A stretch of DNA of 64,000 nucleotides from Oscillospiraceae bacterium (GTDB taxonomy: Bacteria > Bacillota > Clostridia > UMGS1810): contig SVJU01000002.1 of assembly GCA_015068825.1 (NCBI GenBank), forward strand, positions 1-64,000, in the 5' to 3' direction. The translations under genes and the position numbers were made by a program. Shown here one piece after another: positions 1-64,000 of the stretch (the stretch's first letter is position 1; the number at the start of each line of letters is the position of its first letter). Under the pieces are notes generated by a model. That model was not told the origin of the DNA. It made no database searches and saw only the letters and a list, made by a program, of their open reading frames with translations.

Positions 1-8
1 CAAAGAAC

Positions 9-107
9 AAAAATCCCGTAATGCTGACGCATTTCGGGATTTTTTTATGCAGTATAAATTAAAAATATAGTTTCAAAACCAATGCTACCTTATTACCCTC
101 GACCTTA
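9..107 (-). mobile_element. Partial copy of a short TA-flanked inverted-repeat (MITE-like) element
   Basis: These 99 bases are the reverse complement of 14847-14945 with a single mismatch. The right end (88-105) is the terminal repeat CCTTATTACCCTCGACCT followed by TA, as at the other copy. An internal hairpin with arms around AATCCCG and CGGGATT plus T-runs (9-47) should terminate transcription in both directions. To the left of position 9 the sequence departs from the other copy, so this end is variable or truncated. It lies just downstream of the AraC gene. Confidence 0.75.
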
Positions 108-124
108 TGTAACAGGGATTTTTA

Positions 125-1045
125 TTAGTTTATATAATCAGTTGAGTTTCGGTATTTACTTGGCGATGCGCCTGTGATTTTTTTAAATGTTTTTATAAAA
201 TGCGGTATATCCACAAAACCTACTTTAACGGCAATATCTTTTACAGGAACACTGCTCGTTCTTAAAAGCTCCATTGCCATATTTATGCGGTAATTTATAA
301 GAAACGAATGAAGCGAAAAGCCTGAATTCTTTTTAAAAACTCTGTTTATATAAACAGGGTTCATAAAAAATTTTTCGCCTAAAATTTCGTATGTTATTTC
401 TTTATCGTAATTATTTTGTATGTACTGTATTATGTTTCGGGTGAGGGTCATATTTGCGTTGCCGCAATCTTCTTTATTAAAGCTTAATTCACGCACCATA
501 CTTATAATTACCGATTTTAAAACAGTTGACAAAAGTATATCCAGATAGCTTTTATCCGCAACATTAAATTCAGTTGTAAGAAGTCTTAAACGGCTCTCGG
601 TAGAATTTGAATTATACAAAACTATGGGAGAATTTAAAACTGTTGCATCCTGTATATCAACATTTTCAAGAACATCTTCTTTTGAAAATTTGTTTGAATG
701 AACAGGGTGGAATGGTTTTTTTATATGCGAAAATTTTTGGGTGTAATCAAAGTTTATTGTAATATATTCTATCGTACCATCATCACTTGGTTGCCATATA
801 TATTTTGTTCCCGCCTTAAACAGAATGGAGCAGCCTGAACAAAGCTTATAGCTTTTATTATGAATTATCATATTTCCGTTTCCTGAAATAATATGAAAAA
901 GACGGCAGTCAGGACTTTGAAGTTCAAAAAAAACATCGTTTTTTGTACTGCTGCTGATTGTAGATATAATTGCCTGTCTTACAAAGGGTTTAACATCTTC
1001 TAAAAGCACTTCTTCCGCCTCCAAACACATATCAATTTTGCACAT
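125..1045 (-). CDS. AraC-family transcriptional regulator with N-terminal cupin-type sensor
   Basis: This 306-residue protein has the usual AraC layout. The first ~150 residues form a cupin-like ligand domain (LFHIISGNGNMIIHNKSYKL, then a glycine and proline turn pattern). The last ~100 residues carry two helix-turn-helix motifs ending in PVKDIAVKVGFVDIPHFIKTFKK and ASPSKYR, typical of HTH_18. It is transcribed away from the glycyl-radical operon, the classic position of a local activator. The 210-base gap contains a 19-bp palindrome and a 22-bp-phased direct repeat at the operon promoter. The likely inducer is the sugar or metabolite handled by the adjacent enzymes; this is inferred. A weak GGATG sits ten bases before the ATG; a second ATG five codons in is possible. 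Confidence 0.9.
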   Translation of the reverse strand: MCKIDMCLEAEEVLLEDVKPFVRQAIISTISSSTKNDVFFELQSPDCRLFHIISGNGNMIIHNKSYKLCSGCSILFKAGTKYIWQPSDDGTIEYITINFDYTQKFSHIKKPFHPVHSNKFSKEDVLENVDIQDATVLNSPIVLYNSNSTESRLRLLTTEFNVADKSYLDILLSTVLKSVIISMVRELSFNKEDCGNANMTLTRNIIQYIQNNYDKEITYEILGEKFFMNPVYINRVFKKNSGFSLHSFLINYRINMAMELLRTSSVPVKDIAVKVGFVDIPHFIKTFKKITGASPSKYRNSTDYIN

Positions 1046-1072
1046 TTTATATTAACATCCTTTTTTTTGATT

Positions 1073-1091
1073 GTCAACAAAATTTGTTGAC
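1073..1091. promoter_or_regulatory. Perfect palindromic operator candidate
   Basis: GTCAACAAAATTTGTTGAC is an inverted repeat with perfect 9-base arms and one central base, 28 bases upstream of the AraC start. A weaker palindrome (GATTTG-AA-CAAATC, 1101-1114) follows. The TCAACAA core recurs upstream of the DeoR/MATE pair at 14025-14060, so DeoR binding is possible. The bound protein is inferred. Confidence 0.5.
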
Positions 1092-1163
1092 TTTATGCAA
1101 GATTTGAACAAATCTATCCAAAAACATCAAAAATATTAAAAGTACGAAAAACACAATTTTTGG

Positions 1164-1205
1164 TTTTGTTTAGACATTTACTTGATTTTGTTTACAAGCT
1201 ATAAT
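1164..1205 (+). promoter_or_regulatory. Promoter of the glycyl-radical operon with two phased activator half-sites
   Basis: TATAAT at 1200-1205 is preceded, 17 bases upstream, by TTTACT (1177-1182), a weak sigma-A -35. The 9-mer TTTTGTTTA occurs at 1164-1172 and again at 1186-1194, a 22-base period (two helical turns), on either side of the -35. This is the usual arrangement for AraC-family activators. No terminator was seen between 1256 and 9265, so this is probably the main promoter for seven genes. Confidence 0.55.
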
Positions 1206-1255
1206 GAAGCCATAATGGAAAATTTGTACTTAAAATTTGGAAGGGATGTATCATA

Positions 1256-2155
1256 ATGAAAGCATTAATAACAGATATACAGCGTTTTTCATTAACTGAT
1301 GGCGACGGCATTCGCACAACCGTATTTTTTAAAGGTTGCAATATGCATTGCACATGGTGTCACAACCCCGAAACAATTTCACCAAAAAGCCAGCTTATGT
1401 TTTATGAAACAAAATGTATAGGCTGCAGAAAATGTTTTGAGGTTTGCCCAAACGGTGCTCATAAAGTTAAAGACGGAAAGCACATAATAGACAGAAATCT
1501 TTGCACAAACTGCAAAAAATGTGCCGAAGAGTGCTATGCTGACGCCCTTGTAATGTGCGGCAAAGAAATGAGCATTGATGATATAATGTTTGAAGTTATA
1601 CAGGATAAAGCTTATTACAACACATCAAATGGCGGCGTAACTTTATCAGGCGGTGAGGTTTTATGCCATGTGGATTTTGCATCAGAGCTTGCAGACGCAT
1701 GCCATAAAGAAAACATTAATGTTGCTGTTGAAACCAATCTTTGCTTTGATTTTGAATATGCACTCCCACTTTTGAAAAAAGTTGACTTAATAATGTGCGA
1801 CTTAAAAATATTTGACGACAAAGAACATTTAAAACACACAGGCGTATCAAATAAAAAAATTATTGAAAATATTAAAAAATTAGATGATTTAAATATTCCG
1901 TTTATTGTAAGAACTCCGCTTATTCCGCTTGTTACCGATTCTTGTCAAAACATTAAAGCAATAGCTTTGTATATTAAAGATTTAAAAAATTTAAAACGAT
2001 ATGAACTGCTTAACTTTAACCCATTAGGCGAAAGCAAGTACAAAGGTCTTGACCTTGATAATACATTCAAAAATGCAAGACCACTTAAAAACGATAAGCT
2101 TGATACAATCCATAGCCTGCTTAAAGAGACCGGCGTTGAATACAAAATAGTTTAA
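1256..2155 (+). CDS. Glycyl-radical enzyme activating protein (radical SAM)
   Basis: This 299-residue protein is a pyruvate formate-lyase-activase-type radical SAM enzyme. It uses S-adenosylmethionine and a [4Fe-4S] cluster to place a radical on the glycine of its partner enzyme. The SAM motif CNMHCTWC is at residues 28-35. It is followed by a ferredoxin-like insert with two CxxCxxCxxxC sets (Cys54-57-60-64 and Cys83-86-89-93), as in activases of the non-PFL glycyl-radical enzymes (CutD, HpdA, glycerol dehydratase activase). SGGEVL near residue 130 is the usual activase glycine-rich turn. The partner starts 14 bases downstream behind a strong AAAGGAGG, so the two are translated from one message. 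Here the activase precedes the enzyme. Confidence 0.95.
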   Translation: MKALITDIQRFSLTDGDGIRTTVFFKGCNMHCTWCHNPETISPKSQLMFYETKCIGCRKCFEVCPNGAHKVKDGKHIIDRNLCTNCKKCAEECYADALVMCGKEMSIDDIMFEVIQDKAYYNTSNGGVTLSGGEVLCHVDFASELADACHKENINVAVETNLCFDFEYALPLLKKVDLIMCDLKIFDDKEHLKHTGVSNKKIIENIKKLDDLNIPFIVRTPLIPLVTDSCQNIKAIALYIKDLKNLKRYELLNFNPLGESKYKGLDLDNTFKNARPLKNDKLDTIHSLLKETGVEYKIV

Positions 2156-2169
2156 AGGAGGAAGCAATT

Positions 2170-4380
2170 TTGAGTGAAATAAAATTTATAAATAAATTCC
2201 CTTCAAACGAAGAATTTACATTTGACAAAAGAATAAAGCTTCTTCGCGAAAGAAAAGTAAGCCAAACAGAAGAAAAAGCCAGAAACGGCGGTGCAAACGA
2301 AGACGATTACGGTCTTATTGTTCAGGATGAATTTAATTACAAGCTAAAACCTAATCACGAAAACGGTTCTATTTACGGTTACAAGGCGTGGACAGAAAAT
2401 TACTGCGCAATTCTTGACTCTCATCCGCTTTACTGCGACCCATTAGATGCTTTTGTAGGCAAAGGCTTTTTGTTTCTTGAAAGACTTCGTCCGGTGGACA
2501 AAAAATGGAATCCCGATTATCCGTTTGACGATTTACAAAAGCTTTTTGATAAATATAATGTTATTTCAGGTATTGACAACTGCCATCACTTTACTCCCGA
2601 TTTACAGATTGGGTTTGATCTTGGCTGGGGAGGAATTTTAAAAAAGCTTAAAGAACAAAAAGAGCTTCACGATGAAACACACTTTGAATTTTACGACAGC
2701 GAAATTAAAGTAGTTGAAACAATTATACGCTTTCTTACAAGAATGGCAGACGAAATAAAAGACCTTTCCGAAAAGGAAAAAAATCCATATCTTAAAAAGA
2801 ATCTTGAAGAAATGTCTGCGATGAACAAAAAAATCGCTTCAAATCCACCCGAAACATTTAAAGAAGCAATTCAGTGGATGTGCTGGTTCAGTATGTTATC
2901 CCGTACATACAACAGAGGAAGTGCAGGCGGTCAGCTTGACGAAATGTTAAGACCTTACTATGAAAAAGACATCAAGGCAAACATTTTAACAGACGACGAA
3001 GCTGTGTTTTATCTTGCATGTCTGTTTTTACAGGACAGCAGATATTTTCAGTTGGGCGGTCCTGACGCAAATGGAAACGATATGACTTCAAAGGCATCAT
3101 ATCTTTGTCTTGATGCGGCAGACAAAATCAACATTGCCTGTAACTTAACCATTCGTGTTCACGATAAATTAGACGAAAAATTCTTTAAAAAATCGGTTGC
3201 ATATCTTTTCAAAAATAAGCAGGGATGGCCAAGATATTCTTCGGATACTGCCCTTGCAGAAGGGTTTATGAAATGTGGATATCCATTAGAGCTTGCAAGA
3301 AAAAGAGTTGCGGCAGGATGCCACTGGATGTGTATTCCCGGTATGGAATATACCATGAACGATACTGTAAAAATCAATCTTGCAAAGGTTTTTGAAGTTG
3401 CATATTACGAAATGATGGAAGGCAGCGAAAAAAGCATCGATAAGCTTTGGAAACTTTATAAACATCATCTTAAAAAAGCAGTTGATGCAACAGGCGATGG
3501 TATTATGCATCATCTTAAATACCAGTCAAAATCGCAACCCGAGCTTATTCTGAATTTGTTCCAGCATGGACTTATTGAAAAAGGTGTAAATATAACAGAT
3601 GGCGGCGCAAATTATTACAATATGTGCGTTGACGGCAGTGGTATTGCAGTTGTAGCCGACAGCTTTGCCGCTTGCGAGCAGCGTGTTGAAAGAGAACAAA
3701 AAATCACCTTCGATACACTCACAAAACATCTTAAAAGCAATTTTGAAGGCGAAGATGGCGAATACATAAGACAAATGCTTATAAATAGCGAGCGTTATTG
3801 TGGCGGAAACTTACTTGGTGATGAATGGGCAAAGAAAATAAGCAATCTTTATACCGAGCTTGTTCGTGATTTAAACCTTCAGCATCCCGGAATTAACTTT
3901 ATTCCCGGATTTTTCTCATGGTCAAACACACTTGGTCTTGGAAAAACCGTTTCTGCTACTCCAAACGGACGAAAAGCTTATGAAGCTATCAACCACGGAG
4001 CAAATCCAAATGGCGGATTCAGAAAAGACGGTGCGGTTTCATCAATGTGTAACTCCATTGGCTTAATTCAGCCAGGATACGGAAACTGTGCACCTGTTCA
4101 GCTTGAATTTGACCCGGGCATTGTTAATGATGAAGAAGGCATTGACAAAATGGCGGCAATGATTAAAACAATTATGAACACAGGAAATACTCTGCTTAAC
4201 ATAAACATTATAGATGCCAAAAAGATTTTAGAAGCACATAAAGACCCGTTTAAATATCCCGACCTTGTTGTAAGGGTAACAGGCTTTACTGCATTTTTTG
4301 CAATGCTTTCGCCTGAATTCAGGCAACTTGTTGTTGACCGTGTAGTATCGGTAAACCCCGTTATATCAGATAATATATAA
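2170..4380 (+). CDS. Glycyl-radical enzyme (PFL/glycerol-dehydratase superfamily), substrate unknown
   Basis: This 736-residue protein starts with TTG behind AAAGGAGG. The C-terminal radical loop is VRVTGFTAFFAML with the radical glycine at residue 705, about 31 from the end. The active-site cysteine is Cys384 in AAGCHWMCIPG. In the known GRE dehydratases and lyases (glycerol and propanediol dehydratase, CutC, HypD, isethionate lyase) and in HpdB, the cysteine is followed two residues later by a catalytic Glu (GCxE). Here that position is Trp386, and a second Cys lies at 388. It also lacks the CC pair of true pyruvate formate-lyase. At 736 residues it is shorter than most relatives (about 780-850). 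The operon context (cupin, aldose-isomerase-like, TIM-barrel isomerase, sugar dehydrogenases) points to a sugar, polyol or sugar-acid substrate. The specific reaction is not predicted. Confidence 0.93.
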   Translation: MSEIKFINKFPSNEEFTFDKRIKLLRERKVSQTEEKARNGGANEDDYGLIVQDEFNYKLKPNHENGSIYGYKAWTENYCAILDSHPLYCDPLDAFVGKGFLFLERLRPVDKKWNPDYPFDDLQKLFDKYNVISGIDNCHHFTPDLQIGFDLGWGGILKKLKEQKELHDETHFEFYDSEIKVVETIIRFLTRMADEIKDLSEKEKNPYLKKNLEEMSAMNKKIASNPPETFKEAIQWMCWFSMLSRTYNRGSAGGQLDEMLRPYYEKDIKANILTDDEAVFYLACLFLQDSRYFQLGGPDANGNDMTSKASYLCLDAADKINIACNLTIRVHDKLDEKFFKKSVAYLFKNKQGWPRYSSDTALAEGFMKCGYPLELARKRVAAGCHWMCIPGMEYTMNDTVKINLAKVFEVAYYEMMEGSEKSIDKLWKLYKHHLKKAVDATGDGIMHHLKYQSKSQPELILNLFQHGLIEKGVNITDGGANYYNMCVDGSGIAVVADSFAACEQRVEREQKITFDTLTKHLKSNFEGEDGEYIRQMLINSERYCGGNLLGDEWAKKISNLYTELVRDLNLQHPGINFIPGFFSWSNTLGLGKTVSATPNGRKAYEAINHGANPNGGFRKDGAVSSMCNSIGLIQPGYGNCAPVQLEFDPGIVNDEEGIDKMAAMIKTIMNTGNTLLNINIIDAKKILEAHKDPFKYPDLVVRVTGFTAFFAMLSPEFRQLVVDRVVSVNPVISDNI

Positions 4381-4401
4381 ATTTTAAGGAGGCTTATAAC
4401 T

Positions 4402-5178
4402 ATGAATGTTGTAATGGAAAAAGTTGATACCAGCGTAAAAGGAAATCGCTCTGTTGAACTATGCAAAGGCGAAATTTTAGGTGCACATCCTGTTCACCAT
4501 ACAATCGAAAAAGGAAGCGTTTTGGAATTTAGCGAAAACTGTGGATATTACCACATAATAATACTTATTGAAGGTACAGCAGTTTTTAGCACAGATAACA
4601 AAGAATATACTTTCGACGGCAGAACAACTTTTGTTCCCGCACCTGACAAAAAACTTACAGTTTGTGCAAAAGAAGATGTGCAGATTCTTGAAATTCAATG
4701 GGATGAAGCACCTGGTGATGAAGAAGATTTAAAAGAATACAAAACCCAATTTCCTGTTGTTGTACCTTATCAGGAATCAATACAGTATATCGACCCTAAC
4801 AAGAGTGAAAAAACCATAAGCAGAATGATGATTCCGCACGAAGTACTTCCAAGATTTACAATCGGCTCTGTTGAATCTTACGGTTATGACCTTGTAAGAC
4901 CTCACGCTCATCCTATGCTTGACCAGTTCTTCTTCAGCTTCCCTGAAAACGATATGGAAGTAATTATTGATGACGAAAAAATCAATATGAAGGGCAACAT
5001 AATTATGCACATTCCGCTTGGTTCAAACCACGGTGTTGAAGTAACAGGCGACAGACACATGCACTATATGTGGATAGATTTTATGCCAGATAAAGAAGCA
5101 GGACTTAAAAGACTTAATTTCAGCCACAGACCTACAGGAACTGTAAGAGATTTTGCAAACGAGGATAAACACAGATGA
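4402..5178 (+). CDS. Two-domain cupin protein
   Basis: This 258-residue soluble protein appears to contain two cupin folds. The first spans about residues 15-95 (HTIEKGSVLEFSENCGYYHIII through the FVPAPDKKL turn). The second spans about 145-235 (RPHAHPMLDQFFF, then IPLGSNHGVEV and HMHYMWIDF). HAH, the later Asp/Glu and GSNHGVE look like metal ligands. Such proteins can be isomerases, epimerases, lyases or small-molecule sensors. Its place between a glycyl-radical enzyme and a phosphomannose-isomerase-like gene suggests a sugar isomerase or epimerase, but no reaction can be assigned. The RBS is AAGGAGG. The stop overlaps the next start (ATGA), indicating coupled translation. Confidence 0.8.
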   Translation: MNVVMEKVDTSVKGNRSVELCKGEILGAHPVHHTIEKGSVLEFSENCGYYHIIILIEGTAVFSTDNKEYTFDGRTTFVPAPDKKLTVCAKEDVQILEIQWDEAPGDEEDLKEYKTQFPVVVPYQESIQYIDPNKSEKTISRMMIPHEVLPRFTIGSVESYGYDLVRPHAHPMLDQFFFSFPENDMEVIIDDEKINMKGNIIMHIPLGSNHGVEVTGDRHMHYMWIDFMPDKEAGLKRLNFSHRPTGTVRDFANEDKHR

Positions 5179-6221
5179 GTATAAATCTTAAAAAACCTGT
5201 AAAGCTTTCAAGGGCAGGCGCATGGCGTACATACTTTGGCGGAAGCCTTATTGAAAAGCTTCACGGAAACGAAAATGCACCCGATACAAACTTTCCTGAA
5301 GAGTGGATTATGTCTACCGTTGCTGCACGAAACAGCGGCAGAGAGCATATTGTTGAAGGGTTAAGCATGGTTGAAGGCAGTGATATTTCACTTGAAAGAC
5401 TTATAAAAAATAATCCTTACGAATGTCTTGGAAAAGAATATGTAAAAAATCACGGCAAAACACCGGGTGTGCTTGTAAAGCTTATTGATTCTTCTGAAAG
5501 GCTTACCATTCAGGTGCATCTGACAAAAGAAAAAGCAAAAGAAGTTTTTGACTCGCCTTTTGGAAAAACAGAATGCTGGCATATTATAGGCGGCCGCGAA
5601 ATAAACGGCGAAAAGCCATGTATATATTTTGGCTTTAAAAAAGGCATAACAAGAGAAAAATGGAAAGAAATTTTTGATAATCAGGATATTCCAAAAATGC
5701 TTGATTGTATGCATAAATTCGAGGTAAAAGAGGGCGATACTTTTCTTATTGAAGGCGGTATTCCCCACGCCATAGGCGCAGGATGCTTTCTTGTGGAAGT
5801 TCAGGAGCCTACCGATTTTACAATAAGAACAGAAAAAACAACTCCCGGCGGGCTTTGCGTTTCTGATTTTATGTGCCATCAGGGGCTTGGTTTTGACAAA
5901 ATGTTCGACCTTTTTGACTATACGGGCTACACCAAAGAAGAAATTTTGGAAAAATGGTATATAAAACAAAAAGACGAAACCCTTATAGGATATAATCACA
6001 CAAAAATGTTTGCCCTTGATATGCTTTTTATAAACGGAGAAAAAGAAATTTGTTCAAACAATAAATTCAGCGGGATTTATGTTCTTGACGGCGAAGGCAC
6101 AATTGATGGCAAAAACGCAAAAAAAGGCGACCAGTATTTTTTAGCAGCATGTTGCGATAATTTTAAAATAAGCGGAAATATGAAAATTATAAGATTTTAC
6201 GGACCAAAGGAGGAAGTTTAA
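5175..6221 (+). CDS. Class I mannose-6-phosphate isomerase-like protein
   Basis: This 348-residue cupin-fold enzyme is of the ManA type, which interconverts mannose-6-phosphate and fructose-6-phosphate with Zn2+. The metal-binding pieces are visible: LTIQVHLTKEKA (Gln and His), GKTECWHIIGG (Glu) and IEGGIPHAIGAG (His). The N-terminal W..YFGG pattern also fits. As part of this operon it may act on an unusual phosphorylated or free aldose made by the neighbouring enzymes rather than serving mannose metabolism. Its ATG overlaps the cupin gene stop by four bases and its stop shares a base with the next ATG, so the three genes are translationally coupled. Confidence 0.88.
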   Translation: MSINLKKPVKLSRAGAWRTYFGGSLIEKLHGNENAPDTNFPEEWIMSTVAARNSGREHIVEGLSMVEGSDISLERLIKNNPYECLGKEYVKNHGKTPGVLVKLIDSSERLTIQVHLTKEKAKEVFDSPFGKTECWHIIGGREINGEKPCIYFGFKKGITREKWKEIFDNQDIPKMLDCMHKFEVKEGDTFLIEGGIPHAIGAGCFLVEVQEPTDFTIRTEKTTPGGLCVSDFMCHQGLGFDKMFDLFDYTGYTKEEILEKWYIKQKDETLIGYNHTKMFALDMLFINGEKEICSNNKFSGIYVLDGEGTIDGKNAKKGDQYFLAACCDNFKISGNMKIIRFYGPKEEV

Positions 6222-7018
6222 TGCGATACGGTTTTTGCAAGGAGTTTTCAACACCATTAAAAACAGAAGTTGATTACGACCTTATAAAAATGATAAAAGA
6301 AGCAGGCTTTGATTATGTTGAAATGAGAGCAATGCTTGTTTCATCTCTTACAGATGAAGAATTTGATAAGCTTTACAACACTCTTAAAGAATTAAACCTT
6401 GATTGTGATTGCTGCTGTGCTCTTTTTCCAAAAACAATCCGTGTTACAGGAAAAAGTGTTAATTTAAGCGAAATAGAAGCATATCTTGAAAAAACATTTG
6501 CAAGATGTAAAAAGCTTGGTGCAAAGAAAATTGTTTTCGGAAGCGCACCTGCAAGAGCGCTTGACGAAGAAACATCACAGGATGAAGGATATAAGCAGAT
6601 TGCAGATGTTATTAAAAAGACGGTTGTGCCTATGTGTGAAAAATACGATATGATGGTTGTAATGGAGCCATTAAGGAATGATGCGTGCAACTTTATAAAC
6701 ACACTTTCAGACGGTATGAGAGTTGTAAACGATGTTAAATCAGATAAAATTCAGCTTCTTGCCGACACAATCCATATGATGACAAATAACGACAACCCTG
6801 ACGATGTATTAAAATACAAAGACAGCTTAAAACACATTCACATTGCTGAGCTTCAGAGAATTATGCCTGAAGATGAATACTCTGACTTTATAAATACTGT
6901 TCTTAAAAATTTAAGACAAAACGGTTATGATGGAACAGTTTCGTTTGAGAGTAAAAACGGCAATGGCGTTGAAAGCATGAAAAAAGCACTTAATTTATTA
7001 AAAAATAATTTATATTAA
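6221..7018 (+). CDS. Sugar phosphate isomerase/epimerase-like TIM-barrel protein
   Basis: This 265-residue protein belongs to the xylose-isomerase-like (AP endonuclease family 2) TIM-barrel superfamily, which includes hydroxypyruvate isomerase, ketose 3-epimerases and inosose dehydratase. Typical landmarks are AGFDYVEMRAML near the start, KIVFGSAPARAL mid-protein, VVMEPLRN (metal-binding Glu), LLADTIHMM (Asp and His) and HIHIAELQR, ending with GTVSFESKN (Glu). The set of Glu-Asp-His-Glu ligands suggests an intact metal site. The TAATG junction with the previous stop indicates coupling. It likely isomerises or epimerises the sugar routed through the pathway. The exact substrate cannot be read from sequence. 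Confidence 0.88.
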   Translation: MRYGFCKEFSTPLKTEVDYDLIKMIKEAGFDYVEMRAMLVSSLTDEEFDKLYNTLKELNLDCDCCCALFPKTIRVTGKSVNLSEIEAYLEKTFARCKKLGAKKIVFGSAPARALDEETSQDEGYKQIADVIKKTVVPMCEKYDMMVVMEPLRNDACNFINTLSDGMRVVNDVKSDKIQLLADTIHMMTNNDNPDDVLKYKDSLKHIHIAELQRIMPEDEYSDFINTVLKNLRQNGYDGTVSFESKNGNGVESMKKALNLLKNNLY

Positions 7019-7033
7019 AAGGAGAAATTTAAA

Positions 7034-8044
7034 ATGGCTATTAAAACAGCAGTTATAGGATGCGGAAGAACCGCAAATGATTTACATGCTCCGGTTTTGG
7101 AAAAACATCCGGAATTTGAAGTAACAGCAATATGTGATGTAAACTTAGATGCTTTGGACAAATATTCAAAAAGATTTCCAAACGCGAAAAAATACACAGA
7201 TTATACTACAATGCTAAATTCAGACGAATATGATTTTGCAATTATTCTTACATACAGCTATATGCACACTGCAATTGCACTTGATTTTCTTCGTGCAGGC
7301 AAAAATGTACTTATTACAAAACCCTGGGCTATCACAACAGATGATGCTGATTCAATTATTAAAACTGCCAAAGAAAACAACTGTATTGTAATGCCTTTTA
7401 TTCCATGTCACGATGGTGCAGATGTGGTTAAACTCAAAGAAGTTATTAAAGAAGGCAAAATCGGTAAAGTTTTCAGAGTATACCGTGCACAGATGACATT
7501 TGGAAAAAGAAGTGACTGGCAGACTCTTAAAGCATATGCAGGCGGATATCTTAACAACTGGGGGCCTCACATTGTTGAACAGGCTATGTGTCTTGTTGAC
7601 GAGCCTATTAAATCTGTTTATGCACAAAAAAGACAGATTATCAACCCCGGTGATGCTGACGATATGTTCTGCTCAACCCTTATTACCGAAAGCGGTGTAA
7701 TTGTTCAGGTTGACCATAACATCATTTCTGATTATCTTCCAAACTGGGTTGTTCAGGGTGATAAAGGTACAATTTATGTAAAAGGCAACGAAATGGAAAT
7801 TCACGAAATTTCTTATCCTGAAGCAGACGATCCGACTGTATACAGAAGCGTTACCGAAACAAAGAAAACAAACATTACACTTGAAGGCAAAATTTTTGGT
7901 GACCATTATTCAATCTACTCAATGATTGCCGAAACTTTAAAAGGCAAACCTTATATCGTTTCGCTTGATTATGCAAGACATTTGACCGAAATTATGCAGT
8001 CAATTCATAAATCTGCAGATGAAAACACACTTGTAATACTTTAA
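7034..8044 (+). CDS. Gfo/Idh/MocA-family oxidoreductase (first of a tandem pair)
   Basis: This 336-residue NAD(P)-dependent sugar dehydrogenase-like protein has an N-terminal Rossmann fold (AVIGCGRTANDLHAP, then VTAICDVN). The KPWAITTDDAD segment matches the conserved EKP region of the family, with Trp in place of the common Leu or Met. The C-terminal half is the usual alpha/beta substrate-binding domain (NWGPHIVEQAMCLVDEP contains the Gly-x-His seen in the active site). It lies 15 bases after the TIM-barrel gene with an AAAAGGAG site and 12 bases before a second member of the family. Oxidation or reduction of a cyclic or linear polyol, or 3-keto sugar formation, is plausible. Pairing with a xylose-isomerase-like protein recalls inositol or glycoside-cleavage pathways. 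Confidence 0.9.
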   Translation: MAIKTAVIGCGRTANDLHAPVLEKHPEFEVTAICDVNLDALDKYSKRFPNAKKYTDYTTMLNSDEYDFAIILTYSYMHTAIALDFLRAGKNVLITKPWAITTDDADSIIKTAKENNCIVMPFIPCHDGADVVKLKEVIKEGKIGKVFRVYRAQMTFGKRSDWQTLKAYAGGYLNNWGPHIVEQAMCLVDEPIKSVYAQKRQIINPGDADDMFCSTLITESGVIVQVDHNIISDYLPNWVVQGDKGTIYVKGNEMEIHEISYPEADDPTVYRSVTETKKTNITLEGKIFGDHYSIYSMIAETLKGKPYIVSLDYARHLTEIMQSIHKSADENTLVIL

Positions 8045-8056
8045 GGAGAAGTTACA

Positions 8057-9265
8057 ATGGAAAATAAATTAACCGTTGCAATAATAGGATGCGGCAATTT
8101 TGCAAGAAACTTTGTCGACCTTTTTAAAGCACATCCGTATGTAAAAAAAGTATATGTATGTGACCTTATTGAAGAAAAAGCTACCGAATATTCAAATAAA
8201 TTTGATGTTGAAATAATAGACTCATTTGAACAGGCTTTGGAAAATAAGGACATCAACTGTATTGCCAATTTTACACAGCGTCATCTTCACGGTGATATTG
8301 TAATAAGAGCATTAAAAGCAGGAAAACATGTTTATTCTGCTGTTCCTATGGCTCCAACTGTTGAAGAATGTCAGCAGATTGTAGAACTTGTTAAACAAAC
8401 AGGTCTTACATATCTTATGGGTGAAACATGCTACTATTATCCTTGTGCTATGTATTGCAGAGAAGCTTACAAACAAGGCAAATTTGGTGATTTTACTTAT
8501 GGTGCAAGCCAGTATTATCACCATATCGACAGCATTTCTTACGGCAAAAGACCAAACGAAGGCGGTATGCCTCCGCTTCTTTATCCAACACATTCAACAG
8601 GTATGATTCTTTCCAGTGTGAATTCTTATGTAAAAAAGGTATCCTGCTTTGGTTATGTAGACAAAACCAACGACGGACGTTTTGAAGTTGGCAAAAATCA
8701 GTGGGACAATGTTTTTTCTAATCAGTATGTTATGATGCTTCTTGAAAACGGCGGTACTGCCAGAGTGACAGAAGCGCGTACATTCGGCTGGATGAAACCA
8801 AGCTCATATATTTCTGCTCTTTATGGCACAAACGGCGGATATGAGTTTTCAAATGCTCAGCATATTCTTGTTGAAAAAGACTGGGAAAGCGAAAAAGAAA
8901 AAGTTAACCTTACCGATGTGAGCGACTATGTTAACACAAAAGGCATGGTAGAAAACAAAGACAATCCTGATTTTAAAAATATGGTTGCCAACGGAAGCTG
9001 GCAGTGGGACGACTACGCACAAGTTCAGGAAGAAGAAATCAAGCGTTTGCCAAAAGAATACGAAAATATTGACAATGGTCATATGGCAACACATAAATTC
9101 CTTATTGACGATTTCTGCAAAGCGGCATATACAGGAAAAATGCCTGTTTTAAACGCATGGACAGCTGCGCGTTACACCATACCCGGTCTTGTTGCTATTG
9201 AATCTGCAAAACAGGGCGGAATTGTGCTTGATGTACCCGATTGCGGTGACGCACCAACAGAATAA
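8057..9265 (+). CDS. Gfo/Idh/MocA-family oxidoreductase (second of a tandem pair)
   Basis: This 402-residue NAD(P)-binding oxidoreductase starts with VAIIGCGNFARNFVDLF and VYVCDLIEEKA. The YSAVPMAPTVEECQQIV segment occupies the position of the family's EKP loop but reads VPM, a departure in the lysine that normally contacts cofactor and substrate. The protein is longer than its neighbour, with an extra C-terminal segment (about residues 300-345, rich in Trp and Asp). The two are divergent paralogues, not a recent duplication. RBS AAGGAGAAG. It is the last gene before a clear terminator and may catalyse a different step from the first dehydrogenase or lack classic dehydrogenase chemistry. Confidence 0.88.
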   Translation: MENKLTVAIIGCGNFARNFVDLFKAHPYVKKVYVCDLIEEKATEYSNKFDVEIIDSFEQALENKDINCIANFTQRHLHGDIVIRALKAGKHVYSAVPMAPTVEECQQIVELVKQTGLTYLMGETCYYYPCAMYCREAYKQGKFGDFTYGASQYYHHIDSISYGKRPNEGGMPPLLYPTHSTGMILSSVNSYVKKVSCFGYVDKTNDGRFEVGKNQWDNVFSNQYVMMLLENGGTARVTEARTFGWMKPSSYISALYGTNGGYEFSNAQHILVEKDWESEKEKVNLTDVSDYVNTKGMVENKDNPDFKNMVANGSWQWDDYAQVQEEEIKRLPKEYENIDNGHMATHKFLIDDFCKAAYTGKMPVLNAWTAARYTIPGLVAIESAKQGGIVLDVPDCGDAPTE

Positions 9266-9283
9266 AAACCTTACAATAAAATT

Positions 9284-9322
9284 AAATCCGTTTGCTTTCT
9301 GGCAGACGGATTTAAATATTTT
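9284..9322 (+). terminator. Rho-independent terminator ending the glycyl-radical operon
   Basis: The arms AAATCCGTTTGC and GCAGACGGATTT (one G-T pair) surround a TTTCTG loop and are followed by AAATATTTTTAATTT. The serine hydrolase gene downstream is therefore partly or wholly uncoupled from the upstream seven genes. Confidence 0.85.
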
Positions 9323-9374
9323 TAATTTGTGTTTACAAAACAATAAACATAGATTAAAATATAAAAAGGAGCTG

Positions 9375-10862
9375 ATGAATAAAATGTTTGTAAAAGCAAC
9401 CTGTGAAGAAGTCGGAATTTCTTCAAAAAAAGTTCTTGAATATATAAAAACTCTTGAAAGCTATAATCTTAAAACACACAGCATAATTATGGCAAGAGGA
9501 AATAAAATCTTTGCCGAAACATATTATGCACCGTTTAACAAAGATTTTAAACATCGTATGTATTCTGTTTCAAAAAGCTTTGTTGCCATTGGTGTAGGAT
9601 TGGCCGAGCAGGAAGGGCTTTTATCGCTTGACGATAAATTTATGGATTATTTTCCCGAATACATAAACGAAAATGTAAATGACAGATTTTTTGAAGCTAC
9701 CATAAAAGATATGCTTTCTATGCAGACATTTATGGTTGATTACGGCATCTGGTGGGGCAAAGAAGACAGAGCCAAAGCATACTTTACAAAATCGTCAAGA
9801 CAAATTCCCGGTACTAATTTTTTCTACGACAGTTCAGGATCATTTTTACTTGGATGTCTTGTAGAAAAAGTTACAAAAAAACCGCTTTTGGAATATCTTA
9901 AAGAAAAAGTTCTTATTGATATCGGTTTTTCAAAAGATTCGTACTGTCTTATTGCACCGGGCGGTCATTCACACAGTGATTCCGGCGTAATGTGCACTTC
10001 GCGCGACCTTCTTATTTTTGCCCGTCTTTTAATGAACAAGGGTGAATATAATGGCAAGCGCTACATAAACGAAAAATTTATGACTGATGTAATTTCAAAG
10101 CAAACCGAAACAAACTGCACAGATATTATTTCGCCATACGACTCGCATGGATACGGATATTTTGTATGGAAAATGCCACGCGATGGCTTTGCACTTTTTG
10201 GCATGGCAAATCAGTATGCAATATGCGATACAAAAACCGACTTTATTTTTATTATCAATTCAGAAAATATGGATAATAACTCAACAAGCAAAACAGGCAC
10301 AACAATTATACTTCACGAGCTTTATAAAACAATAATTAATAATCTTGATTCACCACTTTCCGAAAACAAAGAAGATGCAAAAGAGCTTGAAGATTATTTA
10401 TCAACAAGAAAGCTTATATGCCTTGAAGGTGAAACCAAAAGCCCTATTTTAAACAAAATAAACGGTGTAAAATATGTTACAGAGCCAAATCCAATGGGCA
10501 TTGAATATATAAAAATTGATATAAATGACGAAAAAGGCATAATGGAATACAAAAACAAAGACGGCATAAACAAGCTCGAGTTTGGAATGGGATATAATGT
10601 TTTTTCAAAATTCCCGGGCAAAAAGAGAATGAGCATAATCGCATCGGTGTATGAAGACGGACAATACGACTGTGCCACTTCTGCAATCTGGAACGAAGAA
10701 AACAAGCTTCATATTCTTTCGCAGATAATTGATACATATATGGGTTCGTTGTTCATCGCACTTGGATTTAAAGATGACCGTGTGAGCATATCAATGCACA
10801 AACATTCCCAACGTATTCTTGATGAATATTCAGGTTATGCAATTGGAAAAAAAGAAATATAA
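9375..10862 (+). CDS. Serine hydrolase of the beta-lactamase/esterase (class C-like) family
   Basis: The reading frame opens at 9189 but the terminator at 9284-9322 lies inside that extension. The likely start is ATG 9375 (495 residues), or ATG 9384, behind AAAAGGAG. The serine beta-lactamase fold is indicated by YSVSKSFVAIGVGLAEQEG (SxxK: Ser nucleophile and Lys) and FFYDSSGSFLLGCLVEK (the Tyr of the YxN-like motif). HSHSDSGVMCTSRDLLIFARLL matches the usual C-terminal part of the catalytic domain. About 150 further residues form a beta-rich C-terminal domain. No signal peptide or membrane segment is visible, so it is probably cytoplasmic and may be an esterase or amidase removing acyl groups from the island's substrate rather than a penicillin-binding protein. 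Confidence 0.82.
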   Translation: MNKMFVKATCEEVGISSKKVLEYIKTLESYNLKTHSIIMARGNKIFAETYYAPFNKDFKHRMYSVSKSFVAIGVGLAEQEGLLSLDDKFMDYFPEYINENVNDRFFEATIKDMLSMQTFMVDYGIWWGKEDRAKAYFTKSSRQIPGTNFFYDSSGSFLLGCLVEKVTKKPLLEYLKEKVLIDIGFSKDSYCLIAPGGHSHSDSGVMCTSRDLLIFARLLMNKGEYNGKRYINEKFMTDVISKQTETNCTDIISPYDSHGYGYFVWKMPRDGFALFGMANQYAICDTKTDFIFIINSENMDNNSTSKTGTTIILHELYKTIINNLDSPLSENKEDAKELEDYLSTRKLICLEGETKSPILNKINGVKYVTEPNPMGIEYIKIDINDEKGIMEYKNKDGINKLEFGMGYNVFSKFPGKKRMSIIASVYEDGQYDCATSAIWNEENKLHILSQIIDTYMGSLFIALGFKDDRVSISMHKHSQRILDEYSGYAIGKKEI

Positions 10863-10865
10863 AAT

Positions 10866-10905
10866 AAAAAACCAGCTCATCTTAAAAATGAGCTGATTTT
10901 TTTTC
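10866..10905. terminator. Bidirectional terminator between convergent genes
   Basis: The inverted repeat AGCTCAT / ATGAGCT is flanked by an A-run on the left and eight Ts on the right. It serves the serine hydrolase on the plus strand and the SIS gene on the minus strand. The stop codon of the SIS gene lies within the hairpin. Confidence 0.85.
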
Positions 10906-11523
10906 GCCAAACAAAACTTCTTCTACTTTTGCGCATATATAATGATATACAGGAAGGTGTAATTCCTGAATTTTATAAGTTTCGCATTCGGGCACTTTTA
11001 TGGTAACATCACAAATATCTGAAAGTCTGCTCTCTTTTTTGCCGGTTAATGCTACTGTTACAATGTTTTTTGCCTTTGCACATTTTATGGCACATACAAC
11101 ATTTTTTGAATTACCCGAAGTTGAAATTCCCACTGCAACATCGTTTTCTTTAGCATATCCGTACATAAGCTGAGCATAAACCATATCGGGTGATACATCA
11201 TTTATAAATGCGGTACTCACCGCAGTAAGTGAAGGAAGTGATATTGCAGGAATAGCATATTGCAGATTGTTTGCTGCATTTTCATCCTCAAATATTTCGT
11301 TTATTTTATCACTGTCTTCTTTATTTAGCTTTCTGTGTGACAAAAACCCTTTCATAAGCTCGCCTACAATGTGGTCGCAGTCGCTTTCGCTTCCGCCGTT
11401 ACCGCAAAGAAGAATTTTTCCGCCTTTTTTGTAGCAGTTTACAAAAATTTCAACTACCTTTTCTATATCATCCCTGCATTTTTCAAGCTGAGGATATCTT
11501 AAAATTAATTCATTTATTTCCAT
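10882..11523 (-). CDS. SIS-domain phosphosugar isomerase (GmhA/DiaA-like)
   Basis: This 213-residue protein has one SIS domain. ILLCGNGGSESDCDHIVGELMKGF matches the phosphoheptose isomerase/DiaA subgroup, and the sugar-phosphate loop ISTSGNSKNVV and the C-terminal ELHLPVYHYICAKVEEVLF are also conserved. It probably isomerises a ketose-phosphate. A heptose role is not required, since members of this subgroup also act on other sugar phosphates. It starts 20 bases after the ROK kinase stop, so kinase and isomerase form a unit: phosphorylate, then isomerise. It ends inside the shared terminator. Which sugar phosphate it uses is unknown. Confidence 0.88.
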   Translation of the reverse strand: MEINELILRYPQLEKCRDDIEKVVEIFVNCYKKGGKILLCGNGGSESDCDHIVGELMKGFLSHRKLNKEDSDKINEIFEDENAANNLQYAIPAISLPSLTAVSTAFINDVSPDMVYAQLMYGYAKENDVAVGISTSGNSKNVVCAIKCAKAKNIVTVALTGKKESRLSDICDVTIKVPECETYKIQELHLPVYHYICAKVEEVLFGEKKSAHF

Positions 11524-11543
11524 TTTGCAAAATCCTTTCCTTT

Positions 11544-12500
11544 TTAATTATCTATTGCATTTTTTGCAACTGCCAAAGCCGCCCAGTCGCCTATTTCTTC
11601 GCCAAGAGCTGCCCCAACAACCTTGCACACCTTCGATGAATGACCAAGTGCTTCTTTATCTATAATCTTTCTTGCTATCGGATGCATAAGGTCATAATTT
11701 CGGGCAAATACAGAGCCTATAACAATAATTTCAGGATTTAAAATATCAATTATAATCGAAAGGCCATAGCCCAATTTTTCGGCTGAAATAGCATAAATTT
11801 CTTTAGCATCTTCATAGCCTTTGTTTGCAAATTCGGCTATCTTTTTGGCAGTAATATTATCTAAATCATCAAAAGATGTGCAATACGAAACTGTTTTTCC
11901 GTTCTGAAGTGCCTCGGTTGCCTTTAATGCCCCAAGCTTTGCAATGCCGTTTCCCGAACAAAAGCCTTCAAAAGAACCAGCCTTTCCGTATCCGACAGGG
12001 CCAAAATCGCAAAGCCTTATATGCCCTGCCTCGCCCGCCATATCATTTGTGCCCGAATAAAGCTTTCCGTCTAAAATAAGTCCTGCGCCAAGTCCCGAGC
12101 CAAAGGTAAAAAACACAACATTGTTATATCCTTTTGCCGCACCAAATTTCCACTCGGCAAGAGCACACGCGTTTGCATCATTCTGTATGGCACAAGCGCA
12201 ACCAAAAGCATTTTTCATATAGTCAACAATTTTAATGTTATCCCATCCTAAAAGATTCGGTGGCGACATAATAATTCCGTTTTTACTGTCAAGAGGACCG
12301 CCACAGCTTATACCTATTGCATCTATGCTTTCACCGTTTGAAATTTCAATTATCTTTTCTTTGAATAATTTAAGCGCACCTTCAGGCGATATGTTTTTTG
12401 TGTCGATTTTGATTTTATTTACTATTTTTATTTCATCATTTTCAACTTCACCTTTTATAACAGCACATTTTGTACCGCCAATATCAATACCTATAAGCAT
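11544..12500 (-). CDS. ROK-family sugar kinase lacking the canonical zinc motif
   Basis: This 318-residue ATP-dependent sugar kinase has the phosphate-binding start LIGIDIGGTK and the catalytic Asp108 in QNDANACALAEW. The GSGLGAGLI and GEAGHIRL segments are also present. The usual ROK zinc motif CxCGxxGCxE is replaced by a stretch from Cys164 to Glu178 reading CDFGPVGYGKAGSFEG. His160 remains but most Cys ligands are gone, so zinc binding as in glucokinase or NanK is unlikely. No DNA-binding domain precedes it, so it is an enzyme rather than a ROK repressor. It probably phosphorylates the sugar released by the island before the SIS isomerase acts. The RBS AAAGGGGC precedes the ATG. Confidence 0.9.
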   Translation of the reverse strand: MLIGIDIGGTKCAVIKGEVENDEIKIVNKIKIDTKNISPEGALKLFKEKIIEISNGESIDAIGISCGGPLDSKNGIIMSPPNLLGWDNIKIVDYMKNAFGCACAIQNDANACALAEWKFGAAKGYNNVVFFTFGSGLGAGLILDGKLYSGTNDMAGEAGHIRLCDFGPVGYGKAGSFEGFCSGNGIAKLGALKATEALQNGKTVSYCTSFDDLDNITAKKIAEFANKGYEDAKEIYAISAEKLGYGLSIIIDILNPEIIVIGSVFARNYDLMHPIARKIIDKEALGHSSKVCKVVGAALGEEIGDWAALAVAKNAIDN

Positions 12501-12531
12501 TTTTCTGCCCCTTTGTTTAAAAGATATTTTT

Positions 12532-12559
12532 ATTATATCAAATGGACATTTAAAATCAA
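12532..12559 (-). promoter_or_regulatory. Promoter for the ROK-SIS pair
   Basis: On the minus strand TTGATT (12554-12559) and TATAAT (12532-12537) are separated by 16 bases, 32 bases from the ROK start. The pair can therefore be expressed separately from the upstream MATE gene. Confidence 0.6.
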
Positions 12560-12618
12560 TAGGTATTTTTATTTTTCGTTGATTATATTATGAAATACCT
12601 AAAAAATCAAAATACTTT

Positions 12619-13956
12619 TTAATTTGCATAAACATTCTTTTCCCATATTTCAGAAAAATAAATTACAAGTGCAACTATGGCTTCACATACCCACGACAAT
12701 GCCCAGCCGGTATATACGCCGTACATTCCATAAAGATAAGCAAAAATATATGTAAACACAACTCTTGAAAAAGCACCTACAAAGGTTAAAATAACCAGAA
12801 AACGCATCAGTGCACATCCACGGTAAAATGAATGGAAAAGATTATTTACAACATTAAATGCGTTTATCGGAAGGAAAAATCTTACAAATATAATAGAATA
12901 TGTAAGTGCCATACCTGTATAACCTTTCGGGAAAAACAAAGAGCATATATCTTTTGCAAAAACTATGCTGAAAACAAGCGGAACAGACAAAAATACAAAA
13001 CCCTGAATGAACCCTACTTTTACACCTTTTTTTATGTTTTGGTATTTTTTTGCACCAATACTTTGTGCAGTGTAGCTTGAAACAGTTCTTGATGCATCTG
13101 TATAAATACAAGCACTTATTTCGTAAATTGAAAGTATTACTGCCCAGCTTGCCGAGGCATCACTTCCCAAGCCGTTTATAACAGGCGAAATCAAAAATGT
13201 TGCTCCCGACATAATAAGCTGTTGAAATGCCGTTGGAAGAGAGTAGTGTAAAATTTTTGCAAATTTTTTAAAATTCCATTCTGTTTTTTCATTAAGAACA
13301 TTAAATTCTATAAAACATTTTCTAATTTTAATTAAATATAAAATATTTGCCACAAGTGCCGAAAACAAGGTTGCAATGGCTATTCCTGCAACACCCCATT
13401 TTAATACAGTAACACAAAATATATTTCCCACAACATTCAAAAAAGCCGCAAAAGATGATACAAAAAACGGATAGGACGAGCTTCCGAGGGCATTTAGCGT
13501 ATGAACGAATTTTACATTTAAAATCATAAGTGCAAAACCGCCCATATAAATGCAAAGATATATTTTTGCACCCTCAAAAATCTCTTTATCAACATTTAAC
13601 ATTCTTAATATATAATCGCTGAGTAAAACAACCATAATTCCAATTAAAGTGGTTATAACAGCTACAGACAAATAGCTGTGATAAATTGCCGATTTAATTT
13701 TCATGTATTCTTTTGCACCATACTTTTTTGCAATATATACCGAAAAACCCTGACTGTATCCCCAAAAAAGAGCTGATGTAACCGCAACAAATGCACTTGT
13801 TGCCCCTGTTGCACCAAGCCCCAAATCACCCAGAAATTTGCCTGCAATTATCTTATCGAGCAAGCGGAAAATCTGCGAAAAAACCGCTGATAAAGCAAGC
13901 GGAACTGAAAAAAGAATAAAATTTTTATAAATATTACCTTCGGTTAAATCCTTCAA
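12619..13956 (-). CDS. MATE-family multidrug/solute efflux transporter
   Basis: This polytopic membrane protein has about 12 hydrophobic helices and two MATE halves. The start is placed at the TTG giving MKDLTEGNIYKNFILFSVPLAL (445 residues), because MKDLTEG is the family's usual start and AGAAGGTG sits six bases upstream. The ATG nine codons earlier is less likely. Family members exchange drugs or metabolites for Na+ or H+. Within the carbohydrate island it may export an inhibitory intermediate or end product, or import a substrate; this is inferred. The gene is divergent from the DeoR regulator, whose candidate binding repeats cover its promoter, so DeoR control is likely. Confidence 0.88.
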   Translation of the reverse strand: MKDLTEGNIYKNFILFSVPLALSAVFSQIFRLLDKIIAGKFLGDLGLGATGATSAFVAVTSALFWGYSQGFSVYIAKKYGAKEYMKIKSAIYHSYLSVAVITTLIGIMVVLLSDYILRMLNVDKEIFEGAKIYLCIYMGGFALMILNVKFVHTLNALGSSSYPFFVSSFAAFLNVVGNIFCVTVLKWGVAGIAIATLFSALVANILYLIKIRKCFIEFNVLNEKTEWNFKKFAKILHYSLPTAFQQLIMSGATFLISPVINGLGSDASASWAVILSIYEISACIYTDASRTVSSYTAQSIGAKKYQNIKKGVKVGFIQGFVFLSVPLVFSIVFAKDICSLFFPKGYTGMALTYSIIFVRFFLPINAFNVVNNLFHSFYRGCALMRFLVILTFVGAFSRVVFTYIFAYLYGMYGVYTGWALSWVCEAIVALVIYFSEIWEKNVYAN

Positions 13957-14000
13957 AACCAACACCTTCTTGACAAAAATCAATAATGCATTATAATTAC

Positions 14001-14067
14001 ATTATATCAACTTATCAACTTTTTTCAACAATGGATAAAATTTATCAAACTTCTCAACAATTGTCAA
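14001..14067. promoter_or_regulatory. Divergent control region with repeated TCAAC motifs and MATE promoter
   Basis: The minus-strand promoter for the MATE gene is TTGAAA (14023-14028), 16 bases, TATAAT (14001-14006). TCAAC occurs at 14007, 14015, 14025 and 14054, with imperfect TCAAAC at 14045 and TCAA at 14064. These sites overlap the promoter and sit just before the DeoR start. They are the best candidates for DeoR binding; the assignment is inferred from position. Confidence 0.5.
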
Positions 14068-14082
14068 AAAGAGGGTGAAAAA

Positions 14083-14826
14083 ATGTATCAGCAGGAAAGA
14101 TTGAATAAAATTTTAAATATTTTAAAACAAAACGGATATGTAACGATAAAATATCTTGTGGATATACTGCATTACAGCAATGCCACCATTAACAGAGATT
14201 TAAACATTTTAGAAAAACAGGGCGAAATTAAAAGAAGCTACGGCGGTGTTGAATTAATAACCCACAAAGATATTCCCCGCCCGTTTCGCTATCATTTATT
14301 AAAATCAGAAAAAAACAAAATAACAAAATGTGCTGCATCATTTATAAAAGACGGCGACACAATATTTATTGACGGTTCTACTACGCTGGAGGTAATTGGA
14401 AGATATCTTACAGAAAAAAAGAACCTTACTGTTATTACAAACAACATTGCACTTATAACTCTTTTAAGCCAGTTTAACATAAAATGCATTTGTCTTGGCG
14501 GTCAGGTTTTTGAAAAACCACATATTCTTTATGACGAAATTACTATCGAAAATGCAAAAAGATACCATTATGACAAGATGTTTTTTTCGACTGCATCGGT
14601 TACATCTGACGGCAAAATAGGCGAAATGGATTCGCCTAACCTGCTTATTAAAACAGTTCTTGATAACTCAGACAAAAGCTTTTTTCTTGCCGCACACTCA
14701 AAAATTGATGCACCATATAAATATATTCCGTTTACATTGGATGATGTAGATTATGTAATTACCGACTACAAATTTAAAGATGAATTAAAGAAAAAGCATA
14801 AAAATGTTACTTTTGTTGAAGTATGA
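14083..14826 (+). CDS. DeoR-family transcriptional regulator
   Basis: This 247-residue repressor has an N-terminal winged HTH (QERLNKILNILKQNGYVTIKY, then ATINRDLNILEKQGEIKRSYGG, residues about 3-55) and a C-terminal DeoR sensor domain. The sensor has DGDTIFIDGSTTLEV (the phosphosugar-binding DxGST-like loop), followed by a characteristic CLGGQV and a C-terminal DYVITDYKF. Such regulators respond to phosphorylated sugars, which fits the ROK kinase and SIS isomerase next door. It is divergent from the MATE gene over an array of TCAAC repeats. GAGGGTG precedes the ATG. Its own terminator is split by an inserted element. Confidence 0.92.
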   Translation: MYQQERLNKILNILKQNGYVTIKYLVDILHYSNATINRDLNILEKQGEIKRSYGGVELITHKDIPRPFRYHLLKSEKNKITKCAASFIKDGDTIFIDGSTTLEVIGRYLTEKKNLTVITNNIALITLLSQFNIKCICLGGQVFEKPHILYDEITIENAKRYHYDKMFFSTASVTSDGKIGEMDSPNLLIKTVLDNSDKSFFLAAHSKIDAPYKYIPFTLDDVDYVITDYKFKDELKKKHKNVTFVEV

Positions 14827-14833
14827 AAACAAA

Positions 14834-15025
14834 AAAGCCTTCCTTTTAAGGTCGAGGGTAACAAGGTAGCATTGGTTTTGAAACTATATTTTTAATTTAT
14901 ACTGCATAAAAAAATCCCGAAATGCGTCAGCATTACGGGATTTTTTAACGCAGAAATTCGTCAAAAAGATGATTTTTAGGACTATACTTCCTTATTACCC
15001 TCGACCTTAGGAAGGCTTTAATTTT

Positions 15026-15026
<1 letters not shown>
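14834..15026 (+). terminator. Terminator hairpin interrupted by the inserted element
   Basis: The arms AAAGCCTTCC (14834-14843) and GGAAGGCTTT (15010-15019) are perfect complements followed by AATTTTTT. They are now 166 bases apart because the 14847-15009 element sits in the loop. Without the insert this would be an intrinsic terminator with a five-base loop serving deoR and, in reverse, upp. Confidence 0.7.
14847..15009 (+). mobile_element. Complete MITE-like element with TA flanks and an internal terminator hairpin
   Basis: The terminal inverted repeats AGGTCGAGGGTAACAAGG (14849-14866) and its complement (14990-15007) match at 17 of 18 positions. TA lies on both outer sides, consistent with a TA target duplication. 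No protein is encoded in the 159-base body. A strong hairpin with A/T runs on both sides (about 14907-14946) should stop transcription in either direction. Bases 14847-14945 are nearly identical to the reverse of 9-107. It is probably non-autonomous, mobilised in trans; no transposase is in this window. Confidence 0.75.
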
Positions 15027-15670
<644 letters not shown>

Positions 15671-15790
15671 TTAAAGTGTTTTATCAAATTATAAAAGTAA
15701 AAAATCTATCAAATTAAATTATAAATCAATACGACAAAAAAGTCTATATCTTATCAAAAAAATAGTAAATTTTGCACAATTAAAAATTTT

Positions 15791-17809
15791 TTATTTGTCA
15801 ACAATTTTTTGTAAGGTGTATTTTACATTACCATCTTCAACATTAAACAGCACATACTCGGTTTCAAGAATATTCTGGAGTGTAATGCTTTCTGCACCCT
15901 TTATGCCAAAATGTGCAATATTGTTATAGGTATAAACCTCGCCATTACCCGAATACAAAACAAAAACATTTTTATTGCATAAATATTTTTCAACAAGTTC
16001 ATTATATAAATCCTGCTCGCTCATATTTGGAAATACAGGGCTTTCGCTTAAAACAATAAATATATTTTTGTTTTTTGTTTTTTCTATTGTATCTATAAAT
16101 CTGGCCCACTGCGAAATTCCGTTTTCCGAAACAGATGATGAATTATTATTCATTGAAATAAAAGTACAGTTTTTGTATTCATAGCTGTCAAATCCATCTG
16201 ATTTTATACTTTTTGTGCCATTTGCACCGTCTTTAACATTGCTTCCTGCAAAAAGCGCAAGGTCATATCCTTCATTTTTTATTTTTTTATCAAACACTCT
16301 TTTTATACCCATTTCGCCAAATGTATTATTTGACAAAATGTTTCCAAAAGCGGCAAATGAGAAAGAATTTTCTGACACAACAAGATTTTCATCTTTTAAA
16401 TCATCTGCATTTACCATATCTTTATAAACATTAAATTTTATTGAGCTTTTTATACCGTTATACTCTGCTTCTACAACCGCCTCGCCTAAAGTATCAGGAT
16501 AAAAATTGTTATCTTCTAAAGTTCCATAATCGGTTTTCCACAAAATTTTATCAGACGGTATTACACCAAGATTCTGTCCGTTTTTGTCATAAGCTATTGC
16601 CACAATTTGTGCAACTGACGACATAAACATATTTTCTTTATCCGAAGAAAGCTCAATTTTTACTGCCTCTTCCTTTTCTTTTGTCATTTTAACGCCGATT
16701 GCATTTATAACGCTTCTTAATCCCCCGTCTGAAGGAATGTTTACAACCTCATTTTCGCCGCTTGTTACATTTTTTGCAACCATTGTTGTTGAACCGCCGC
16801 CATCAAGGTTTATTGCATTATAAACTCCGTTGTTTATCAAAATTTCAGAAAGTGTCTGAAGAGATACTCCCACACTTTCTTTCTGTCTTCCGTCTATTGT
16901 AATAAAATACAAAATCTTTCCGCTCTCATCAAGTCCGAGTGCAGTTCTCGGGTTTAATCCCGAAATATTATGGGTATTTGGCGCAATCTTACCGTCTTTT
17001 ACAAGCAGTGTTCCACCACCCATTGCAAGATTAATATTTTCGTAATCAGGCTCAATATTAACATCAATACTGATTTTGTCACCTACACTAAAATTATCAA
17101 TAAGAAATGTTGACTGATCCTTTAAAAAAGATAAAACATATCCGTTTTCAGGAATTTCGCACGGACCCTGATCGTAATTTATTGCAGTTACAATATCATC
17201 TTCAACCACCATTTCAACCTGAAATGATTGTGATCCGGGCGAAGTTTTGCCCCAGTATTTATTGTAAAGCACAATACCCGACAAATCATCGTATTTGTTA
17301 ATATGCTTTAAAACCTCGCCTTCGCCATTTGGTGCGGTTATAGACATATATGTATCAATATAGTCAAAAAGCATATTTTTATCTTCAGCCTTCATAAAAA
17401 CAGCCTGAGATGTGCTTGCACGGGAATATGATGTTAAAAGATTTCCATCCTTTATTTCAACACCTACACTTGAGCCCATACCTTTTTCATCGCTTGCCCA
17501 TGAAAAAAAATCACCGTTTACTGCAATGTGCGTATCGTTATTATTTGCAAGACTTTTTACATTTTCAAGCTTTCGTATATCCTCTTCGTTTTTTAAAAGC
17601 TCAATATCAATATAATCCTTGTTTAAATCGGCTGTTGCGATGTTTATGTTAAGCCAGCCTGCATCTGTAAGCGAACGGATATTTTTAAATTCAAGTCCAT
17701 CTATGTATTTTATCTGTTGGGTAAGAGCGTAAATAGGTGTGTAACAATATGCCGATATACCCGAAAAAGCAATTATAAGTGCAAGTAAAAAAGATGTCAG
17801 TTTTTTCAA
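15791..17809 (-). CDS. Secreted phosphodiester glycosidase (NAGPA-domain) protein with C-terminal phosphoesterase-like region
   Basis: This 672-residue protein starts with a signal peptide (MKKLTSFLLALIIAFSGISA). The NAGPA domain covers about residues 85-375. It includes HIAVNGDFFSW, GLNPRTALGLDESGKILYFI (around 283-302) and the diagnostic INLDGGGSTTM (333-343). These enzymes cleave a sugar from a phosphodiester such as sugar-1-phospho-polymers or GlcNAc-phosphate diesters, so wall teichoic acid-type glycans are a plausible target. A bacterial Ig-like domain (about 383-462) follows. The last 190 residues (FSFAAFGNI, LALFAGSNVKD, FVLYSGNGEVYTYNN, IAHFGIKG) resemble a metallophosphoesterase fold in which the metal-binding His and Asp motifs are not obvious. 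It is transcribed towards upp, divergent from the glycosyltransferase gene. Confidence 0.88.
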   Translation of the reverse strand: MKKLTSFLLALIIAFSGISAYCYTPIYALTQQIKYIDGLEFKNIRSLTDAGWLNINIATADLNKDYIDIELLKNEEDIRKLENVKSLANNNDTHIAVNGDFFSWASDEKGMGSSVGVEIKDGNLLTSYSRASTSQAVFMKAEDKNMLFDYIDTYMSITAPNGEGEVLKHINKYDDLSGIVLYNKYWGKTSPGSQSFQVEMVVEDDIVTAINYDQGPCEIPENGYVLSFLKDQSTFLIDNFSVGDKISIDVNIEPDYENINLAMGGGTLLVKDGKIAPNTHNISGLNPRTALGLDESGKILYFITIDGRQKESVGVSLQTLSEILINNGVYNAINLDGGGSTTMVAKNVTSGENEVVNIPSDGGLRSVINAIGVKMTKEKEEAVKIELSSDKENMFMSSVAQIVAIAYDKNGQNLGVIPSDKILWKTDYGTLEDNNFYPDTLGEAVVEAEYNGIKSSIKFNVYKDMVNADDLKDENLVVSENSFSFAAFGNILSNNTFGEMGIKRVFDKKIKNEGYDLALFAGSNVKDGANGTKSIKSDGFDSYEYKNCTFISMNNNSSSVSENGISQWARFIDTIEKTKNKNIFIVLSESPVFPNMSEQDLYNELVEKYLCNKNVFVLYSGNGEVYTYNNIAHFGIKGAESITLQNILETEYVLFNVEDGNVKYTLQKIVDK

Positions 17810-17972
17810 TATGTTTTCCTCCTCAAATTTTATAATATTTATTTTACTGCATTTTATTTTTTTAGTAAAGGCAAAATAACACTATTTAATAAAATTGTAA
17901 TTGAAATTTAACCGCATTTGTGGTATTATATTAAATGTCAATTTATGGCTTTTTGATAAGGAGTTGATATAT

Positions 17973-20222
17973 ATGCGCAAATTAAGAATACTTTTATCGC
18001 TTATGGGGCTTGAAATAGGCGGAGCAGAAACCCACGCCGTTGAGCTTGCAAAAAGTCTTAAAAATAACGGATATCTTGTATATGTGGTATCAAGCGGCGG
18101 TGTTTACGAAAAAGAGCTTGAAGAACATGACATACCGCATTTTTATGCTCCTTTAACCAGCAAGAGCCCGTTAAGTATGCTAAAATCATATAACACAATA
18201 AAAAACATTGTAAAAAAAGAAAAAATAGATTTAATCCATGCTCACGCAAGAATACCCGCTTTTGTAAGCTCTCTTGTTAAAAAAAGGCTTGGCATTCCGC
18301 TTATTTCAACAGTACACGGTGTTTATTCAACAAAATTCTGGTTTAAGCTTTTAACAAACTGGGGCGATGAAGCAATTTGTGTAAGCGAAGATATAAGAGA
18401 TTATGTAATAGAAAACTATAATTTTTCACTTCTTAACACATCGGTTACAATAAACGGTATTGATACCGATAAATTTACTCCCAATACATTTTATTATGAT
18501 GTAATGCAGGAATTTAAAATAAGCGAAAACGATTTTAAAATTGTGTGTGTTACCCGTCTTGACGAAGGCAACTCTCACGCAGCATATTCGCTTTTAAAGG
18601 TTGCGGATAAATTATGCAATGAAATAGAAAATCTTAAAATTATAATTGTTGGCGGCGGCAACGAATTTAACAAAATAAAAAATTTGTGCAAAGAGCAAAA
18701 TCAAAAACTTGGAAAAGAAGTTTTTGTAATGACAAACGCAAGAGTTGATGTGCACAAATTTTTGGCAATGGCAGATTTGTTTGTAGGAATTTCCCGTGCC
18801 GCACTTGAGGCAATGGCAACACAAAGATGCGTTATTTTAAACGGTCAGTTTGGTTATGGCGGAATTTTTTCTGACGAAAACATTAACGAATGTTTAACAA
18901 GCAATTTTACCGCAAGAGGCACTTCTCTGACTGATGAAACATTCTTTGACGATATAATGAAAATTTATAATCTTTCTGATGAAGAAAAGCATCAGATGGG
19001 TGTTTTTGCGCAAAACACTGTAAACAAGCATTACTCTGTTTCTACAATGGCAGATGATACACAAAAAATTTATCAAAAGGTTTATAACGAACATAAATAC
19101 AACTACGATTTTATGATTTCGGGCTATTACGGCTTTAACAACTCCGGTGATGACGCACTTTTGCAGGCAATGATAGATAATTTAAAATCTCTTGACGAAA
19201 ATGTAAGAATTGTGGTTTTATCAAAAAAATGCGAAGAAACTATAAAAAGATACAAGGTTGACGCAATAAACAGAATTTCAATTTTTAAAATTTTAAAATA
19301 TATGCAACGCACAAAAGTGCTTATTTCGGGTGGCGGCTCGCTTATACAGGATGTAACCAGCACAAAATCAATTTTTTATTATCTTGGCATAATTTTTCTT
19401 GGTATTATTAAAAATACATCCATTATGGTATATGCAAACGGCATTGGACCAATAGACAAAAAGAAGAACAGAATATGGGCTAAAAAAGCACTTGACAGAG
19501 CCGATGTTATTACATTAAGAGAAGAAGGCTCTATGCTTCTTTTAAATGAAATCGGCGTAAAAAACGATACTATTTATTTAACTGCCGACCCTGCATTAAC
19601 ATTAGAAAAAGCTGATGATGAGCTTATTGAAAATGTTTTAAAATCACACTCTATTCCTGAAGGTACACGGCTTTTGGGTGTATCGGTAAGAGCATGGAAG
19701 AAAAACGATACCGATTTTGAAATTGATTTTGCAAAAAATCTTGACAAAATCTGTGAGCAAAACAATGCTTATCCCTTGTTTTTGCCAATGCAGTTTCCGT
19801 ATGATTACGAATTTTCGTTAAAAATCATAAAACATTTAAAAACACCGTATTATATTATAAACACCCAGTATGACGAAAAAATATTTGCAGGTATAATATC
19901 AAAATGCGAGCTTTTAATTGGAATGAGACTTCATTCGCTTATATATTCGGCAAGTGTTAAAACACCTGTTGTGGGTATTGTTTACGACCCTAAAGTTAAA
20001 AGCTTTTTGGAATACATTGGTCAGAATCACTATGTAGATATAAAAGATATTTCATCGCCTGATTTTGCGTCTGTGGTTAACAGCTCATTTGAGCGAAGAT
20101 TTAAAATTAAAGAAGAATTTGAAAAGAGAATTTCAGAGCTTGAAGAAAAGGCATTTTCAAACGCAAAAATGGCTATGAAACTTCTTAACAGGGAGAAAGA
20201 TTATGAGAATACTGGGGATTGA
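17973..20222 (+). CDS. Fusion of a GT4 glycosyltransferase and a CsaB-type polysaccharide pyruvyl transferase
   Basis: The start is ATG 17973 behind AAGGAG (749 residues); the frame extends upstream without an RBS. Residues 1 to about 375 are a GT-B glycosyltransferase (LLSLMGLEIGGAETHAVELAKSL, VPLISTVHGVYS equivalents, GRA/LAMADLFVGISRAALEAMA). Residues about 376-745 are a polysaccharide pyruvyl transferase of the CsaB type. That part has ISGYYGFNNSGDDALLQAMI, VLISGGGSLIQDVTSTKS, YANGIGPI and LIGMRLHSLIYS. CsaB ketal-pyruvylates the secondary wall polymer bound by SLH domains. An SLH protein is encoded at 41.5 kb, which supports a role in making or modifying the SLH-binding polymer. The last 20 bases overlap ruvX. 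Confidence 0.9.
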   Translation: MRKLRILLSLMGLEIGGAETHAVELAKSLKNNGYLVYVVSSGGVYEKELEEHDIPHFYAPLTSKSPLSMLKSYNTIKNIVKKEKIDLIHAHARIPAFVSSLVKKRLGIPLISTVHGVYSTKFWFKLLTNWGDEAICVSEDIRDYVIENYNFSLLNTSVTINGIDTDKFTPNTFYYDVMQEFKISENDFKIVCVTRLDEGNSHAAYSLLKVADKLCNEIENLKIIIVGGGNEFNKIKNLCKEQNQKLGKEVFVMTNARVDVHKFLAMADLFVGISRAALEAMATQRCVILNGQFGYGGIFSDENINECLTSNFTARGTSLTDETFFDDIMKIYNLSDEEKHQMGVFAQNTVNKHYSVSTMADDTQKIYQKVYNEHKYNYDFMISGYYGFNNSGDDALLQAMIDNLKSLDENVRIVVLSKKCEETIKRYKVDAINRISIFKILKYMQRTKVLISGGGSLIQDVTSTKSIFYYLGIIFLGIIKNTSIMVYANGIGPIDKKKNRIWAKKALDRADVITLREEGSMLLLNEIGVKNDTIYLTADPALTLEKADDELIENVLKSHSIPEGTRLLGVSVRAWKKNDTDFEIDFAKNLDKICEQNNAYPLFLPMQFPYDYEFSLKIIKHLKTPYYIINTQYDEKIFAGIISKCELLIGMRLHSLIYSASVKTPVVGIVYDPKVKSFLEYIGQNHYVDIKDISSPDFASVVNSSFERRFKIKEEFEKRISELEEKAFSNAKMAMKLLNREKDYENTGD

Positions 20223-20619
20223 TTACGGAGATGCAAGAGTAGGAATTGCAGTATCCGACCCGCTTTTGATGATGGCGCAGGGTGTTAAAACACTTCCAAA
20301 CAAGGTGTTTGACAAAATGATGGATGCTCTTGATGCTATTATTAAAGAATACAATACAGAAAAAATTGTTCTGGGATTCCCAAAAAATATGGACGGCTCG
20401 GTAGGATTCAGGGGAGAAATAACCTTGGATTTTAAGCAAAAGCTTGAAGAAAAATATCCACACATCCAATTGATTTTACAGGATGAGCGCCTTTCTACAA
20501 TGATGGCAGACCGCTTTTTATCTGTAACAAACACACGCGGAGAAAACCGCAAAAAAGTTATCGATACCGTTTCGGCAGAGGTAATACTTCAAAGTTATTT
20601 AGACAGTATAAAAAAATAA
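20203..20619 (+). CDS. ruvX: Putative Holliday junction resolvase / pre-16S rRNA nuclease YqgF
   Basis: This 138-residue RNase H-fold protein of the YqgF/RuvX family is thought to mature the 5' end of 16S rRNA and possibly act on Holliday junctions. The first beta-strand motif ILGIDYGDARVGIAVSDPL (with Asp) is present. The middle KIVLGFPKNMDGSVG and the DERLSTMMADRF motif (Asp and Glu) follow, and the C-terminal DTVSAEVILQSYLD is conserved. The GGGAG site lies within the preceding coding sequence. The start overlaps the GT4-CsaB gene by 20 bases in another frame, so expression is coupled. A DUF1292 gene follows, a common arrangement in Clostridia. Confidence 0.95.
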   Translation: MRILGIDYGDARVGIAVSDPLLMMAQGVKTLPNKVFDKMMDALDAIIKEYNTEKIVLGFPKNMDGSVGFRGEITLDFKQKLEEKYPHIQLILQDERLSTMMADRFLSVTNTRGENRKKVIDTVSAEVILQSYLDSIKK

Positions 20620-20638
20620 TTTTAAGGAGGCTTTTAAT

Positions 20639-20929
20639 ATGAGCGAATTTAATATGGAAAATAACGAAGGAAGAATTATTCCTTTTATTGACGAGAATGG
20701 AAACAAGGTTGAATTTGAAATGATTGACGCATTTAAAATGGAGGATAATGAATATGTTGCCCTTTTAGATGCCAACGACACAAATGATGACACCGAAGTT
20801 TATATTATGAGAATTGAAAAAGACGGTGATGAAGATGTGCTTGTTTATATTGAAGATGACGACGAGCTTGACAGTGCATTTGAAACATTTAAAGACCGTA
20901 TGGGTGACGAATACGACTTTTTAGACTAA
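20639..20929 (+). CDS. DUF1292 family small acidic protein
   Basis: This 96-residue protein is strongly acidic (many Asp and Glu in VEVDG-like strands) and matches the DUF1292 family. Typical patterns are IIPFIDENGNKVEFEMIDAF at the start and EVYIMRIEKDGDEDVLVYIEDDDELDSAFETF in the middle. The biochemical role is unknown. In Firmicutes it is regularly placed after yqgF/ruvX, as here (19 bases apart, AAGGAGG). It is followed by a strong terminator, closing a three-gene operon. Confidence 0.92.
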   Translation: MSEFNMENNEGRIIPFIDENGNKVEFEMIDAFKMEDNEYVALLDANDTNDDTEVYIMRIEKDGDEDVLVYIEDDDELDSAFETFKDRMGDEYDFLD

Positions 20930-20948
20930 TTTAATTAACCCTGAATTT

Positions 20949-20990
20949 TAAAGGCAGAAACTATTAATTTTAGTTTCTGCCTTTTTATTT
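20949..20990. terminator. Bidirectional terminator between DUF1292 gene and FAD oxidoreductase
   Basis: The arms AAAGGCAGAAACTA and TAGTTTCTGCCTTT form a 14-bp stem with a short AT loop followed by TTATTTT. It serves the convergent genes on both sides. Confidence 0.9.
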
Positions 20991-22774
20991 TAATCAAAAT
21001 CAAACGAAATTACAGGGATATTTTCGCCCTCTCCCCAACTTTTTTGTGTAATTAAAATAAGCTTATCAAAGGTTTTGTTAACATTTAAATGATAAGAACG
21101 CTTTCTGTTGTTTTCAATATGTAAAATTTCATACTTTTCGCCTTTTAATTCGCCTATAAGCTTAAATTCCCTGCACAATGTTTTTGGCATATGCATTTGT
21201 GGACTATCCAAACGACGATTGGCACGGGTTGAGTGCATGCGTTCGCAATTACTTCCCGGAAGAGTATCACGATTTAAATCACTGCAAAATACAATATGTA
21301 TATCAGATATTATTGTTTCTTCAAAACTATAACATATTTGTTCGCCAACCTTTGCTTTATATGAGCAATTGCTATCGTCGGAATTATAAATATAATGTGC
21401 TCTGTCCTGACCGTTTCTTAAAACTTCATTATTAATATTAAGCTTTGCATTTAAACATAATGAAGATATTTTTCTTGTTTTTGAAGGAAGAAAACAATCT
21501 TCGTTCATAAGTAAATTCTGTAATAAATCAATTTTGCTGCAATATACATCATGCGGTGTAAAATGATTTTTAACAGCGATTGAAGCTCCTTTTCCAACAG
21601 CTTCTCCTAATAAAGCACATGTAGCCATAACACGAATACTGCTCATTGCCGTATGTGTCATACTGATATTTCTTCCTGCAAAAAACAAATTTTCAACATT
21701 ATCTGAATACAAAGCCCTGTAAGGTATTGAATAAGGGGCAGGTGTTTCATAATTTGTATTAGGAACACCCTTATGGTAAAATCCGCCCGGAAAATGGTCG
21801 TCAAGAGGCCATCCGCCAAATGCGATTTCGTCTTCAAAAACTTTTTTATCACTGATGTCTTTCTGCGTAATTATGTATTCTCCGCACATTCTGCGTGATT
21901 CTCTTTTGCCGGGTAAAAACCCCAAAAAATCCAGCTCCCATTTAGATGCATCATATTTTCCCGAGTTTTTTACATAATCCCATGTTCCTGTGGCAAGAGC
22001 AATAAGCTCATCTTTTAATTCTTCTGTATCATCAATGGTGTTTTTGTTGCCTCCCAGCTCAAGGTACCAAAAATTTTCACTGTCATTATAAATATTTGGT
22101 GTTCTGTTGTTAAAGTCTTCATCTGTAAGAGATTTGCTCCACGAAGGAGGAATAAATTTTATGTCCTCGGTAGTTTCTCTTCCCTGAATTAAACAGGACA
22201 TTCCCATTGTCATTTTATCGGCAACTTTAGTTTCTGTATTTTCGCCAAATTCACTGTCTGCCTCACGGCCTATGCGAAAGTTTGCATTACAAAGTGGCGC
22301 AAGAATACTGTCACCAGAACTGTCACAGAAAAAGTGTGCTTTAACTTCATAAAAACATTGTGTTGTCATCTGATACCCGGTAACTGTATTTATTTTAGTA
22401 TCACGATTATATTTAAATTTGCCTTTTTCAACCGATGCATCCATACAGGTACAATTTAAAAGCAAGGTTATATTTTTTTCGCGACGGACAAAATCATATA
22501 ATACCGTATCCCATATTGCATAGCTTTTTGTCGGATTACGATATAAATTTTCCAAAGCGATTTCTTCCAGTATACCTGTTTCGCGGTTGTCTCTTCCCTT
22601 TGCTCCGCATATCCACATTCTTATCTCGGATGAAGCATTACCGCCTAAAACAGGGCGTTCGTGCATAAGTACTACTTTAAGTCCCTCTCTTGCGGCAGAA
22701 ATTGCAGCCGTTAATCCTGCCATGCCTCCGCCTACAACACACAAATCACAATCAATAATTTTTTTGTTTAGCAA
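20990..22774 (-). CDS. FAD-dependent oxidoreductase (FAD-binding family of the HdrA/fumarate-reductase-like fold)
   Basis: This 594-residue flavoprotein starts with TTG behind AGGATG. The dinucleotide-binding fold is at the N-terminus (CDLCVVGGGMAGLTAAISAAREGLKVVLMHERPVLGG), followed by the NASSEIRMWICGA region common in the FAD_oxidored family. FCDSSGDSILAP and LFFAGRNISMTHTAMSSIRVMATCALLGEAVG provide the second FAD contact. The last 130 residues are a beta-rich extension. Relatives cluster with carbohydrate-degradation genes and have no settled substrate. It is divergent from a PocR/AraC regulator, a likely dedicated activator. A shorter relative is at 51.3 kb. Confidence 0.87.
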   Translation of the reverse strand: MLNKKIIDCDLCVVGGGMAGLTAAISAAREGLKVVLMHERPVLGGNASSEIRMWICGAKGRDNRETGILEEIALENLYRNPTKSYAIWDTVLYDFVRREKNITLLLNCTCMDASVEKGKFKYNRDTKINTVTGYQMTTQCFYEVKAHFFCDSSGDSILAPLCNANFRIGREADSEFGENTETKVADKMTMGMSCLIQGRETTEDIKFIPPSWSKSLTDEDFNNRTPNIYNDSENFWYLELGGNKNTIDDTEELKDELIALATGTWDYVKNSGKYDASKWELDFLGFLPGKRESRRMCGEYIITQKDISDKKVFEDEIAFGGWPLDDHFPGGFYHKGVPNTNYETPAPYSIPYRALYSDNVENLFFAGRNISMTHTAMSSIRVMATCALLGEAVGKGASIAVKNHFTPHDVYCSKIDLLQNLLMNEDCFLPSKTRKISSLCLNAKLNINNEVLRNGQDRAHYIYNSDDSNCSYKAKVGEQICYSFEETIISDIHIVFCSDLNRDTLPGSNCERMHSTRANRRLDSPQMHMPKTLCREFKLIGELKGEKYEILHIENNRKRSYHLNVNKTFDKLILITQKSWGEGENIPVISFDFD

Positions 22775-22792
22775 TTTATCTCACATCCTTGC

Positions 22793-22862
22793 TTGACTTT
22801 TTTTGTCTTATGATATAATATTATCATATTATTATAAAAATTCTATGATAATAATGCATAAA
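22793..22862. promoter_or_regulatory. Divergent promoter/operator region between FAD oxidoreductase and AraC/PocR regulator
   Basis: TTGACT (22793-22798) and TATAAT (22814-22819) on the plus strand have a short 15-base spacer. The -10 is embedded in ATGATA-N6-TATCAT (22810-22827), and ATGATA appears again around 22845. The short spacer and the palindrome over the -10 suggest that the promoter needs or is blocked by a regulator. Confidence 0.4.
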
Positions 22863-22884
22863 AATATAAAGAAAGTGCAAATAT

Positions 22885-23688
22885 ATGAATAAACTTATAT
22901 CAAATATAACCTCATATTTAAACTATCTTATCAAAAACTGCAACTTAAATGTTTCTGTGCATTTTACAACAGATATTTTTGAATTACTACCTTCTGACAT
23001 AGTTTCAATGCTGCTGCCGTACAACAGCCACACAAATGCGTATTGCATAATGGCAAAAAGCATAAATCACCACAAATGCCTGTTAAACCAAAAAAATCTT
23101 TTAACCAAATGCCAGAATAAAAAAGAGTTCTGTTATGTGTGTCATGCAGGTGTGAAGGAATATATATATCCTGTTTGCAAAGACAATTGTGCTGTGGGAT
23201 TTATTGCAGTAACCAGATACCGGCAAAACATTCCCGCCAAAAATGGCATCTTAAACCTTAAATTGTGGGAAAATACCCTTGACACTCAACTTCCTTTAAC
23301 TTTATGTAACTCGGTTATTCCTCCTCTGTGTATTATGATAGAAAAGCTTTTAACAGCTTATTTTAAAAAAAATGACAATGAGTATAATCTGATAATACAA
23401 TACTTAAATGAATATCACGCAAACATATTACTTTCTGATCTGGCAAAACATTTTAACCGAAGCAATTCTCATATAAGCCATTTATTTAAGAAAGAAAGCG
23501 GAATGACCATCAGGGCATACTGCAATGATTTAAAACTTCACGATGCCCAAAAACTTCTTTTAAATACAGATATCAGCATAACCGAAATTGCCTTTGATGC
23601 AGGATTTAGTGATACAAGCTATTTTATATATCTTTTTAAAAAGAAATTTGGAATATCTCCCCTTCAATACAGACGGAAAAATCAATAA
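22885..23688 (+). CDS. AraC-family regulator with PocR-type sensory domain
   Basis: This 267-residue regulator has a Cys-rich PocR-like sensor in its N-terminal half (residues about 15-125). Visible pieces are HHKCLLNQKNLLTKCQ, FCYVCHAGVKEYIYPVCKDNCAVGFIAV. The C-terminal 100 residues are two HTH motifs (LLSDLAKHFNRSNSHISHLFKKE, then ITEIAFDAGFSDTSYFIYLFKKKFG and SPLQYRR). PocR domains bind small polyol-like molecules such as 1,2-propanediol. The regulator faces away from the FAD oxidoreductase gene and probably controls it. GAAAGTG lies before the ATG with suboptimal spacing. Confidence 0.9.
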   Translation: MNKLISNITSYLNYLIKNCNLNVSVHFTTDIFELLPSDIVSMLLPYNSHTNAYCIMAKSINHHKCLLNQKNLLTKCQNKKEFCYVCHAGVKEYIYPVCKDNCAVGFIAVTRYRQNIPAKNGILNLKLWENTLDTQLPLTLCNSVIPPLCIMIEKLLTAYFKKNDNEYNLIIQYLNEYHANILLSDLAKHFNRSNSHISHLFKKESGMTIRAYCNDLKLHDAQKLLLNTDISITEIAFDAGFSDTSYFIYLFKKKFGISPLQYRRKNQ

Positions 23689-23702
23689 TTATTTTAAACT
23701 GA

Positions 23703-23745
23703 AAAACGGATATGTGAAACATTCACATATCCGTTTTCTGTTAGT
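23703..23745. terminator. Bidirectional terminator between AraC/PocR gene and ribU
   Basis: The 16-bp arms AAAACGGATATGTGAA and TTCACATATCCGTTTT are separated by ACA, with T-rich sequence after and A-rich sequence before. It closes both convergent genes. Confidence 0.9.
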
Positions 23746-24298
23746 TTTTACTCTTTAAAAGCGGTGATATTTTTTTGTAAATTAAAAGTGTTATTACAGA
23801 AAGAATAAGCCCTCTTACAAAGTTGAACGGAGTAATTAAGGTTAACACAAGTGTAAGCTTTCCTTCAAACGATTTTAACGACGGCATAAAGTTTTCGTAA
23901 AGCGGAAGCATAATGTAAAGATTTGTAAACATAGCCGAAATGGTCATAATTAAAGTACCTGATATAAGCGCTATTAAAGCACCTTTTTTTGTTTTGTTGT
24001 ATTTATAAATAATACCTACAACAAAAACAAATGTTCCGTTTACAATAAAGTTTGCAAGCTCACCCACAAAGCCTGTTGATGTCATAAATGTATGAATAAG
24101 GTTTTTAATAAGTTCAATTGAAACACCTGCCAGAGGCCCCATTGCAAGTGTACCTATAATTGCAGGAAGGTCAGAAAATTCAATCTCCAAAAATCCGCCT
24201 ATTTTAAGCCCCATAAAAGATCCGAGCATCTGCAAAAGAAATGCGGCTGCAGAGAGCATTCCAACCTTTGCAATAAAATTTGTTTTTTTGTTTGACAT
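23741..24298 (-). CDS. ribU: ECF transporter substrate-binding component for riboflavin
   Basis: This 185-residue membrane protein has six predicted helices and matches the S component of riboflavin ECF transporters. GFLEIEFSDLPAIIGTLAMGPLAGVSIELIKNLIH carries the conserved RibU pattern for the flavin site. It would pair with the shared EcfA/A'/T energising module encoded elsewhere. An FMN riboswitch and terminator lie immediately upstream, which independently supports flavin transport. GGGGG before the ATG lies within the terminator 3' arm, so translation initiation may also be affected by folding. Confidence 0.95.
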   Translation of the reverse strand: MSNKKTNFIAKVGMLSAAAFLLQMLGSFMGLKIGGFLEIEFSDLPAIIGTLAMGPLAGVSIELIKNLIHTFMTSTGFVGELANFIVNGTFVFVVGIIYKYNKTKKGALIALISGTLIMTISAMFTNLYIMLPLYENFMPSLKSFEGKLTLVLTLITPFNFVRGLILSVITLLIYKKISPLLKSKN

Positions 24299-24303
24299 AA
24301 AAT

Positions 24304-24341
24304 AAAATCCCCCTTGAATTTGTTCAAGGCGGATTTTTTAA
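24304..24341 (-). terminator. Expression-platform terminator of the FMN riboswitch
   Basis: On the minus strand the arms AATCCGCCTTGAA and TTCAAGGGGGATT surround CAAA and are followed by TTATTTT just before the ribU start. Formation of this hairpin when FMN is bound would end transcription. Confidence 0.8.
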
Positions 24342-24379
24342 ACAATATACATATAAATAAAATACACAATGTATAAAAC

Positions 24380-24486
24380 TTCTCTCATCCAGACTTTAAC
24401 TGTCGGCTTTGGAATTTCACCAAATCGTGATGCAAGCATCTTGCGGGCTTTACCGCCGGTGGAGAATTACACTCCGCCCCGAAATT
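24380..24486 (-). ncRNA. FMN riboswitch (RFN element)
   Basis: Read on the minus strand, the segment has the conserved blocks of the FMN aptamer in order. These are TTTCGGGGCGGAGTGTAATT, then CACCGGCGGT, AAAGCCCGC, GATTTGGTGAAATTCC, CCGACAGT and AGTCTGGATGAGAGAAG, closed by the outer helix. It lies upstream of ribU with a terminator between. High FMN should reduce ribU transcription. Confidence 0.95.
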
Positions 24487-24506
24487 TTATTATATTATAT
24501 TAATTT

Positions 24507-24872
24507 TTAATTTTTTGTGTTATTTTCTTTTTGCTTTTTTAAAAGAGCATCGGTATCCATAAACTCTGTATGATGATGACCTGAATGATGATGGCTCGAG
24601 TGATGGTGACTTGAATGATGATGGCTCGAGTGATGACGGCTTTTTTGTTTTTCTTTTGCTTTTTCTTCCATTACACATTTATAAATTTTAAAAGCTTCAT
24701 AAATACAAAGCGGAACAAACACAACAAGTCTTGCTAAAATAAGCAAATCGGCAAATGTCATTATACTGCCTGTCAAAAAACCATAGTCTGAAATATCCAT
24801 AAGCATAAATATAAGCTGAAATGCAAAGGCACACAAAAGGCATATATGCAAAATTTTATCTTTATCTTTCAT
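24507..24872 (-). CDS. Small membrane protein with a histidine-rich cytoplasmic tail
   Basis: This 121-residue protein has two hydrophobic segments (about residues 8-26 and 35-60). A basic linker and a His/Ser tract follow at residues 80-101: HH, then four HHH triplets separated by SS or SG (14 His). No known family was recognised. The His tract could bind Zn2+, Ni2+ or Cu2+ as a sensor, store or chaperone; this is inference. At the DNA level the tract is two copies of a 30-base unit, so it can expand or contract. Upstream on the same strand is a 41-residue membrane-type ORF, and downstream the FMN riboswitch begins, so this is not part of the ribU transcript. Confidence 0.7.
   Translation of the reverse strand: MKDKDKILHICLLCAFAFQLIFMLMDISDYGFLTGSIMTFADLLILARLVVFVPLCIYEAFKIYKCVMEEKAKEKQKSRHHSSHHHSSHHHSSHHHSGHHHTEFMDTDALLKKQKENNTKN
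24581..24640. repeat. Two tandem copies of a 30-base unit encoding His/Ser
   Basis: The units 24581-24610 and 24611-24640 match at about 26 of 30 positions (shared core GAATGATGATGGCTCGAGTG). The period is a multiple of three, keeping the His-rich reading frame. This argues for coding repeat expansion rather than a CRISPR array. Confidence 0.8.
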
Positions 24873-24893
24873 AATATATAATAAGAAAAGGCA

Positions 24894-25019
24894 TTAACTC
24901 TCAAACATAATCATAACAAGTATTCGTTCGGCAATGCTTAAAAACGCAAGAAAAATGCCAAGCTTTTCAATAAAATTTATATTAAAAATTTCGTTGCGTT
25001 TTTTTCTTCTCTTACTCAC
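24894..25019 (-). CDS. Small basic membrane peptide, 41 residues
   Basis: A GTG-started ORF (GTG 25019-25017) has AGGAGG eight bases upstream. The product begins MSKRRKKRNEIFNINFIEKL, continues with the hydrophobic GIFLAFLSIAERILVMIMF and ends at ES. It has a basic head and one predicted membrane helix. No family was recognised. It ends 21 bases before the His-rich membrane protein start and is probably co-transcribed with it. The strong Shine-Dalgarno and correct spacing are the main support. Confidence 0.6.
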   Translation of the reverse strand: MSKRRKKRNEIFNINFIEKLGIFLAFLSIAERILVMIMFES

Positions 25020-25105
25020 TTTCAATGCCTCCTTTGCCTAAAATTTAACCAAACAATATATATTGTACCACATTTTTTATAAAAATCAAGTAAAACTTTA
25101 ATTAA

Positions 25106-25810
25106 TCAGAGCACATTAAGTATGCCTTCTATATCTTTTTTTTCGATATGTATAAAATTTTCTCTTTCCGAAATATTCTCTAAATAATGCGCATCTGAAT
25201 TATGAATGATTTTATATTCCAAAAGCCTGTGCTTTGAAACAAGTTCGTCTTTTTTTTCTTTCATTTTAATTTCGAGCGTATTGAATTTAAGCTCGGGCGG
25301 AATAAAACCAAGATTTGAAATAACACTGTACGAGGGCTTATCTATATGCGACGGAAATGATACACCGCCAATATTTTTTACATTTTCGTAAACATCGTTA
25401 ATTGAAAGATATGTTGCTACTGTTAAAAGATTTTCTTCAATTCCTGTAATTTCATCGTTTTTATCCATATAAAGCTGTCTGCCAAAAATCTCTTCTTTAT
25501 TTTTAATCTCAGGCATATTTTCTTTTACAATATCCCAGAATTTATATGCATCCGAAAGGTTTTTAAAAAGACATACCATGTGAACTTCTTCACTTGTTTC
25601 AATTTCCATACCCGGAATAACAATAAGATTTGTACCCTCGGCACATTCCATAACGGCTTTTGCATTGCCCATTGTGTTATGATCGGTTATGGCTATTACA
25701 TCAAGACCTTTTAAAAGCGACATATTAACAATATTATTAGGTGTCATATCTTCATCGCCACAAGGGGATAAACAAGAGTGCAGATGTAAATCGTAAGCTA
25801 CACTTTGCAT
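25106..25810 (-). CDS. PHP-domain phosphoesterase
   Basis: This 234-residue protein of the PHP superfamily has the metal-binding motifs DLHLHSCLSPCGDEDM (HxH), ITDHNTMGNAKAVME (DH), VIPGMEIETSEEVHMVCLF (Glu and HMVC), SFPSHIDKPS and HNSDAHYLENI. Stand-alone PHP proteins hydrolyse phosphate esters such as nucleoside or sugar phosphates. The substrate here is unknown. PHP proteins of this size with an HMVCLF pattern occur beside redox or serine-kinase-like genes in Clostridia. AAAGGAGGCG precedes the ATG. The gene stands alone, divergent from rpsT. Confidence 0.87.
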   Translation of the reverse strand: MQSVAYDLHLHSCLSPCGDEDMTPNNIVNMSLLKGLDVIAITDHNTMGNAKAVMECAEGTNLIVIPGMEIETSEEVHMVCLFKNLSDAYKFWDIVKENMPEIKNKEEIFGRQLYMDKNDEITGIEENLLTVATYLSINDVYENVKNIGGVSFPSHIDKPSYSVISNLGFIPPELKFNTLEIKMKEKKDELVSKHRLLEYKIIHNSDAHYLENISERENFIHIEKKDIEGILNVL

Positions 25811-26000
25811 AATATATCGCCTCCTTTAAAATATACTACAATTGTATCAATTTTGAAAAAAAGTGTCAATACTGTAAATACATATCCTGCAATAGTTGGA
25901 TAAATTGTATAAAATTTAAAACTTTTTAAAAAATGCTTGCATTTTTATTTTTTTTGTGTTAGAATGTAATTCGTTACTTTTAAAGGTGGAGGTGAATACA

Positions 26001-26264
26001 TTGCCTAACATTAAATCAGCTAAAAAAAGAGTTAAAGTTATCGCAACTAAAACTTTAAGAAACCAGATGATTAAAACAAACATTAAAACTTGCATCAAAA
26101 ACTTTGAAGCTTACGTTTCGGAAGCAGACAAAGCAAACGCAGCAGAAGCACTTAAGCTTGTTGTTAAAAAATTAGACCAGGCTGTTGCTAAAGGTATTAT
26201 GCACAAAAATACTGCATCAAGAAAAAAATCACAGCTTGCTATTAAACTTGCAAAAATCGCGTAA
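26001..26264 (+). CDS. rpsT: Small ribosomal subunit protein bS20
   Basis: The start is TTG 26001 behind GGTGGAGGTG, giving MPNIKSAKKRVKVIATKTLRN (87 residues), the standard N-terminus. The frame is open further upstream but without an RBS. The protein is basic and helical, ending with GIMHKNTASRKKSQLAIKLAKIA, the conserved rRNA-binding end. bS20 binds 16S rRNA early in 30S assembly. It is monocistronic, with two terminator hairpins downstream. Confidence 0.96.
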   Translation: MPNIKSAKKRVKVIATKTLRNQMIKTNIKTCIKNFEAYVSEADKANAAEALKLVVKKLDQAVAKGIMHKNTASRKKSQLAIKLAKIA

Positions 26265-26288
26265 GTTTTTTAACTGTTTGTAAAATTT

Positions 26289-26320
26289 TAAGCCCCCTTA
26301 AAATTTAGGGGGTTTGTTTT
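26289..26320 (+). terminator. Terminator after rpsT
   Basis: CCCCCT and AGGGGG arms with a TAAAATTT loop are followed by TTTGTTTT. A second hairpin lies 30 bases on. Confidence 0.8.
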
Positions 26321-26343
26321 GGTGTTTAAAATAATTTTTTGGT

Positions 26344-26375
26344 AAAGAACGGACTTTTTTCCGTTCTTTATTTTA
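26344..26375 (+). terminator. Second hairpin terminator upstream of fruK
   Basis: The arms AAAGAACGGA and TCCGTTCTTT are followed by ATTTTATAT. Together with the previous hairpin it insulates the fruK operon from rpsT. Confidence 0.8.
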
Positions 26376-26441
26376 TATAAAAATAAATTTTTGCGGATAA
26401 ATTTATAAAAAATGTAAAATATATTTTTAAGGAGCTTAAAA

Positions 26442-27347
26442 ATGGTTTATACTCTTACTCTTAACCCTGCAATCGATTACACAGTATTTGTTCCCAATTA
26501 TAAAGACGGTATTGTTAACCGTACAGAAAACGAACAAATTCTTGCAGGCGGAAAAGGAATAAATGTTTCGTATGTTTTAAATAACCTTAGATTTGAAACA
26601 TGCGCACTCGGCTTTGTTGCAGGCTTTACAGGCAATATGATTGAAAATATGCTTTCATCTTCGGGCATAAAATGCGATTTTATAAGAACCAATGAAGGTT
26701 TTTCGAGAATAAATGTAAAAATAAAAGCGCAAACTGAAACCGAAATAAATGCACAGGGACCAAAAATCACAGCTGATAATCTTTGTATGCTCTACAAAAA
26801 GCTTGATAATATTAAAGACGGTGATTTTATTGTTCTTGCAGGCTCACACCCAAAAGGTGTTCCTTGTTCAATCTATTGCGATATTATGGAATATGTTAAA
26901 AACAAAGATGTTAAAATAATTGTTGATGCAACAAAAAGCTTTCTTACAGACACTTTAAAATTCAAGCCATTTTTAATTAAACCAAACAGTTTTGAGCTTG
27001 GCGAGATTTTTGGAAAAGACTTAAAAACCGATGAAGAAATTATAACATACGCATTAAAGCTTAAGGATATGGGTGCACAAAATGTAATTGTATCTTTGGG
27101 AAAAGACGGCGCAATTATGATAACAGATAATGGAAATATTTTAAAAGAAAGAGCACCCAAAGGCAATGTTATAAACACCACCGGCGCAGGTGATTCGCTT
27201 GTTGCAGGCTTTATTGCAGGCTATCTTGAAAAAAACGATTTTTCTTACGCATTCAAAATGGGAATTTGCGCTGGCAGTGCAAGTGCATTTTCTCACAATC
27301 TTGCCACAAAAGAAGAAATACGACATATATTTAATAATTTCAAATAA
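26442..27347 (+). CDS. fruK: 1-phosphofructokinase (PfkB family)
   Basis: This 301-residue ribokinase-fold enzyme phosphorylates fructose-1-phosphate to fructose-1,6-bisphosphate. MVYTLTLNPAIDYTV is the hallmark start of the FruK/LacC/PfkB subgroup. AGGKGINVSYVLNNL is the first PfkB signature, and NTTGAGDSLVAGFIAGY the second with the catalytic Asp. The adjacent ptsH and ptsI favour fructose-1-phosphate over tagatose-6-phosphate, but no fructose EII gene is present here, so the assignment to 1-phosphofructokinase is the likeliest rather than certain. AAGGAG precedes the ATG; ptsH follows 22 bases later. Confidence 0.87.
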   Translation: MVYTLTLNPAIDYTVFVPNYKDGIVNRTENEQILAGGKGINVSYVLNNLRFETCALGFVAGFTGNMIENMLSSSGIKCDFIRTNEGFSRINVKIKAQTETEINAQGPKITADNLCMLYKKLDNIKDGDFIVLAGSHPKGVPCSIYCDIMEYVKNKDVKIIVDATKSFLTDTLKFKPFLIKPNSFELGEIFGKDLKTDEEIITYALKLKDMGAQNVIVSLGKDGAIMITDNGNILKERAPKGNVINTTGAGDSLVAGFIAGYLEKNDFSYAFKMGICAGSASAFSHNLATKEEIRHIFNNFK

Positions 27348-27369
27348 TTTATAAGAGGAGCAACAAATA

Positions 27370-27627
27370 ATGAAAGAAATTAAATATACCATAAAAGACA
27401 GGCTGGGAATTCACGCCCGTCCTGCAGGACTTCTTGTTAAAGAGGCATTAAAATTCAAATCGGACATTATTGTTGAAAAAGACAAAAAACAGGGCGATGC
27501 AAAAAAAATATTTGCTCTTATGTCGCTTGGTGTAAAAAAAGACGATACAATAACCATAAAAATTAACGGCGAAGACGAAGACGCAGCAAAGAAAACACTG
27601 GAAAACTTTTTAAATCAAAATCTATAA
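27370..27627 (+). CDS. ptsH: Phosphocarrier HPr-like protein with Lys at the Ser46 position
   Basis: This 85-residue protein carries phosphate from enzyme I to sugar-specific EII proteins through His15 (GIHARPAG). It aligns with Bacillus HPr without gaps around the regulatory site. KKIFALMSLGV occupies the place of KSIMGVMSLG, so residue 46 is Lys instead of the serine phosphorylated by HPr kinase. Met51 and the SLGV that follows are kept. This HPr should transfer phosphate but cannot be Ser46-phosphorylated, so CcpA co-repression through this copy is not expected. It lies between fruK and ptsI; a terminator separates it from ptsI. Confidence 0.92.
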   Translation: MKEIKYTIKDRLGIHARPAGLLVKEALKFKSDIIVEKDKKQGDAKKIFALMSLGVKKDDTITIKINGEDEDAAKKTLENFLNQNL

Positions 27628-27642
27628 ACGGCTAAAAAAACG

Positions 27643-27672
27643 GACAGAAAAAATTTTTTCTGTCTTTTTTCT
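27643..27672 (+). terminator. Terminator between ptsH and ptsI
   Basis: A perfect 22-base inverted repeat (arms GACAGAAAAAA and TTTTTTCTGTC) is followed by a T-rich run TTTTTTCTTTTTT. It would lower ptsI relative to ptsH, matching the usual excess of HPr over enzyme I. Confidence 0.75.
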
Positions 27673-27694
27673 TTTTTCGGAGGGTTTTATTAAT

Positions 27695-29356
27695 ATGAAC
27701 ACAATAACAGGAAAGCCCGTTTGCGGCGGTATTGCATTTGGTAAATTAGAGCTTATTAAAAACGAAACAAGCTGTGTGCAAAGAATCAGGGTTAATGATA
27801 CAAAAAAAGAAACAGAAAGATTTGAGGCTGCACTTCTTACGGCAAAAAAAGAGCTTGATGATTTATATAAAAAGGCTCTTTTGGAAGTTGGAGAAGAAAA
27901 TGCAATGATTTTTGATATCCACCAGATGATGCTTAATGATGTGGATTTTCTTGATTCCATTAAATCAAATATCACAAATCAAAAGCTCAATGCCGAAAGT
28001 GCGGTTGCAATGACTGCCGATAATTTTGCGCAGATGTTTTCGTCTATGGACGACAGCTATATGCAGGCACGCGCATCTGATGTAAAGGATATCTCTGAAA
28101 GGCTGATTTCTATTTTGTCAAATAAAAAGAGCACCTCTGTAACTTCAGGGGGCAATGTTATAATAGGCGCACTTGACCTTGCGCCCTCGCAAACTGTTCA
28201 GCTTGACAAATCAAAAATTCTTGCCTTTATAACCGAAGAAGGAAGCAACAATTCGCATACATCAATCTTAGCACGAACAATGAACATTCCCGCAATAATA
28301 GGAGCAAAAGGCATTTTAGATGATAGCTTTAACGGTTGTGATGTTATTGCAGACGGGTATTCGGGAAAAATTTATATTAATCCTGATATGTCAACCGTTC
28401 TTAAAATGCAGGAAAAAAAGCTTAAAAGTGAAGAAAAAATGCTTCTTTTATCAAAGCTTAAAGGCGTAAAACCTGTTACAAAAGACGGAAAAGAAATTCT
28501 TTTATATGCAAACATAGGCTCCGAAGACGACCTTGTTTCTGTTTACGAAAACGATGCAATGGGCGTGGGGCTTTTCAGAAGTGAATTTATATATCTTGAA
28601 AGAAAAAATTATCCCACAGAAGATGAACAGTTTTCGGTTTACAAAAATGTTGCACAAAAAGCGCTTGGTAAAAGGGTTATTATAAGAACACTCGATATTG
28701 GTGCAGACAAGCAGGTTGACTATTTTGATATGCCGGAAGAAGAAAATCCTGCAATGGGAGTAAGGGCAATAAGAATCTGCCTTGCAAGACCTCTTGTTTT
28801 TAAAACACAGCTTCGCGCACTTCTTAGGGCATCGGCATACGGAAAAATTGCTATTATGTTTCCAATGATAACCTCTGTTGGCGAAATTAAAAAAATAAAA
28901 GAAATTCTTGAAGAAGAAAAAGATGATTTAAGAAAAGATTCCATTCCTTTTAACGAGGATATTGAAATTGGAATTATGATTGAAACGCCTGCCGCCGCAA
29001 TAATAAGCGACCTTCTTGCAAAAGAGGTTGATTTCTTCTCAATAGGTACAAATGACCTTACGCAGTATACCCTTGCAATCGACAGGCAGAACGATGCGGC
29101 AAACGCATTTTGTGATGTTCATCACACCGCCATACTCCGTCTTATAAAAACAACGGTTGAAAACGCACACAAAAACAAAATCTGGGCAGGAATATGCGGT
29201 GAGCTTGCCGCCGATTTAAATCTTACCGAAACTTTTCTTGCAATGGGTGTTGATGAGCTTTCGGTTTCGCCAAGCCTTATTCTGCCCCTTAAACAAAAAA
29301 TTCTTGATGTGAATATATCCAAAATAAAAGACGATATTTTACAAAGCCTTTATTAA
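27695..29356 (+). CDS. ptsI: PTS enzyme I (phosphoenolpyruvate-protein phosphotransferase)
   Basis: This 553-residue enzyme autophosphorylates from PEP and passes phosphate to HPr. The N-terminal phosphohistidine domain has the active His188 in EEGSNNSHTSILART, in place of the commoner GGxTSH. The C-terminal PEP-binding barrel has GVGLFRSEFIYLER, IRTLDIGADKQVDYF, NPAMGVRAIR, IGIMIETPAAAI, FFSIGTNDLTQYT and WAGICGELAAD with its conserved Cys. Length is slightly under the usual 570-575. CGGAGGG lies upstream. The stop overlaps the convergent ylmC-like gene by four bases. Only one EI gene is visible in the window. Confidence 0.95.
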   Translation: MNTITGKPVCGGIAFGKLELIKNETSCVQRIRVNDTKKETERFEAALLTAKKELDDLYKKALLEVGEENAMIFDIHQMMLNDVDFLDSIKSNITNQKLNAESAVAMTADNFAQMFSSMDDSYMQARASDVKDISERLISILSNKKSTSVTSGGNVIIGALDLAPSQTVQLDKSKILAFITEEGSNNSHTSILARTMNIPAIIGAKGILDDSFNGCDVIADGYSGKIYINPDMSTVLKMQEKKLKSEEKMLLLSKLKGVKPVTKDGKEILLYANIGSEDDLVSVYENDAMGVGLFRSEFIYLERKNYPTEDEQFSVYKNVAQKALGKRVIIRTLDIGADKQVDYFDMPEEENPAMGVRAIRICLARPLVFKTQLRALLRASAYGKIAIMFPMITSVGEIKKIKEILEEEKDDLRKDSIPFNEDIEIGIMIETPAAAIISDLLAKEVDFFSIGTNDLTQYTLAIDRQNDAANAFCDVHHTAILRLIKTTVENAHKNKIWAGICGELAADLNLTETFLAMGVDELSVSPSLILPLKQKILDVNISKIKDDILQSLY

Positions 29357-29586
29357 ATAATAAGCTTAACCAGAATAATATCACAGCTTATTTTGGTAAT
29401 GCAATCCCACGGAATTACAATTCTGTCGTTTTTTGAAAAAATAGAAATTTTGCCCTTCTGAGGAAGAATAAGAGCCAAAATTTTTCCGCTGCACTCGTCA
29501 ATTTCCAAATCACACACAAAGCCAAGACGCTCGCCTGTTATAAGATTTATAACTTCCTTACACTTAAAATCAGATGCACGAAACAT
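29353..29586 (-). CDS. YlmC/YmxH-family PRC-barrel sporulation protein
   Basis: This 77-residue protein has a single PRC-barrel domain: KEVINLITGERLGFVCDLEIDECSGKILALILP, then a short loop and NDRIVIPWDCITKIS, ending DIILVKL. It matches the YlmC/YmxH family of small proteins associated with sporulation in Firmicutes, whose exact role is not established. GGGAGGG precedes the ATG. It is convergent with ptsI (four-base overlap) and divergent from the small YtxH-like gene. The presence of spoIIGA-sigE in the window is consistent with a spore-former. Confidence 0.88.
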   Translation of the reverse strand: MFRASDFKCKEVINLITGERLGFVCDLEIDECSGKILALILPQKGKISIFSKNDRIVIPWDCITKISCDIILVKLII

Positions 29587-29686
29587 AAAAAACCCTCCCT
29601 TTTTAATAGTATTTATATTAAAAATTTTTATGAGTATTTTTTTAAAATAAGAAAATACTAATAATAAAAAGAAAGGGTGATTAATA

Positions 29687-29854
29687 ATGAAAGGATTTGC
29701 AACAGGACTTATTACAGGTGCACTAATCGGCGCAGCCGCAGGAATACTTGCCGACCCTATAAAAGATAAACAACACGCAAAAATGTGCAGAAAAAAACGC
29801 GAAATGTTTAAATCTATGGGCGAAATTATAGATGATGTTTTAGATATGTTCTAA
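29687..29854 (+). CDS. Small YtxH-like membrane protein, 55 residues
   Basis: ATG 29687 has AAAGGGTG at good distance and the frame ends at TAA 29854. The product begins MKGFATGLITGALIGAAAGI, a glycine-alanine-rich membrane segment, followed by LADPIKDKQH and a basic, amphipathic tail ending IIDDVLDMF. The pattern (short glycine-zipper helix, then charged tail) resembles YtxH-type general stress proteins. Function is unknown. A strong terminator follows directly, supporting a real monocistronic gene. Confidence 0.7.
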   Translation: MKGFATGLITGALIGAAAGILADPIKDKQHAKMCRKKREMFKSMGEIIDDVLDMF

Positions 29855-29857
29855 AAA

Positions 29858-29900
29858 GAAAAATGCTATATCAGTTTTGATATAGCATTTTTTGTTTTTT
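29858..29900. terminator. Bidirectional terminator between YtxH-like and foldase genes
   Basis: The arms AAATGCTATATCA and TGATATAGCATTT enclose GTTT, with A-run before and TTTTTGTTTTTT after. It serves both convergent genes. Confidence 0.9.
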
Positions 29901-31308
29901 ATTGTTCTTTAATTACAGCAAGATTATCAATAAGTTTGGTGTTGTAAATAATTTTTGTTCCTTTTGCCCATGATGAAATATCTTTTTCAAACATTTCATT
30001 CTGCATTTTAAGTTTTTCGTTCTGCAAATCGGTTTCTGATAAAGTAAGCGGAATTCTTTTTATAATATGAATACCAAAATCGGTTTCAACAAGCTCACTT
30101 ACCTTTCCTTCTTCAAGCTTAAATGCCGCCTCTTCAAAAGGAGCAACCATTTCGCCTTTGCCAAATGTGTATCCGTCAGGATAGCTTGCAAGACCGGGGT
30201 CTTCTGAAAGAGAATTCATAAGTGTGTCAAAATCCTCACCAGCTTTTATTTTATCAAGAGTTTCCTGTGCTTTTTTCATAACTTCGGCTTTTTTCGCATC
30301 ATCAAGAGGCTGATAGGTTGCAGTATCGATTGTATTAAACAAAATATGCTTTGCCGAAATTTTTTCGCCTTTTTCTTTAATAGCAGCTTCTATCTTGTCG
30401 TTTGGAATATCGTATCTTTTATCTTCTGTAATTACCTTCTGAGCAAGAGCATTTGTTAAAGATGAACCTTCAAGAATGTATCTTACCTGCTCTTTTGTAA
30501 GCTTCATTTGTTTTAAGAAATCATCTGTGATGTAAGAATTCATATAGTTATCAAGGCTCTTTTTCTCTTCGTCAGAAATTGTTATGCCCATTTTTTCTGC
30601 TTTTTGTCTTGCGCAAATAAATTCAATAATATCTTTCTGTGCATTTTCTTTTGCAAGAGAAGCTGCGTCTTTGCCGTCTATTTCTTTGCTCCAGAAGTTT
30701 TTAACATCTTCCTGAGTTGGCTGCTGGCCAAGGTTTTCCGTCATAAGATTGTACTGTGCACCTTCAAGGAAATAGTTGAACAAAGATTCGTCAATTCTTT
30801 CATTGCCAATGCTCATTGCAGCAGTTTTGTCGTTACTGAATGTAATAGCCGATTCAATACATGTAAATAAATTTACTCTTTTGCCTTCTACAACTTTATC
30901 TTTTTTAAACGGAACAAAAAGCACAACCAGAATAAGAGCAACAATACCCGCTGCTATTGAAGCAATTTTTATTGTTTTTTGTTTTTTAATAAGTTTTTCT
31001 CTTTCAGCTTCTTCAAGAGCAATAATTTCTTCCTCTGTAAGAGGCTCGCCGTTTGCAGAAAGAATTACATCGGCACTCATTTCAGCTTCAGATGTTTCTT
31101 CTGTTTCTTCTGTTTCTTCAGCATCTTCCACTTCTTCTGCTGCTTCTTCAGCATCTTCAACATCGTTTGCCTCTTCATTAACTTCTTCCAAAGCTTCTTC
31201 CTTATCAATTTCTTCTTCTAAACTTTTTTTACAATCTTCGCAAAGAGTTTCTTCTAAATCTTCACATTCAAACTCATTTGCACAGATTTCGCATATCTTT
31301 TTTTCCAT
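29899..31308 (-). CDS. Membrane-anchored PrsA/SurA-like peptidyl-prolyl isomerase with N-terminal zinc ribbon and acidic segment
   Basis: The start is the ATG giving MEKKICEICANEF (469 residues) behind GAGAGG; an ATG six codons upstream overlaps that site. The N-terminus has CxxC (Cys6, Cys9) and CxxC (Cys23, Cys26), a small zinc-ribbon-like unit. It is followed by a very acidic, Glu/Ala/Thr-rich stretch (about 30-110) and one membrane helix (about 113-134). Outside follow a SurA-like helical domain (160-310) and a parvulin PPIC domain (about 318-419, ISAKHILF to GIHIIKRI). Classical PrsA is a lipoprotein. Here a type II anchor with a cytoplasmic zinc ribbon replaces the lipobox. It should help fold secreted proteins. 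Confidence 0.9.
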   Translation of the reverse strand: MEKKICEICANEFECEDLEETLCEDCKKSLEEEIDKEEALEEVNEEANDVEDAEEAAEEVEDAEETEETEETSEAEMSADVILSANGEPLTEEEIIALEEAEREKLIKKQKTIKIASIAAGIVALILVVLFVPFKKDKVVEGKRVNLFTCIESAITFSNDKTAAMSIGNERIDESLFNYFLEGAQYNLMTENLGQQPTQEDVKNFWSKEIDGKDAASLAKENAQKDIIEFICARQKAEKMGITISDEEKKSLDNYMNSYITDDFLKQMKLTKEQVRYILEGSSLTNALAQKVITEDKRYDIPNDKIEAAIKEKGEKISAKHILFNTIDTATYQPLDDAKKAEVMKKAQETLDKIKAGEDFDTLMNSLSEDPGLASYPDGYTFGKGEMVAPFEEAAFKLEEGKVSELVETDFGIHIIKRIPLTLSETDLQNEKLKMQNEMFEKDISSWAKGTKIIYNTKLIDNLAVIKEQ

Positions 31309-31488
31309 AATTATAATTCCTCTCATTAATTATAAAACTTTATCAAAAAACATTATACACAAAAAATTTAAAAAGGTCAATCATTTAAACAAATGTTTAC
31401 ATTTTATTCACATATATGGTTTGACATTATATGCTAAATGGGGTATAATTTTTGTGAAATAATTTTATTTTACGGAGATAATTTTAAA

Positions 31489-31683
31489 ATGGAACTTATT
31501 GAAAGAATAAACTATCTTGCAAACAAAGCAAAAAACGAAGGTTTAACAGAAGAAGAAAAAAAAGAACAGCAGACTTTAAGACAAAAATATCTTGAAAATT
31601 TCAGAAACAATATGAGAAATGTGCTGGACAATGTTTACATTAAAGATGAAAACGGAAACGAAGAAAAGCTTAAAAAGAAATAA
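31489..31683 (+). CDS. DUF896 family protein
   Basis: The start is ATG 31489 behind ACGGAG, giving MELIERINYLANKAKNEGLT (64 residues); the longer frame has no RBS. It matches the DUF896 (YnzC/YneD-like) family of short helical proteins: EEEKKEQQTLRQKYLENFRNNMRN VLDNVYI is the conserved part. YneA-operon members are linked to cell-division control in Bacillus, but no function is set for this group. It precedes the D,D-carboxypeptidase by about 50 bases. Confidence 0.92.
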   Translation: MELIERINYLANKAKNEGLTEEEKKEQQTLRQKYLENFRNNMRNVLDNVYIKDENGNEEKLKKK

Positions 31684-31736
31684 GATAATACTATAAAACA
31701 ATTTCATCTCATATTAATTTATATGAGGTGATTTTT

Positions 31737-32861
31737 TTGAGAAAAACTTGTTTCATGATTATTTTATGCATAATTTTATGTTTTGATTTTAATGCTTATG
31801 CACTTTCTTTATCGGCAAAAAGCGCTGTTTTGATGGATCTTGCAACAAACGAGGTTTTATACGAAAAAAACGCGCATCAAAAGCTTTCTATGGCAAGTAC
31901 AACCAAAATTATGACTGCCATTTGTGCAATTGAAAATGCCGATATAAACAAAAAAGTTGATGTCAAAAAAAGTGCCATTGGTATTGAAGGCTCGTCTATG
32001 TATCTTAAATACAACGAAAAAATATCAATGGAAGATTTAATATACGGGCTTATGCTCTCATCCGGTAATGATGCGGCTGTTGCAATTGCGCTTGATATTT
32101 CGGGTTCTGTTGAGGAATTTGCCATTATTATGAACAAAACCGCACAAAAAATAGGTGCAAAAAATACACATTTTAAAAATCCAAACGGTCTTGATGAAAA
32201 AGACCATTACACAACCGCATACGATCTGGCACTTATAACATCTTATGCAATGAAGAATGAAACATTTTATAAAATTGTTTCAACCCTTCAGAAAAAACTT
32301 CCCAAAACAAATGTATCACCCGAAAGATATCTGCGAAATCACAACAAAATGCTTGCAATGTATGACGGATGCATCGGTGTTAAAACGGGTTTTACAAAAA
32401 AATCGGGAAGGTGTCTTGTAACGGGTGCAAAAAGGAATAATTTAGGCGTAATTGCCGTAACATTAAATGCTCCTGACGACTGGAACGACCATAAAAAAAT
32501 GCTCAACTTTGCATTTGATAATTATAAATCGGTTAAAATTATATCAAAAGGAAGCTACATACAGGGCGTAAATGTTAAAAAAGGAGATATTCCGTTTATA
32601 AAATGCGTTGCAAAAGACGATATTTACATAACTGCAAAAAAGGACAGCGAAATTTTATATGATATAAATATTTCTCTCCCCGAATATTTTAATGCACCAG
32701 TTACTTTTCTGGATGATGCGGGTACATTAACGGTTACATCCCGCAATAAAGAATATAAAACAAAAATAATAACAAACAGCAGTGCAAATATTTACATTAC
32801 CAATACCGAAAGGTATTTTGATAATTTAAAAAATATTATTTCGTACTTTATATGTACATAA
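31737..32861 (+). CDS. D-alanyl-D-alanine carboxypeptidase (PBP5/DacF family)
   Basis: The start is set at TTG 31737, six bases after TGAGGTG, giving MRKTCFMIILCIILCFDFNAYA, a signal peptide (374 residues). The penicillin-binding motifs are SMASTTKIM (SxxK), LSSGNDAAVAI (SxN) and GVKTGFTKKSGRC (KTG). These enzymes remove the terminal D-Ala of peptidoglycan stem peptides outside the membrane. A C-terminal beta domain (PBP5_C, about 260-330) and a final hydrophobic-aromatic stretch (NLKNIISYFICT) may provide weak membrane attachment. A sporulation-specific (DacF) or vegetative role cannot be separated by sequence alone. Confidence 0.92.
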   Translation: MRKTCFMIILCIILCFDFNAYALSLSAKSAVLMDLATNEVLYEKNAHQKLSMASTTKIMTAICAIENADINKKVDVKKSAIGIEGSSMYLKYNEKISMEDLIYGLMLSSGNDAAVAIALDISGSVEEFAIIMNKTAQKIGAKNTHFKNPNGLDEKDHYTTAYDLALITSYAMKNETFYKIVSTLQKKLPKTNVSPERYLRNHNKMLAMYDGCIGVKTGFTKKSGRCLVTGAKRNNLGVIAVTLNAPDDWNDHKKMLNFAFDNYKSVKIISKGSYIQGVNVKKGDIPFIKCVAKDDIYITAKKDSEILYDINISLPEYFNAPVTFLDDAGTLTVTSRNKEYKTKIITNSSANIYITNTERYFDNLKNIISYFICT

Positions 32862-32889
32862 AACCAAATCAAGAAAGGCCTGATAAACA

Positions 32890-33603
32890 ATGGAAGAAAA
32901 ATTAAGACTTCAAAAATATCTTGCAATGGCAAATGTTGCATCAAGAAGAGCATCGGAGGCTATAATCCTTGAAGGCAGAGTAAAGGTGAACGGATGCGTT
33001 GTAACCGAGCTTGGCACAAAGGTTTCGGCAAATGACAAGGTTGAAGTTGACGGTGAATTAGTTTTTATTGCAAAGAAAAAATACTATATAATGCTTAATA
33101 AGCCATCAGGATATGTTACCACTGCAAGCGATGAAATGGGCAGAAAAACCGTGCTCGATTTAATAAGTGATATAAACGACAGGGTGTATCCTATAGGAAG
33201 ACTTGACAAAGACACCGAAGGGCTTTTGCTTCTTACCAACGACGGTGATTTTGCTTATGAGGTTGCACATCCAAAACACAATGTTGAAAAGGTATATCAC
33301 GCATTTGTATCGGGTGTGCCGGGTAAGATTGCATTATCAAAGCTTGAAAAAGGCGTTATAATTGACGGAATAAAAACCAAAAGTGCTTATGTTGATGTTC
33401 TTGAGGTTGGCAAAAACAGCTCGGTTGTGGAAATTAAAATTCACGAGGGCAGAAACAGACAGGTAAGAAAAATGTTTGAAGCTGTAGGACACAAGGTTAT
33501 TGCGCTTCAAAGAGTTGCTGTGGGTAAAATAAGTCTTGGAAATCTGCCTATCGGGAAATGGCGTCATTTAACAGAAGCAGAAATTAAAATATTAAAATCT
33601 TAA
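32890..33603 (+). CDS. 23S rRNA pseudouridine synthase, RluB/RsuA family
   Basis: This 237-residue protein has an N-terminal S4 RNA-binding domain (RLQKYLAMANVASRRASEAIILEGRVKVNG, residues 4-50). The catalytic domain has the active Asp in GRLDKDTEGLLLLTNDGD, and the NRQVRKMFEAVGHKVIALQRV segment is characteristic. It should isomerise a uridine in rRNA; RluB (position 2605 of 23S) is the likely equivalent, since this is the usual Firmicutes member. GAAAGG lies upstream. A GNAT-like gene follows 13 bases downstream. Confidence 0.93.
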   Translation: MEEKLRLQKYLAMANVASRRASEAIILEGRVKVNGCVVTELGTKVSANDKVEVDGELVFIAKKKYYIMLNKPSGYVTTASDEMGRKTVLDLISDINDRVYPIGRLDKDTEGLLLLTNDGDFAYEVAHPKHNVEKVYHAFVSGVPGKIALSKLEKGVIIDGIKTKSAYVDVLEVGKNSSVVEIKIHEGRNRQVRKMFEAVGHKVIALQRVAVGKISLGNLPIGKWRHLTEAEIKILKS

Positions 33604-33616
33604 GGGGGATTTACAA

Positions 33617-34018
33617 ATGATAGAAATTAAACCATATATGGAGCTTGATGAAAATGCACAAAAAATATCTGGCATTACAAAAAAAGATGCACATACTTTT
33701 TTTATGATTGCAAAAGATAAAGATGAAATACTTGGTATAGGCACAATGAAGATATACGAAAATTACTCTGAATTTTGCGATGTATGGGTATGTGACGAAA
33801 TGTTTAAAATGCTTAATCACGGTATTGGAAAGGCAATGCTCAACTTTATTGAAAGACGCGAAATTTACCATGTTGTAAGCGAAAATGAAAATATATCCGA
33901 CCTTTTATATCTTTTAAGATTTAAAAAAGAAAAGGTTGAAATTGACGGTTTTGAAAACAAAAACGAAATTTTTTATGTTAATTTAAAAGGATATTTTGAT
34001 GCAAAATGCTCTGACTAA
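33617..34018 (+). CDS. Putative GNAT-like protein of unknown function
   Basis: This 133-residue protein shows a weak N-acetyltransferase pattern. FFMIAKDKDEILGIGTMKIYENYSEFCDVWVCDEM resembles the central strands, and HGIGKAMLNFIERREI stands where the acetyl-CoA loop (RxxGxG/A) would be. The final strand FKKEKVEIDGFENKNEIFYVNLKGYF fits the fold's end. The pyrophosphate loop is degenerate, so activity is uncertain. It follows the pseudouridine synthase in the same transcript. The family is often found in Clostridia with no assigned substrate. Confidence 0.6.
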   Translation: MIEIKPYMELDENAQKISGITKKDAHTFFMIAKDKDEILGIGTMKIYENYSEFCDVWVCDEMFKMLNHGIGKAMLNFIERREIYHVVSENENISDLLYLLRFKKEKVEIDGFENKNEIFYVNLKGYFDAKCSD

Positions 34019-34099
34019 AAAATTTTTAAAATTTTTTATATGTAAAAAAAGGAAATAAAGGAAATATGTCGAATAAGTAAGAATAAGGCGTTGAATTTT

Positions 34100-34136
34100 G
34101 ATTTGTTTGAAAAACCGGTTAAAAAACAAACAAATC
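34100..34136. promoter_or_regulatory. Inverted repeat upstream of the decarboxylase operon
   Basis: GATTTGTTTG (34100-34109) and CAAACAAATC (34127-34136) are perfect 10-base arms around a 17-base spacer containing AACCGGTT. It lies about 65 bases before the first gene of the sodium-pump operon and has no T-run. An operator or a 5' leader hairpin are both possible. Confidence 0.4.
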
Positions 34137-34202
34137 ATCCTTAAATATATACATTGGCAATAGCTTTTTAAGCGTATTTTGCCGGAAAAGAGAGGTTATA
34201 TG

Positions 34203-35696
34203 ATGGATAAACTCGACAATCTACGAAATGTCAAAAGCGAAGTTTTACTTGGCGGCGGCAAAGAAAAGATTGACAAGCAACACTCTTTAAACAAGTTAAC
34301 AGCACGAGAAAGAATAAGCTACCTTTTAGACGAAGGCAGCTTTGTTGAGCTTGATGCACTTGTTTCGCAGAGAATGGGCATTAAATACTCTGATAAGAAT
34401 TTAGCTTGCGATGGTGTTGTTTGCGGTTACGGTACAATTATGGACAGACCTGTTTGTGTTTATGCTCAGGATTATACCGTACTTGGTGCATCGCTTGGTG
34501 AAATGCACGCAAACAAAATCTTAAAGGTTATGGATATGGCCGCAAAAACGGGCGTACCTGTAATTGGACTTACAGAATCGGCAGGAATAAGATTAAAAGA
34601 AGGTTTAAATGCACTTGACGGACTTGGAAAAATTTTAGCAAAAGCAGCTTCTTTGTCTGGTGTTGTTCCGCAAATAAGCGTTGTTATGGGTCCTTTGGCA
34701 GGTATTGCATCTTCAATAAGTCAGCTTTCTGACTTTACATTTATGACCGATAAAACAAGTTCACTTTTTGTAAACGGTCCTCAGGTTGTAAAAGGCAATA
34801 GCCATAATGATGTTACAGCCGAAAGCCTTGGCGGTGCTAAAAAGTGCCTTGAAAACGGAAAAGCTCATTTTGTTTATGAAGGCGACAAAGAATGTCTTGA
34901 TGCTGTTAAAGATTTTCTTTCATTCCTTCCTGACAACAACTTAAGCGATACTCTTTATATGGGCGAAACAGATGATATCAACAGAATTTCTTCTGTATTA
35001 AACCAGATAAATCCTGATGATATAAACACTATCATTACCGAAATTGTTGATAACGGCAGATTTGTTGAAATTCAAAAGGATTATGCAAAAAATATAATTG
35101 CAGGTTTTGCACATCTTGGTGGCGAGAGCATTGGTATTGTTGCAAACAACGGTCTTCTTGACACAAAAGGATGCGAAAAGATATCAAGATTTGTAAGATT
35201 TTTAGATAGCTTCAATATTCCTGTTTTAACATTTACAAATGTAGATGGATTTGAAGTTTCTCTTGATGAAGAGGACACAATAACAAAAGCGGCGGCAAAT
35301 CTTATTTGCGCATATTCAGAGGCTACCGTTGCTAAAATCAATGTTATAACAGGAAAGGCAAGCGGCGGTGCATATCTTTGCATGGGTTCAAAGCACATTG
35401 GTGCAGATGTTGTATTCTCTTATCCCGATGCAGAAATAAGCGTTCTTTCTTCATCTGCAGCGGCAAACATTATGTTTAAAGACGATATTGCCGAAAGTGA
35501 TGATCCGATAAACGAAAGAAAAGCTAAAATAGAAGAATACAAAGAAAAAGAGGCTAACCCGTATGTTGCGGCTTCACTTGGCTTTGTTGACGATGTTATA
35601 GAGCCTGATTCTTCAAGACCGAGAATTATTTCTGCTCTTTTACTTCTTGCAGGAAAAAGAGAATCGGGACTTTCTAAAAAACACAGAAGTAACTAA
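34203..35696 (+). CDS. Acyl-CoA carboxyltransferase subunit (methylmalonyl-CoA decarboxylase alpha-like)
   Basis: The start is ATG 34203 (497 residues) or ATG 34200, behind AGAGAGG. The protein has the two crotonase-like halves of the biotin-dependent carboxyltransferase family (MmdA/PccB/12S). N-terminal HSLNKLTARERISYLLDEGSF is diagnostic. The first oxyanion region VIGLTESAGIRLKEGLNALDGLGKI and the second KINVITGKASGGAYLCMGSKHIGAD follow. Relative to typical MmdA the first half is divergent (ESAG in place of SGGA). It should transfer CO2 between an acyl-CoA such as methylmalonyl-CoA and biotin on the carrier protein encoded two genes downstream. Glutaconyl- or malonyl-CoA substrates are not excluded. 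Confidence 0.85.
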   Translation: MDKLDNLRNVKSEVLLGGGKEKIDKQHSLNKLTARERISYLLDEGSFVELDALVSQRMGIKYSDKNLACDGVVCGYGTIMDRPVCVYAQDYTVLGASLGEMHANKILKVMDMAAKTGVPVIGLTESAGIRLKEGLNALDGLGKILAKAASLSGVVPQISVVMGPLAGIASSISQLSDFTFMTDKTSSLFVNGPQVVKGNSHNDVTAESLGGAKKCLENGKAHFVYEGDKECLDAVKDFLSFLPDNNLSDTLYMGETDDINRISSVLNQINPDDINTIITEIVDNGRFVEIQKDYAKNIIAGFAHLGGESIGIVANNGLLDTKGCEKISRFVRFLDSFNIPVLTFTNVDGFEVSLDEEDTITKAAANLICAYSEATVAKINVITGKASGGAYLCMGSKHIGADVVFSYPDAEISVLSSSAAANIMFKDDIAESDDPINERKAKIEEYKEKEANPYVAASLGFVDDVIEPDSSRPRIISALLLLAGKRESGLSKKHRSN

Positions 35697-35734
35697 TTTG
35701 AACGACTAAAATTATTATAAGCGTGGTGATATTT

Positions 35735-36103
35735 ATGGTAAACTGGGGTAATGCAATTTTGGTTGCCGTTTTGGGACTTGCAACAGTTTTTGCAGTGCTT
35801 ATAATCATTATGGTGGCAATTATGATTATGGCAAAAATATTTGCACCGGCAAAAAAAGAAACTCCCAAAAAGGAAGAAATTTTAAATAAGCCAGTTAAGA
35901 ATACTGTGTCTGTTCCTAAAAAAGACATTATTGTGGAAGTAAGAGAGGATACCGAGCTTATTGCAGTTTTTGCAGCTGCTATTGCGGCATCGCTTAATAC
36001 TTCAACATACAATCTTAAAATCAAATCTTACAGACGACTTGGCGAAGCAAAATCAAGCTGGCAGAACATATCAAGAAAAGAAAACATATATACAAAACTT
36101 TAA
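35735..36103 (+). CDS. oadG: Sodium pump decarboxylase gamma subunit (OadG family)
   Basis: This 122-residue protein starts at MVNWGNAILVAVLGLATVFAVLIIIMVAIMIMAKIF, a single membrane helix typical of OadG, behind GGTGAT. A charged, Pro/Lys-rich linker and a C-terminal segment follow (EDTELIAVFAAAIAASLNTSTYNLKIKSYRRLG), conserved in the clostridial gamma subunits. It anchors the carboxyltransferase to the membrane decarboxylase and helps assemble the complex. The GTG four codons upstream is an alternative start. It lies between the acyl-CoA carboxyltransferase and biotin carrier genes. Confidence 0.88.
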   Translation: MVNWGNAILVAVLGLATVFAVLIIIMVAIMIMAKIFAPAKKETPKKEEILNKPVKNTVSVPKKDIIVEVREDTELIAVFAAAIAASLNTSTYNLKIKSYRRLGEAKSSWQNISRKENIYTKL

Positions 36104-36145
36104 TAAATTGTCTTAAAAATCAAAGACGGAAACGGAGATAAAATT

Positions 36146-36562
36146 ATGAGAAAGTTTAATATAACAGTAAACGGAAATTGTTATGAAGTTGTAGTAGAAG
36201 AAGTTGGTGGCGTAGCAAGCGCACCTGTTGCACCGGTTGCTCCTGTTGCTCCTGTTGCACCCGCACCTGCAGCAGCTCCTGCTCCTGCACCGGCTCCCGC
36301 ACCAAAAGCAGAAGAAGCTCCAAAAGCAGCTCCTTCAGGCGCTCAGGGCAGCATTGCAATATCTGCTCCAATGCCCGGAACAATTATGGATATCAAAGTT
36401 AATGTTGGTGACAGCGTTGAAGAAGGTCAGGCAGTTGTAATACTTGAAGCTATGAAAATGGAAAACGATATTGTTGCTCCTTCTTCAGGTACAGTTGCTT
36501 CTATCAATGTTTCAAAAGGCGACAGTGTAAATTCGGGCGATGTTTTAATCACTCTTAACTAA
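36146..36562 (+). CDS. Biotin carboxyl carrier protein of the decarboxylase complex
   Basis: This 138-residue protein has a short N-terminal beta segment (FNITVNGNCYEVVVEEVGG). A highly Ala/Pro-rich flexible linker follows (about residues 25-62), then a biotinyl domain (65-138) with the biotin-accepting Lys in VILEAMKMENDIVAP. It carries carboxyl-biotin between the carboxyltransferase subunits and the membrane OadB. The linker is encoded by GC-richer repeats that produce misleading Leu/Gln-rich antisense reading frames. One carrier appears to serve both carboxyltransferases of this cluster, because each lacks its own biotin domain. Confidence 0.95.
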   Translation: MRKFNITVNGNCYEVVVEEVGGVASAPVAPVAPVAPVAPAPAAAPAPAPAPAPKAEEAPKAAPSGAQGSIAISAPMPGTIMDIKVNVGDSVEEGQAVVILEAMKMENDIVAPSSGTVASINVSKGDSVNSGDVLITLN

Positions 36563-36601
36563 CAAAGAATTTTACTTATTTTGACGAAAGGGTGACAAAA
36601 A

Positions 36602-37840
36602 TTGGGTCAATTATTTATTGATGGTATAAAGAGCTTTGCTGGAAGCACAGGCCTTGCAAGAATTTTTGCAGCTACTTCATCAAGTGCCTTTGCAGTTAAT
36701 GGAATTGATGCAGGCGTAATTATAATGATTTGTATTGCATGTGTGCTTTTATACCTTGCAATTGTAAAACAGTTTGAACCGTTACTTCTTCTTCCTATAG
36801 CATTTGGTATGCTTCTTACAAACCTTCCGGGTGCAGGAGTATTCCACGCAGAGTTTTTTACAGGTGAAGATGCAATTAAAAACGGTTTAGACTTTGGTAA
36901 GATACTTCACGATGGCGGTCTTTTAGACCTTTTGTACTTAGGTGTTAAGCTTGGAATTTATCCACCGCTTATCTTTCTTGGAATTGGTGCTATGACAGAC
37001 TTTAGCCCGCTTATTGCAAACCCAAAAAGTCTTCTTTTGGGTGCAGCGGCTCAGCTTGGCGTATTTACCGCATTTTTAGGTGCGCTTTTATTAGGATTTA
37101 CAATCCCCGAGGCTATGTCAATTGGTATTATTGGCGGTGCTGATGGTCCTACTGCTATATTTGTAACAAAAACACTTGCTGCACATCTGCTTCCTGCAAT
37201 AGCAATTGCGGCTTACTCTTATATGGCACTTATTCCTATTATTCAGCCTCCTATTATGAAGGCATTCACAACCAAAAAGGAAAGAAGCATTAAAATGGAA
37301 CAGCTTCGTCCTGTAAGCAAAACAGAAAAAATTCTTTTCCCCATTGTTGTTACAATAATTGTTGCACTATTTGTACCAGACGCTGTATCTTTGGTAGGTA
37401 CTCTTATGCTTGGTAACTTATTTAAAGAAACAGGCGTTGCAGACAGACTTTCAAAAACAGCTCAGAATGAGCTTATGAATATTATTACAATTTTCCTTGG
37501 TGTTACAGTTGGTGCAACCGCAACAGCAGATATGTTCTTAAGACCGCAAACTTTGTTTATTATTGTTTTAGGTCTTGTGGCATTTGCATTTTCAACCTTT
37601 GGCGGTATAATGCTTGGAAAATTAATGTGCAAATTAACAGGTGGAAAAATCAATCCGCTTATTGGTTCGGCAGGTGTATCGGCAGTACCTATGGCTGCCA
37701 GAGTTTCGCAGACTGTAGGACAGAAGGAAAACCCTACAAACTATCTTCTTATGCACGCAATGGGACCAAATGTTGCAGGTGTAATTGGCTCGGCAGTTGC
37801 CGCAGGCGTATTTTTATCACTTGCTAAATTGTTTATTTAA
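36602..37840 (+). CDS. oadB: Sodium-translocating decarboxylase beta subunit (OadB/MmdB/GcdB)
   Basis: This 412-residue polytopic membrane protein starts with TTG behind AAAGGGTG. It matches Oad[31 protein letters not shown] with the essential Asp, and [19 protein letters not shown]. The C-terminal half has [48 protein letters not shown]. It decarboxylates carboxybiotin and exports Na+, using the energy of decarboxylation. The N-terminal 30 residues are an extension before the first helix, as in clostridial forms. Two carboxyltransferases in the operon share it. Confidence 0.94.
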
Positions 37841-37856
37841 GGGAGGTTAAAATTTT

Positions 37857-39260
37857 ATGGCTAATAAAAGCGTTAAAATTACCGAAACAATTTTAAGGGA
37901 CGCTCATCAGTCGCTTATTGCAACAAGAATGACAACCGACGAAATGCTTCCTATTGTAGAAAAAATGGATAAAGTAGGCTATCATTCATTAGAAGCATGG
38001 GGCGGCGCAACCTTTGATGCTTGTCTTAGATTTTTGAATGAAGACCCCTGGGAAAGATTAAGAAAAATCAAATCTAAAACTCCAAATACAAAATTGCAGA
38101 TGCTTTTCAGAGGACAAAACATTTTAGGATACCGTCACTATGCAGACGATGTTGTTGAATATTTTGTTCAGAAATCAATTGCAAACGGTATTGATATTAT
38201 AAGAATATTTGACGCACTAAATGATGTAAGAAACCTTCAGACTGCAATAAACGCAACAAAAAAAGAAGGCGGACATGTTCAGGCGGCTATATCTTACACA
38301 ATAAGCCCTGTTCATAATATTGAATTTTTTGTAAAACTTGCAAAAGAATACGAAAACTGCGGTGCAGATTCAATCTGTATTAAAGATATGGCAGGACTAC
38401 TTATTCCGTACGAAGCAGAAAAACTTGTTAAAGAGCTTAAAAAGAATGTTAAAGTTCCAATTCAATTGCACACTCACTACACAAGCGGTGTAGCATCTAT
38501 GACATATTTAAAAGCTATTGAAGCAGGTGTTGACATTGTTGACTGTGCGCTATCTCCATTATCTATGGGTACAAGCCAGCCTGCAACAGAGCCACTTGTT
38601 AAAGCGCTTGAAGGAACTGCTTACGATACAGGCATTAATCTTGATGCACTTACCGAAATTGCAGATTACTTTAAACCTTTAAGAGAAGAATATTTAAGCT
38701 CTGGTCTTTTAAACACAAAGGTTCTTGGTGTAGATATCAACACATTAAAATATCAGGTTCCCGGCGGAATGTTATCTAACCTTGTATCACAGCTTAAACA
38801 GCAGAATGCAGAAGATAAATTTGAAGAAGTATTAAAAGAAATTCCGCGCGTCAGAGAAGATTTAGGCTGGCTTCCGCTTGTTACACCTACAAGTCAGATT
38901 GTTGGAACACAGGCAGTTTTAAATGTTCTTATGGGCGAAAGATACAAAATGGTTACCAAAGAAACAAAAGGTATTGTAAAAGGCGAATATGGCAGAACTC
39001 CCGTTAAAATTTCAGATGAATTTACAAAGAAAATTATCGGCGACGAAAAACCAATCACATGCCGTCCTGCAGACCTTATTAAGCCTGAGCTTGATACAAT
39101 AAGAGAAAAATGCAAAGAATACATTGAACAAGACGAAGATGTTTTATCTTATGCATTATTCGATCAGGTTGCAGAAAAATATTTTGAACAAAGAAGAGCA
39201 GCTAAATATAAAGTTGACGCTTCTTTAGCAGATATGACCGACAAAACCTATCCTGTTTGA
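37857..39260 (+). CDS. oadA: Oxaloacetate decarboxylase alpha / pyruvate carboxyltransferase subunit
   Basis: This 467-residue protein comprises the DRE-TIM barrel carboxyltransferase domain (ITETILRDAHQSLIATRM with metal Asp). It also has LQMLFRGQNILGYRHYADD, the carbamylated Lys region CIKDMAGLL and the zinc-binding LHTHYTSGVA. The conserved PycA/OadA C-terminal domain (YQVPGGMLSNL) follows. It has no biotin domain, unlike full-length OadA, so it must use the separate carrier. It transfers CO2 from oxaloacetate to biotin (or from biotin to pyruvate). GGGAGG lies upstream; a strong terminator follows. Confidence 0.94.
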   Translation: MANKSVKITETILRDAHQSLIATRMTTDEMLPIVEKMDKVGYHSLEAWGGATFDACLRFLNEDPWERLRKIKSKTPNTKLQMLFRGQNILGYRHYADDVVEYFVQKSIANGIDIIRIFDALNDVRNLQTAINATKKEGGHVQAAISYTISPVHNIEFFVKLAKEYENCGADSICIKDMAGLLIPYEAEKLVKELKKNVKVPIQLHTHYTSGVASMTYLKAIEAGVDIVDCALSPLSMGTSQPATEPLVKALEGTAYDTGINLDALTEIADYFKPLREEYLSSGLLNTKVLGVDINTLKYQVPGGMLSNLVSQLKQQNAEDKFEEVLKEIPRVREDLGWLPLVTPTSQIVGTQAVLNVLMGERYKMVTKETKGIVKGEYGRTPVKISDEFTKKIIGDEKPITCRPADLIKPELDTIREKCKEYIEQDEDVLSYALFDQVAEKYFEQRRAAKYKVDASLADMTDKTYPV

Positions 39261-39266
39261 TAAAAT

Positions 39267-39300
39267 AAAAACCCTTTCTCATTAAAGAGAAAGGGTTTTT

Positions 39301-39303
<3 letters not shown>
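39267..39303. terminator. Bidirectional terminator after oadA and pyrR
   Basis: The arms AACCCTTTCTC and GAGAAAGGGTT surround ATTAAA, with A-run and T-run on either side. It serves both convergent operons; the pyrR stop lies at its edge. Confidence 0.9.
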
Positions 39304-39852
<549 letters not shown>

Positions 39853-39870
39853 TTAAAGGTTTTAAAAAAC

Positions 39871-39899
39871 AAAAGCCTCACCAAAAAGATGAGGCTTTT
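39871..39899 (-). terminator. Terminator between uraA and pyrR
   Basis: On the minus strand the arms AAAAGCCTCA and TGAGGCTTTT surround TCTTTTTGG and are followed by GTTTTTT. It would limit read-through from uraA into pyrR. Confidence 0.8.
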
Positions 39900-39915
39900 T
39901 AGCTTAAATTTTTAA

Positions 39916-41274
39916 TTATTCAGCTTTTTTAGAAAGAATAAGGTTTGTTATAATTCCAAGTATTAAAGCACAGGCAATAGCTGTTAAAGTAACTTTACCA
40001 AATGTTAATGTAAGACCGCCGATACCTGCAATTAAAATTACGCTGACAACAAAAAGGTTTCTGTTTTCTTCAAGGTCAATGTTTTTAAACATTTTAAGAC
40101 CGCTTACAGCAATAAATCCGTAAAGTGCCATACAAACGCCGCCCATTACGCAAGATGGAATTGAATTAACAAATGCAATAAACGGAGCGATAAATGAAAC
40201 AATTATTGCACCAACTGCTGCTGCAATGATTGTTACTACAGATGCATTTCTTGTAATAGCAACACATCCAACAGATTCACCGTATGTTGTGTTGGGGCAT
40301 CCACCAAAGAAAGCACCAACCATTGAACCAATACCATCACCTAAAAGTGTTCTGTGAAGACCTGGTTCTTTAAGAAGGTCTTTTTCTATAATAGAAGAAA
40401 TGTTTTTGTGGTCTGCAATATGTTCTGCAAAAACAACAAATGCAACAGGAACATAAGCTACTGCGATTGTTGCAATGTAAGAACCTGTTACTTCGCCCAT
40501 ACCGCCAAATGCAGTAAGGAATGTAAAGTCAGGAACCTGAACAAATGTATTTAGTGTAACTCCACCTTCAACAAGTGCCATAAATGGAGCAAAGTTTATA
40601 ACTTTAAGAGCATCAAGACCAGCTATGTTACCAATTATAGTAAAGATTGTAGCGGTAACATAACCTGCAACAATACCAATAATAAACGGAATTAATTTTA
40701 TCATTTTTTTGCCGTATGTTGAACAAAGCATTGTTGTAAATAGTGTTACAAGTCCGCATATTAAGCAAACGATAGGTGCTGCAAGCTGAGCACCGTCCTG
40801 ACCAACAATGTTGCCTTTAACAATATCGCCAACAGCATTGCCTGCAAGTGAAAGACCAATAATTGCAACGGTAGGACCAATAACAACAGCAGGCATTAAT
40901 TTATCAATCCAGTTTGTACCTACAAATTTAACAACAATTGCAATAACAACATAAACAAGACCTGCAAAAATTGCACCGATTATAAGTCCCAAATAACCAA
41001 GTGCCATACTTGTAGCACCTGCAAATGCGGCAAACATTGAAGCAATAAACGCAAAAGATGAACCTAAAAATACAGGGCTTTTTTTCTTTGTGAATAAAAC
41101 ATAAACAAGTGTCCCCACACCTGCACCAAACAGTGCTGCAGCTGAGCTCATATTGTTACCTACAATAACAGGAACAACAAGTGTTGCAGCCATAATAGCA
41201 AGTAGCTGCTGGATTGCGAAAACGATAAGCTGACCAAATTTTGGTTTATCGTTTACATCAAAAAACAATTTCAT
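39916..41274 (-). CDS. uraA: Uracil permease (nucleobase:cation symporter-2 family)
   Basis: This 452-residue membrane protein has about 14 hydrophobic segments and the NCS2 family signature. VVFAEHIADHKNISSIIEKDLLKEPGLHRTLLGDGIGSMVGAFFGGCPNTTYGESVGCVAITRNAS contains the Glu and Gln/Gly-Glu substrate-binding residues typical of UraA. Uracil is preferred over xanthine because of PNTTYGE and the neighbouring pyrR. It imports uracil for Upp. Its promoter and a structured leader lie upstream. ACTCCTTTTG-type complement (AAAGGAGTAGG) is the RBS. Confidence 0.93.
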   Translation of the reverse strand: MKLFFDVNDKPKFGQLIVFAIQQLLAIMAATLVVPVIVGNNMSSAAALFGAGVGTLVYVLFTKKKSPVFLGSSFAFIASMFAAFAGATSMALGYLGLIIGAIFAGLVYVVIAIVVKFVGTNWIDKLMPAVVIGPTVAIIGLSLAGNAVGDIVKGNIVGQDGAQLAAPIVCLICGLVTLFTTMLCSTYGKKMIKLIPFIIGIVAGYVTATIFTIIGNIAGLDALKVINFAPFMALVEGGVTLNTFVQVPDFTFLTAFGGMGEVTGSYIATIAVAYVPVAFVVFAEHIADHKNISSIIEKDLLKEPGLHRTLLGDGIGSMVGAFFGGCPNTTYGESVGCVAITRNASVVTIIAAAVGAIIVSFIAPFIAFVNSIPSCVMGGVCMALYGFIAVSGLKMFKNIDLEENRNLFVVSVILIAGIGGLTLTFGKVTLTAIACALILGIITNLILSKKAE

Positions 41275-41322
41275 TTAGTACCTACTCCTTTTGTATAAAA
41301 GTTTTTTACAAAGATAAATTTA

Positions 41323-41368
41323 ATCAATAAAAAAGCCTTATCTGCAATTTTTATGATGCAGACAAGGC
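41323..41368 (-). terminator. Attenuator terminator in the uraA leader
   Basis: On the minus strand GCCTTGTCTGC and GCAGATAAGGC (one G-T pair) form an 11-bp stem followed by TTTTTTATTG, about 50 bases before the uraA start. It lies downstream of the hairpin at 41397-41430, the arrangement of an attenuator. Confidence 0.85.
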
Positions 41369-41396
41369 AATTTAAATGCAACTTAAATCAGGTTAA

Positions 41397-41430
41397 ATCT
41401 TGCCGATGTCCCGCATCGGATTAAAGATAT
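41397..41430 (-). promoter_or_regulatory. PyrR-binding-loop-like hairpin in the uraA leader
   Basis: On the minus strand the hairpin reads ATCTTTAA, upper stem CCGATG / CATCGG with loop CGGGA, and closing CAAGAT. The lower stem ATCTT/AAGAT, an internal bulge after CUUUAA and a CGnGA loop resemble the PyrR anti-antiterminator (CUUUAA ... CGUGA ... AAGG). UMP-bound PyrR holding this hairpin would favour the downstream terminator. The match to the consensus is incomplete. Confidence 0.55.
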
Positions 41431-41444
41431 CTTGCTTAAGATTC

Positions 41445-41473
41445 AGTATAGCATATATACAAAATAAAGTAAA
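41445..41473 (-). promoter_or_regulatory. Promoter of uraA-pyrR
   Basis: On the minus strand TTTACT (41468-41473), 17 bases, TATACT (41445-41450). Transcription would begin just before the leader hairpin, leaving a leader of about 160 bases. Confidence 0.7.
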
Positions 41474-41498
41474 TACTTTTTTTAAATTTTGTCAAAAT

Positions 41499-43436
41499 TT
41501 AATAAATTGTGTCGTTAATTGCGCTCCACACATCGCTCGTTTCAAAGCCAAACCTCCAAGATGCCACACCCGGCAAATTATACTTATTTATAAGAGTACA
41601 TTTTTTTGCAACCGAAGAAGCATCTTCTATATAAATTGTATAGTTATATGTGCCGTCAGACCAGGTTGCAACATTTTGTCCGTCTTTTTCGCTGTATAAG
41701 ATTTTTGCTCCGTTTTCGTTTATAATTTCTTTTGCCCTCTGCATAGAAATTGCACTCGTTTTTATAACCCTGCCGTTTTGCTCCTTCCAGTGCCTTACAT
41801 AAAAGGGAACACCTAAAATAAGAGTGCTGTTATCAACCTCCGAAAGCACACTTTTTACTACATCTTCAACCCAGCTAAAGCCGGCAACAGGGCCTGCTTT
41901 TTCGCTCCATGTTCCATTCTGGTCGTATGCCATAACAACGGTATAATCACAAATATCAGATAAAGCATCCCTGTCGTAGCAAAGCGACCAGTTACCGCCG
42001 TATTTATCGTATTTATTTATATCAACACTTGTAACAAGTCCCAAAGAACGCATAGCAATGGCTACCTCTTTTGCGTGGTTTGTAAAAGAATATTTATCCT
42101 TCATATTTTCAAAATCAATGTTTATTCCGTCGGCCTTTGTGTTAATAACGCCTTCAACCAAAAATTCAATAGCTTTTTTTCGGGAGGATGTGCTGTTTAA
42201 AAATTTTTCGGTATCGTTTGCATTAAAATTGTTACGGTATGCAATCCACAAATCATAACCGTTTTTATTTGCGTAATTTATATAATCTTTGTTTGATTTA
42301 TCGGTAATTTTTAAGGTTGTGGATTTATCAGAATAGAGTGTTTTTGAGTTTTTATAGCTGTTGTCCGATATAATTTCGTACCAGGTAGGCGAAATAACAT
42401 TAAGCCCCTCGGGCGCATACGATGGGACAGAATTAAAAACCTCCCAGGTAAGATTTATTTTTTTGTCAGGATTTATTTTTTCGTTATATTTAAAAATCTG
42501 CCATTTATTATTTTTGTGCATTAGTTTTACAAGCATTTTGCCTTTATATTCGCGTAATTTTTGATTGCTATCAGAATAAAAAGCATTAAAGCCTACATCA
42601 TACGAAAATAAAATATGCGCAGTATTATTTGAAAAATCAGTAATATCGTATGTTAAATTACTAATATTTTTTTCAACTTCAAAACCAAGATTTTTTGCAA
42701 ATGATAAAACATTATTTGCATAGTCATATTCTTTTTTTGCAGTATGAACAAGATTTTGTGATAAGTTTTCCTTAACAAACGAAAGCGCAGTATTTACTGC
42801 ATCATTTTTGTCCTTCTGATGCTGATAATTTTGGATTGTATTGTAAATCATTTTTGCAACTTCGCCTCGTTTTGCACCCATTTTAGGATTAAAATTGCCT
42901 TTTTCATCACCCGAAATAATACCAAGATTAAAAACCAGATTAAGCTCATCATAATAAGCATAATTTTTTGTAATATCGTTAAAATTTATATTTTGTGTAA
43001 TTAAATCTTTTTTGTCAGACAAAAGACGGGACAAAATAATAACAATTTCTTCTCGTGTAATGTTTTTTTCGGGATTAAAATTATTTTGCGTATCTCCTTT
43101 TATAATGCCGTTTTCCTTTGCAATTGAAATGTTTTTATAAAAAATATGGTCTTTTTTTACATCGTTAAAATACTTATTTGCACTATGCGAGTCAACATCA
43201 AAAAGAAATCTTGTTATAAGTGCAATAACCTCGCCTCTTGTAATGTTTTTTTCAGCGTTTGAATTTTTGCCGTCACCCATCATAACGCCCATATCAAAAA
43301 GGTCGGTTATATAGTCTTCTGCCCAGTGCATATCGGTATCGGAAAGATAAGAAAAATTTAAATTTACTGCCTGTGCGTTAAAAGCTGTGGTTAAAAAAAT
43401 GCTTAAAATGACTAAAAAAACTGTAATCTTTTTCAT
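41499..43436 (-). CDS. Secreted SLH-domain glycoside hydrolase family 18 protein (spore cortex-lytic YaaH/SleL-like)
   Basis: This 645-residue protein has a signal peptide (1-23) and three S-layer homology repeats (about 34-75, 88-135, 150-198, each with ITRGEV- or GEVAKMI-like cores). A linker region and a C-terminal GH18 barrel (about 345-645) follow. The catalytic motif is DGINIDFENM (Asp436, Asp441, Glu443). SVDINKYDKYGG, VVMAYDQNGTWSEKAGPVAGFSWVEDVV and LPGVASWRFGFE match the YaaH/SleL/YdhD type that cleaves peptidoglycan glycan strands. SLH repeats bind pyruvylated wall polymer made by CsaB-type enzymes, one of which is encoded at 18 kb. It lies 85 bases after sigE on the same strand but has its own promoter. 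Confidence 0.92.
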   Translation of the reverse strand: MKKITVFLVILSIFLTTAFNAQAVNLNFSYLSDTDMHWAEDYITDLFDMGVMMGDGKNSNAEKNITRGEVIALITRFLFDVDSHSANKYFNDVKKDHIFYKNISIAKENGIIKGDTQNNFNPEKNITREEIVIILSRLLSDKKDLITQNINFNDITKNYAYYDELNLVFNLGIISGDEKGNFNPKMGAKRGEVAKMIYNTIQNYQHQKDKNDAVNTALSFVKENLSQNLVHTAKKEYDYANNVLSFAKNLGFEVEKNISNLTYDITDFSNNTAHILFSYDVGFNAFYSDSNQKLREYKGKMLVKLMHKNNKWQIFKYNEKINPDKKINLTWEVFNSVPSYAPEGLNVISPTWYEIISDNSYKNSKTLYSDKSTTLKITDKSNKDYINYANKNGYDLWIAYRNNFNANDTEKFLNSTSSRKKAIEFLVEGVINTKADGINIDFENMKDKYSFTNHAKEVAIAMRSLGLVTSVDINKYDKYGGNWSLCYDRDALSDICDYTVVMAYDQNGTWSEKAGPVAGFSWVEDVVKSVLSEVDNSTLILGVPFYVRHWKEQNGRVIKTSAISMQRAKEIINENGAKILYSEKDGQNVATWSDGTYNYTIYIEDASSVAKKCTLINKYNLPGVASWRFGFETSDVWSAINDTIY

Positions 43437-43476
43437 TTGTTTTCCCCTTTACTGCATATATTTTTCTATATACAAA

Positions 43477-43506
43477 ATTATATCAGCTAAATAAAGGGTA
43501 ATTCAA
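43477..43506 (-). promoter_or_regulatory. Promoter for the SLH-GH18 gene
   Basis: On the minus strand TTGAAT (43501-43506), 18 bases, TATAAT (43477-43482), 41 bases before the start codon. This looks like sigma-A rather than a sporulation promoter. Confidence 0.5.
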
Positions 43507-43520
43507 CGCACAATATTTTC

Positions 43521-44228
43521 CTATATCATTTTGGTTATTTCTTTTTTAAGACGAACAATTATTCGTTTTTCAAGCCGTGATATGTAAGACTGTGATATTC
43601 CAAGCATTTCGGCAACCTCTTTTTGAGTTTTGGCAATTCCCCCTTTTACGCCAAACCTTAATTCCATAATGCGTCTTTCACGCGCAGAAAGCTTATCAAG
43701 TGCTATTAAAAGAAGCTGTTTATCCACCTCGTTTTCAAGGTTCTGATAAACCACATCGTTATCGGTTCCAAGAATATCTGACAAAAGAAGCTCATTTCCG
43801 TCCCAGTCCACATTAAGCGGTTCATCAATCGAAATTTCAACTTTTCGGTTACTGCTTTTTCTTAAATACATTAAAATTTCGTTTTCAATGCATCGTGACG
43901 CATAGGTTGCAAGCTTGATTTTTTTGTCGGGTTTAAATGTGTTTATTGCCTTTATAAGCCCAATTGTTCCTATTGAAATTAAATCCTCAACCAAAACGGG
44001 TGTGTTTTCAAACTTTTTTGCAATATACACAACAAGTCTTAAATTTCTTTCAATAAGAACAGATTTTATTTTTTTGTCACTTTCACCGCCAAGCTCATTT
44101 AAAAGCTCATCTTCCTCTTCTTTTGAAAGCGGAGGAGGTAGTGAGGCAGGCCCGCCTATGTAATGAACTTCATTTTTCTTTAAAATTTTCAGTATGTATA
44201 AAAATACCGTAATAATATTATTTTTCAT
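43521..44228 (-). CDS. sigE: Sporulation RNA polymerase sigma factor SigE
   Basis: The start is the ATG at 44228 behind AAAGGA (235 residues). The N-terminal [26 protein letters not shown] is the pro-sequence removed by SpoIIGA. Sigma region 2 ([66 protein letters not shown]) and region 4 ([38 protein letters not shown]) are complete. SigE directs mother-cell transcription after asymmetric septation. It is 18 bases downstream of spoIIGA, as in other spore-formers. Confidence 0.97.
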
Positions 44229-44246
44229 AAACAAAATCCTTTCGTT

Positions 44247-45128
44247 TTATAAATTTATAAGCTCGGGACTTATAAGTGCATTATATAAATCTGAACTTGA
44301 AAGCTTTTTATCATAAACACCTATACACACATTTTCTATTATTTTTTCCCTCACAATAACAAAATCACTCTTAAAACCTATAAGCATACCATTTGATTTT
44401 CCAAGTGACGAAAATGGTATAAGCCTTAACTTTGTTTTTAACAGAACATCGTTTTTTATATCAGAAAGAGCATTAATGGTATCTGATTTTGTTAAACACT
44501 CAAACATTTCAGATGGCAAAAGCTCTTTTACCGAATCAAGCTCCGCAATAACAACGGGTGTGTTTTCAATGGGGTCAGAAAGCATATTTCCAGTATCAAC
44601 AAGCGCATTTAATGTTATCTCATTATTGTAAAAATTTATTTTTATTTCTTCATACATTATATTTTTTTGTTTTTTATATGTATTAAACCCCACCTTTGCA
44701 ACAATGTATGCTATTCCAACCGATAAAAACAGTATTTTCCACGGAAAATTAAAATAAAATATACCGTTGTTCAAAGCGCTTTTGTATTTCAAACCTGCAT
44801 TGGTAAAATAAAATATACCAAGAACAACCCCGCCAAAAACAAAGGATGACACATAAAAAATAAATACTGTTTTTAAAAATGGTATCCACCTTGTAAATTT
44901 AAACGACACAAAAACAATTATAAGCGATACACAAAACTTTGCCAAAACACCATAAAACATTCTGATGTTTGGAAAAAACATAAAAACAGCATATAAAGCA
45001 CCTGAAAACGCACCAAAAAAAATGCGTATTTTATTAAGTTTTATTTTTGAAATTTTTCCTGTTAAAATTAAAAGAACAAAATTTATAACAAAATTTACCG
45101 TAAACAAAACATCTATGTAAATTGTCAA
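44247..45128 (-). CDS. spoIIGA: Sigma-E processing peptidase SpoIIGA
   Basis: This 293-residue protein starts with TTG behind GGAGGCGG. It has five membrane helices in the first 140 residues (IYIDVLFTVNFVINFVLLILTG ...) and a C-terminal aspartic protease-like domain. ALVDTGNMLSDPI (around residue 165) carries the catalytic Asp-Thr-Gly. PFSSLGKSNGMLIGFK also fits the family. SpoIIGA is embedded in the forespore septum and cleaves pro-SigE in the mother cell after activation by SpoIIR. The order spoIIGA-sigE is the universal one. Confidence 0.96.
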   Translation of the reverse strand: MTIYIDVLFTVNFVINFVLLILTGKISKIKLNKIRIFFGAFSGALYAVFMFFPNIRMFYGVLAKFCVSLIIVFVSFKFTRWIPFLKTVFIFYVSSFVFGGVVLGIFYFTNAGLKYKSALNNGIFYFNFPWKILFLSVGIAYIVAKVGFNTYKKQKNIMYEEIKINFYNNEITLNALVDTGNMLSDPIENTPVVIAELDSVKELLPSEMFECLTKSDTINALSDIKNDVLLKTKLRLIPFSSLGKSNGMLIGFKSDFVIVREKIIENVCIGVYDKKLSSSDLYNALISPELINL

Positions 45129-45174
45129 AAAACCGCCTCCTTGTATAAATATATCACACCCTATATAATAAAAA

Positions 45175-45181
45175 GGTCGAA
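45175..45181. promoter_or_regulatory. Possible Spo0A box upstream of spoIIGA
   Basis: GGTCGAA matches the 0A box TGTCGAA at six of seven positions and lies 47 bases before the spoIIGA start, where Spo0A activates this operon in Bacillus. One near-match alone is weak evidence. Confidence 0.3.
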
Positions 45182-45256
45182 ATATAAAGTATGGTAAAAA
45201 ATTATTTGTATTAAAAATTATATGTGTGCATATTGCATAAATAGATATTTTTTATG

Positions 45257-45285
45257 TTGATTTTTAAAGATAATTGTGACATAAT
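45257..45285 (+). promoter_or_regulatory. Promoter for the NUDIX gene
   Basis: TTGATT (45257-45262), 17 bases, CATAAT (45280-45285) with an extended TGA before it, about 55 bases upstream of the NUDIX start. Confidence 0.55.
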
Positions 45286-45339
45286 CTTATATGTATGTGA
45301 AAAAAGTACATTTTTATGATAGGATATGGATGTGAAAAT

Positions 45340-45771
45340 ATGAAAAAGGAAAAATCGTGCGGAGCGATTGTTTACAGATTAGATGGTGATAATATTCTTG
45401 TTTTAATGGTAAAACATATAAACGGCGGACACTGGTCGTTTCCAAAGGGCCATGTTGAGCAAAACGAAACAGAAGCACAGACTGCAAAGCGTGAAATAAT
45501 GGAAGAAACAGGTATAAATGTTGAAATAGATACCCGATTTAAAGAAAAAGTTACCTATTCTCCAAAAAAAGATGTTTTAAAAGATGTTATATTTTTTGCG
45601 GCTAAAACCGAAGAAAAAGAATATATCCGTCAACAGGAAGAAATTTCTAAAATTGAATGGGTAAATTTAACCGATGCAGAAAAAAAGGTCGCTTTTGAAA
45701 ACGACCGTATGATGATTAAAAATTTTATAAAATATATAACAAATCATGCAGAATATGAACGAAACATTTAA
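45340..45771 (+). CDS. NUDIX hydrolase
   Basis: The probable start is ATG 45340, giving MKKEKSCGAIVYRL (143 residues), the usual N-terminus for this group; an in-frame ATG at 45316 lacks an RBS. The NUDIX box is complete: GHVEQNETEAQTAKREIMEETGI. The protein resembles Ap4A/diadenosine polyphosphate hydrolase or general dNTP-type NUDIX proteins of Firmicutes, which remove toxic nucleotides. The substrate is not predicted. It stands alone with its own promoter and terminator. Confidence 0.9.
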   Translation: MKKEKSCGAIVYRLDGDNILVLMVKHINGGHWSFPKGHVEQNETEAQTAKREIMEETGINVEIDTRFKEKVTYSPKKDVLKDVIFFAAKTEEKEYIRQQEEISKIEWVNLTDAEKKVAFENDRMMIKNFIKYITNHAEYERNI

Positions 45772-45788
45772 TTCTTTTTAAACATTAT

Positions 45789-45822
45789 AAAACCCATCTT
45801 TGAACAGATGGGTTTTTTTATT
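45789..45822 (+). terminator. Terminator after the NUDIX gene
   Basis: The arms AACCCATCT and AGATGGGTT surround TTGAAC and are followed by TTTTTTATTTAT. Confidence 0.9.
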
Positions 45823-45964
45823 TATAAATTTTTGTAAAATTTCTCATTTTTGTGCATAAAAACATTGTCAAACAGCTTTTTTTGTGATAAAATATTGAAT
45901 ATATTGTGTTTTTTACAAAAACTATCACATAAATTTTTTTACAAATGAGAGGGATTTTTTAAAA

Positions 45965-47326
45965 ATGGCAGAAAACAAAATGGGCACAATGCCTGTAACA
46001 AAGCTTATTTTATCAATGTCATTGCCTGCAATTTTTTCGATGCTTATTCAATCGCTTTATAACATTGTAGACAGCATATTTGTATCGGCGCTTGGCGAGG
46101 ATGCACTAACCGCAGTTTCGCTTGCGTATCCTATGCAGATGCTAATTGTTGCCTTTGCGGTTGGAACGGGCGTTGGCGTAAACTCACTTATTGCACGCCG
46201 TCTTGGTGAAAAAAGGCAGGAAGAGGCAAATCACGCCGCAGTTCACGGTATTGTTTTATCAATCATAACATGGGTTATTTTTGCACTTATCGGCATTTTC
46301 TTTACAAAGCCATTTATTTTGGGTATGGCATCAGGAAATAATGATGTATCACAAAACATTATAAACTGGGGCATTGACTATATGTCGGTTGTAATGATTT
46401 TTTCATTCGGTGCTTTTATCTGCGTAAGCTTTGAAAAATCAATTCAGGCAACAGGCAATATGTTTTACCCAATGATATTTCAGCTTTTAGGCGCAATTAT
46501 AAACATAATTTTAGACCCAATCTTTATTTTCGGATATTTTGGTGTTCCCGCTTTTGGAGTTAAGGGCGCGGCTATTGCAACAGTTTTAGGGCAGATACTT
46601 TCAATGGTTTATGCAGTTTATGTTGTATGCAAAAAAGATTTTGCCGTTAAATTTAACTTAAAAGGCTTTAAATTCAGACTAAAAACTGTAAAAGATATTT
46701 ATGCAGTAGGTATCCCGTCAATTGTAATGCAGTCAATCGCGTCGGTGCTTATAACCTTCCTTAACAAAATTCTTATTTTGCTCACTCCAACCGCCGTTAC
46801 AGTGCTTGGCGTATATTTTAAGCTTCAATCGTTTGTATTTATGCCTGTGTTCGGTCTTACACAGGGTGTTATGCCTATTATGGGTTATAACTTTGGTGCT
46901 AAAAACAAGGCACGACTTAAAGAAACTGTTAAAAAGGGCGTTATTTTTGCATTTTCGATTATGGCGGCAGGAACACTTTTGTTTATGATAATTCCAAAAC
47001 AGCTTCTTATGATTTTCAACGCATCCAAAGATATGCTTAAAATAGGTATTCCTGCACTTAGAACAATTTCAATAAACTTTATGCCTGCGGCAATAGGTAT
47101 AATGTTCGGAACATTTTTCCAGGCAATAGGAAAGGGAGTTTACTCGCTTATAATCTCGTTTTTAAGACAGATTATAATACTTCTTCCTGCGGCAAAAATT
47201 TTATCTTATTTAGGCGTAACTTATGTATGGTATGCCTTCCCCATTGCCGAAAGCGTAGCACTTGTAGTCAGCATATTTATGTATATATCGGTTTACAATA
47301 AAAAAATTAGAACATTAGGTAATTAA
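45965..47326 (+). CDS. MATE-family efflux transporter
   Basis: This 453-residue protein has 12 membrane helices and is of the DinF/NorM-like MATE type: GTMPVTKLILSMSLPAIFSMLIQSLYNIVDSIFV is the typical start, and GVGVNSLIARRLGEKRQEEANHAA is conserved. It is a different subgroup from the MATE in the first island. Likely roles are Na+- or H+-driven export of drugs or metabolites. GAGAGG lies upstream. An aconitase gene begins 30 bases after its stop, but the two functions are not obviously related. Confidence 0.92.
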   Translation: MAENKMGTMPVTKLILSMSLPAIFSMLIQSLYNIVDSIFVSALGEDALTAVSLAYPMQMLIVAFAVGTGVGVNSLIARRLGEKRQEEANHAAVHGIVLSIITWVIFALIGIFFTKPFILGMASGNNDVSQNIINWGIDYMSVVMIFSFGAFICVSFEKSIQATGNMFYPMIFQLLGAIINIILDPIFIFGYFGVPAFGVKGAAIATVLGQILSMVYAVYVVCKKDFAVKFNLKGFKFRLKTVKDIYAVGIPSIVMQSIASVLITFLNKILILLTPTAVTVLGVYFKLQSFVFMPVFGLTQGVMPIMGYNFGAKNKARLKETVKKGVIFAFSIMAAGTLLFMIIPKQLLMIFNASKDMLKIGIPALRTISINFMPAAIGIMFGTFFQAIGKGVYSLIISFLRQIIILLPAAKILSYLGVTYVWYAFPIAESVALVVSIFMYISVYNKKIRTLGN

Positions 47327-47356
47327 ATTTTTCACATACAGAAAGGATTGATTTTT

Positions 47357-49279
47357 TTGAACATCACACAAAAGATTATCAAAGACCATCTTGTGTCGGG
47401 TAATATGGTTGCAGGAGAAGAAATCTCTATAAGAATTGACCAGACACTTACACAGGATTCAACAGGTACAATGGCGTATCTTGAATTTGAAGCTATGGGT
47501 ATTGACCGCGTTAAAACAAAACGCTCGGTTGCATACATCGACCATAACACACTTCAGTCAGGATTTGAAAATGCCGATGACCACAAATATATTCAGACAG
47601 TTACCAAAAAACACGGTATCTATTTTTCACGACCAGGTAATGGTATCTGCCATCAGGTGCATCTTGAAAGATTTGGTATTCCAGGTCAGACACTACTTGG
47701 TTCTGACAGCCACACTCCCACAGGCGGCGGTATTGGTATGCTTGCAATAGGTGCGGGCGGTCTTGATGTTGCTGTTGCAATGGGCGGCGGTGCATACTAC
47801 ATCACAATGCCAAAGGTTGTTAAAGTAAACCTTATTGGAAAATTAAATAAATGGGTTGCCGCAAAAGACATTATTTTAGAGGTATTAAGAATTTTAACCG
47901 TTAAAGGCGGTGTTGGCAAGGTTATTGAATACTCAGGCGAAGGTGTAAAAACACTTACAGTTCCAGAAAGAGCAACAATCACAAATATGGGTGCTGAGCT
48001 TGGTGCAACAACATCTGTTTTTCCAAGTGATGATGTTACAAAAGCGTTTCTTAAAGCACAGGGCAGAGAAGAAGACTTTACATACATTACTGCCGATGAT
48101 GATGCTACATACGATGAAGAAATTACAATAGATTTATCAAAACTTGTTCCAATGGCGGCAAAACCGCATATGCCGGATAACGTTGACACAGTTAAAAACA
48201 TTGGCAAAATCAAGGTTGATCAGGTTGCAATCGGAAGCTGTACAAACTCATCTTATATGGATATGATGAAGGTTGCAAAAATCCTAAAAGGCAAAACAGT
48301 CCAAGAAGATGTAAGCCTTGTTATATCACCAGGATCAAAACAGGTTCTTAATATGCTTTCTCAAAACGGAGCACTTGCAGATATGATATCAGCAGGCGCA
48401 AGAATATTAGAAAGTGCGTGCGGACCTTGTATCGGTATGGGACAGTCTCCAAAAACAGATGCAATATCGCTAAGAACTTTCAACCGTAACTTTGAAGGAA
48501 GAAGCGGTACAAAATCGGCTCAGGTTTATCTTGTAAGCCCCGAGGTTGCGGCACTTAGCGCAATTAACGGATACCTTTCGGACCCAACAGAGCTAGATTT
48601 TGACAATTATGTAGAAATGCCCGAAAAATTCCTTATAAATGATAATATGGTTGTATCTCCTGCACCCGAAGGAAACGACGTTGAGGTTGTAAGGGGTCCA
48701 AACATTAAAGAATTCCCGATAAATACAAAAATGACAGATACTGTTGAAGGTAAAGCACTTATAAAGGTTGAAGACAATATTACAACCGACCACATTATGC
48801 CATCAAACGCAAAGCTTTTGCCTTATCGTTCAAATGTTCCTTATCTTTCAACCTTCTGTTTAGCTCCCTGCGATGAAAACTTCTCTCAAAGAGCAAAAGA
48901 AAACGGCGGCGGATTTATTATTGCAGGCTCAAACTACGGTCAGGGCTCATCACGAGAGCACGCAGCACTTGCACCGCTTTATCTTGGTGTTAAAGGCGTT
49001 ATTGCAAAATCATTTGCAAGAATTCACGAAGCAAACCTTATAAACTCTGGTATTCTTCCAATGACCTTCGTAAATGAAGAAGACTATGACGATATTGATA
49101 TGATGGATGAATTAAAAATTGAAGATGCAATAAATGGCGTTAAAGAAAAAGATACCATCATTGTTAAAAACATTACAAAGAACAAAGAGTACAAGGTAAA
49201 AATAAATCTTTCTGACCGTCAGAAAGATATGATGGTGCTTGGCGGACTATTAAACTACACAAAAGAACAATCTAAATAA
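47357..49279 (+). CDS. Aconitate hydratase
   Basis: The start is TTG 47357 behind AAAGGA, giving MNITQKIIKDHLVSG (640 residues). It is the mitochondrial-type aconitase of anaerobes that converts citrate to isocitrate. The [4Fe-4S] ligands lie in AIGSCTNSSYMDMM and SACGPCIGMG. The catalytic serine loop GSNYGQGSSREHAAL is present in the C-terminal swivel domain. At about 640 residues it is the shorter bacterial form. Isocitrate dehydrogenase follows 13 bases downstream, so the pair leads from citrate to 2-oxoglutarate for glutamate synthesis. No citrate synthase gene is in the window. Confidence 0.95.
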   Translation: MNITQKIIKDHLVSGNMVAGEEISIRIDQTLTQDSTGTMAYLEFEAMGIDRVKTKRSVAYIDHNTLQSGFENADDHKYIQTVTKKHGIYFSRPGNGICHQVHLERFGIPGQTLLGSDSHTPTGGGIGMLAIGAGGLDVAVAMGGGAYYITMPKVVKVNLIGKLNKWVAAKDIILEVLRILTVKGGVGKVIEYSGEGVKTLTVPERATITNMGAELGATTSVFPSDDVTKAFLKAQGREEDFTYITADDDATYDEEITIDLSKLVPMAAKPHMPDNVDTVKNIGKIKVDQVAIGSCTNSSYMDMMKVAKILKGKTVQEDVSLVISPGSKQVLNMLSQNGALADMISAGARILESACGPCIGMGQSPKTDAISLRTFNRNFEGRSGTKSAQVYLVSPEVAALSAINGYLSDPTELDFDNYVEMPEKFLINDNMVVSPAPEGNDVEVVRGPNIKEFPINTKMTDTVEGKALIKVEDNITTDHIMPSNAKLLPYRSNVPYLSTFCLAPCDENFSQRAKENGGGFIIAGSNYGQGSSREHAALAPLYLGVKGVIAKSFARIHEANLINSGILPMTFVNEEDYDDIDMMDELKIEDAINGVKEKDTIIVKNITKNKEYKVKINLSDRQKDMMVLGGLLNYTKEQSK

Positions 49280-49292
49280 GGTGGAAAATTAA

Positions 49293-50453
49293 ATGGAAGC
49301 TAAAATTAAAGAAGCAACTAAAAAATTTGAAGAATTATTAAGAGGCCAACTTGAAAGAGCCGAAAAAATGAAAGAAAACAAGGATTTTACCGATTATAAC
49401 GCACTTGACAAAATTGTAATCGGCATTGTTCCCGGTGACGGAATTGGCCCTATCATTTTAAGGGAAGCCGAAAGAGTTTTAAGATTTTTGCTTGAAGATA
49501 AGGTTAAATCAGGCAAGGTTGAGCTTAAAAACATTGATGGCCTTACAATAGAAAACAGGGTGGCAAAATTAAAATCAATCCCCGATGATGTTATGGATAA
49601 AATCAAATCCTGCCACGTTTTATTAAAAGGCCCTACAACCACACCAAGCAAAGGTGACGGACTTCCAAATCTTGAAAGCGCAAATGTTACAATGCGAAAA
49701 GAGCTTGACCTTTTTGCAAATGTAAGACCTGTTAAGGTGCCAGAGAAAAACATTGACTGGACATTCTTTCGCGAAAACACCGAAGGCTCTTATGCAGTAG
49801 GCTCAAAGGGTATTAATGTTACAGATGATGTTGCAGTTGATTTTTGTATTGCAACCACTGAAGGCTGCGAAAGAATTGCAAGAGCTGCTTTTGAATTTGC
49901 AAAAAACAATGGCAAAAAGAGAGTTTCTGCCGTTACAAAGGCAAATATTATAAAAACCACAGACGGCAAGTTTTTGGATATCTGTAAAGAAGTTGCAAAG
50001 GATTATCCCGATATAACTCTTGATTCGTGGTATGTTGATATTATGACCGCAAACCTTATAAACGAAGATATAAGAAGCTCTTTTGAGGTTTTTGTTCTTC
50101 CTAACCTTTACGGTGATATCATAACCGACGAAGCTGCTCAGATTCAGGGTGGTGTGGGTACTGCAGGAAGCTCTAATATAGGTAAAAAATATGCTATGTT
50201 TGAAGCAATCCACGGAAGTGCACCACGAATGATTGAAGAAGGAATTGGTGAATATGCAAACCCATCAAGCATATTCAAAGCAACCGAAATGCTTCTTCGT
50301 CACATTGGCTTTATTAATGAAGCAAATAAGCTTGATGAAGCTTTAAATAAGTGTATTGAAATTGAAAAAAAGGTTGTTGTTACAGGTAACAAAGACGGCG
50401 CCACCACAAAAGAATTTGCCGACTATGTTATGCAGACAGTTAAAGCGTTATAA
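49293..50453 (+). CDS. Isocitrate dehydrogenase (isocitrate/isopropylmalate dehydrogenase family)
   Basis: This 386-residue beta-decarboxylating dehydrogenase has an extra helical ~40-residue N-terminal segment before VIGIVPGDGIGPIILREAERVL. The family motifs are FRENTEGSYA, the YVDIMTANLI region and NLYGDIITDEAAQIQGGVGTAGSSNIG. EAIHGSAPRMIEEGIGEYANPSS is the coenzyme-binding end. The neighbouring aconitase supports isocitrate as the substrate over isopropylmalate or homoisocitrate. Cofactor preference (NAD or NADP) cannot be decided confidently. AAGGTGG lies upstream. Confidence 0.93.
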   Translation: MEAKIKEATKKFEELLRGQLERAEKMKENKDFTDYNALDKIVIGIVPGDGIGPIILREAERVLRFLLEDKVKSGKVELKNIDGLTIENRVAKLKSIPDDVMDKIKSCHVLLKGPTTTPSKGDGLPNLESANVTMRKELDLFANVRPVKVPEKNIDWTFFRENTEGSYAVGSKGINVTDDVAVDFCIATTEGCERIARAAFEFAKNNGKKRVSAVTKANIIKTTDGKFLDICKEVAKDYPDITLDSWYVDIMTANLINEDIRSSFEVFVLPNLYGDIITDEAAQIQGGVGTAGSSNIGKKYAMFEAIHGSAPRMIEEGIGEYANPSSIFKATEMLLRHIGFINEANKLDEALNKCIEIEKKVVVTGNKDGATTKEFADYVMQTVKAL

Positions 50454-50497
50454 GAATATATTTTAATAAAAATTAAATAATGATTAAGTGATAAAAA

Positions 50498-50622
50498 ACA
50501 ATCCATCCACCGCTAAAGCGATTGTCACCTACCTTTACGCAAAAGGGGCTTTATAACAGAAGATTGAAGGCTCCCTTGTGCAAAGGGAGCTGGCAAACCT
50601 TTAGGTTTGACTGAGGGATTGT
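50498..50622. repeat. Palindromic intergenic repeat, two inverted units
   Basis: The 125-base element begins ACAATCCATC and ends GAGGGATTGT. Each half contains a stem unit: on the right, GGCTCCCTT-GTGC-AAAGGGAGC followed by AAACC-TTTA-GGTTT; on the left a diverged equivalent. The segment is non-coding between icd and rex. This type of GCACA-looped unit is a widespread non-coding repeat in Clostridia. A related unit lies at 52544. Confidence 0.7.
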
Positions 50623-50660
50623 AATAACTTTATCATCATTTAAAAAAGGAGTAGAAAAAA

Positions 50661-51293
50661 GTGAAAGATACTAAATCTGTCCCCGAAGTTGTTGCAAGAA
50701 GACTTCCAAGATACTACCGTTATCTTGACGATTTATTAAAAAAACAGATTTACAGAATTTCGTCAAATGAACTAAGCAAAAAAATGGGTGTAACCGCATC
50801 GCAGGTAAGGCAGGATTTTAACTTTTTTGGCGGTTTCGGTCAGCAGGGCTACGGCTATAATGTAGAAATGCTTCATAAAGAAATCGGCACAATTTTAGGT
50901 CTTTATTCAGGACGAAAAACAATTATTATAGGAGCAGGATACTTAGGTCATGCGCTTGCAAACCACACAAATTTTAAAAAGAGAGGTTTTACCTTAATCG
51001 GCGCATTCGACATTGACAAAGAAAAAATCGGTACAAATATAGGCGAGGTCCAAGTCTACGATTACGCTAATCTTACAAAATTCATTGTAGACAACAAACC
51101 CGAAATTGCAATTTTAGCTGTACCGAGAATTGCTGTAAGAAAGGTTGCAAAAGACCTTATTTCTATGGGAATTAAAGCACTTTGGAACTTTTCGTATATT
51201 GAGCTTGAGGACGAAGATGATGTTGTTATTGAAAATGTTCATCTTTCAGACAGCTTAATGATGCTTTCCTACAAATTAAACGAGCTTGAATAA
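50661..51293 (+). CDS. rex: Redox-sensing transcriptional repressor Rex
   Basis: This 210-residue protein starts with GTG behind GGAG. The N-terminal winged helix is complete: VPEVVARRLPRYYRYLDDLL, then ISSNELSKKMGVTASQVRQDFNFFGGFGQQGYGY. The Rossmann fold follows (IIIGAGYLGHALANH, GAFDIDKEKIG). Rex senses the NADH/NAD+ ratio and represses fermentation genes when NAD+ is high. A repeat lies upstream instead of an obvious operator. The FAD oxidoreductase gene follows 25 bases downstream and may be co-transcribed. Confidence 0.97.
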   Translation: MKDTKSVPEVVARRLPRYYRYLDDLLKKQIYRISSNELSKKMGVTASQVRQDFNFFGGFGQQGYGYNVEMLHKEIGTILGLYSGRKTIIIGAGYLGHALANHTNFKKRGFTLIGAFDIDKEKIGTNIGEVQVYDYANLTKFIVDNKPEIAILAVPRIAVRKVAKDLISMGIKALWNFSYIELEDEDDVVIENVHLSDSLMMLSYKLNELE

Positions 51294-51318
51294 TTATCTT
51301 TTTTAAGGAGTTAATTTT

Positions 51319-52509
51319 ATGAATTACATTGTAGAAAACTTAAAAACCCCTGTTACAAAAGAAATGGATGTTGTTGTTGCAGGAGGCGGTATTGCAGGAG
51401 TTGCGGCAGCACTTTCGGCAGCAAGAAGCGGTGCAAAAACTATTCTTATTGAAAAAGAATTTATGCTTGGCGGTCTTGCAACAGCGGGTCTTATTGCAAT
51501 TTACCTTCCTATATGCGACGGAGAAGGCAGACAGGTAAGCTTTGGCATTGCAGAAGAGCTTATCCGCCTTTCAATCAAGCACGGACACATTGAAGGAAGA
51601 TACAACAAGGCATGGTTTGAAGGCGGTACTTTGGAAGAAAAAATAAAAGGCAGACGTTTTGAAGTCCAGTATAACCCCTGCATTTATGCAATTCTTTTAG
51701 AAGAACTTCTTTTAAAAGAAGGCGTAGAAATTTTGTATGGCACATCGGTTTGCGAAGTAAAATGCGAAAATAACAAAATTACCTCGGTTATTGTAGAAAA
51801 CAAATCAGGAAGAAGCGCAATAAATGTTAAAAGTGTTGTAGATGCCACAGGTGATGCAGACATTTGCCATCTTTCGGGTGCAAAATGTGCTACATATAGT
51901 GAGAAAAACATTCTTGCGGCATGGTATTATTATATTAAGGAAGGCAAAAAAGAGCTTAATATGTTAGGCCTTGCCGATGACCCCGAGGACAGAGTAGAGA
52001 GAATTTCTGACCTTACCTTTACCGGCATTGACGGCGAAGAAATTTCTAAAATGATGTGTTTATCACACAAAACTCTTTTAAATAATTATCTTGAAAAGAA
52101 AAAGCATGACGACAGCTTAGATTTAACAAAAATTTCGGTAATTCCTCAGCTTAGAATGACAAGAAGAATGGTTGGCGAATACGAAATTGAAAAAAGCGAA
52201 GTACATAAAAAATTTGATGACAGCATTGGTATGTTTTCAAGCTGGAGAAAAAAAGGACCTGTTTACGAAGTACCATTTGGTTGTCTTTACTCAAAAGACA
52301 TTAAAAACCTTTTAACTGCAGGAAGATGTATAAGCGTTAAAGACGATTTGTGGGATTTAACAAGAGTTATTCCTGTTTGCGCAGTAACAGGCGAAGCAGC
52401 AGGTACTGCCGCTGCAATGAGTGATGATATGACAACACTTGATGTTAAATTACTTCAGAAAAAATTAGTAGAAAACGGCGTAGTACTGCACGAAGACGAT
52501 TTGAAGTAA
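51319..52509 (+). CDS. FAD-dependent oxidoreductase (shorter relative of the 21-kb gene)
   Basis: This 396-residue flavoprotein has MDVVVAGGGIAGVAAALSAARSGAKTILIEKEFMLGGLATAGLIAIYLP. VDATGDADICHLSGA and the FAD-contacting C-terminus (CLYSKDIKNLLTAGRCISVKDDLWDLTRVIPVCAVTGEAAGTAAAMS) follow. It belongs to the same FAD_oxidored group as the protein at 21.0-22.8 kb but lacks the C-terminal beta domain. Substrate is unknown. Linkage to rex suggests a redox or sugar-metabolism role. Many relatives are annotated only as FAD-dependent oxidoreductases. AAGGAG lies upstream. Confidence 0.87.
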   Translation: MNYIVENLKTPVTKEMDVVVAGGGIAGVAAALSAARSGAKTILIEKEFMLGGLATAGLIAIYLPICDGEGRQVSFGIAEELIRLSIKHGHIEGRYNKAWFEGGTLEEKIKGRRFEVQYNPCIYAILLEELLLKEGVEILYGTSVCEVKCENNKITSVIVENKSGRSAINVKSVVDATGDADICHLSGAKCATYSEKNILAAWYYYIKEGKKELNMLGLADDPEDRVERISDLTFTGIDGEEISKMMCLSHKTLLNNYLEKKKHDDSLDLTKISVIPQLRMTRRMVGEYEIEKSEVHKKFDDSIGMFSSWRKKGPVYEVPFGCLYSKDIKNLLTAGRCISVKDDLWDLTRVIPVCAVTGEAAGTAAAMSDDMTTLDVKLLQKKLVENGVVLHEDDLK

Positions 52510-52543
52510 TATATTGCACTACGGGAGCCTTGAAAACCGCATC

Positions 52544-52604
52544 ACAAAGCCTTTCCTGTGCAAGGTGAGGTGGGTTTGCAAAGCAAACTCGGAGGGGTTG
52601 TTTG
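52544..52604. repeat. Palindromic intergenic repeat unit
   Basis: The unit starts near ACAAAGCCTTTCC-TGTGCAAGG and continues into a GTTTGC-AAA-GCAAAC hairpin and GGAGGGGTTGTT. It shares its architecture (GTGCA-looped stem, second small hairpin, ACAAyCCCTC end) with the element at 50498. It lies between the FAD oxidoreductase and ilvB genes. The flanking AGCCTT sequences on both sides may belong to it. Confidence 0.6.
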
Positions 52605-52674
52605 TAAAACCTGATTTAATCAGTGTTTACTTGAGGGAAGCCTTTTAAAAACCAACAAAAAGGAGCGGTCAAAA

Positions 52675-54306
52675 ATGAAAATGACAGCATCTGAAGCTAT
52701 TCTTAATATTATTTTGGAAAACGGCACCGATGTTGTATTCGGTTATCCGGGAAGTGCTATTGCGCCCGTTTATGACGCGCTCTCTTCTTTTGACAAAATA
52801 AAACATGTACTTCCAAAAACCGAACAAAGTGCGGCGCATGCGGCATCAGGATACGCAAAATCAAGCGGAAAGGTTGGCGTGTGTATTGCAACCTCAGGCC
52901 CTGGTGCAACAAACCTTATTACAGGCATTGCAACCGCATACTCTGATTCTGTGCCTATGGTTGCCATAACAGGTCAGGTTCATTCCGACCTTGTAGGAAG
53001 AGATGCTTTTCAGGAGGTAGATATAACAGGTGCTACAAATCCGTTTTGCAAGCACAACTACCTTATAAATTCACCAGACGAAATTGTAGATGTTTTAAGA
53101 GAAGCTTTTTATATTGCATCAACAGGCAGAAAAGGGCCTGTTCTTGTTGATATTCCAACAAACTATTTAACCGAATTTGTTGAGTTTAAAAAATATAAAG
53201 AGCCTAATCTTATAAGCTACAAACCCAACTATAAAGGCAATACACTTCAGATTAAAAGGGCAATCGACTGTCTTAAAAAAGCAAAAAGACCGCTTTTATA
53301 CATTGGCGGCGGATGCTGTGATTTAGAAACCAATAAAGAGCTTAAAAAGTTTATAGAAAAAACTTCTTTCCCTGCCGTAACAACTCTAAAAGCAGTTGGC
53401 GCAGTGCCGTTTGATTATCCTTTAAACTTTGGTATGATTGGCACTCACGGCAAAAAGGTAGCAAATTATGCGCTTTCCACCTGCGACACGCTTATGATTT
53501 TAGGCGCACGTATTGGTGACAGGTCACTTGGCAAGGCAGATTTGATTGACGAAGAAAATATAAAAGTTATTCATATAGATATTGACCCTGCCGAAATTGG
53601 CAAAAATATGCACACAAATATTCCTGTTGTCGGTCTTGTAAAAAATGTTTTATCAGCCCTTAATGAAAAGGATTTTTCCGTTTCGTGCGATAAAGAATGG
53701 ATAGAAGCTTTAAAAATAAAAAACAGCATCAAAAATGATTATCCTCACAAAAAAGGCTTTGTAAATCCTGAGTTTGTTATAGAATGTATAAACCGCATTA
53801 CAAACGGAAATTCAATAGTTTCAACCGAGGTTGGACAAAATCAGATTTGGGCGGCACGAAACATAAAAATCAATTCACCGCTTGGCTTTATTACATCGGG
53901 CGGACTTGGCACAATGGGCTTTGGACTTCCTGCTGCAATCGGTGCAGCCTTTGCAAACAAAGATAAATCAGTTATTGCAATTGAGGGCGACGGAAGCCTT
54001 ATGATGTCACTTGCCGAGCTTTCTACAATTGCATCATACAACCTTAACATAAAAATTATTCTTTTCAACAACAATGCACTTGGTATGATAAGAGAATATC
54101 AGAAAAACAATTTTGGCGAAAATTATTTTGAAGTGTTTTTAGAAAAAAATCCTGATTTTACACTGCTTTCAAAGTCGTTTGGCATTAAAGCAAAAAGGGT
54201 AGATAATCAGGATGAAATATCAGATGCACTCAAAGAAGCATTTTCATATAACGGAAGTTATCTTCTTGAAATAAATGTTGACCCTATGGAAAATTCTATT
54301 ATTTAA
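52675..54306 (+). CDS. ilvB: Acetolactate synthase large subunit
   Basis: This 543-residue ThDP enzyme makes 2-acetolactate or 2-aceto-2-hydroxybutyrate in branched-chain amino acid synthesis. The N-terminal domain has GTDVVFGYPGSAIAPVYDAL and KTEQSAAHAASGYAKSSGKVGVCIATSGPGATN, with the catalytic Glu. The C-terminal GDGSLMMSLAELSTIASYNLNIKIILFNNNALGMI segment holds the Mg-ThDP motif. FAD-binding and quinone-like sites are as in AHAS. The regulatory subunit ilvN follows 18 bases later, so this is the biosynthetic enzyme rather than catabolic AlsS. GGAGCGG lies before the ATG. Confidence 0.95.
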   Translation: MKMTASEAILNIILENGTDVVFGYPGSAIAPVYDALSSFDKIKHVLPKTEQSAAHAASGYAKSSGKVGVCIATSGPGATNLITGIATAYSDSVPMVAITGQVHSDLVGRDAFQEVDITGATNPFCKHNYLINSPDEIVDVLREAFYIASTGRKGPVLVDIPTNYLTEFVEFKKYKEPNLISYKPNYKGNTLQIKRAIDCLKKAKRPLLYIGGGCCDLETNKELKKFIEKTSFPAVTTLKAVGAVPFDYPLNFGMIGTHGKKVANYALSTCDTLMILGARIGDRSLGKADLIDEENIKVIHIDIDPAEIGKNMHTNIPVVGLVKNVLSALNEKDFSVSCDKEWIEALKIKNSIKNDYPHKKGFVNPEFVIECINRITNGNSIVSTEVGQNQIWAARNIKINSPLGFITSGGLGTMGFGLPAAIGAAFANKDKSVIAIEGDGSLMMSLAELSTIASYNLNIKIILFNNNALGMIREYQKNNFGENYFEVFLEKNPDFTLLSKSFGIKAKRVDNQDEISDALKEAFSYNGSYLLEINVDPMENSII

Positions 54307-54324
54307 AAAAGTGAGGTAATTTTT

Positions 54325-54828
54325 ATGCTAAATGAACAACACATTCTTTCGGTTTTAGTATCAAACAAAGCCGGTGTTTTAAGCAAAGTTACGGCGCTTT
54401 TTGCAAGAAGGGGCTTTAACATTGAATCACTTGCCGTTGGCCCTACCGAAGATAAAAACATATCGCGTATTACAATTATTGCAAACGGTGATGACTACAT
54501 TATAGAACAGCTTACAAAACAGTTAAATAAACTTATTGATGTTATAAAGGTTAAAAATCTTTCAAATAACGACACCGTTTCAAAAGAGCTTGCGCTTATT
54601 AAAGTTACAAGTGTTGATGCCGAAAAAAGAAAAGAAATTCTGCAGATGTGCGAGATTTATCACTGCAAGGTTGTTGATGTTTCGCTTGATGCTTTAATAA
54701 TCGAAATTACAGGCACACTTGACAAAGTGAACGCATTTATTGATATATGCAATAATTTTGGTAAGCTTGAGGTTGTGCGCACAGGTACAGTTTCAATAGA
54801 AAGAGGAAGCAAAACAGTAGAAGTTTAA
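54325..54828 (+). CDS. ilvN: Acetolactate synthase regulatory subunit
   Basis: This 167-residue protein has an N-terminal ACT domain (ILSVLVSNKAGVLSKVTALFARRGFNIESLAVGPTEDKNISRITII, residues 6-55) and the C-terminal activation domain (ELALIKVTSVDAEKRKEILQ ... VVDVSLDALIIEITGTLDKVNAFIDICNNFG). It binds valine for feedback control and activates IlvB. Length is standard. GTGAGGT precedes the ATG. trmD starts 12 bases after its stop, so the three genes may share a transcript. Confidence 0.96.
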   Translation: MLNEQHILSVLVSNKAGVLSKVTALFARRGFNIESLAVGPTEDKNISRITIIANGDDYIIEQLTKQLNKLIDVIKVKNLSNNDTVSKELALIKVTSVDAEKRKEILQMCEIYHCKVVDVSLDALIIEITGTLDKVNAFIDICNNFGKLEVVRTGTVSIERGSKTVEV

Positions 54829-54840
54829 AGGAATTTTAAA

Positions 54841-55545
54841 ATGAAATTTGATATTTTAACTCTTTTTCCCAATATGTTTAAAGAAATTCTTTCAGACAGC
54901 ATAATCGGAAGAGCCGAAAAAAAGGGTATTTTGGAATTTAATTTTGTTAATATAAGAGATTTTGCAAACAATAAGCATAATAGTGTTGACGATTATCCGT
55001 ACGGCGGAGGATGCGGTATGGTTATCAAGGCACCGCCAATTTATGATGCTTATTTAAGTATTGCAAAAGATTTAGACTATAAACCACACACAATTTATCT
55101 TTCGCCAAAGGGAAGCGTTTTAACGCAGAAAAAATGCGTTGAGCTTTCCAAAAAAGAGCATATTGTTCTTCTTTGTGGTCACTACGAGGGCGTTGACCAA
55201 AGGGTTTTAGACAAAATTGTTGACGAAGAAATCTCAATAGGCGATTATGTTTTAACAGGCGGAGAATTGCCTGCAATGGTTTTAATAGACTCGGTTTCAA
55301 GAATGATAGATAATGTTTTATCAAGCGAAACCTCGTTTATGGACGAATCGCATTTTGATACCCTTTTAGAGTATCCGCAATATACCCGTCCACCCGTATT
55401 CGAAGGCGAAAAAGTGCCGGATATTCTTCTTTCGGGCGACCATAAAAAAATTGATGAGTGGCGACATGAAAAATCACTTGAAGAAACAAAAAACAAACGC
55501 CCTGATTTATACAAAAAATATATTAAGCAACAAAAGGAAGGCTAA
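54841..55545 (+). CDS. trmD: tRNA (guanine-N1-)-methyltransferase
   Basis: This 234-residue SPOUT methyltransferase makes m1G37 in tRNAs that read Leu, Pro and Arg codons. It has FDILTLFPNMFKEILSDSIIGRAEKKG at the start, the deep trefoil knot (LLCGHYEGVDQRVLDKIVDEEISIGDYVLTGGELPAMVLIDSV) and YTRPPVFEGEKVPDILLSGDHKKIDEWR. TrmD normally follows rimM in the rpsP-rimM-trmD-rplS operon. Here it is attached to ilvBN, with a GH28 gene between it and ylxM-ffh-rpsP-khpA-rimM. Its stop codon sits in the loop of its terminator. Confidence 0.97.
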   Translation: MKFDILTLFPNMFKEILSDSIIGRAEKKGILEFNFVNIRDFANNKHNSVDDYPYGGGCGMVIKAPPIYDAYLSIAKDLDYKPHTIYLSPKGSVLTQKKCVELSKKEHIVLLCGHYEGVDQRVLDKIVDEEISIGDYVLTGGELPAMVLIDSVSRMIDNVLSSETSFMDESHFDTLLEYPQYTRPPVFEGEKVPDILLSGDHKKIDEWRHEKSLEETKNKRPDLYKKYIKQQKEG

Positions 55546-55558
55546 TGCCTTCCTTTTT
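55532..55558. terminator. Terminator between trmD and GH28 gene
   Basis: The arms GGAAGGC and GCCTTCC enclose TAAT and are followed by TTTTTAATATTG, with AAAA before. The trmD stop codon is in the loop. Confidence 0.9.
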
Positions 55559-56828
55559 AATATTGTTCTTCTATTTCAACATTGCCCGAATTTTCAACTA
55601 TTATTTCGCCCTTTGTTTTTGCTACAATTTTAACCTTATTAAAGTTTTCAAATTTCACATTTTTAAGAACAATCTTTTCAAAATTTTCTGCTTCAATAAA
55701 GTTTATATCCTCAAATCCCTCTTTTGCACTTATACTGATATTTTCAAGTGTAATTGAAAGCTTTTCTTTTTCATCACCCTTAATAAGCATATTTTTGCTT
55801 ATATTTTTAACTTTGCAGTCTTTAAAGGTAATTTCAGAAAGTGAGCGGTTTGTGCACCATAAAACACCAAAATCAAGCTTAAAAAGGTTGTCTACATTAT
55901 CTATATCACAATTTTTTATTGTTATATTTTCGGGAGTTTTTCTTATTTTAGCACGATTGTCGCAGTAATATGTAAAAAAGTTTGCAAAGTTTCTTCTGCA
56001 GGTTTCATCAGTCATTGCACCACTTTTTTTCTTTTCATCACTAAGGCTGCCCCTGAAAGCAAAATTACTAGGTCCAAAGGCTTTAATATTTTCGAAAAGT
56101 ACATTGTTTCCACCAAATCTTAATCCATTACAAGCCGTATTAATCACACAATCTCTTACAATAACATCGTGATTGTCAAAACCTGCAACAGGGTCATCGC
56201 CGGTATAAAATTTGCAATTTTCAACCAATACATTATCACAGGTTCTAAAATCAATTCCGTCGTGCCCTGCATAAACAGTAATATTTTTTGCACTTATGTT
56301 TTTGGAGTTAAAAATTGCCATTGACCAGTTTGCACTATCCTTCAAAGTAAAGCCTTCAAGTTTAATATCTTCGCAGTCCCATATACTCATAATATGAGGG
56401 CCTCTGTATTTTTCTTCGCCTGATTCATCATAGCAGTTAACACCATCAATATATGAATATTTTTCGCCAATTACGGCAATATTTTTAGCATTAACCGCCC
56501 TTATTATTGCATTACACCATCGGCTTAAAGGATACGCAGACCTTCCTCGTCTTTCCTGTTCTTCCTCATCGAAATAAAGTGGCTCTAATTTATCGTTTAT
56601 ATAATCAGTATAATCTTCAGGATTATCGCTTCCAATCAAAAATGCACCGCTTTTTAAGTAAAGAGTAACATTTGAACGAAGTCTTAACCCACCTGTTCTG
56701 AAAATTCCTTCAGGTATTATAACCTTTCCGCCACCGTTTAAAAAACAGGTGTCAATAGCCTTCTGAATAGCATTTGTCTGAAGTAAATCTCCTATATGGG
56801 CGCCAAAATCAACTATATTATATTCCAT
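55557..56828 (-). CDS. Glycoside hydrolase family 28 (polygalacturonase-like) protein
   Basis: The start is the ATG giving MEYNIVDFGAHIGDLLQTNAIQKAI (423 residues) behind AAAGGTG. It has a right-handed parallel beta-helix of the pectate-lyase/GH28 type: GGGKVIIPEGIFRTGGLRLRSNVTLYLKSGAFLIGSDN. HDGIDFRTCDNVLVENCKFYTGDDPVAGFDNHDVIVRDC carries the paired Asp pattern (GIDF, GDDP), although the His after it deviates from the canonical GHG. No signal peptide is visible, so it would act inside the cell on imported oligogalacturonides or another glycan. The gene interrupts the usual grouping of trmD with rimM and is the only polysaccharide hydrolase of this type here. Confidence 0.85.
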   Translation of the reverse strand: MEYNIVDFGAHIGDLLQTNAIQKAIDTCFLNGGGKVIIPEGIFRTGGLRLRSNVTLYLKSGAFLIGSDNPEDYTDYINDKLEPLYFDEEEQERRGRSAYPLSRWCNAIIRAVNAKNIAVIGEKYSYIDGVNCYDESGEEKYRGPHIMSIWDCEDIKLEGFTLKDSANWSMAIFNSKNISAKNITVYAGHDGIDFRTCDNVLVENCKFYTGDDPVAGFDNHDVIVRDCVINTACNGLRFGGNNVLFENIKAFGPSNFAFRGSLSDEKKKSGAMTDETCRRNFANFFTYYCDNRAKIRKTPENITIKNCDIDNVDNLFKLDFGVLWCTNRSLSEITFKDCKVKNISKNMLIKGDEKEKLSITLENISISAKEGFEDINFIEAENFEKIVLKNVKFENFNKVKIVAKTKGEIIVENSGNVEIEEQY

Positions 56829-56923
56829 AATTATCACCTTTTGCATTTTTTTAAAATGATAACATATTTTTTATTATAAAACAATACAAAATGTACGAAA
56901 ATTTTTCGTTGATTAAAAAACAC

Positions 56924-56990
56924 TTGACAAATATAAAAAAATGTATTATCATATATAAGCAAACTATGTGTAAAGAAAATTACTTTACAC
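56924..56990 (+). promoter_or_regulatory. Promoter of the ylxM-ffh operon with a 5' hairpin
   Basis: TTGACA (56924-56929), 17 bases, TATCAT (56947-56952). The transcript would start around 56958 and includes a perfect hairpin GTGTAAAG / CTTTACAC (56968-56990). The region upstream also has ACGAAAA/TTTTCGT arms (56895-56909) before the divergent GH28 gene. Confidence 0.75.
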
Positions 56991-57040
56991 CTTCAATCAG
57001 GCATTAATTCTTAATTTTCAAACTTTTAAGGGTGATTATT

Positions 57041-57370
57041 TTGAAAAATTTAAATATTGGATATCTTTTGGATTTTTACAAAAACATCCTGCCCGAAAAG
57101 CAGGCTCAGATGCTTGATATGTATTATAACGAGGATTTATCTTTAAAAGAAATTGCCGAGGATTTTAACATTACCCGTCAGGGAGTAAGAGATTATATAA
57201 AGCGTGGCGAAGAAACGCTTATCAATCTTGAACAAAAGCTTATGCTTGTTAAAAAAATCAAAATGATTGAAGAAGATATATCATCAATCAAAAGTTTTGC
57301 AAAAGAAAAAGAAGTAAACAGTGAAATTTTAGATGAATTAGATAAATTATCAGAAAAATTATACCTTTAG
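57041..57370 (+). CDS. ylxM: YlxM-family DNA-binding protein (SRP operon)
   Basis: The start is TTG 57041 behind AAGGGTG, giving MKNLNIGYLLDFYKNILPEKQ (109 residues). The HTH has the sigma-70 region 4-like pattern YNEDLSLKEIAEDFNITRQGVRDYIKRGEETLINLEQKL. YlxM precedes ffh in most Firmicutes and binds or stimulates Ffh GTPase in some species. It likely modulates the signal recognition particle. ffh starts 15 bases later. Confidence 0.93.
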   Translation: MKNLNIGYLLDFYKNILPEKQAQMLDMYYNEDLSLKEIAEDFNITRQGVRDYIKRGEETLINLEQKLMLVKKIKMIEEDISSIKSFAKEKEVNSEILDELDKLSEKLYL

Positions 57371-57385
57371 AAAGAGGTGTGAATT

Positions 57386-58723
57386 TTGGCATTTGAAAGC
57401 TTATCCGACAGACTTGGCGAAGTATTTAAAAAGTTAAGAGGAAAAGGAAAAATTTCCGAGGGCGACTTAAAAGAGGCTATGAAAGAGGTTAAAAGAGCAC
57501 TTCTTGAAGCCGATGTAAACTTTAAAGTTGTTAAGGATTTTATAAATAATGTATCTGAAAAAGCACTTGGTCAGAATGTATTAGAAAGCTTAACCCCCGG
57601 TCAGCAGGTTATTAAAATTGTTAACGAAGAGTTATCACTTCTTATGGGTGGCGAGGCCGCAAAAATAGATTTTTCAAAAAGACCATGCGTTATTATGATG
57701 GTTGGTCTTCAGGGTGCAGGTAAAACAACAACAAGTGCAAAAATAGCATCTTACCTTAAAAAACAGGGTAAAAGACCTATCCTTGTTGCTGCCGATGTTT
57801 ACCGTCCTGCCGCTAAAAAGCAGTTAAAGGTAGTAGGTGAGCAGGTTCAAGTTCCTGTTTTTTCAATAGATGAATCAACCGATGCGGTATTTATTGCAAA
57901 AGAAGCAATAACCCATGCAAACAAAAACGCAAACGATGTTGTTATTATAGATACCGCGGGCCGTCTTCATATTGACGAAGAGTTAATGGGCGAGCTTGTT
58001 AAAATAAAAGAAAGTGTAAATCCGTCTGAAATACTTTTAACCGTTGATGCTATGACAGGTCAGGATGCGGTTAACGTATCACAAAGCTTTAACGAGCTTT
58101 TAGACATTACAGGCGTTGTTTTAACCAAGCTTGACGGTGATACAAGAGGCGGTGCGGCACTTTCTGTTAAAGCAGTTACAGGTAAACCTATAAAATTTGC
58201 CGGTCTTGGCGAAAAATTAACCGATATCGACCTCTTCCATCCCGACAGAATGGCATCAAGAATTCTTGGAATGGGCGATGTTTTAACACTTATAGACAAG
58301 GCTCAACAGGCGTTTGACGAAAAAGAGGCAATCGCACTTGAGAAAAAAATAAAAGAACAAACCTTCGACCTTGAAGATTATTTAAATCAGCTTGGTCAGA
58401 TTAAAAAAATGGGCTCAATGCAGGATATTCTTGCAATGATGCCGGGTGTTAATCACAAAGCACTTGCAGGCGCAGAAATAGATGAGAAAAAAATGGCTCA
58501 TATTGAGGCTATTATAACATCTATGACACCTAAAGAAAGACAAAAACCCGAAATCATAAACTTTTCAAGAAAGCAAAGAATTGCTTTAGGGTGTGGCAGA
58601 CCTGTATCAGAAGTCAATGCACTTTTAAAGCAGTTTGAACAAATGAAAAAACTTATGAAACAATTCAGCAATCCGAAAAAACTCAAAAGAAGCCTTGGCG
58701 GCTTTAAGGGTATGTTCAGATAA
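57386..58723 (+). CDS. ffh: Signal recognition particle protein Ffh
   Basis: This 445-residue SRP54 protein starts with TTG behind AAAGAGGTG. The N domain (1-90) is followed by the G domain (GLQGAGKTTTSAKIASYL G1, VIIDTAGRL, GVVLTKLDGDTRGGAALS, GEKLTDIDLF). The Met-rich M domain (about 295-445) binds 4.5S RNA and signal peptides (ending KLMKQFSNPKKLKRSLGGFKGMFR). It targets nascent membrane and secretory proteins to FtsY. ylxM is just upstream and rpsP downstream, the standard Firmicutes order. Confidence 0.97.
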   Translation: MAFESLSDRLGEVFKKLRGKGKISEGDLKEAMKEVKRALLEADVNFKVVKDFINNVSEKALGQNVLESLTPGQQVIKIVNEELSLLMGGEAAKIDFSKRPCVIMMVGLQGAGKTTTSAKIASYLKKQGKRPILVAADVYRPAAKKQLKVVGEQVQVPVFSIDESTDAVFIAKEAITHANKNANDVVIIDTAGRLHIDEELMGELVKIKESVNPSEILLTVDAMTGQDAVNVSQSFNELLDITGVVLTKLDGDTRGGAALSVKAVTGKPIKFAGLGEKLTDIDLFHPDRMASRILGMGDVLTLIDKAQQAFDEKEAIALEKKIKEQTFDLEDYLNQLGQIKKMGSMQDILAMMPGVNHKALAGAEIDEKKMAHIEAIITSMTPKERQKPEIINFSRKQRIALGCGRPVSEVNALLKQFEQMKKLMKQFSNPKKLKRSLGGFKGMFR

Positions 58724-58777
58724 TGCTGTTTAGTTTATAAATCAAATTGTTTATTAATTTACGGAGGTGAATTTAAA

Positions 58778-59020
58778 ATGGTAAAAATGCGTTTAAGAAG
58801 AATGGGTGCTAAAAAGAATCCTTTCTACAGAGTAATCGTTGCTGATTCAAGATATCCAAGAAACGGCAGATTCATCGATGAAATCGGTACTTATGACCCA
58901 AACAAAAACCCTGCTGAAATCAAAATTGATGCAGAAAAAGCTAACAAATGGTTAGCTGACGGCGCTCAGCCAACAGAAACAGTTAAAGGTCTACTTAAAA
59001 AGAGCGGAATTGTAAAATAA
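58778..59020 (+). CDS. rpsP: Small ribosomal subunit protein bS16
   Basis: This 80-residue protein has the conserved start [42 protein letters not shown] and ends with [16 protein letters not shown]. It is needed for 30S assembly. GGAGGTG lies upstream. It sits in the ffh-rpsP-khpA-rimM cluster as expected; trmD and rplS, which usually follow, are not next. Confidence 0.97.
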
Positions 59021-59128
59021 TTAATTGATTAAATTTCCCGCCGTCTTTTTATAAAAAGGCGGTGGGGATGTAATTAATTATTTAATTCCACAAAATTTAA
59101 ACAAATCTATTAAAAGGAGTGTGTAGTT

Positions 59129-59359
59129 ATGGAAGAATTACTTACATTTCTTGCAAAATCGTTGGTAGATTATCCCGACGATGTAACCGTTACAAGAATT
59201 GACGGCGAAACAAGCACAGTATATGAGCTTCGTGTAAACGATGCTGATATGGGTAAAGTTATTGGTAAACAAGGCAGAATTGCCAAATCAATAAGAACTA
59301 TTATTAAAGCAGCTGCAGCTAATGAAGATAAGCGTGTAGTTGTTGACATTGTTCAATAA
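59129..59359 (+). CDS. khpA: KH-domain RNA-binding protein KhpA
   Basis: This 76-residue single KH domain has the GxxG loop in VIGKQGRIAKSIRTIIKAAAA. KhpA pairs with KhpB/Jag in Gram-positive bacteria and affects RNA stability and cell division or elongation. GGAG lies upstream. The 108-base gap after rpsP contains an imperfect hairpin (59036-59068; CCGCC...GGCGG) with no T-run, possibly an RNA processing site. rimM begins 16 bases after the stop. Confidence 0.95.
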   Translation: MEELLTFLAKSLVDYPDDVTVTRIDGETSTVYELRVNDADMGKVIGKQGRIAKSIRTIIKAAAANEDKRVVVDIVQ

Positions 59360-59375
59360 AAAGGAGAATACGGTC

Positions 59376-59876
59376 GTGGAACAGCTATATCTTGAAATTG
59401 GAAAAATAGTAAATACTCATGGCTTAAGAGGCGATGTTAAGGTTGTTCCATGGGCGGATTATCCCGAAATCTTTGAAGAAATAAACTTCCTTTATACAAA
59501 AGACGAAACACGTTTTCGCATTAAGAATGTAAAATATCAAAAAGAAAATGTAATTTTGTCCCTTGAAGGTATATCTTCTATTGAAGAGGCCGAAAAATAT
59601 AAAAATTGTGTTCTTTATGCGCGTCGTGACACAATGCCCGATTTAGATGAAGACACTTATTTTGTTGCAGATTTGATTGATCTTGAAGTTATTGACGAAA
59701 AAGAAGAAATAATCGGTAAAATATCTGATGTATTTGCCGCAGGCGGTGCAGATGTTTACACAATAAAGCGCAATAACAAAAAAGACCTTCTTATTCCTGC
59801 TATAAAGGAAAATATTATTGAAATCAATATACCAGAAGGGTTTGTGAAAATAAAAATCCCCGAAGGTATTGAATAA
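59376..59876 (+). CDS. rimM: Ribosome maturation factor RimM
   Basis: The start is GTG 59376 behind AAAAGGAG, giving MEQLYLEIGKIVNTHGLRGDVKVVPWADYPEIF (166 residues). The longer frame starts inside khpA without an RBS. The N-terminal RimM barrel and the C-terminal PRC-barrel (DTYFVADLIDLEVIDEKEEIIGKISDVFAAGGADVYTIKRNNKKDLLIPAIKENI) are complete. RimM helps assemble the head of the 30S subunit through bS19. A strong terminator follows, ending the operon without trmD. Confidence 0.95.
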   Translation: MEQLYLEIGKIVNTHGLRGDVKVVPWADYPEIFEEINFLYTKDETRFRIKNVKYQKENVILSLEGISSIEEAEKYKNCVLYARRDTMPDLDEDTYFVADLIDLEVIDEKEEIIGKISDVFAAGGADVYTIKRNNKKDLLIPAIKENIIEINIPEGFVKIKIPEGIE

Positions 59877-59896
59877 ATTGTAAAAAATTGTAAATT

Positions 59897-59930
59897 AAAA
59901 GAACTATATAAAATATATAGTTCTTTTTTT
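59897..59930 (+). terminator. Terminator of the ylxM-ffh-rpsP-khpA-rimM operon
   Basis: The arms AAAAGAACTATATA and TATATAGTTCTTTT surround AAA, with continuing Ts. Confidence 0.9.
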
Positions 59931-59940
59931 ATGTTTAAAT

Positions 59941-60045
59941 ACACTTTTCCACCTTATAAACAGGGTTATCACCAAAAAATGAGCATTTTTTTGCTATTTT
60001 ATAAATAAAATTTTATATTTTCAAATAAAACTGTGGATAAGTTAA
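59941..60045. other. AT-rich gap with a perfect DnaA box and weaker matches
   Basis: TGTGGATAA (60032-60040) is a perfect DnaA box (complement of TTATCCACA). TTTTCCACC, TTATAAACA and TTATCACCA in 59944-59976 are 7-of-9 matches. The ~50 bases between are nearly pure A/T. The segment is between the convergent rimM and serS operons, about 1.8 kb from the nearer parS site. Confidence 0.35.
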
Positions 60046-60049
60046 ATTA

Positions 60050-60079
60050 AAAACCCTTGCAAAGTGCAAAGGTTTTTTA
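60050..60079. terminator. Terminator of the serS operon
   Basis: The inverted repeat AACCCTTGCA / TGCAAAGGTT (one mismatch) is flanked by A-run and T-run; it works for serS on the minus strand and in reverse. Confidence 0.8.
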
Positions 60080-60088
60080 ATTTTTATA

Positions 60089-61357
60089 TTATTTTATAAC
60101 ATCGCAACCCATATAAGGTCTTAAAATTTCAGGAACTGTAACACTTCCGTCTTTGTTCTGATAGTTTTCAAGAATTGCCGCAACTGTTCTTCCAATTGCA
60201 ACACCGCTTCCGTTTAATGTATGAACAAACTGTGCCTTATCTTTAGGTGAATTTTTAAATTTGATATTTGCTCTTCTTGCCTGAAAATCTTCAAAGTTAG
60301 AGCAAGACGAAATTTCAACATATCTGTTATAGCTTGGCATCCAGACTTCAATATCGTATTTTTTAGCGGCAGTAAAGCCTAAATCGCCAACACAAATTTT
60401 AACAACTCTGTATGGAAGTTTTAAAAGCTGTAACACTTTTTCTGCATCTCTTGTTAATTTTTCAAGCTCTTCGTACGAGTTTTCGGGGTTTGCAAACTTA
60501 ACAAGCTCAACTTTATTGAACTGATGCTGTCTTATAAGACCTCTTGTATCTTTACCTGCAGAACCTGCTTCTGCTCTGAAGCATGCAGAGTATGCAACGT
60601 GCTTTATAGGTAATTTATCGCCTTCTAAAATCTGGTCACGGTACATATTTGTAACAGGAACTTCGGCAGTTGGAATAAGGAAATAATCTGTATCCACAAC
60701 TTTAAAAGCATCTTCTTCAAATTTAGGAAGCTGACCTGTACCAATCATACTTCTTCTGTGAACCATATATGGCGGGAAAATTTCGGTATAACCGCTTTCT
60801 TCGGTGTGTGTGTTTAAGAAGAAGTTTATAATAGAACGCTCTAAACGAGCACCTTTATCTTTATAGAAAGTAAATCTTGTTCCTGTAACCTTACCTGCAG
60901 TAGGAGCATCTAAAATATCAAGTGCTTCGCCAATATCCCAGTGCGCTTTAGGCTCAAAATCAAACTTTGTAGGCTCCATAAACTTTCTTACTTCAACATT
61001 GTCCTCGTCGGTATCACCATCGGGAACATCTTCGTTTGGAATATTTGGAATGGTAAGCATAATCTTGTTGATATTTTCATCAAGTTCTCTTACTTTATCG
61101 TCAAATTCCTTTATTTTAGCGGATAAATTCTTCATTTCTTCAAAAATACCGCTTACATCTTTACCTTCTTTTTTAAGCTGAGGTATTTTTTTGCTCTCTG
61201 CATTCTGTTCATTTTTTAGCTTTTCAACTTCAAAAAGAAGCTCTCTTCTTTTTGTATCAAGCTCTAAAAGAGCATCAATATCAACAACTTCTTTTCTTCT
61301 TGATAATGCAGCTTTTACCCTTTCGGTTTCTGTTCTGATTACCTTAATGTCTAACAT
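60089..61357 (-). CDS. serS: Seryl-tRNA synthetase
   Basis: This 422-residue class II synthetase has the N-terminal coiled-coil arm that grips the tRNA-Ser long variable arm ([17 protein letters not shown] to about residue 105, with many Lys and Glu). Motif 2 is [25 protein letters not shown] and motif 3 is [34 protein letters not shown]. It charges tRNA-Ser (and Sec-tRNA if present). It lies directly downstream of a small membrane protein, with only 15 bases between, so no T-box leader exists at this gene. Confidence 0.97.
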
Positions 61358-61372
61358 TTTAAATTACCCCTT

Positions 61373-61753
61373 TTACTCATTAATTTTGTCTATTATATAA
61401 TTTTGTAAATCATTTGTTTTTGTTTTATCTATGTCTTTTACAAGCTCTTTTGCTTCTTTTTTATTATTTGAATCATAATTTTCAAGTGCATTTTTTAATA
61501 TGCTGTCAACTTCACTCAAATAAGTTTTTTCTCTGTTTAATTTTTCTTCATTCTTTTTAAGTTCATTAATCTGTGAATGAAGATTTTCGTTTTCTTTTGT
61601 AAGCATTTCAATGTTTGACTGATAACCTTTGCTTATTTCATTTGTTTCTTTATACATATTGTTTTGAGTAAGATAAGCAAAAATAATTAAAATAAGTGCA
61701 AACGAAAAAAGTATGCCGGTGTAAATCCACAAAAATTTTACTTTTTCTTTCAT
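61373..61753 (-). CDS. Membrane-anchored coiled-coil protein of unknown function
   Basis: The start is the ATG giving MKEKVKFLWIYTGILFSFALILIIFAYL (126 residues) behind AAGGAG; the longer frame runs through a parS site and is not expected to be translated. It has one membrane helix (about 8-28). A Lys/Glu/Asn-rich coiled coil (40-105: IEMLTKENENLHSQINELKKNEEKLNREK) and a short C-terminal helix follow. No domain was recognised. It lies 15 bases before serS and downstream of parB-parA on the same strand, separated by about 180 bases. A structural or envelope role is possible. Confidence 0.75.
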   Translation of the reverse strand: MKEKVKFLWIYTGILFSFALILIIFAYLTQNNMYKETNEISKGYQSNIEMLTKENENLHSQINELKKNEEKLNREKTYLSEVDSILKNALENYDSNNKKEAKELVKDIDKTKTNDLQNYIIDKINE

Positions 61754-61781
61754 TTGAATTCTCCTTAGAATTTTATATAAA

Positions 61782-61797
61782 TGTTCCATGTGGAACA
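61782..61797. promoter_or_regulatory. parS site downstream of parB
   Basis: TGTTCCATGTGGAACA differs from a perfect palindrome at one pair and matches the parS consensus TGTTNCACGTGAAACA closely (13 of 15 defined positions). It lies upstream of the coiled-coil gene and about 140 bases after parB. Confidence 0.8.
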
Positions 61798-61935
61798 ATT
61801 AATTTTTTTAGTGTTTTTGAGTGTATCTTTTAAAATGTGCTTATTTTGCGTTTTAAGCCGTTTTTGATGTTTTTGATGAAATCACTTTGTCTATATTGTA
61901 AAAACTCAATACAACTCAATTTGAAGATAGGTTTT

Positions 61936-62796
61936 TCAGCGAATATTTAATAATTTTGCAATTCTTTCCAAATCTTCATTGCCATAATACTCAATTTCTA
62001 TTTTTCCTTTTTTCTTGCTTCCCTTAACTGTAACTTTTGTTCCAAGCGCGCTTTCTGCTCTTTTTTCAAAATCCATAAATGCAAGCTTTAAGTTTAAATC
62101 TTCTTTCTTTTCTTTTTTTACTTTTTTCTTGCCTTCAGGATTTTCCTTTATAAGTCTTTCAAGCTCACGAACCGATAAATTTTCATCTATTACAGTCTGA
62201 GCATAACTTTCCTGCAAATCCTCGTTATCCACAGAAAGCAGTACCTTTGCATGCCCTACCGATATTTTATCCTGTTCTAAAAGACGGCATACCTTTGTTG
62301 TTAAATTTAATAATCTTAAAGAGTTTGCAATTGAAGAACGGGATTTGCTTACCTTTTGCGAAATCATTTCCTGGGTTAAATCAAACTCATCCATAAGCAT
62401 TTTATAACCTTTTGCTTCTTCAATCGGATTTAAATCCTCTCTTTGAAGGTTTTCAATAAGCGCAACCTCCTGAATTTGTTGATGAGTAAAATCCTTTATA
62501 ATTGCAGGAATTGTTTTTTTGCCGGCAATTTTTGATGCTCTCCATCTTCTTTCACCTGCAATAATTTTATAAAAACCGTTTTCCTGTTTTTTAACTAAAA
62601 TAGGTGTTATAACACCATGTTCTTTAATTGATGCCGCCAAATCATGAAGTTTTTCTTCATCAAAACTGTGTCTTGGCTGATTTTTATTTGGCTCTACATC
62701 AACGATTTTAAGCTCTACAACAGTTGGATTACTATGATTTAAATCGGTATCCATTATAAGAGAACCAAGTCCCTTTCCTAAACCATTTTTAAGCAT
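61936..62796 (-). CDS. parB: Chromosome partitioning protein ParB (Spo0J)
   Basis: The start is the ATG giving MLKNGLGKGLGSLIMDTDLN (286 residues) behind GAGGTG; an ATG five codons upstream overlaps that site. ParB binds parS, hydrolyses CTP and spreads as a clamp. The N-terminal domain has VVELKIVDVEPNKNQPRHSFDEEKLHDLAASIKEHGVITPILVKK and GERRWRASKIAG (the ParB/CTPase motifs). The HTH (LTQEMISQKVSKSRSSIANSLRLLNL) and a C-terminal dimerisation domain follow. The acidic/Lys-rich segment around 215-230 is a linker. Its start overlaps the parA stop by eight bases, so the two are coupled. Confidence 0.96.
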   Translation of the reverse strand: MLKNGLGKGLGSLIMDTDLNHSNPTVVELKIVDVEPNKNQPRHSFDEEKLHDLAASIKEHGVITPILVKKQENGFYKIIAGERRWRASKIAGKKTIPAIIKDFTHQQIQEVALIENLQREDLNPIEEAKGYKMLMDEFDLTQEMISQKVSKSRSSIANSLRLLNLTTKVCRLLEQDKISVGHAKVLLSVDNEDLQESYAQTVIDENLSVRELERLIKENPEGKKKVKKEKKEDLNLKLAFMDFEKRAESALGTKVTVKGSKKKGKIEIEYYGNEDLERIAKLLNIR

Positions 62797-63568
62797 TTTT
62801 TGACACCTCATTTCTTTCTATAACCTCATTTGCAAGCTTAATGTAGCTTTCTGCACCCTTTGAGTTTTCATCATAAACTGTTATGGGTTGTCCGTAGCTT
62901 GGTGCCTCGCTAAGCCTCACATTTCGGGGAATTACAGCAGAATAAACCTTTTTGGGATAATATTTTTTCACTTCATCTGCAACCTGAATAGAAAGATTTG
63001 TTCGTGCATCAAACATTGTTAAAAGAACGCCTTCTATGTCAAGTGACGGATTTAAGCCTTTTTTAACCTGTCTGATTGTTTTTATGAGCTGACTTAAACC
63101 CTCAAGTGCGTAATATTCGCATTGAATAGGTATTAAAATTGTATCGGTGCAAACAAATGCGTTTAATGTTAAAAGTCCAAGAGATGGCGGACAATCTATT
63201 ATAATATAGTCGTATTTTTCTTTTACCTTTGCCATTGCAATTTTAAGGCAATTTTCTCGGTCATCAACGCCAACAAGTTCAATTTCTGCACCTGCAAGAT
63301 TTATATTTGACGGACAAACCGATAAATTTGCAAATTCTGTAACTATTGTAGCATCGTCAATTTCGGCATTATTTACCAATACATCATAAACCGACTTTAT
63401 GTTTTCATCTTTTTCAACACCAACACCGCTTGTAGCATTTCCCTGCGGGTCAAGGTCTATTAAAAGCACTTTTTTACCGCATTCGCCAAGCGCTGCACTT
63501 AAATTTATAGAAGTGGTTGTTTTGCCAACACCGCCTTTTTGATTGGCAACAGCAATACATTTACCCAT
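62789..63568 (-). CDS. parA: Chromosome partitioning ATPase ParA (Soj)
   Basis: This 259-residue deviant-Walker ATPase has AVANQKGGVGKTTTSINLSAALG (Lys11 and Lys16) and VLLIDLDPQGNATSGVG. DYIIIDCPPSLGLLTLNAF and LSEAPSYGQPITVYDENSKGAESYIKLANEVI at the C-terminus fit Soj. It drives origin segregation with ParB and regulates DnaA in Bacillus. GAGGTG lies upstream. A perfect parS lies about 120 bases before its start. soj-spo0J usually stands near the origin. Confidence 0.97.
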   Translation of the reverse strand: MGKCIAVANQKGGVGKTTTSINLSAALGECGKKVLLIDLDPQGNATSGVGVEKDENIKSVYDVLVNNAEIDDATIVTEFANLSVCPSNINLAGAEIELVGVDDRENCLKIAMAKVKEKYDYIIIDCPPSLGLLTLNAFVCTDTILIPIQCEYYALEGLSQLIKTIRQVKKGLNPSLDIEGVLLTMFDARTNLSIQVADEVKKYYPKKVYSAVIPRNVRLSEAPSYGQPITVYDENSKGAESYIKLANEVIERNEVSKNA

Positions 63569-63685
63569 TATTTCACCTCATATATATAAACATAAATATA
63601 TTTTTATTTAACAAAAGTAATTATACCACAATATTATATAAAAGTGCAATAGTTATAATCAAAATTTTAAGATAAAACAAAAAAA

Positions 63686-63701
63686 TGTTCCACGTGGAAC
63701 A
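63686..63701. promoter_or_regulatory. parS site upstream of parA
   Basis: TGTTCCACGTGGAACA is a perfect 16-base palindrome matching the parS consensus (14 of 15 defined positions). The symmetry extends to 26 bases with A5 and T5 flanks (63681-63706). It lies between parA and the thioesterase gene. Confidence 0.92.
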
Positions 63702-63708
63702 TTTTTGT

Positions 63709-64000
63709 TTAAAAGTTTTCTATTTGTCGTTTTTTTCTTAATTCATAGCGCCTTTTTGCCTTTGCATATTCCCTCTGTTCTTCTTTTGTTTCCAATAAAA
63801 GACGCGGAACTTCTTTTGGATTTTTATTTTCGTCTACTGCAACCATAACAAGATATGCTTTATTTACTCTTTTTCGCTCACCTTCAAGGTTTTCTACCAT
63901 TGTATCAACTCTTATTTCCATACTTGTTTTGCCCACAAAGGTAACTTTTCCCTCTAAAACAAGTAAATCGTTTATGTTTGCACTTTCCTCAAAATTAAGC
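63709..64000 (-). CDS. Hotdog-fold acyl-CoA thioesterase (5' end outside the window)
   Basis: The frame is open to the right edge, so this is the C-terminal part (about 96 residues visible). The sequence LNFEESANINDLLVLEGKVTFVGKTSMEIRVDTMVENLEGERKRVNKAYLVMVAVDENKNPKEVPRLL matches the acyl-CoA hydrolase (YkhA/BFIT-like) group. The VGKTSMEI segment and the YLVMVAVDE strand are hallmarks. It would hydrolyse acyl-CoA to free acid and CoA. A GTG at 63936 is an internal codon, not the start. The parS site lies eight bases after its stop. Confidence 0.85.
   Translation of the reverse strand, partial: LNFEESANINDLLVLEGKVTFVGKTSMEIRVDTMVENLEGERKRVNKAYLVMVAVDENKNPKEVPRLLLETKEEQREYAKAKRRYELRKKRQIENF

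Follow-up and report, generated by a model that had tools for sequence, protein, structure and literature searches.

A glycyl radical enzyme clade with tryptophan in place of the eliminase glutamate, encoded beside putative sugar-converting genes

A gene in a 64,000-nucleotide stretch of Oscillospiraceae DNA (hereafter the window, meaning the whole stretch that was analyzed) encodes a glycyl radical enzyme (GRE), a kind of enzyme sensitive to oxygen, in which tryptophan occupies the place of the glutamate of the eliminase CXE motif. Judged from alignment and tree, this Trp, two residues after the catalytic Cys (Cys+2), is a constant feature of a distinct GRE clade with one origin, here called CxW. 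We tentatively read the window GRE as a sugar-catabolic member of this uncharacterized clade, which would act on a sugar or sugar acid with Asp488 and Asp398 doing the acid-base work, and we hold this reading with somewhat less than even confidence.

The gene, its motif and the extent of the CxW clade

The GRE gene starts with TTG, where its orthologues have ATG at the same place, and its product matched the PFL-like and Gly_radical families of Pfam. The gene and its motif residues are as follows.

2170..4380, + strand: GRE of the CxW clade, 736 aa (PF02901 5e-98, PF01228 1e-14)
3319..3327, + strand: Cys384-His385-Trp386, the predicted thiyl-radical Cys, then His, then Trp replacing the CXE Glu
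3331..3333, + strand: Cys388 (Cys+4), which is Cys, Ser or Ala across the clade and not conserved
3346..3348, + strand: Glu393 (Cys+9), clade-invariant and frequent among CXE enzymes too
4282..4284, + strand: Gly705, the predicted glycyl radical residue, in RVTGF

An earlier note on this DNA had described a Cys followed by His and Trp, with a second Cys and a Glu close behind and with the radical loop intact, and all of these residues are present: codon 384 (3319-3321, within VAAGCHWMCIPGMEYTMND) encodes the Cys of GCHWMC, and Gly705 is carried by the loop VVRVTGFTAFF. The note was also right that GCHWMC holds no adjacent Cys pair of the pyruvate formate-lyase (PFL) kind. The AF2 model (pLDDT 86 overall, with a weak Cys loop at residues 381-400, pLDDT 67-69) had the 10-stranded barrel fold, and its top Foldseek matches were all GREs, at TM about 0.8. 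With this fold, a central-loop Cys (59/59 clade members), an RVxG[FWY] loop and an adjoining radical-SAM activase, the enzyme can be placed in the GRE superfamily, the radical itself being predicted.

We then looked at how far the motif extends. A scan of a public genome collection led to 35 loci, and at 34 of the 35 fetched the GRE was an orthologue (60-91% identity) with the motif GCHWM[CS]xPG. These orthologues came from Clostridia, Spirochaetes, Kiritimatiellae, Verrucomicrobia and Lentisphaeria-type MAGs, and many clade members outside Clostridia are from gut and rumen. Since the 34 orthologues share it, the GCHW motif is not a sequencing accident. One orthologue (L045:2846-5114) lay in two frames, covering residues 4-412 and 463-729, as a result of a frameshift or assembly error.

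Beyond the orthologues, a profile search of 391 sampled genomes of the host's class returned a match at E<=1e-80 in 30 of them, and at least five CxW subfamilies were distinguished (GCHWM, GCNWM, GCHWC, GCNWT and GCQW). When 59 CxW sequences were aligned jointly with 78 other GREs, the catalytic Cys was present and Cys+2 was Trp in every CxW sequence, while in the other GREs Cys+2 was Glu in 64, Ser in 7, Gly in 3, Tyr in 2, Val in 1 and Asp in 1, and Trp in none. The absence of the eliminase Glu, on which the note had centered, therefore holds for the clade as a whole. A single branch (SH-aLRT 99) set the CxW rows apart from all others in a tree of 82 rows, which was built by a "quick" method with the motif columns removed and had some long branches outside the CxW clade. 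The clade also differs at other residues that are nearly universal in GREs (PflD to window: Glu261 to Tyr247, Asn680 to Gln644, Gln713 to Asn677, Asp644 to His609 and Gln754 to Arg718).

GREs lacking Glu at Cys+2 are as such already known, PFL having Ser there, and further types with Ser, Gly, Tyr, Val or Asp are found in the survey, including L131, L134, L143, L144, L158 and L163 (GCVY in two, GCLG, GCVS, GCVD and GCVV). The host genome itself encodes a GCNWM paralogue on another contig (L077:8800-11010, G000:C2) that is 46% identical to the window GRE and lies in an operon of the order Gfo-TIM-GRE-Gfo-Gfo, behind which come a metallophosphoesterase-like gene and one of family GH65. More divergent GREs of the same genome were located at L003:111-2396 (G000:C35), L004:1495-3657 (G000:C45) and L005:64-2112 (G000:C11), with the motifs GCWGMQC (Glu-less at Cys+2), GCWEVQ and ACWEF. 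When the first two, L003 and L004, were scanned against NCBIfam, no cut-off was reached.

Relation to known enzymes and active-site columns

The window GRE missed every NCBIfam equivalog (PRK09983, HypD, CutC, HpsG, IAD, HPAD and PFL), all scores being far under cut-off. The top model was TIGR01774 (255 bits vs. a cut-off of 678) and the best equivalog was PRK09983 (227 of 1109 bits), with HypD at 208 of 1100, CutC at 191 of 1050, IAD at 116 of 1100 and HPAD at 110 of 1150. With Trp386 at Cys+2 and equivalog scores this low, the enzyme falls outside the CXE eliminase class (GD, PD, CutC, HypD and IslA). It likewise falls outside the PflD/YbiW anhydroalditol-phosphate lyases (CXE Glu missing, PRK09983 score too low), the arylacetate decarboxylases HPAD and IAD (CXE Glu absent, low model scores), PFL (no adjacent Cys pair, Cys388 not conserved) and the X-succinate synthases (GCHW loop, no small-subunit gene seen within the operon).

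To compare pockets, we anchored an alignment on published residues of HypD, CutC, HPAD, B12-independent glycerol/propanediol dehydratase (GD/PD) and PFL by their distance from the catalytic Cys. The HypD, CutC and HPAD anchor sequences were confirmed by their models (NF043068, 1364.6 over 1100; TIGR04394, 1652 over 1050; NF033715, 1615 over 1150), and those for PFL and GD/PD-like enzymes were assigned by motif. Four anchors (GD His164 and His281, PFL Arg176 and Trp333) missed their expected columns by a few residues in the relatives that served for the alignment; in a profile alignment to GD itself, His164 falls on His140. The columns of interest were as follows.

2587..2589, + strand: His140, column of GD His164, HypD His160, HPAD Arg223 and CutC Asp216; 59/59 CxW
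2914..2916, + strand: Arg249, column of HypD Asp278 and HPAD Ser344; invariant in the GCHWM and GCNWM subfamilies
3361..3363, + strand: Asp398 (Cys+14), column of GD Asp447; 59/59 CxW
3370..3372, + strand: Lys401, column of HypD Tyr450, CutC Tyr506 and PFL Arg435; Lys or Arg in 57/59
3631..3633, + strand: Asp488, column of HPAD Glu637; Asp in 57/59, Asn in two GCQW members
3913..3921, + strand: Phe582-Ser-Trp584, columns of GD Tyr640 (Phe582) and HypD Thr645 (Trp584)

In the same alignment, Trp386 occupies the column of the CXE Glu, Ser290 that of HypD Phe340, GD Tyr339, HPAD Phe405 and CutC Phe395, and Asn397/Asp398 stand opposite CutC Thr502 and GD Asp447. The CXE Glu is described as conserved and as the general base in most eliminases (PMC7077986, PMC8473560). 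HypD Tyr450 is a predicted substrate-binding residue. In HPAD, a further carboxylate, Glu637, is described as the base that deprotonates the phenol (PMC9248008), and our verified HPAD has Glu at Cys+134, the same spacing as Cys503/Glu637 of the Clostridium scatologenes enzyme. Because His514 (Cys+14) and Leu616 of IAD occupy the same pocket region (PMC9248008), Asp398 and Asp488 are likely pocket neighbors.

Each of the known enzymes shares part of this arrangement. The dehydratase GD keeps the pair His164/Asp447 that corresponds to His140/Asp398, but differs at Glu435 (Trp386 in the window), Tyr640 (Phe582) and the Tyr339 column (Ser290). A His in the His140 column together with Asp at Cys+14 occurred in 6/78 of the other GREs, all of them PflD/GD-like by motif and including Escherichia coli PflD. 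The 4-hydroxyphenylacetate decarboxylase HpdB has a carboxylate in the Asp488 column, although it retains the CXE Glu, has Arg in the His140 column, is about 900 aa long and has a small subunit. The trans-4-hydroxy-L-proline dehydratase HypD shares the His140-column His and the Glu at Cys+9, whereas its CXE Glu, catalytic Asp278, Tyr450 and Phe340 are replaced by Trp386, Arg249, Lys401 and Ser290. PFL has a basic residue (Arg435) in the Lys401 column and no Glu at Cys+2, but its adjacent Cys pair is absent from the window GRE. Taken together, the columns show what appears to be a rebuilt CxW pocket, with the diol-binding pair of GD kept as His140/Asp398, Trp386 in place of Glu, a carboxylate at Asp488 and cationic Lys401 and Arg249; how Asp488, Trp386 and Lys401 are positioned is deduced from aligning sequences that are about 20-25% identical. 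Both GCQW sequences have Asn at 488 and Ala or Trp at 401, so that Asp488 and Lys401 are not universal to CxW and the GCQW subfamily may differ.

The nearest solved proteins were GD and PflD (8id0, 8yjo), PflD being the best match both by profile (8yjo, 1.3e-76) and by Foldseek (8id0, TM 0.81, with bound 1,5-anhydromannitol-6-phosphate). PflD and YbiW of E. coli are lyases of anhydroalditol 6-phosphates (PMC12441222) and convert 1,5-anhydro-mannitol or -glucitol 6-phosphate to 1-deoxyfructose 6-phosphate, and the window GRE resembles them in its fold, in the His and Asp of the polyol pocket (PflD His156 and Asp433, matching His140 and Asp398) and in an IPG loop after the Cys. A PflD/YbiW-like enzyme that opens the ring of an anhydro-sugar, acting on a non-PTS substrate, would fit these matches and the Gfo/Idh/MocA enzymes of the operon, whose family includes 1,5-anhydrofructose reductase (weak matches to 2glx and 4koa). 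However, identity to PflD/YbiW is about 20-25%, the CXE Glu that both retain is Trp in the window, Gln523 is replaced by Asp488, the partner genes differ, with no PTS genes seen beside the GRE or among the scanned window genes, and the tree did not place the CxW clade with PflD. We therefore regard such a lyase as unlikely.

Operon and genomic context

The GRE gene lies in an operon with the order activase-GRE-bicupin-ManA-like-TIM-Gfo-Gfo, in which gaps range from -4 to +21 bases and the activase is directly upstream of the GRE (14-base gap).

125..1045, - strand: AraC-type regulator, divergent from the operon (PF12833 1.7e-20); relatives in 7/17 loci
1256..2155, + strand: radical-SAM activase with two ferredoxin-type clusters (TIGR02494 328.6 bits, cut-off 174)
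4402..5178, + strand: 258-aa bicupin protein carrying the conserved metal-type motif HxHPMLDQ...H (AF2 pLDDT 90.5, generic bicupin matches)
5175..6221, + strand: class I mannose-6-phosphate-isomerase-like (ManA-like) protein (TIGR00218 78 bits, under the cut-off of 116; 1qwr 2.5e-12)
6221..7018, + strand: xylose-isomerase-like TIM barrel of sugar epimerase/isomerase type (PF01261 4.9e-29; matches to 2zvr and to 6wn6, a 3-keto-D-glucoside 4-epimerase)
7034..8044, + strand: Gfo/Idh/MocA oxidoreductase 1 (PF01408; PDB matches including DgpA-type and related dehydrogenases)
8057..9265, + strand: Gfo/Idh/MocA oxidoreductase 2 (PF01408; top PDB match DgpA1, 7e-20)

Further along the window, a beta-lactamase-fold serine hydrolase (9339-10862, + strand) resembles 3-succinylated cholic acid synthase, at 170 bits against a cut-off of 800.

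Among 17 loci with enough flank, the activase was present at 17, the bicupin at 17, the ManA-like gene at 14 and any TIM or Gfo gene at 15, and the bicupin is thus an obligate neighbor of the GRE (17/17). We rejected KduI or IolB, either of which would have pointed to uronates, as the identity of the bicupin: the Foldseek matches were generic bicupins, an IolB-like protein ranking 35th, and a profile search of the PDB with the bicupin gave nothing useful. Other loci add a TIM-Gfo fusion, FAD_oxidored, and glycoside hydrolases of families GH106, GH65 and GH38, and at one GCNWM locus (L080) the genes for Gfo, a PfkB-type kinase and a class II aldolase stand in a row. At two Sphaerochaeta-type loci (L024, L025), TRAP transporter genes stand beside orthologues of the window TIM and Gfo1 genes, and the DctP of L024 is nearest to 4n8y (galacturonate-bound) and 4mhf (glucuronate/galacturonate-binding). 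Other loci have SSS, MFS or CUT1-type ABC permeases instead of TRAP, so that an acid substrate is not certain.

Several other genes were seen at these loci. A nickel-dependent lactate-racemase-like (LarA) gene (L025:1-870) lies near the TRAP-TIM-Gfo genes; URO-D/MtaA-like methyltransferase genes adjoin GCHWC members (L087:7021-8151; L091:5158-6279), and a corrinoid-protein-like gene is near a GCNWT locus (L082:1382-2017). A right-handed beta-helix protein fused to an L-rhamnose mutarotase domain (L089:10287-12356) adjoins a GCQW member. Our search of GRE literature outside subscription journals found no report linking GREs with MocA-type genes.

This context raises the possibility that a general base is not needed at all, because a Gfo dehydrogenase or an FAD enzyme would first form a keto-sugar, beside whose carbonyl the GRE would carry out beta-elimination or C-C cleavage. 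TIM-barrel or Gfo/Idh/MocA genes at 15/17 loci, FAD_oxidored at others and PDB relatives of the operon proteins that are keto-sugar enzymes, such as DgpA and 3-keto-D-glucoside 4-epimerase, are consistent with this order of events. However, the conservation of Asp488, Asp398 and His140 suggests that proton transfer is still required, and we consider a base-free route quite unlikely.

Proton transfer and possible function

Could the missing base be supplied from within the Cys loop? Glu393, which the earlier note had mentioned, might fold into the place of the CXE Glu, and the enzyme would then be a normal eliminase whose Cys loop has been rewired. Glu393 is indeed invariant in the clade (59/59) but not specific to it, since 23/64 CXE-Glu enzymes, HypD among them, have Glu at Cys+9 as well, and the accounts of HypD and IslA that we consulted do not name that Glu among the active-site residues. 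The case for Glu393 as a specific stand-in is weakened accordingly, and we judge it very unlikely. The note's second Cys fared worse. A PFL-like two-cysteine relay of Cys384 and Cys388 could appeal to the nearness of Cys388 to the thiyl Cys and to a GANP segment that resembles PFL; yet Cys388 is not adjacent to Cys384, and its column holds 42 Cys, 9 Ser and 8 Ala among the 59 CxW sequences (17/59 Ser or Ala), so that we reject it as a second catalytic Cys and find PFL-type chemistry scarcely credible. Equally hard to credit is an inactive or moonlighting GRE fold, which would fit the loss of the usual base but not the fact that the catalytic Cys, the glycyl loop and the partner activase are conserved across several phyla.

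We return to the sugar-catabolic reading with acid-base work by Asp488 and Asp398. Because His140/Asp398 are kept, the Cys-loop base is lost, and columns 488 and 401 carry a carboxylate and a cation, we deduce that the substrate is of the polyol type and, in the GCHWM subfamily, probably carries an acidic group. Since the hydroxyl-binding pair of GD is kept and Asp488 shares its column with the HPAD base, the enzyme may still perform an elimination in which the base has been relocated. In this scheme, the activase would generate the Gly705 radical, Cys384 would become a thiyl radical and abstract hydrogen from a carbinol carbon of the sugar or sugar acid, and the substrate would be held by His140 and Asp398 at its hydroxyls and, where a carboxylate is present, by Lys401 and Arg249. 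Across the pocket from the Cys loop, Asp488 together with Asp398 would remove and return protons in its stead, and Trp386 of that loop would pack against the substrate. The substrate radical would then rearrange, most simply to a deoxy-keto sugar through elimination or opening of the ring, and the isomerases and dehydrogenases of the operon would hand the product on.

The earlier suggestion of different proton chemistry is well supported as an inference, the general-base Glu being replaced and other pocket columns altered too, and the window GRE possibly represents a new reaction class. A bolder proposal is that CxW forms a functional GRE class of its own, a sugar or sugar-acid radical lyase or isomerase in which the general base no longer sits on the Cys loop but is Asp488 on the barrel, and whose reaction is not yet described; we think this possible, though doubtful.

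A CXE Glu is regarded as the signature of eliminase GREs and guides function prediction, and here is a widespread clade that does without it, combining its loss with a consistent set of other changes. Finding out which reaction CxW enzymes catalyze would extend anaerobic sugar breakdown by a radical step and would probe how far GRE acid-base chemistry can shift around the barrel. If the base has indeed moved to Asp488, anaerobes would gain a carbohydrate-catabolic reaction not yet described.
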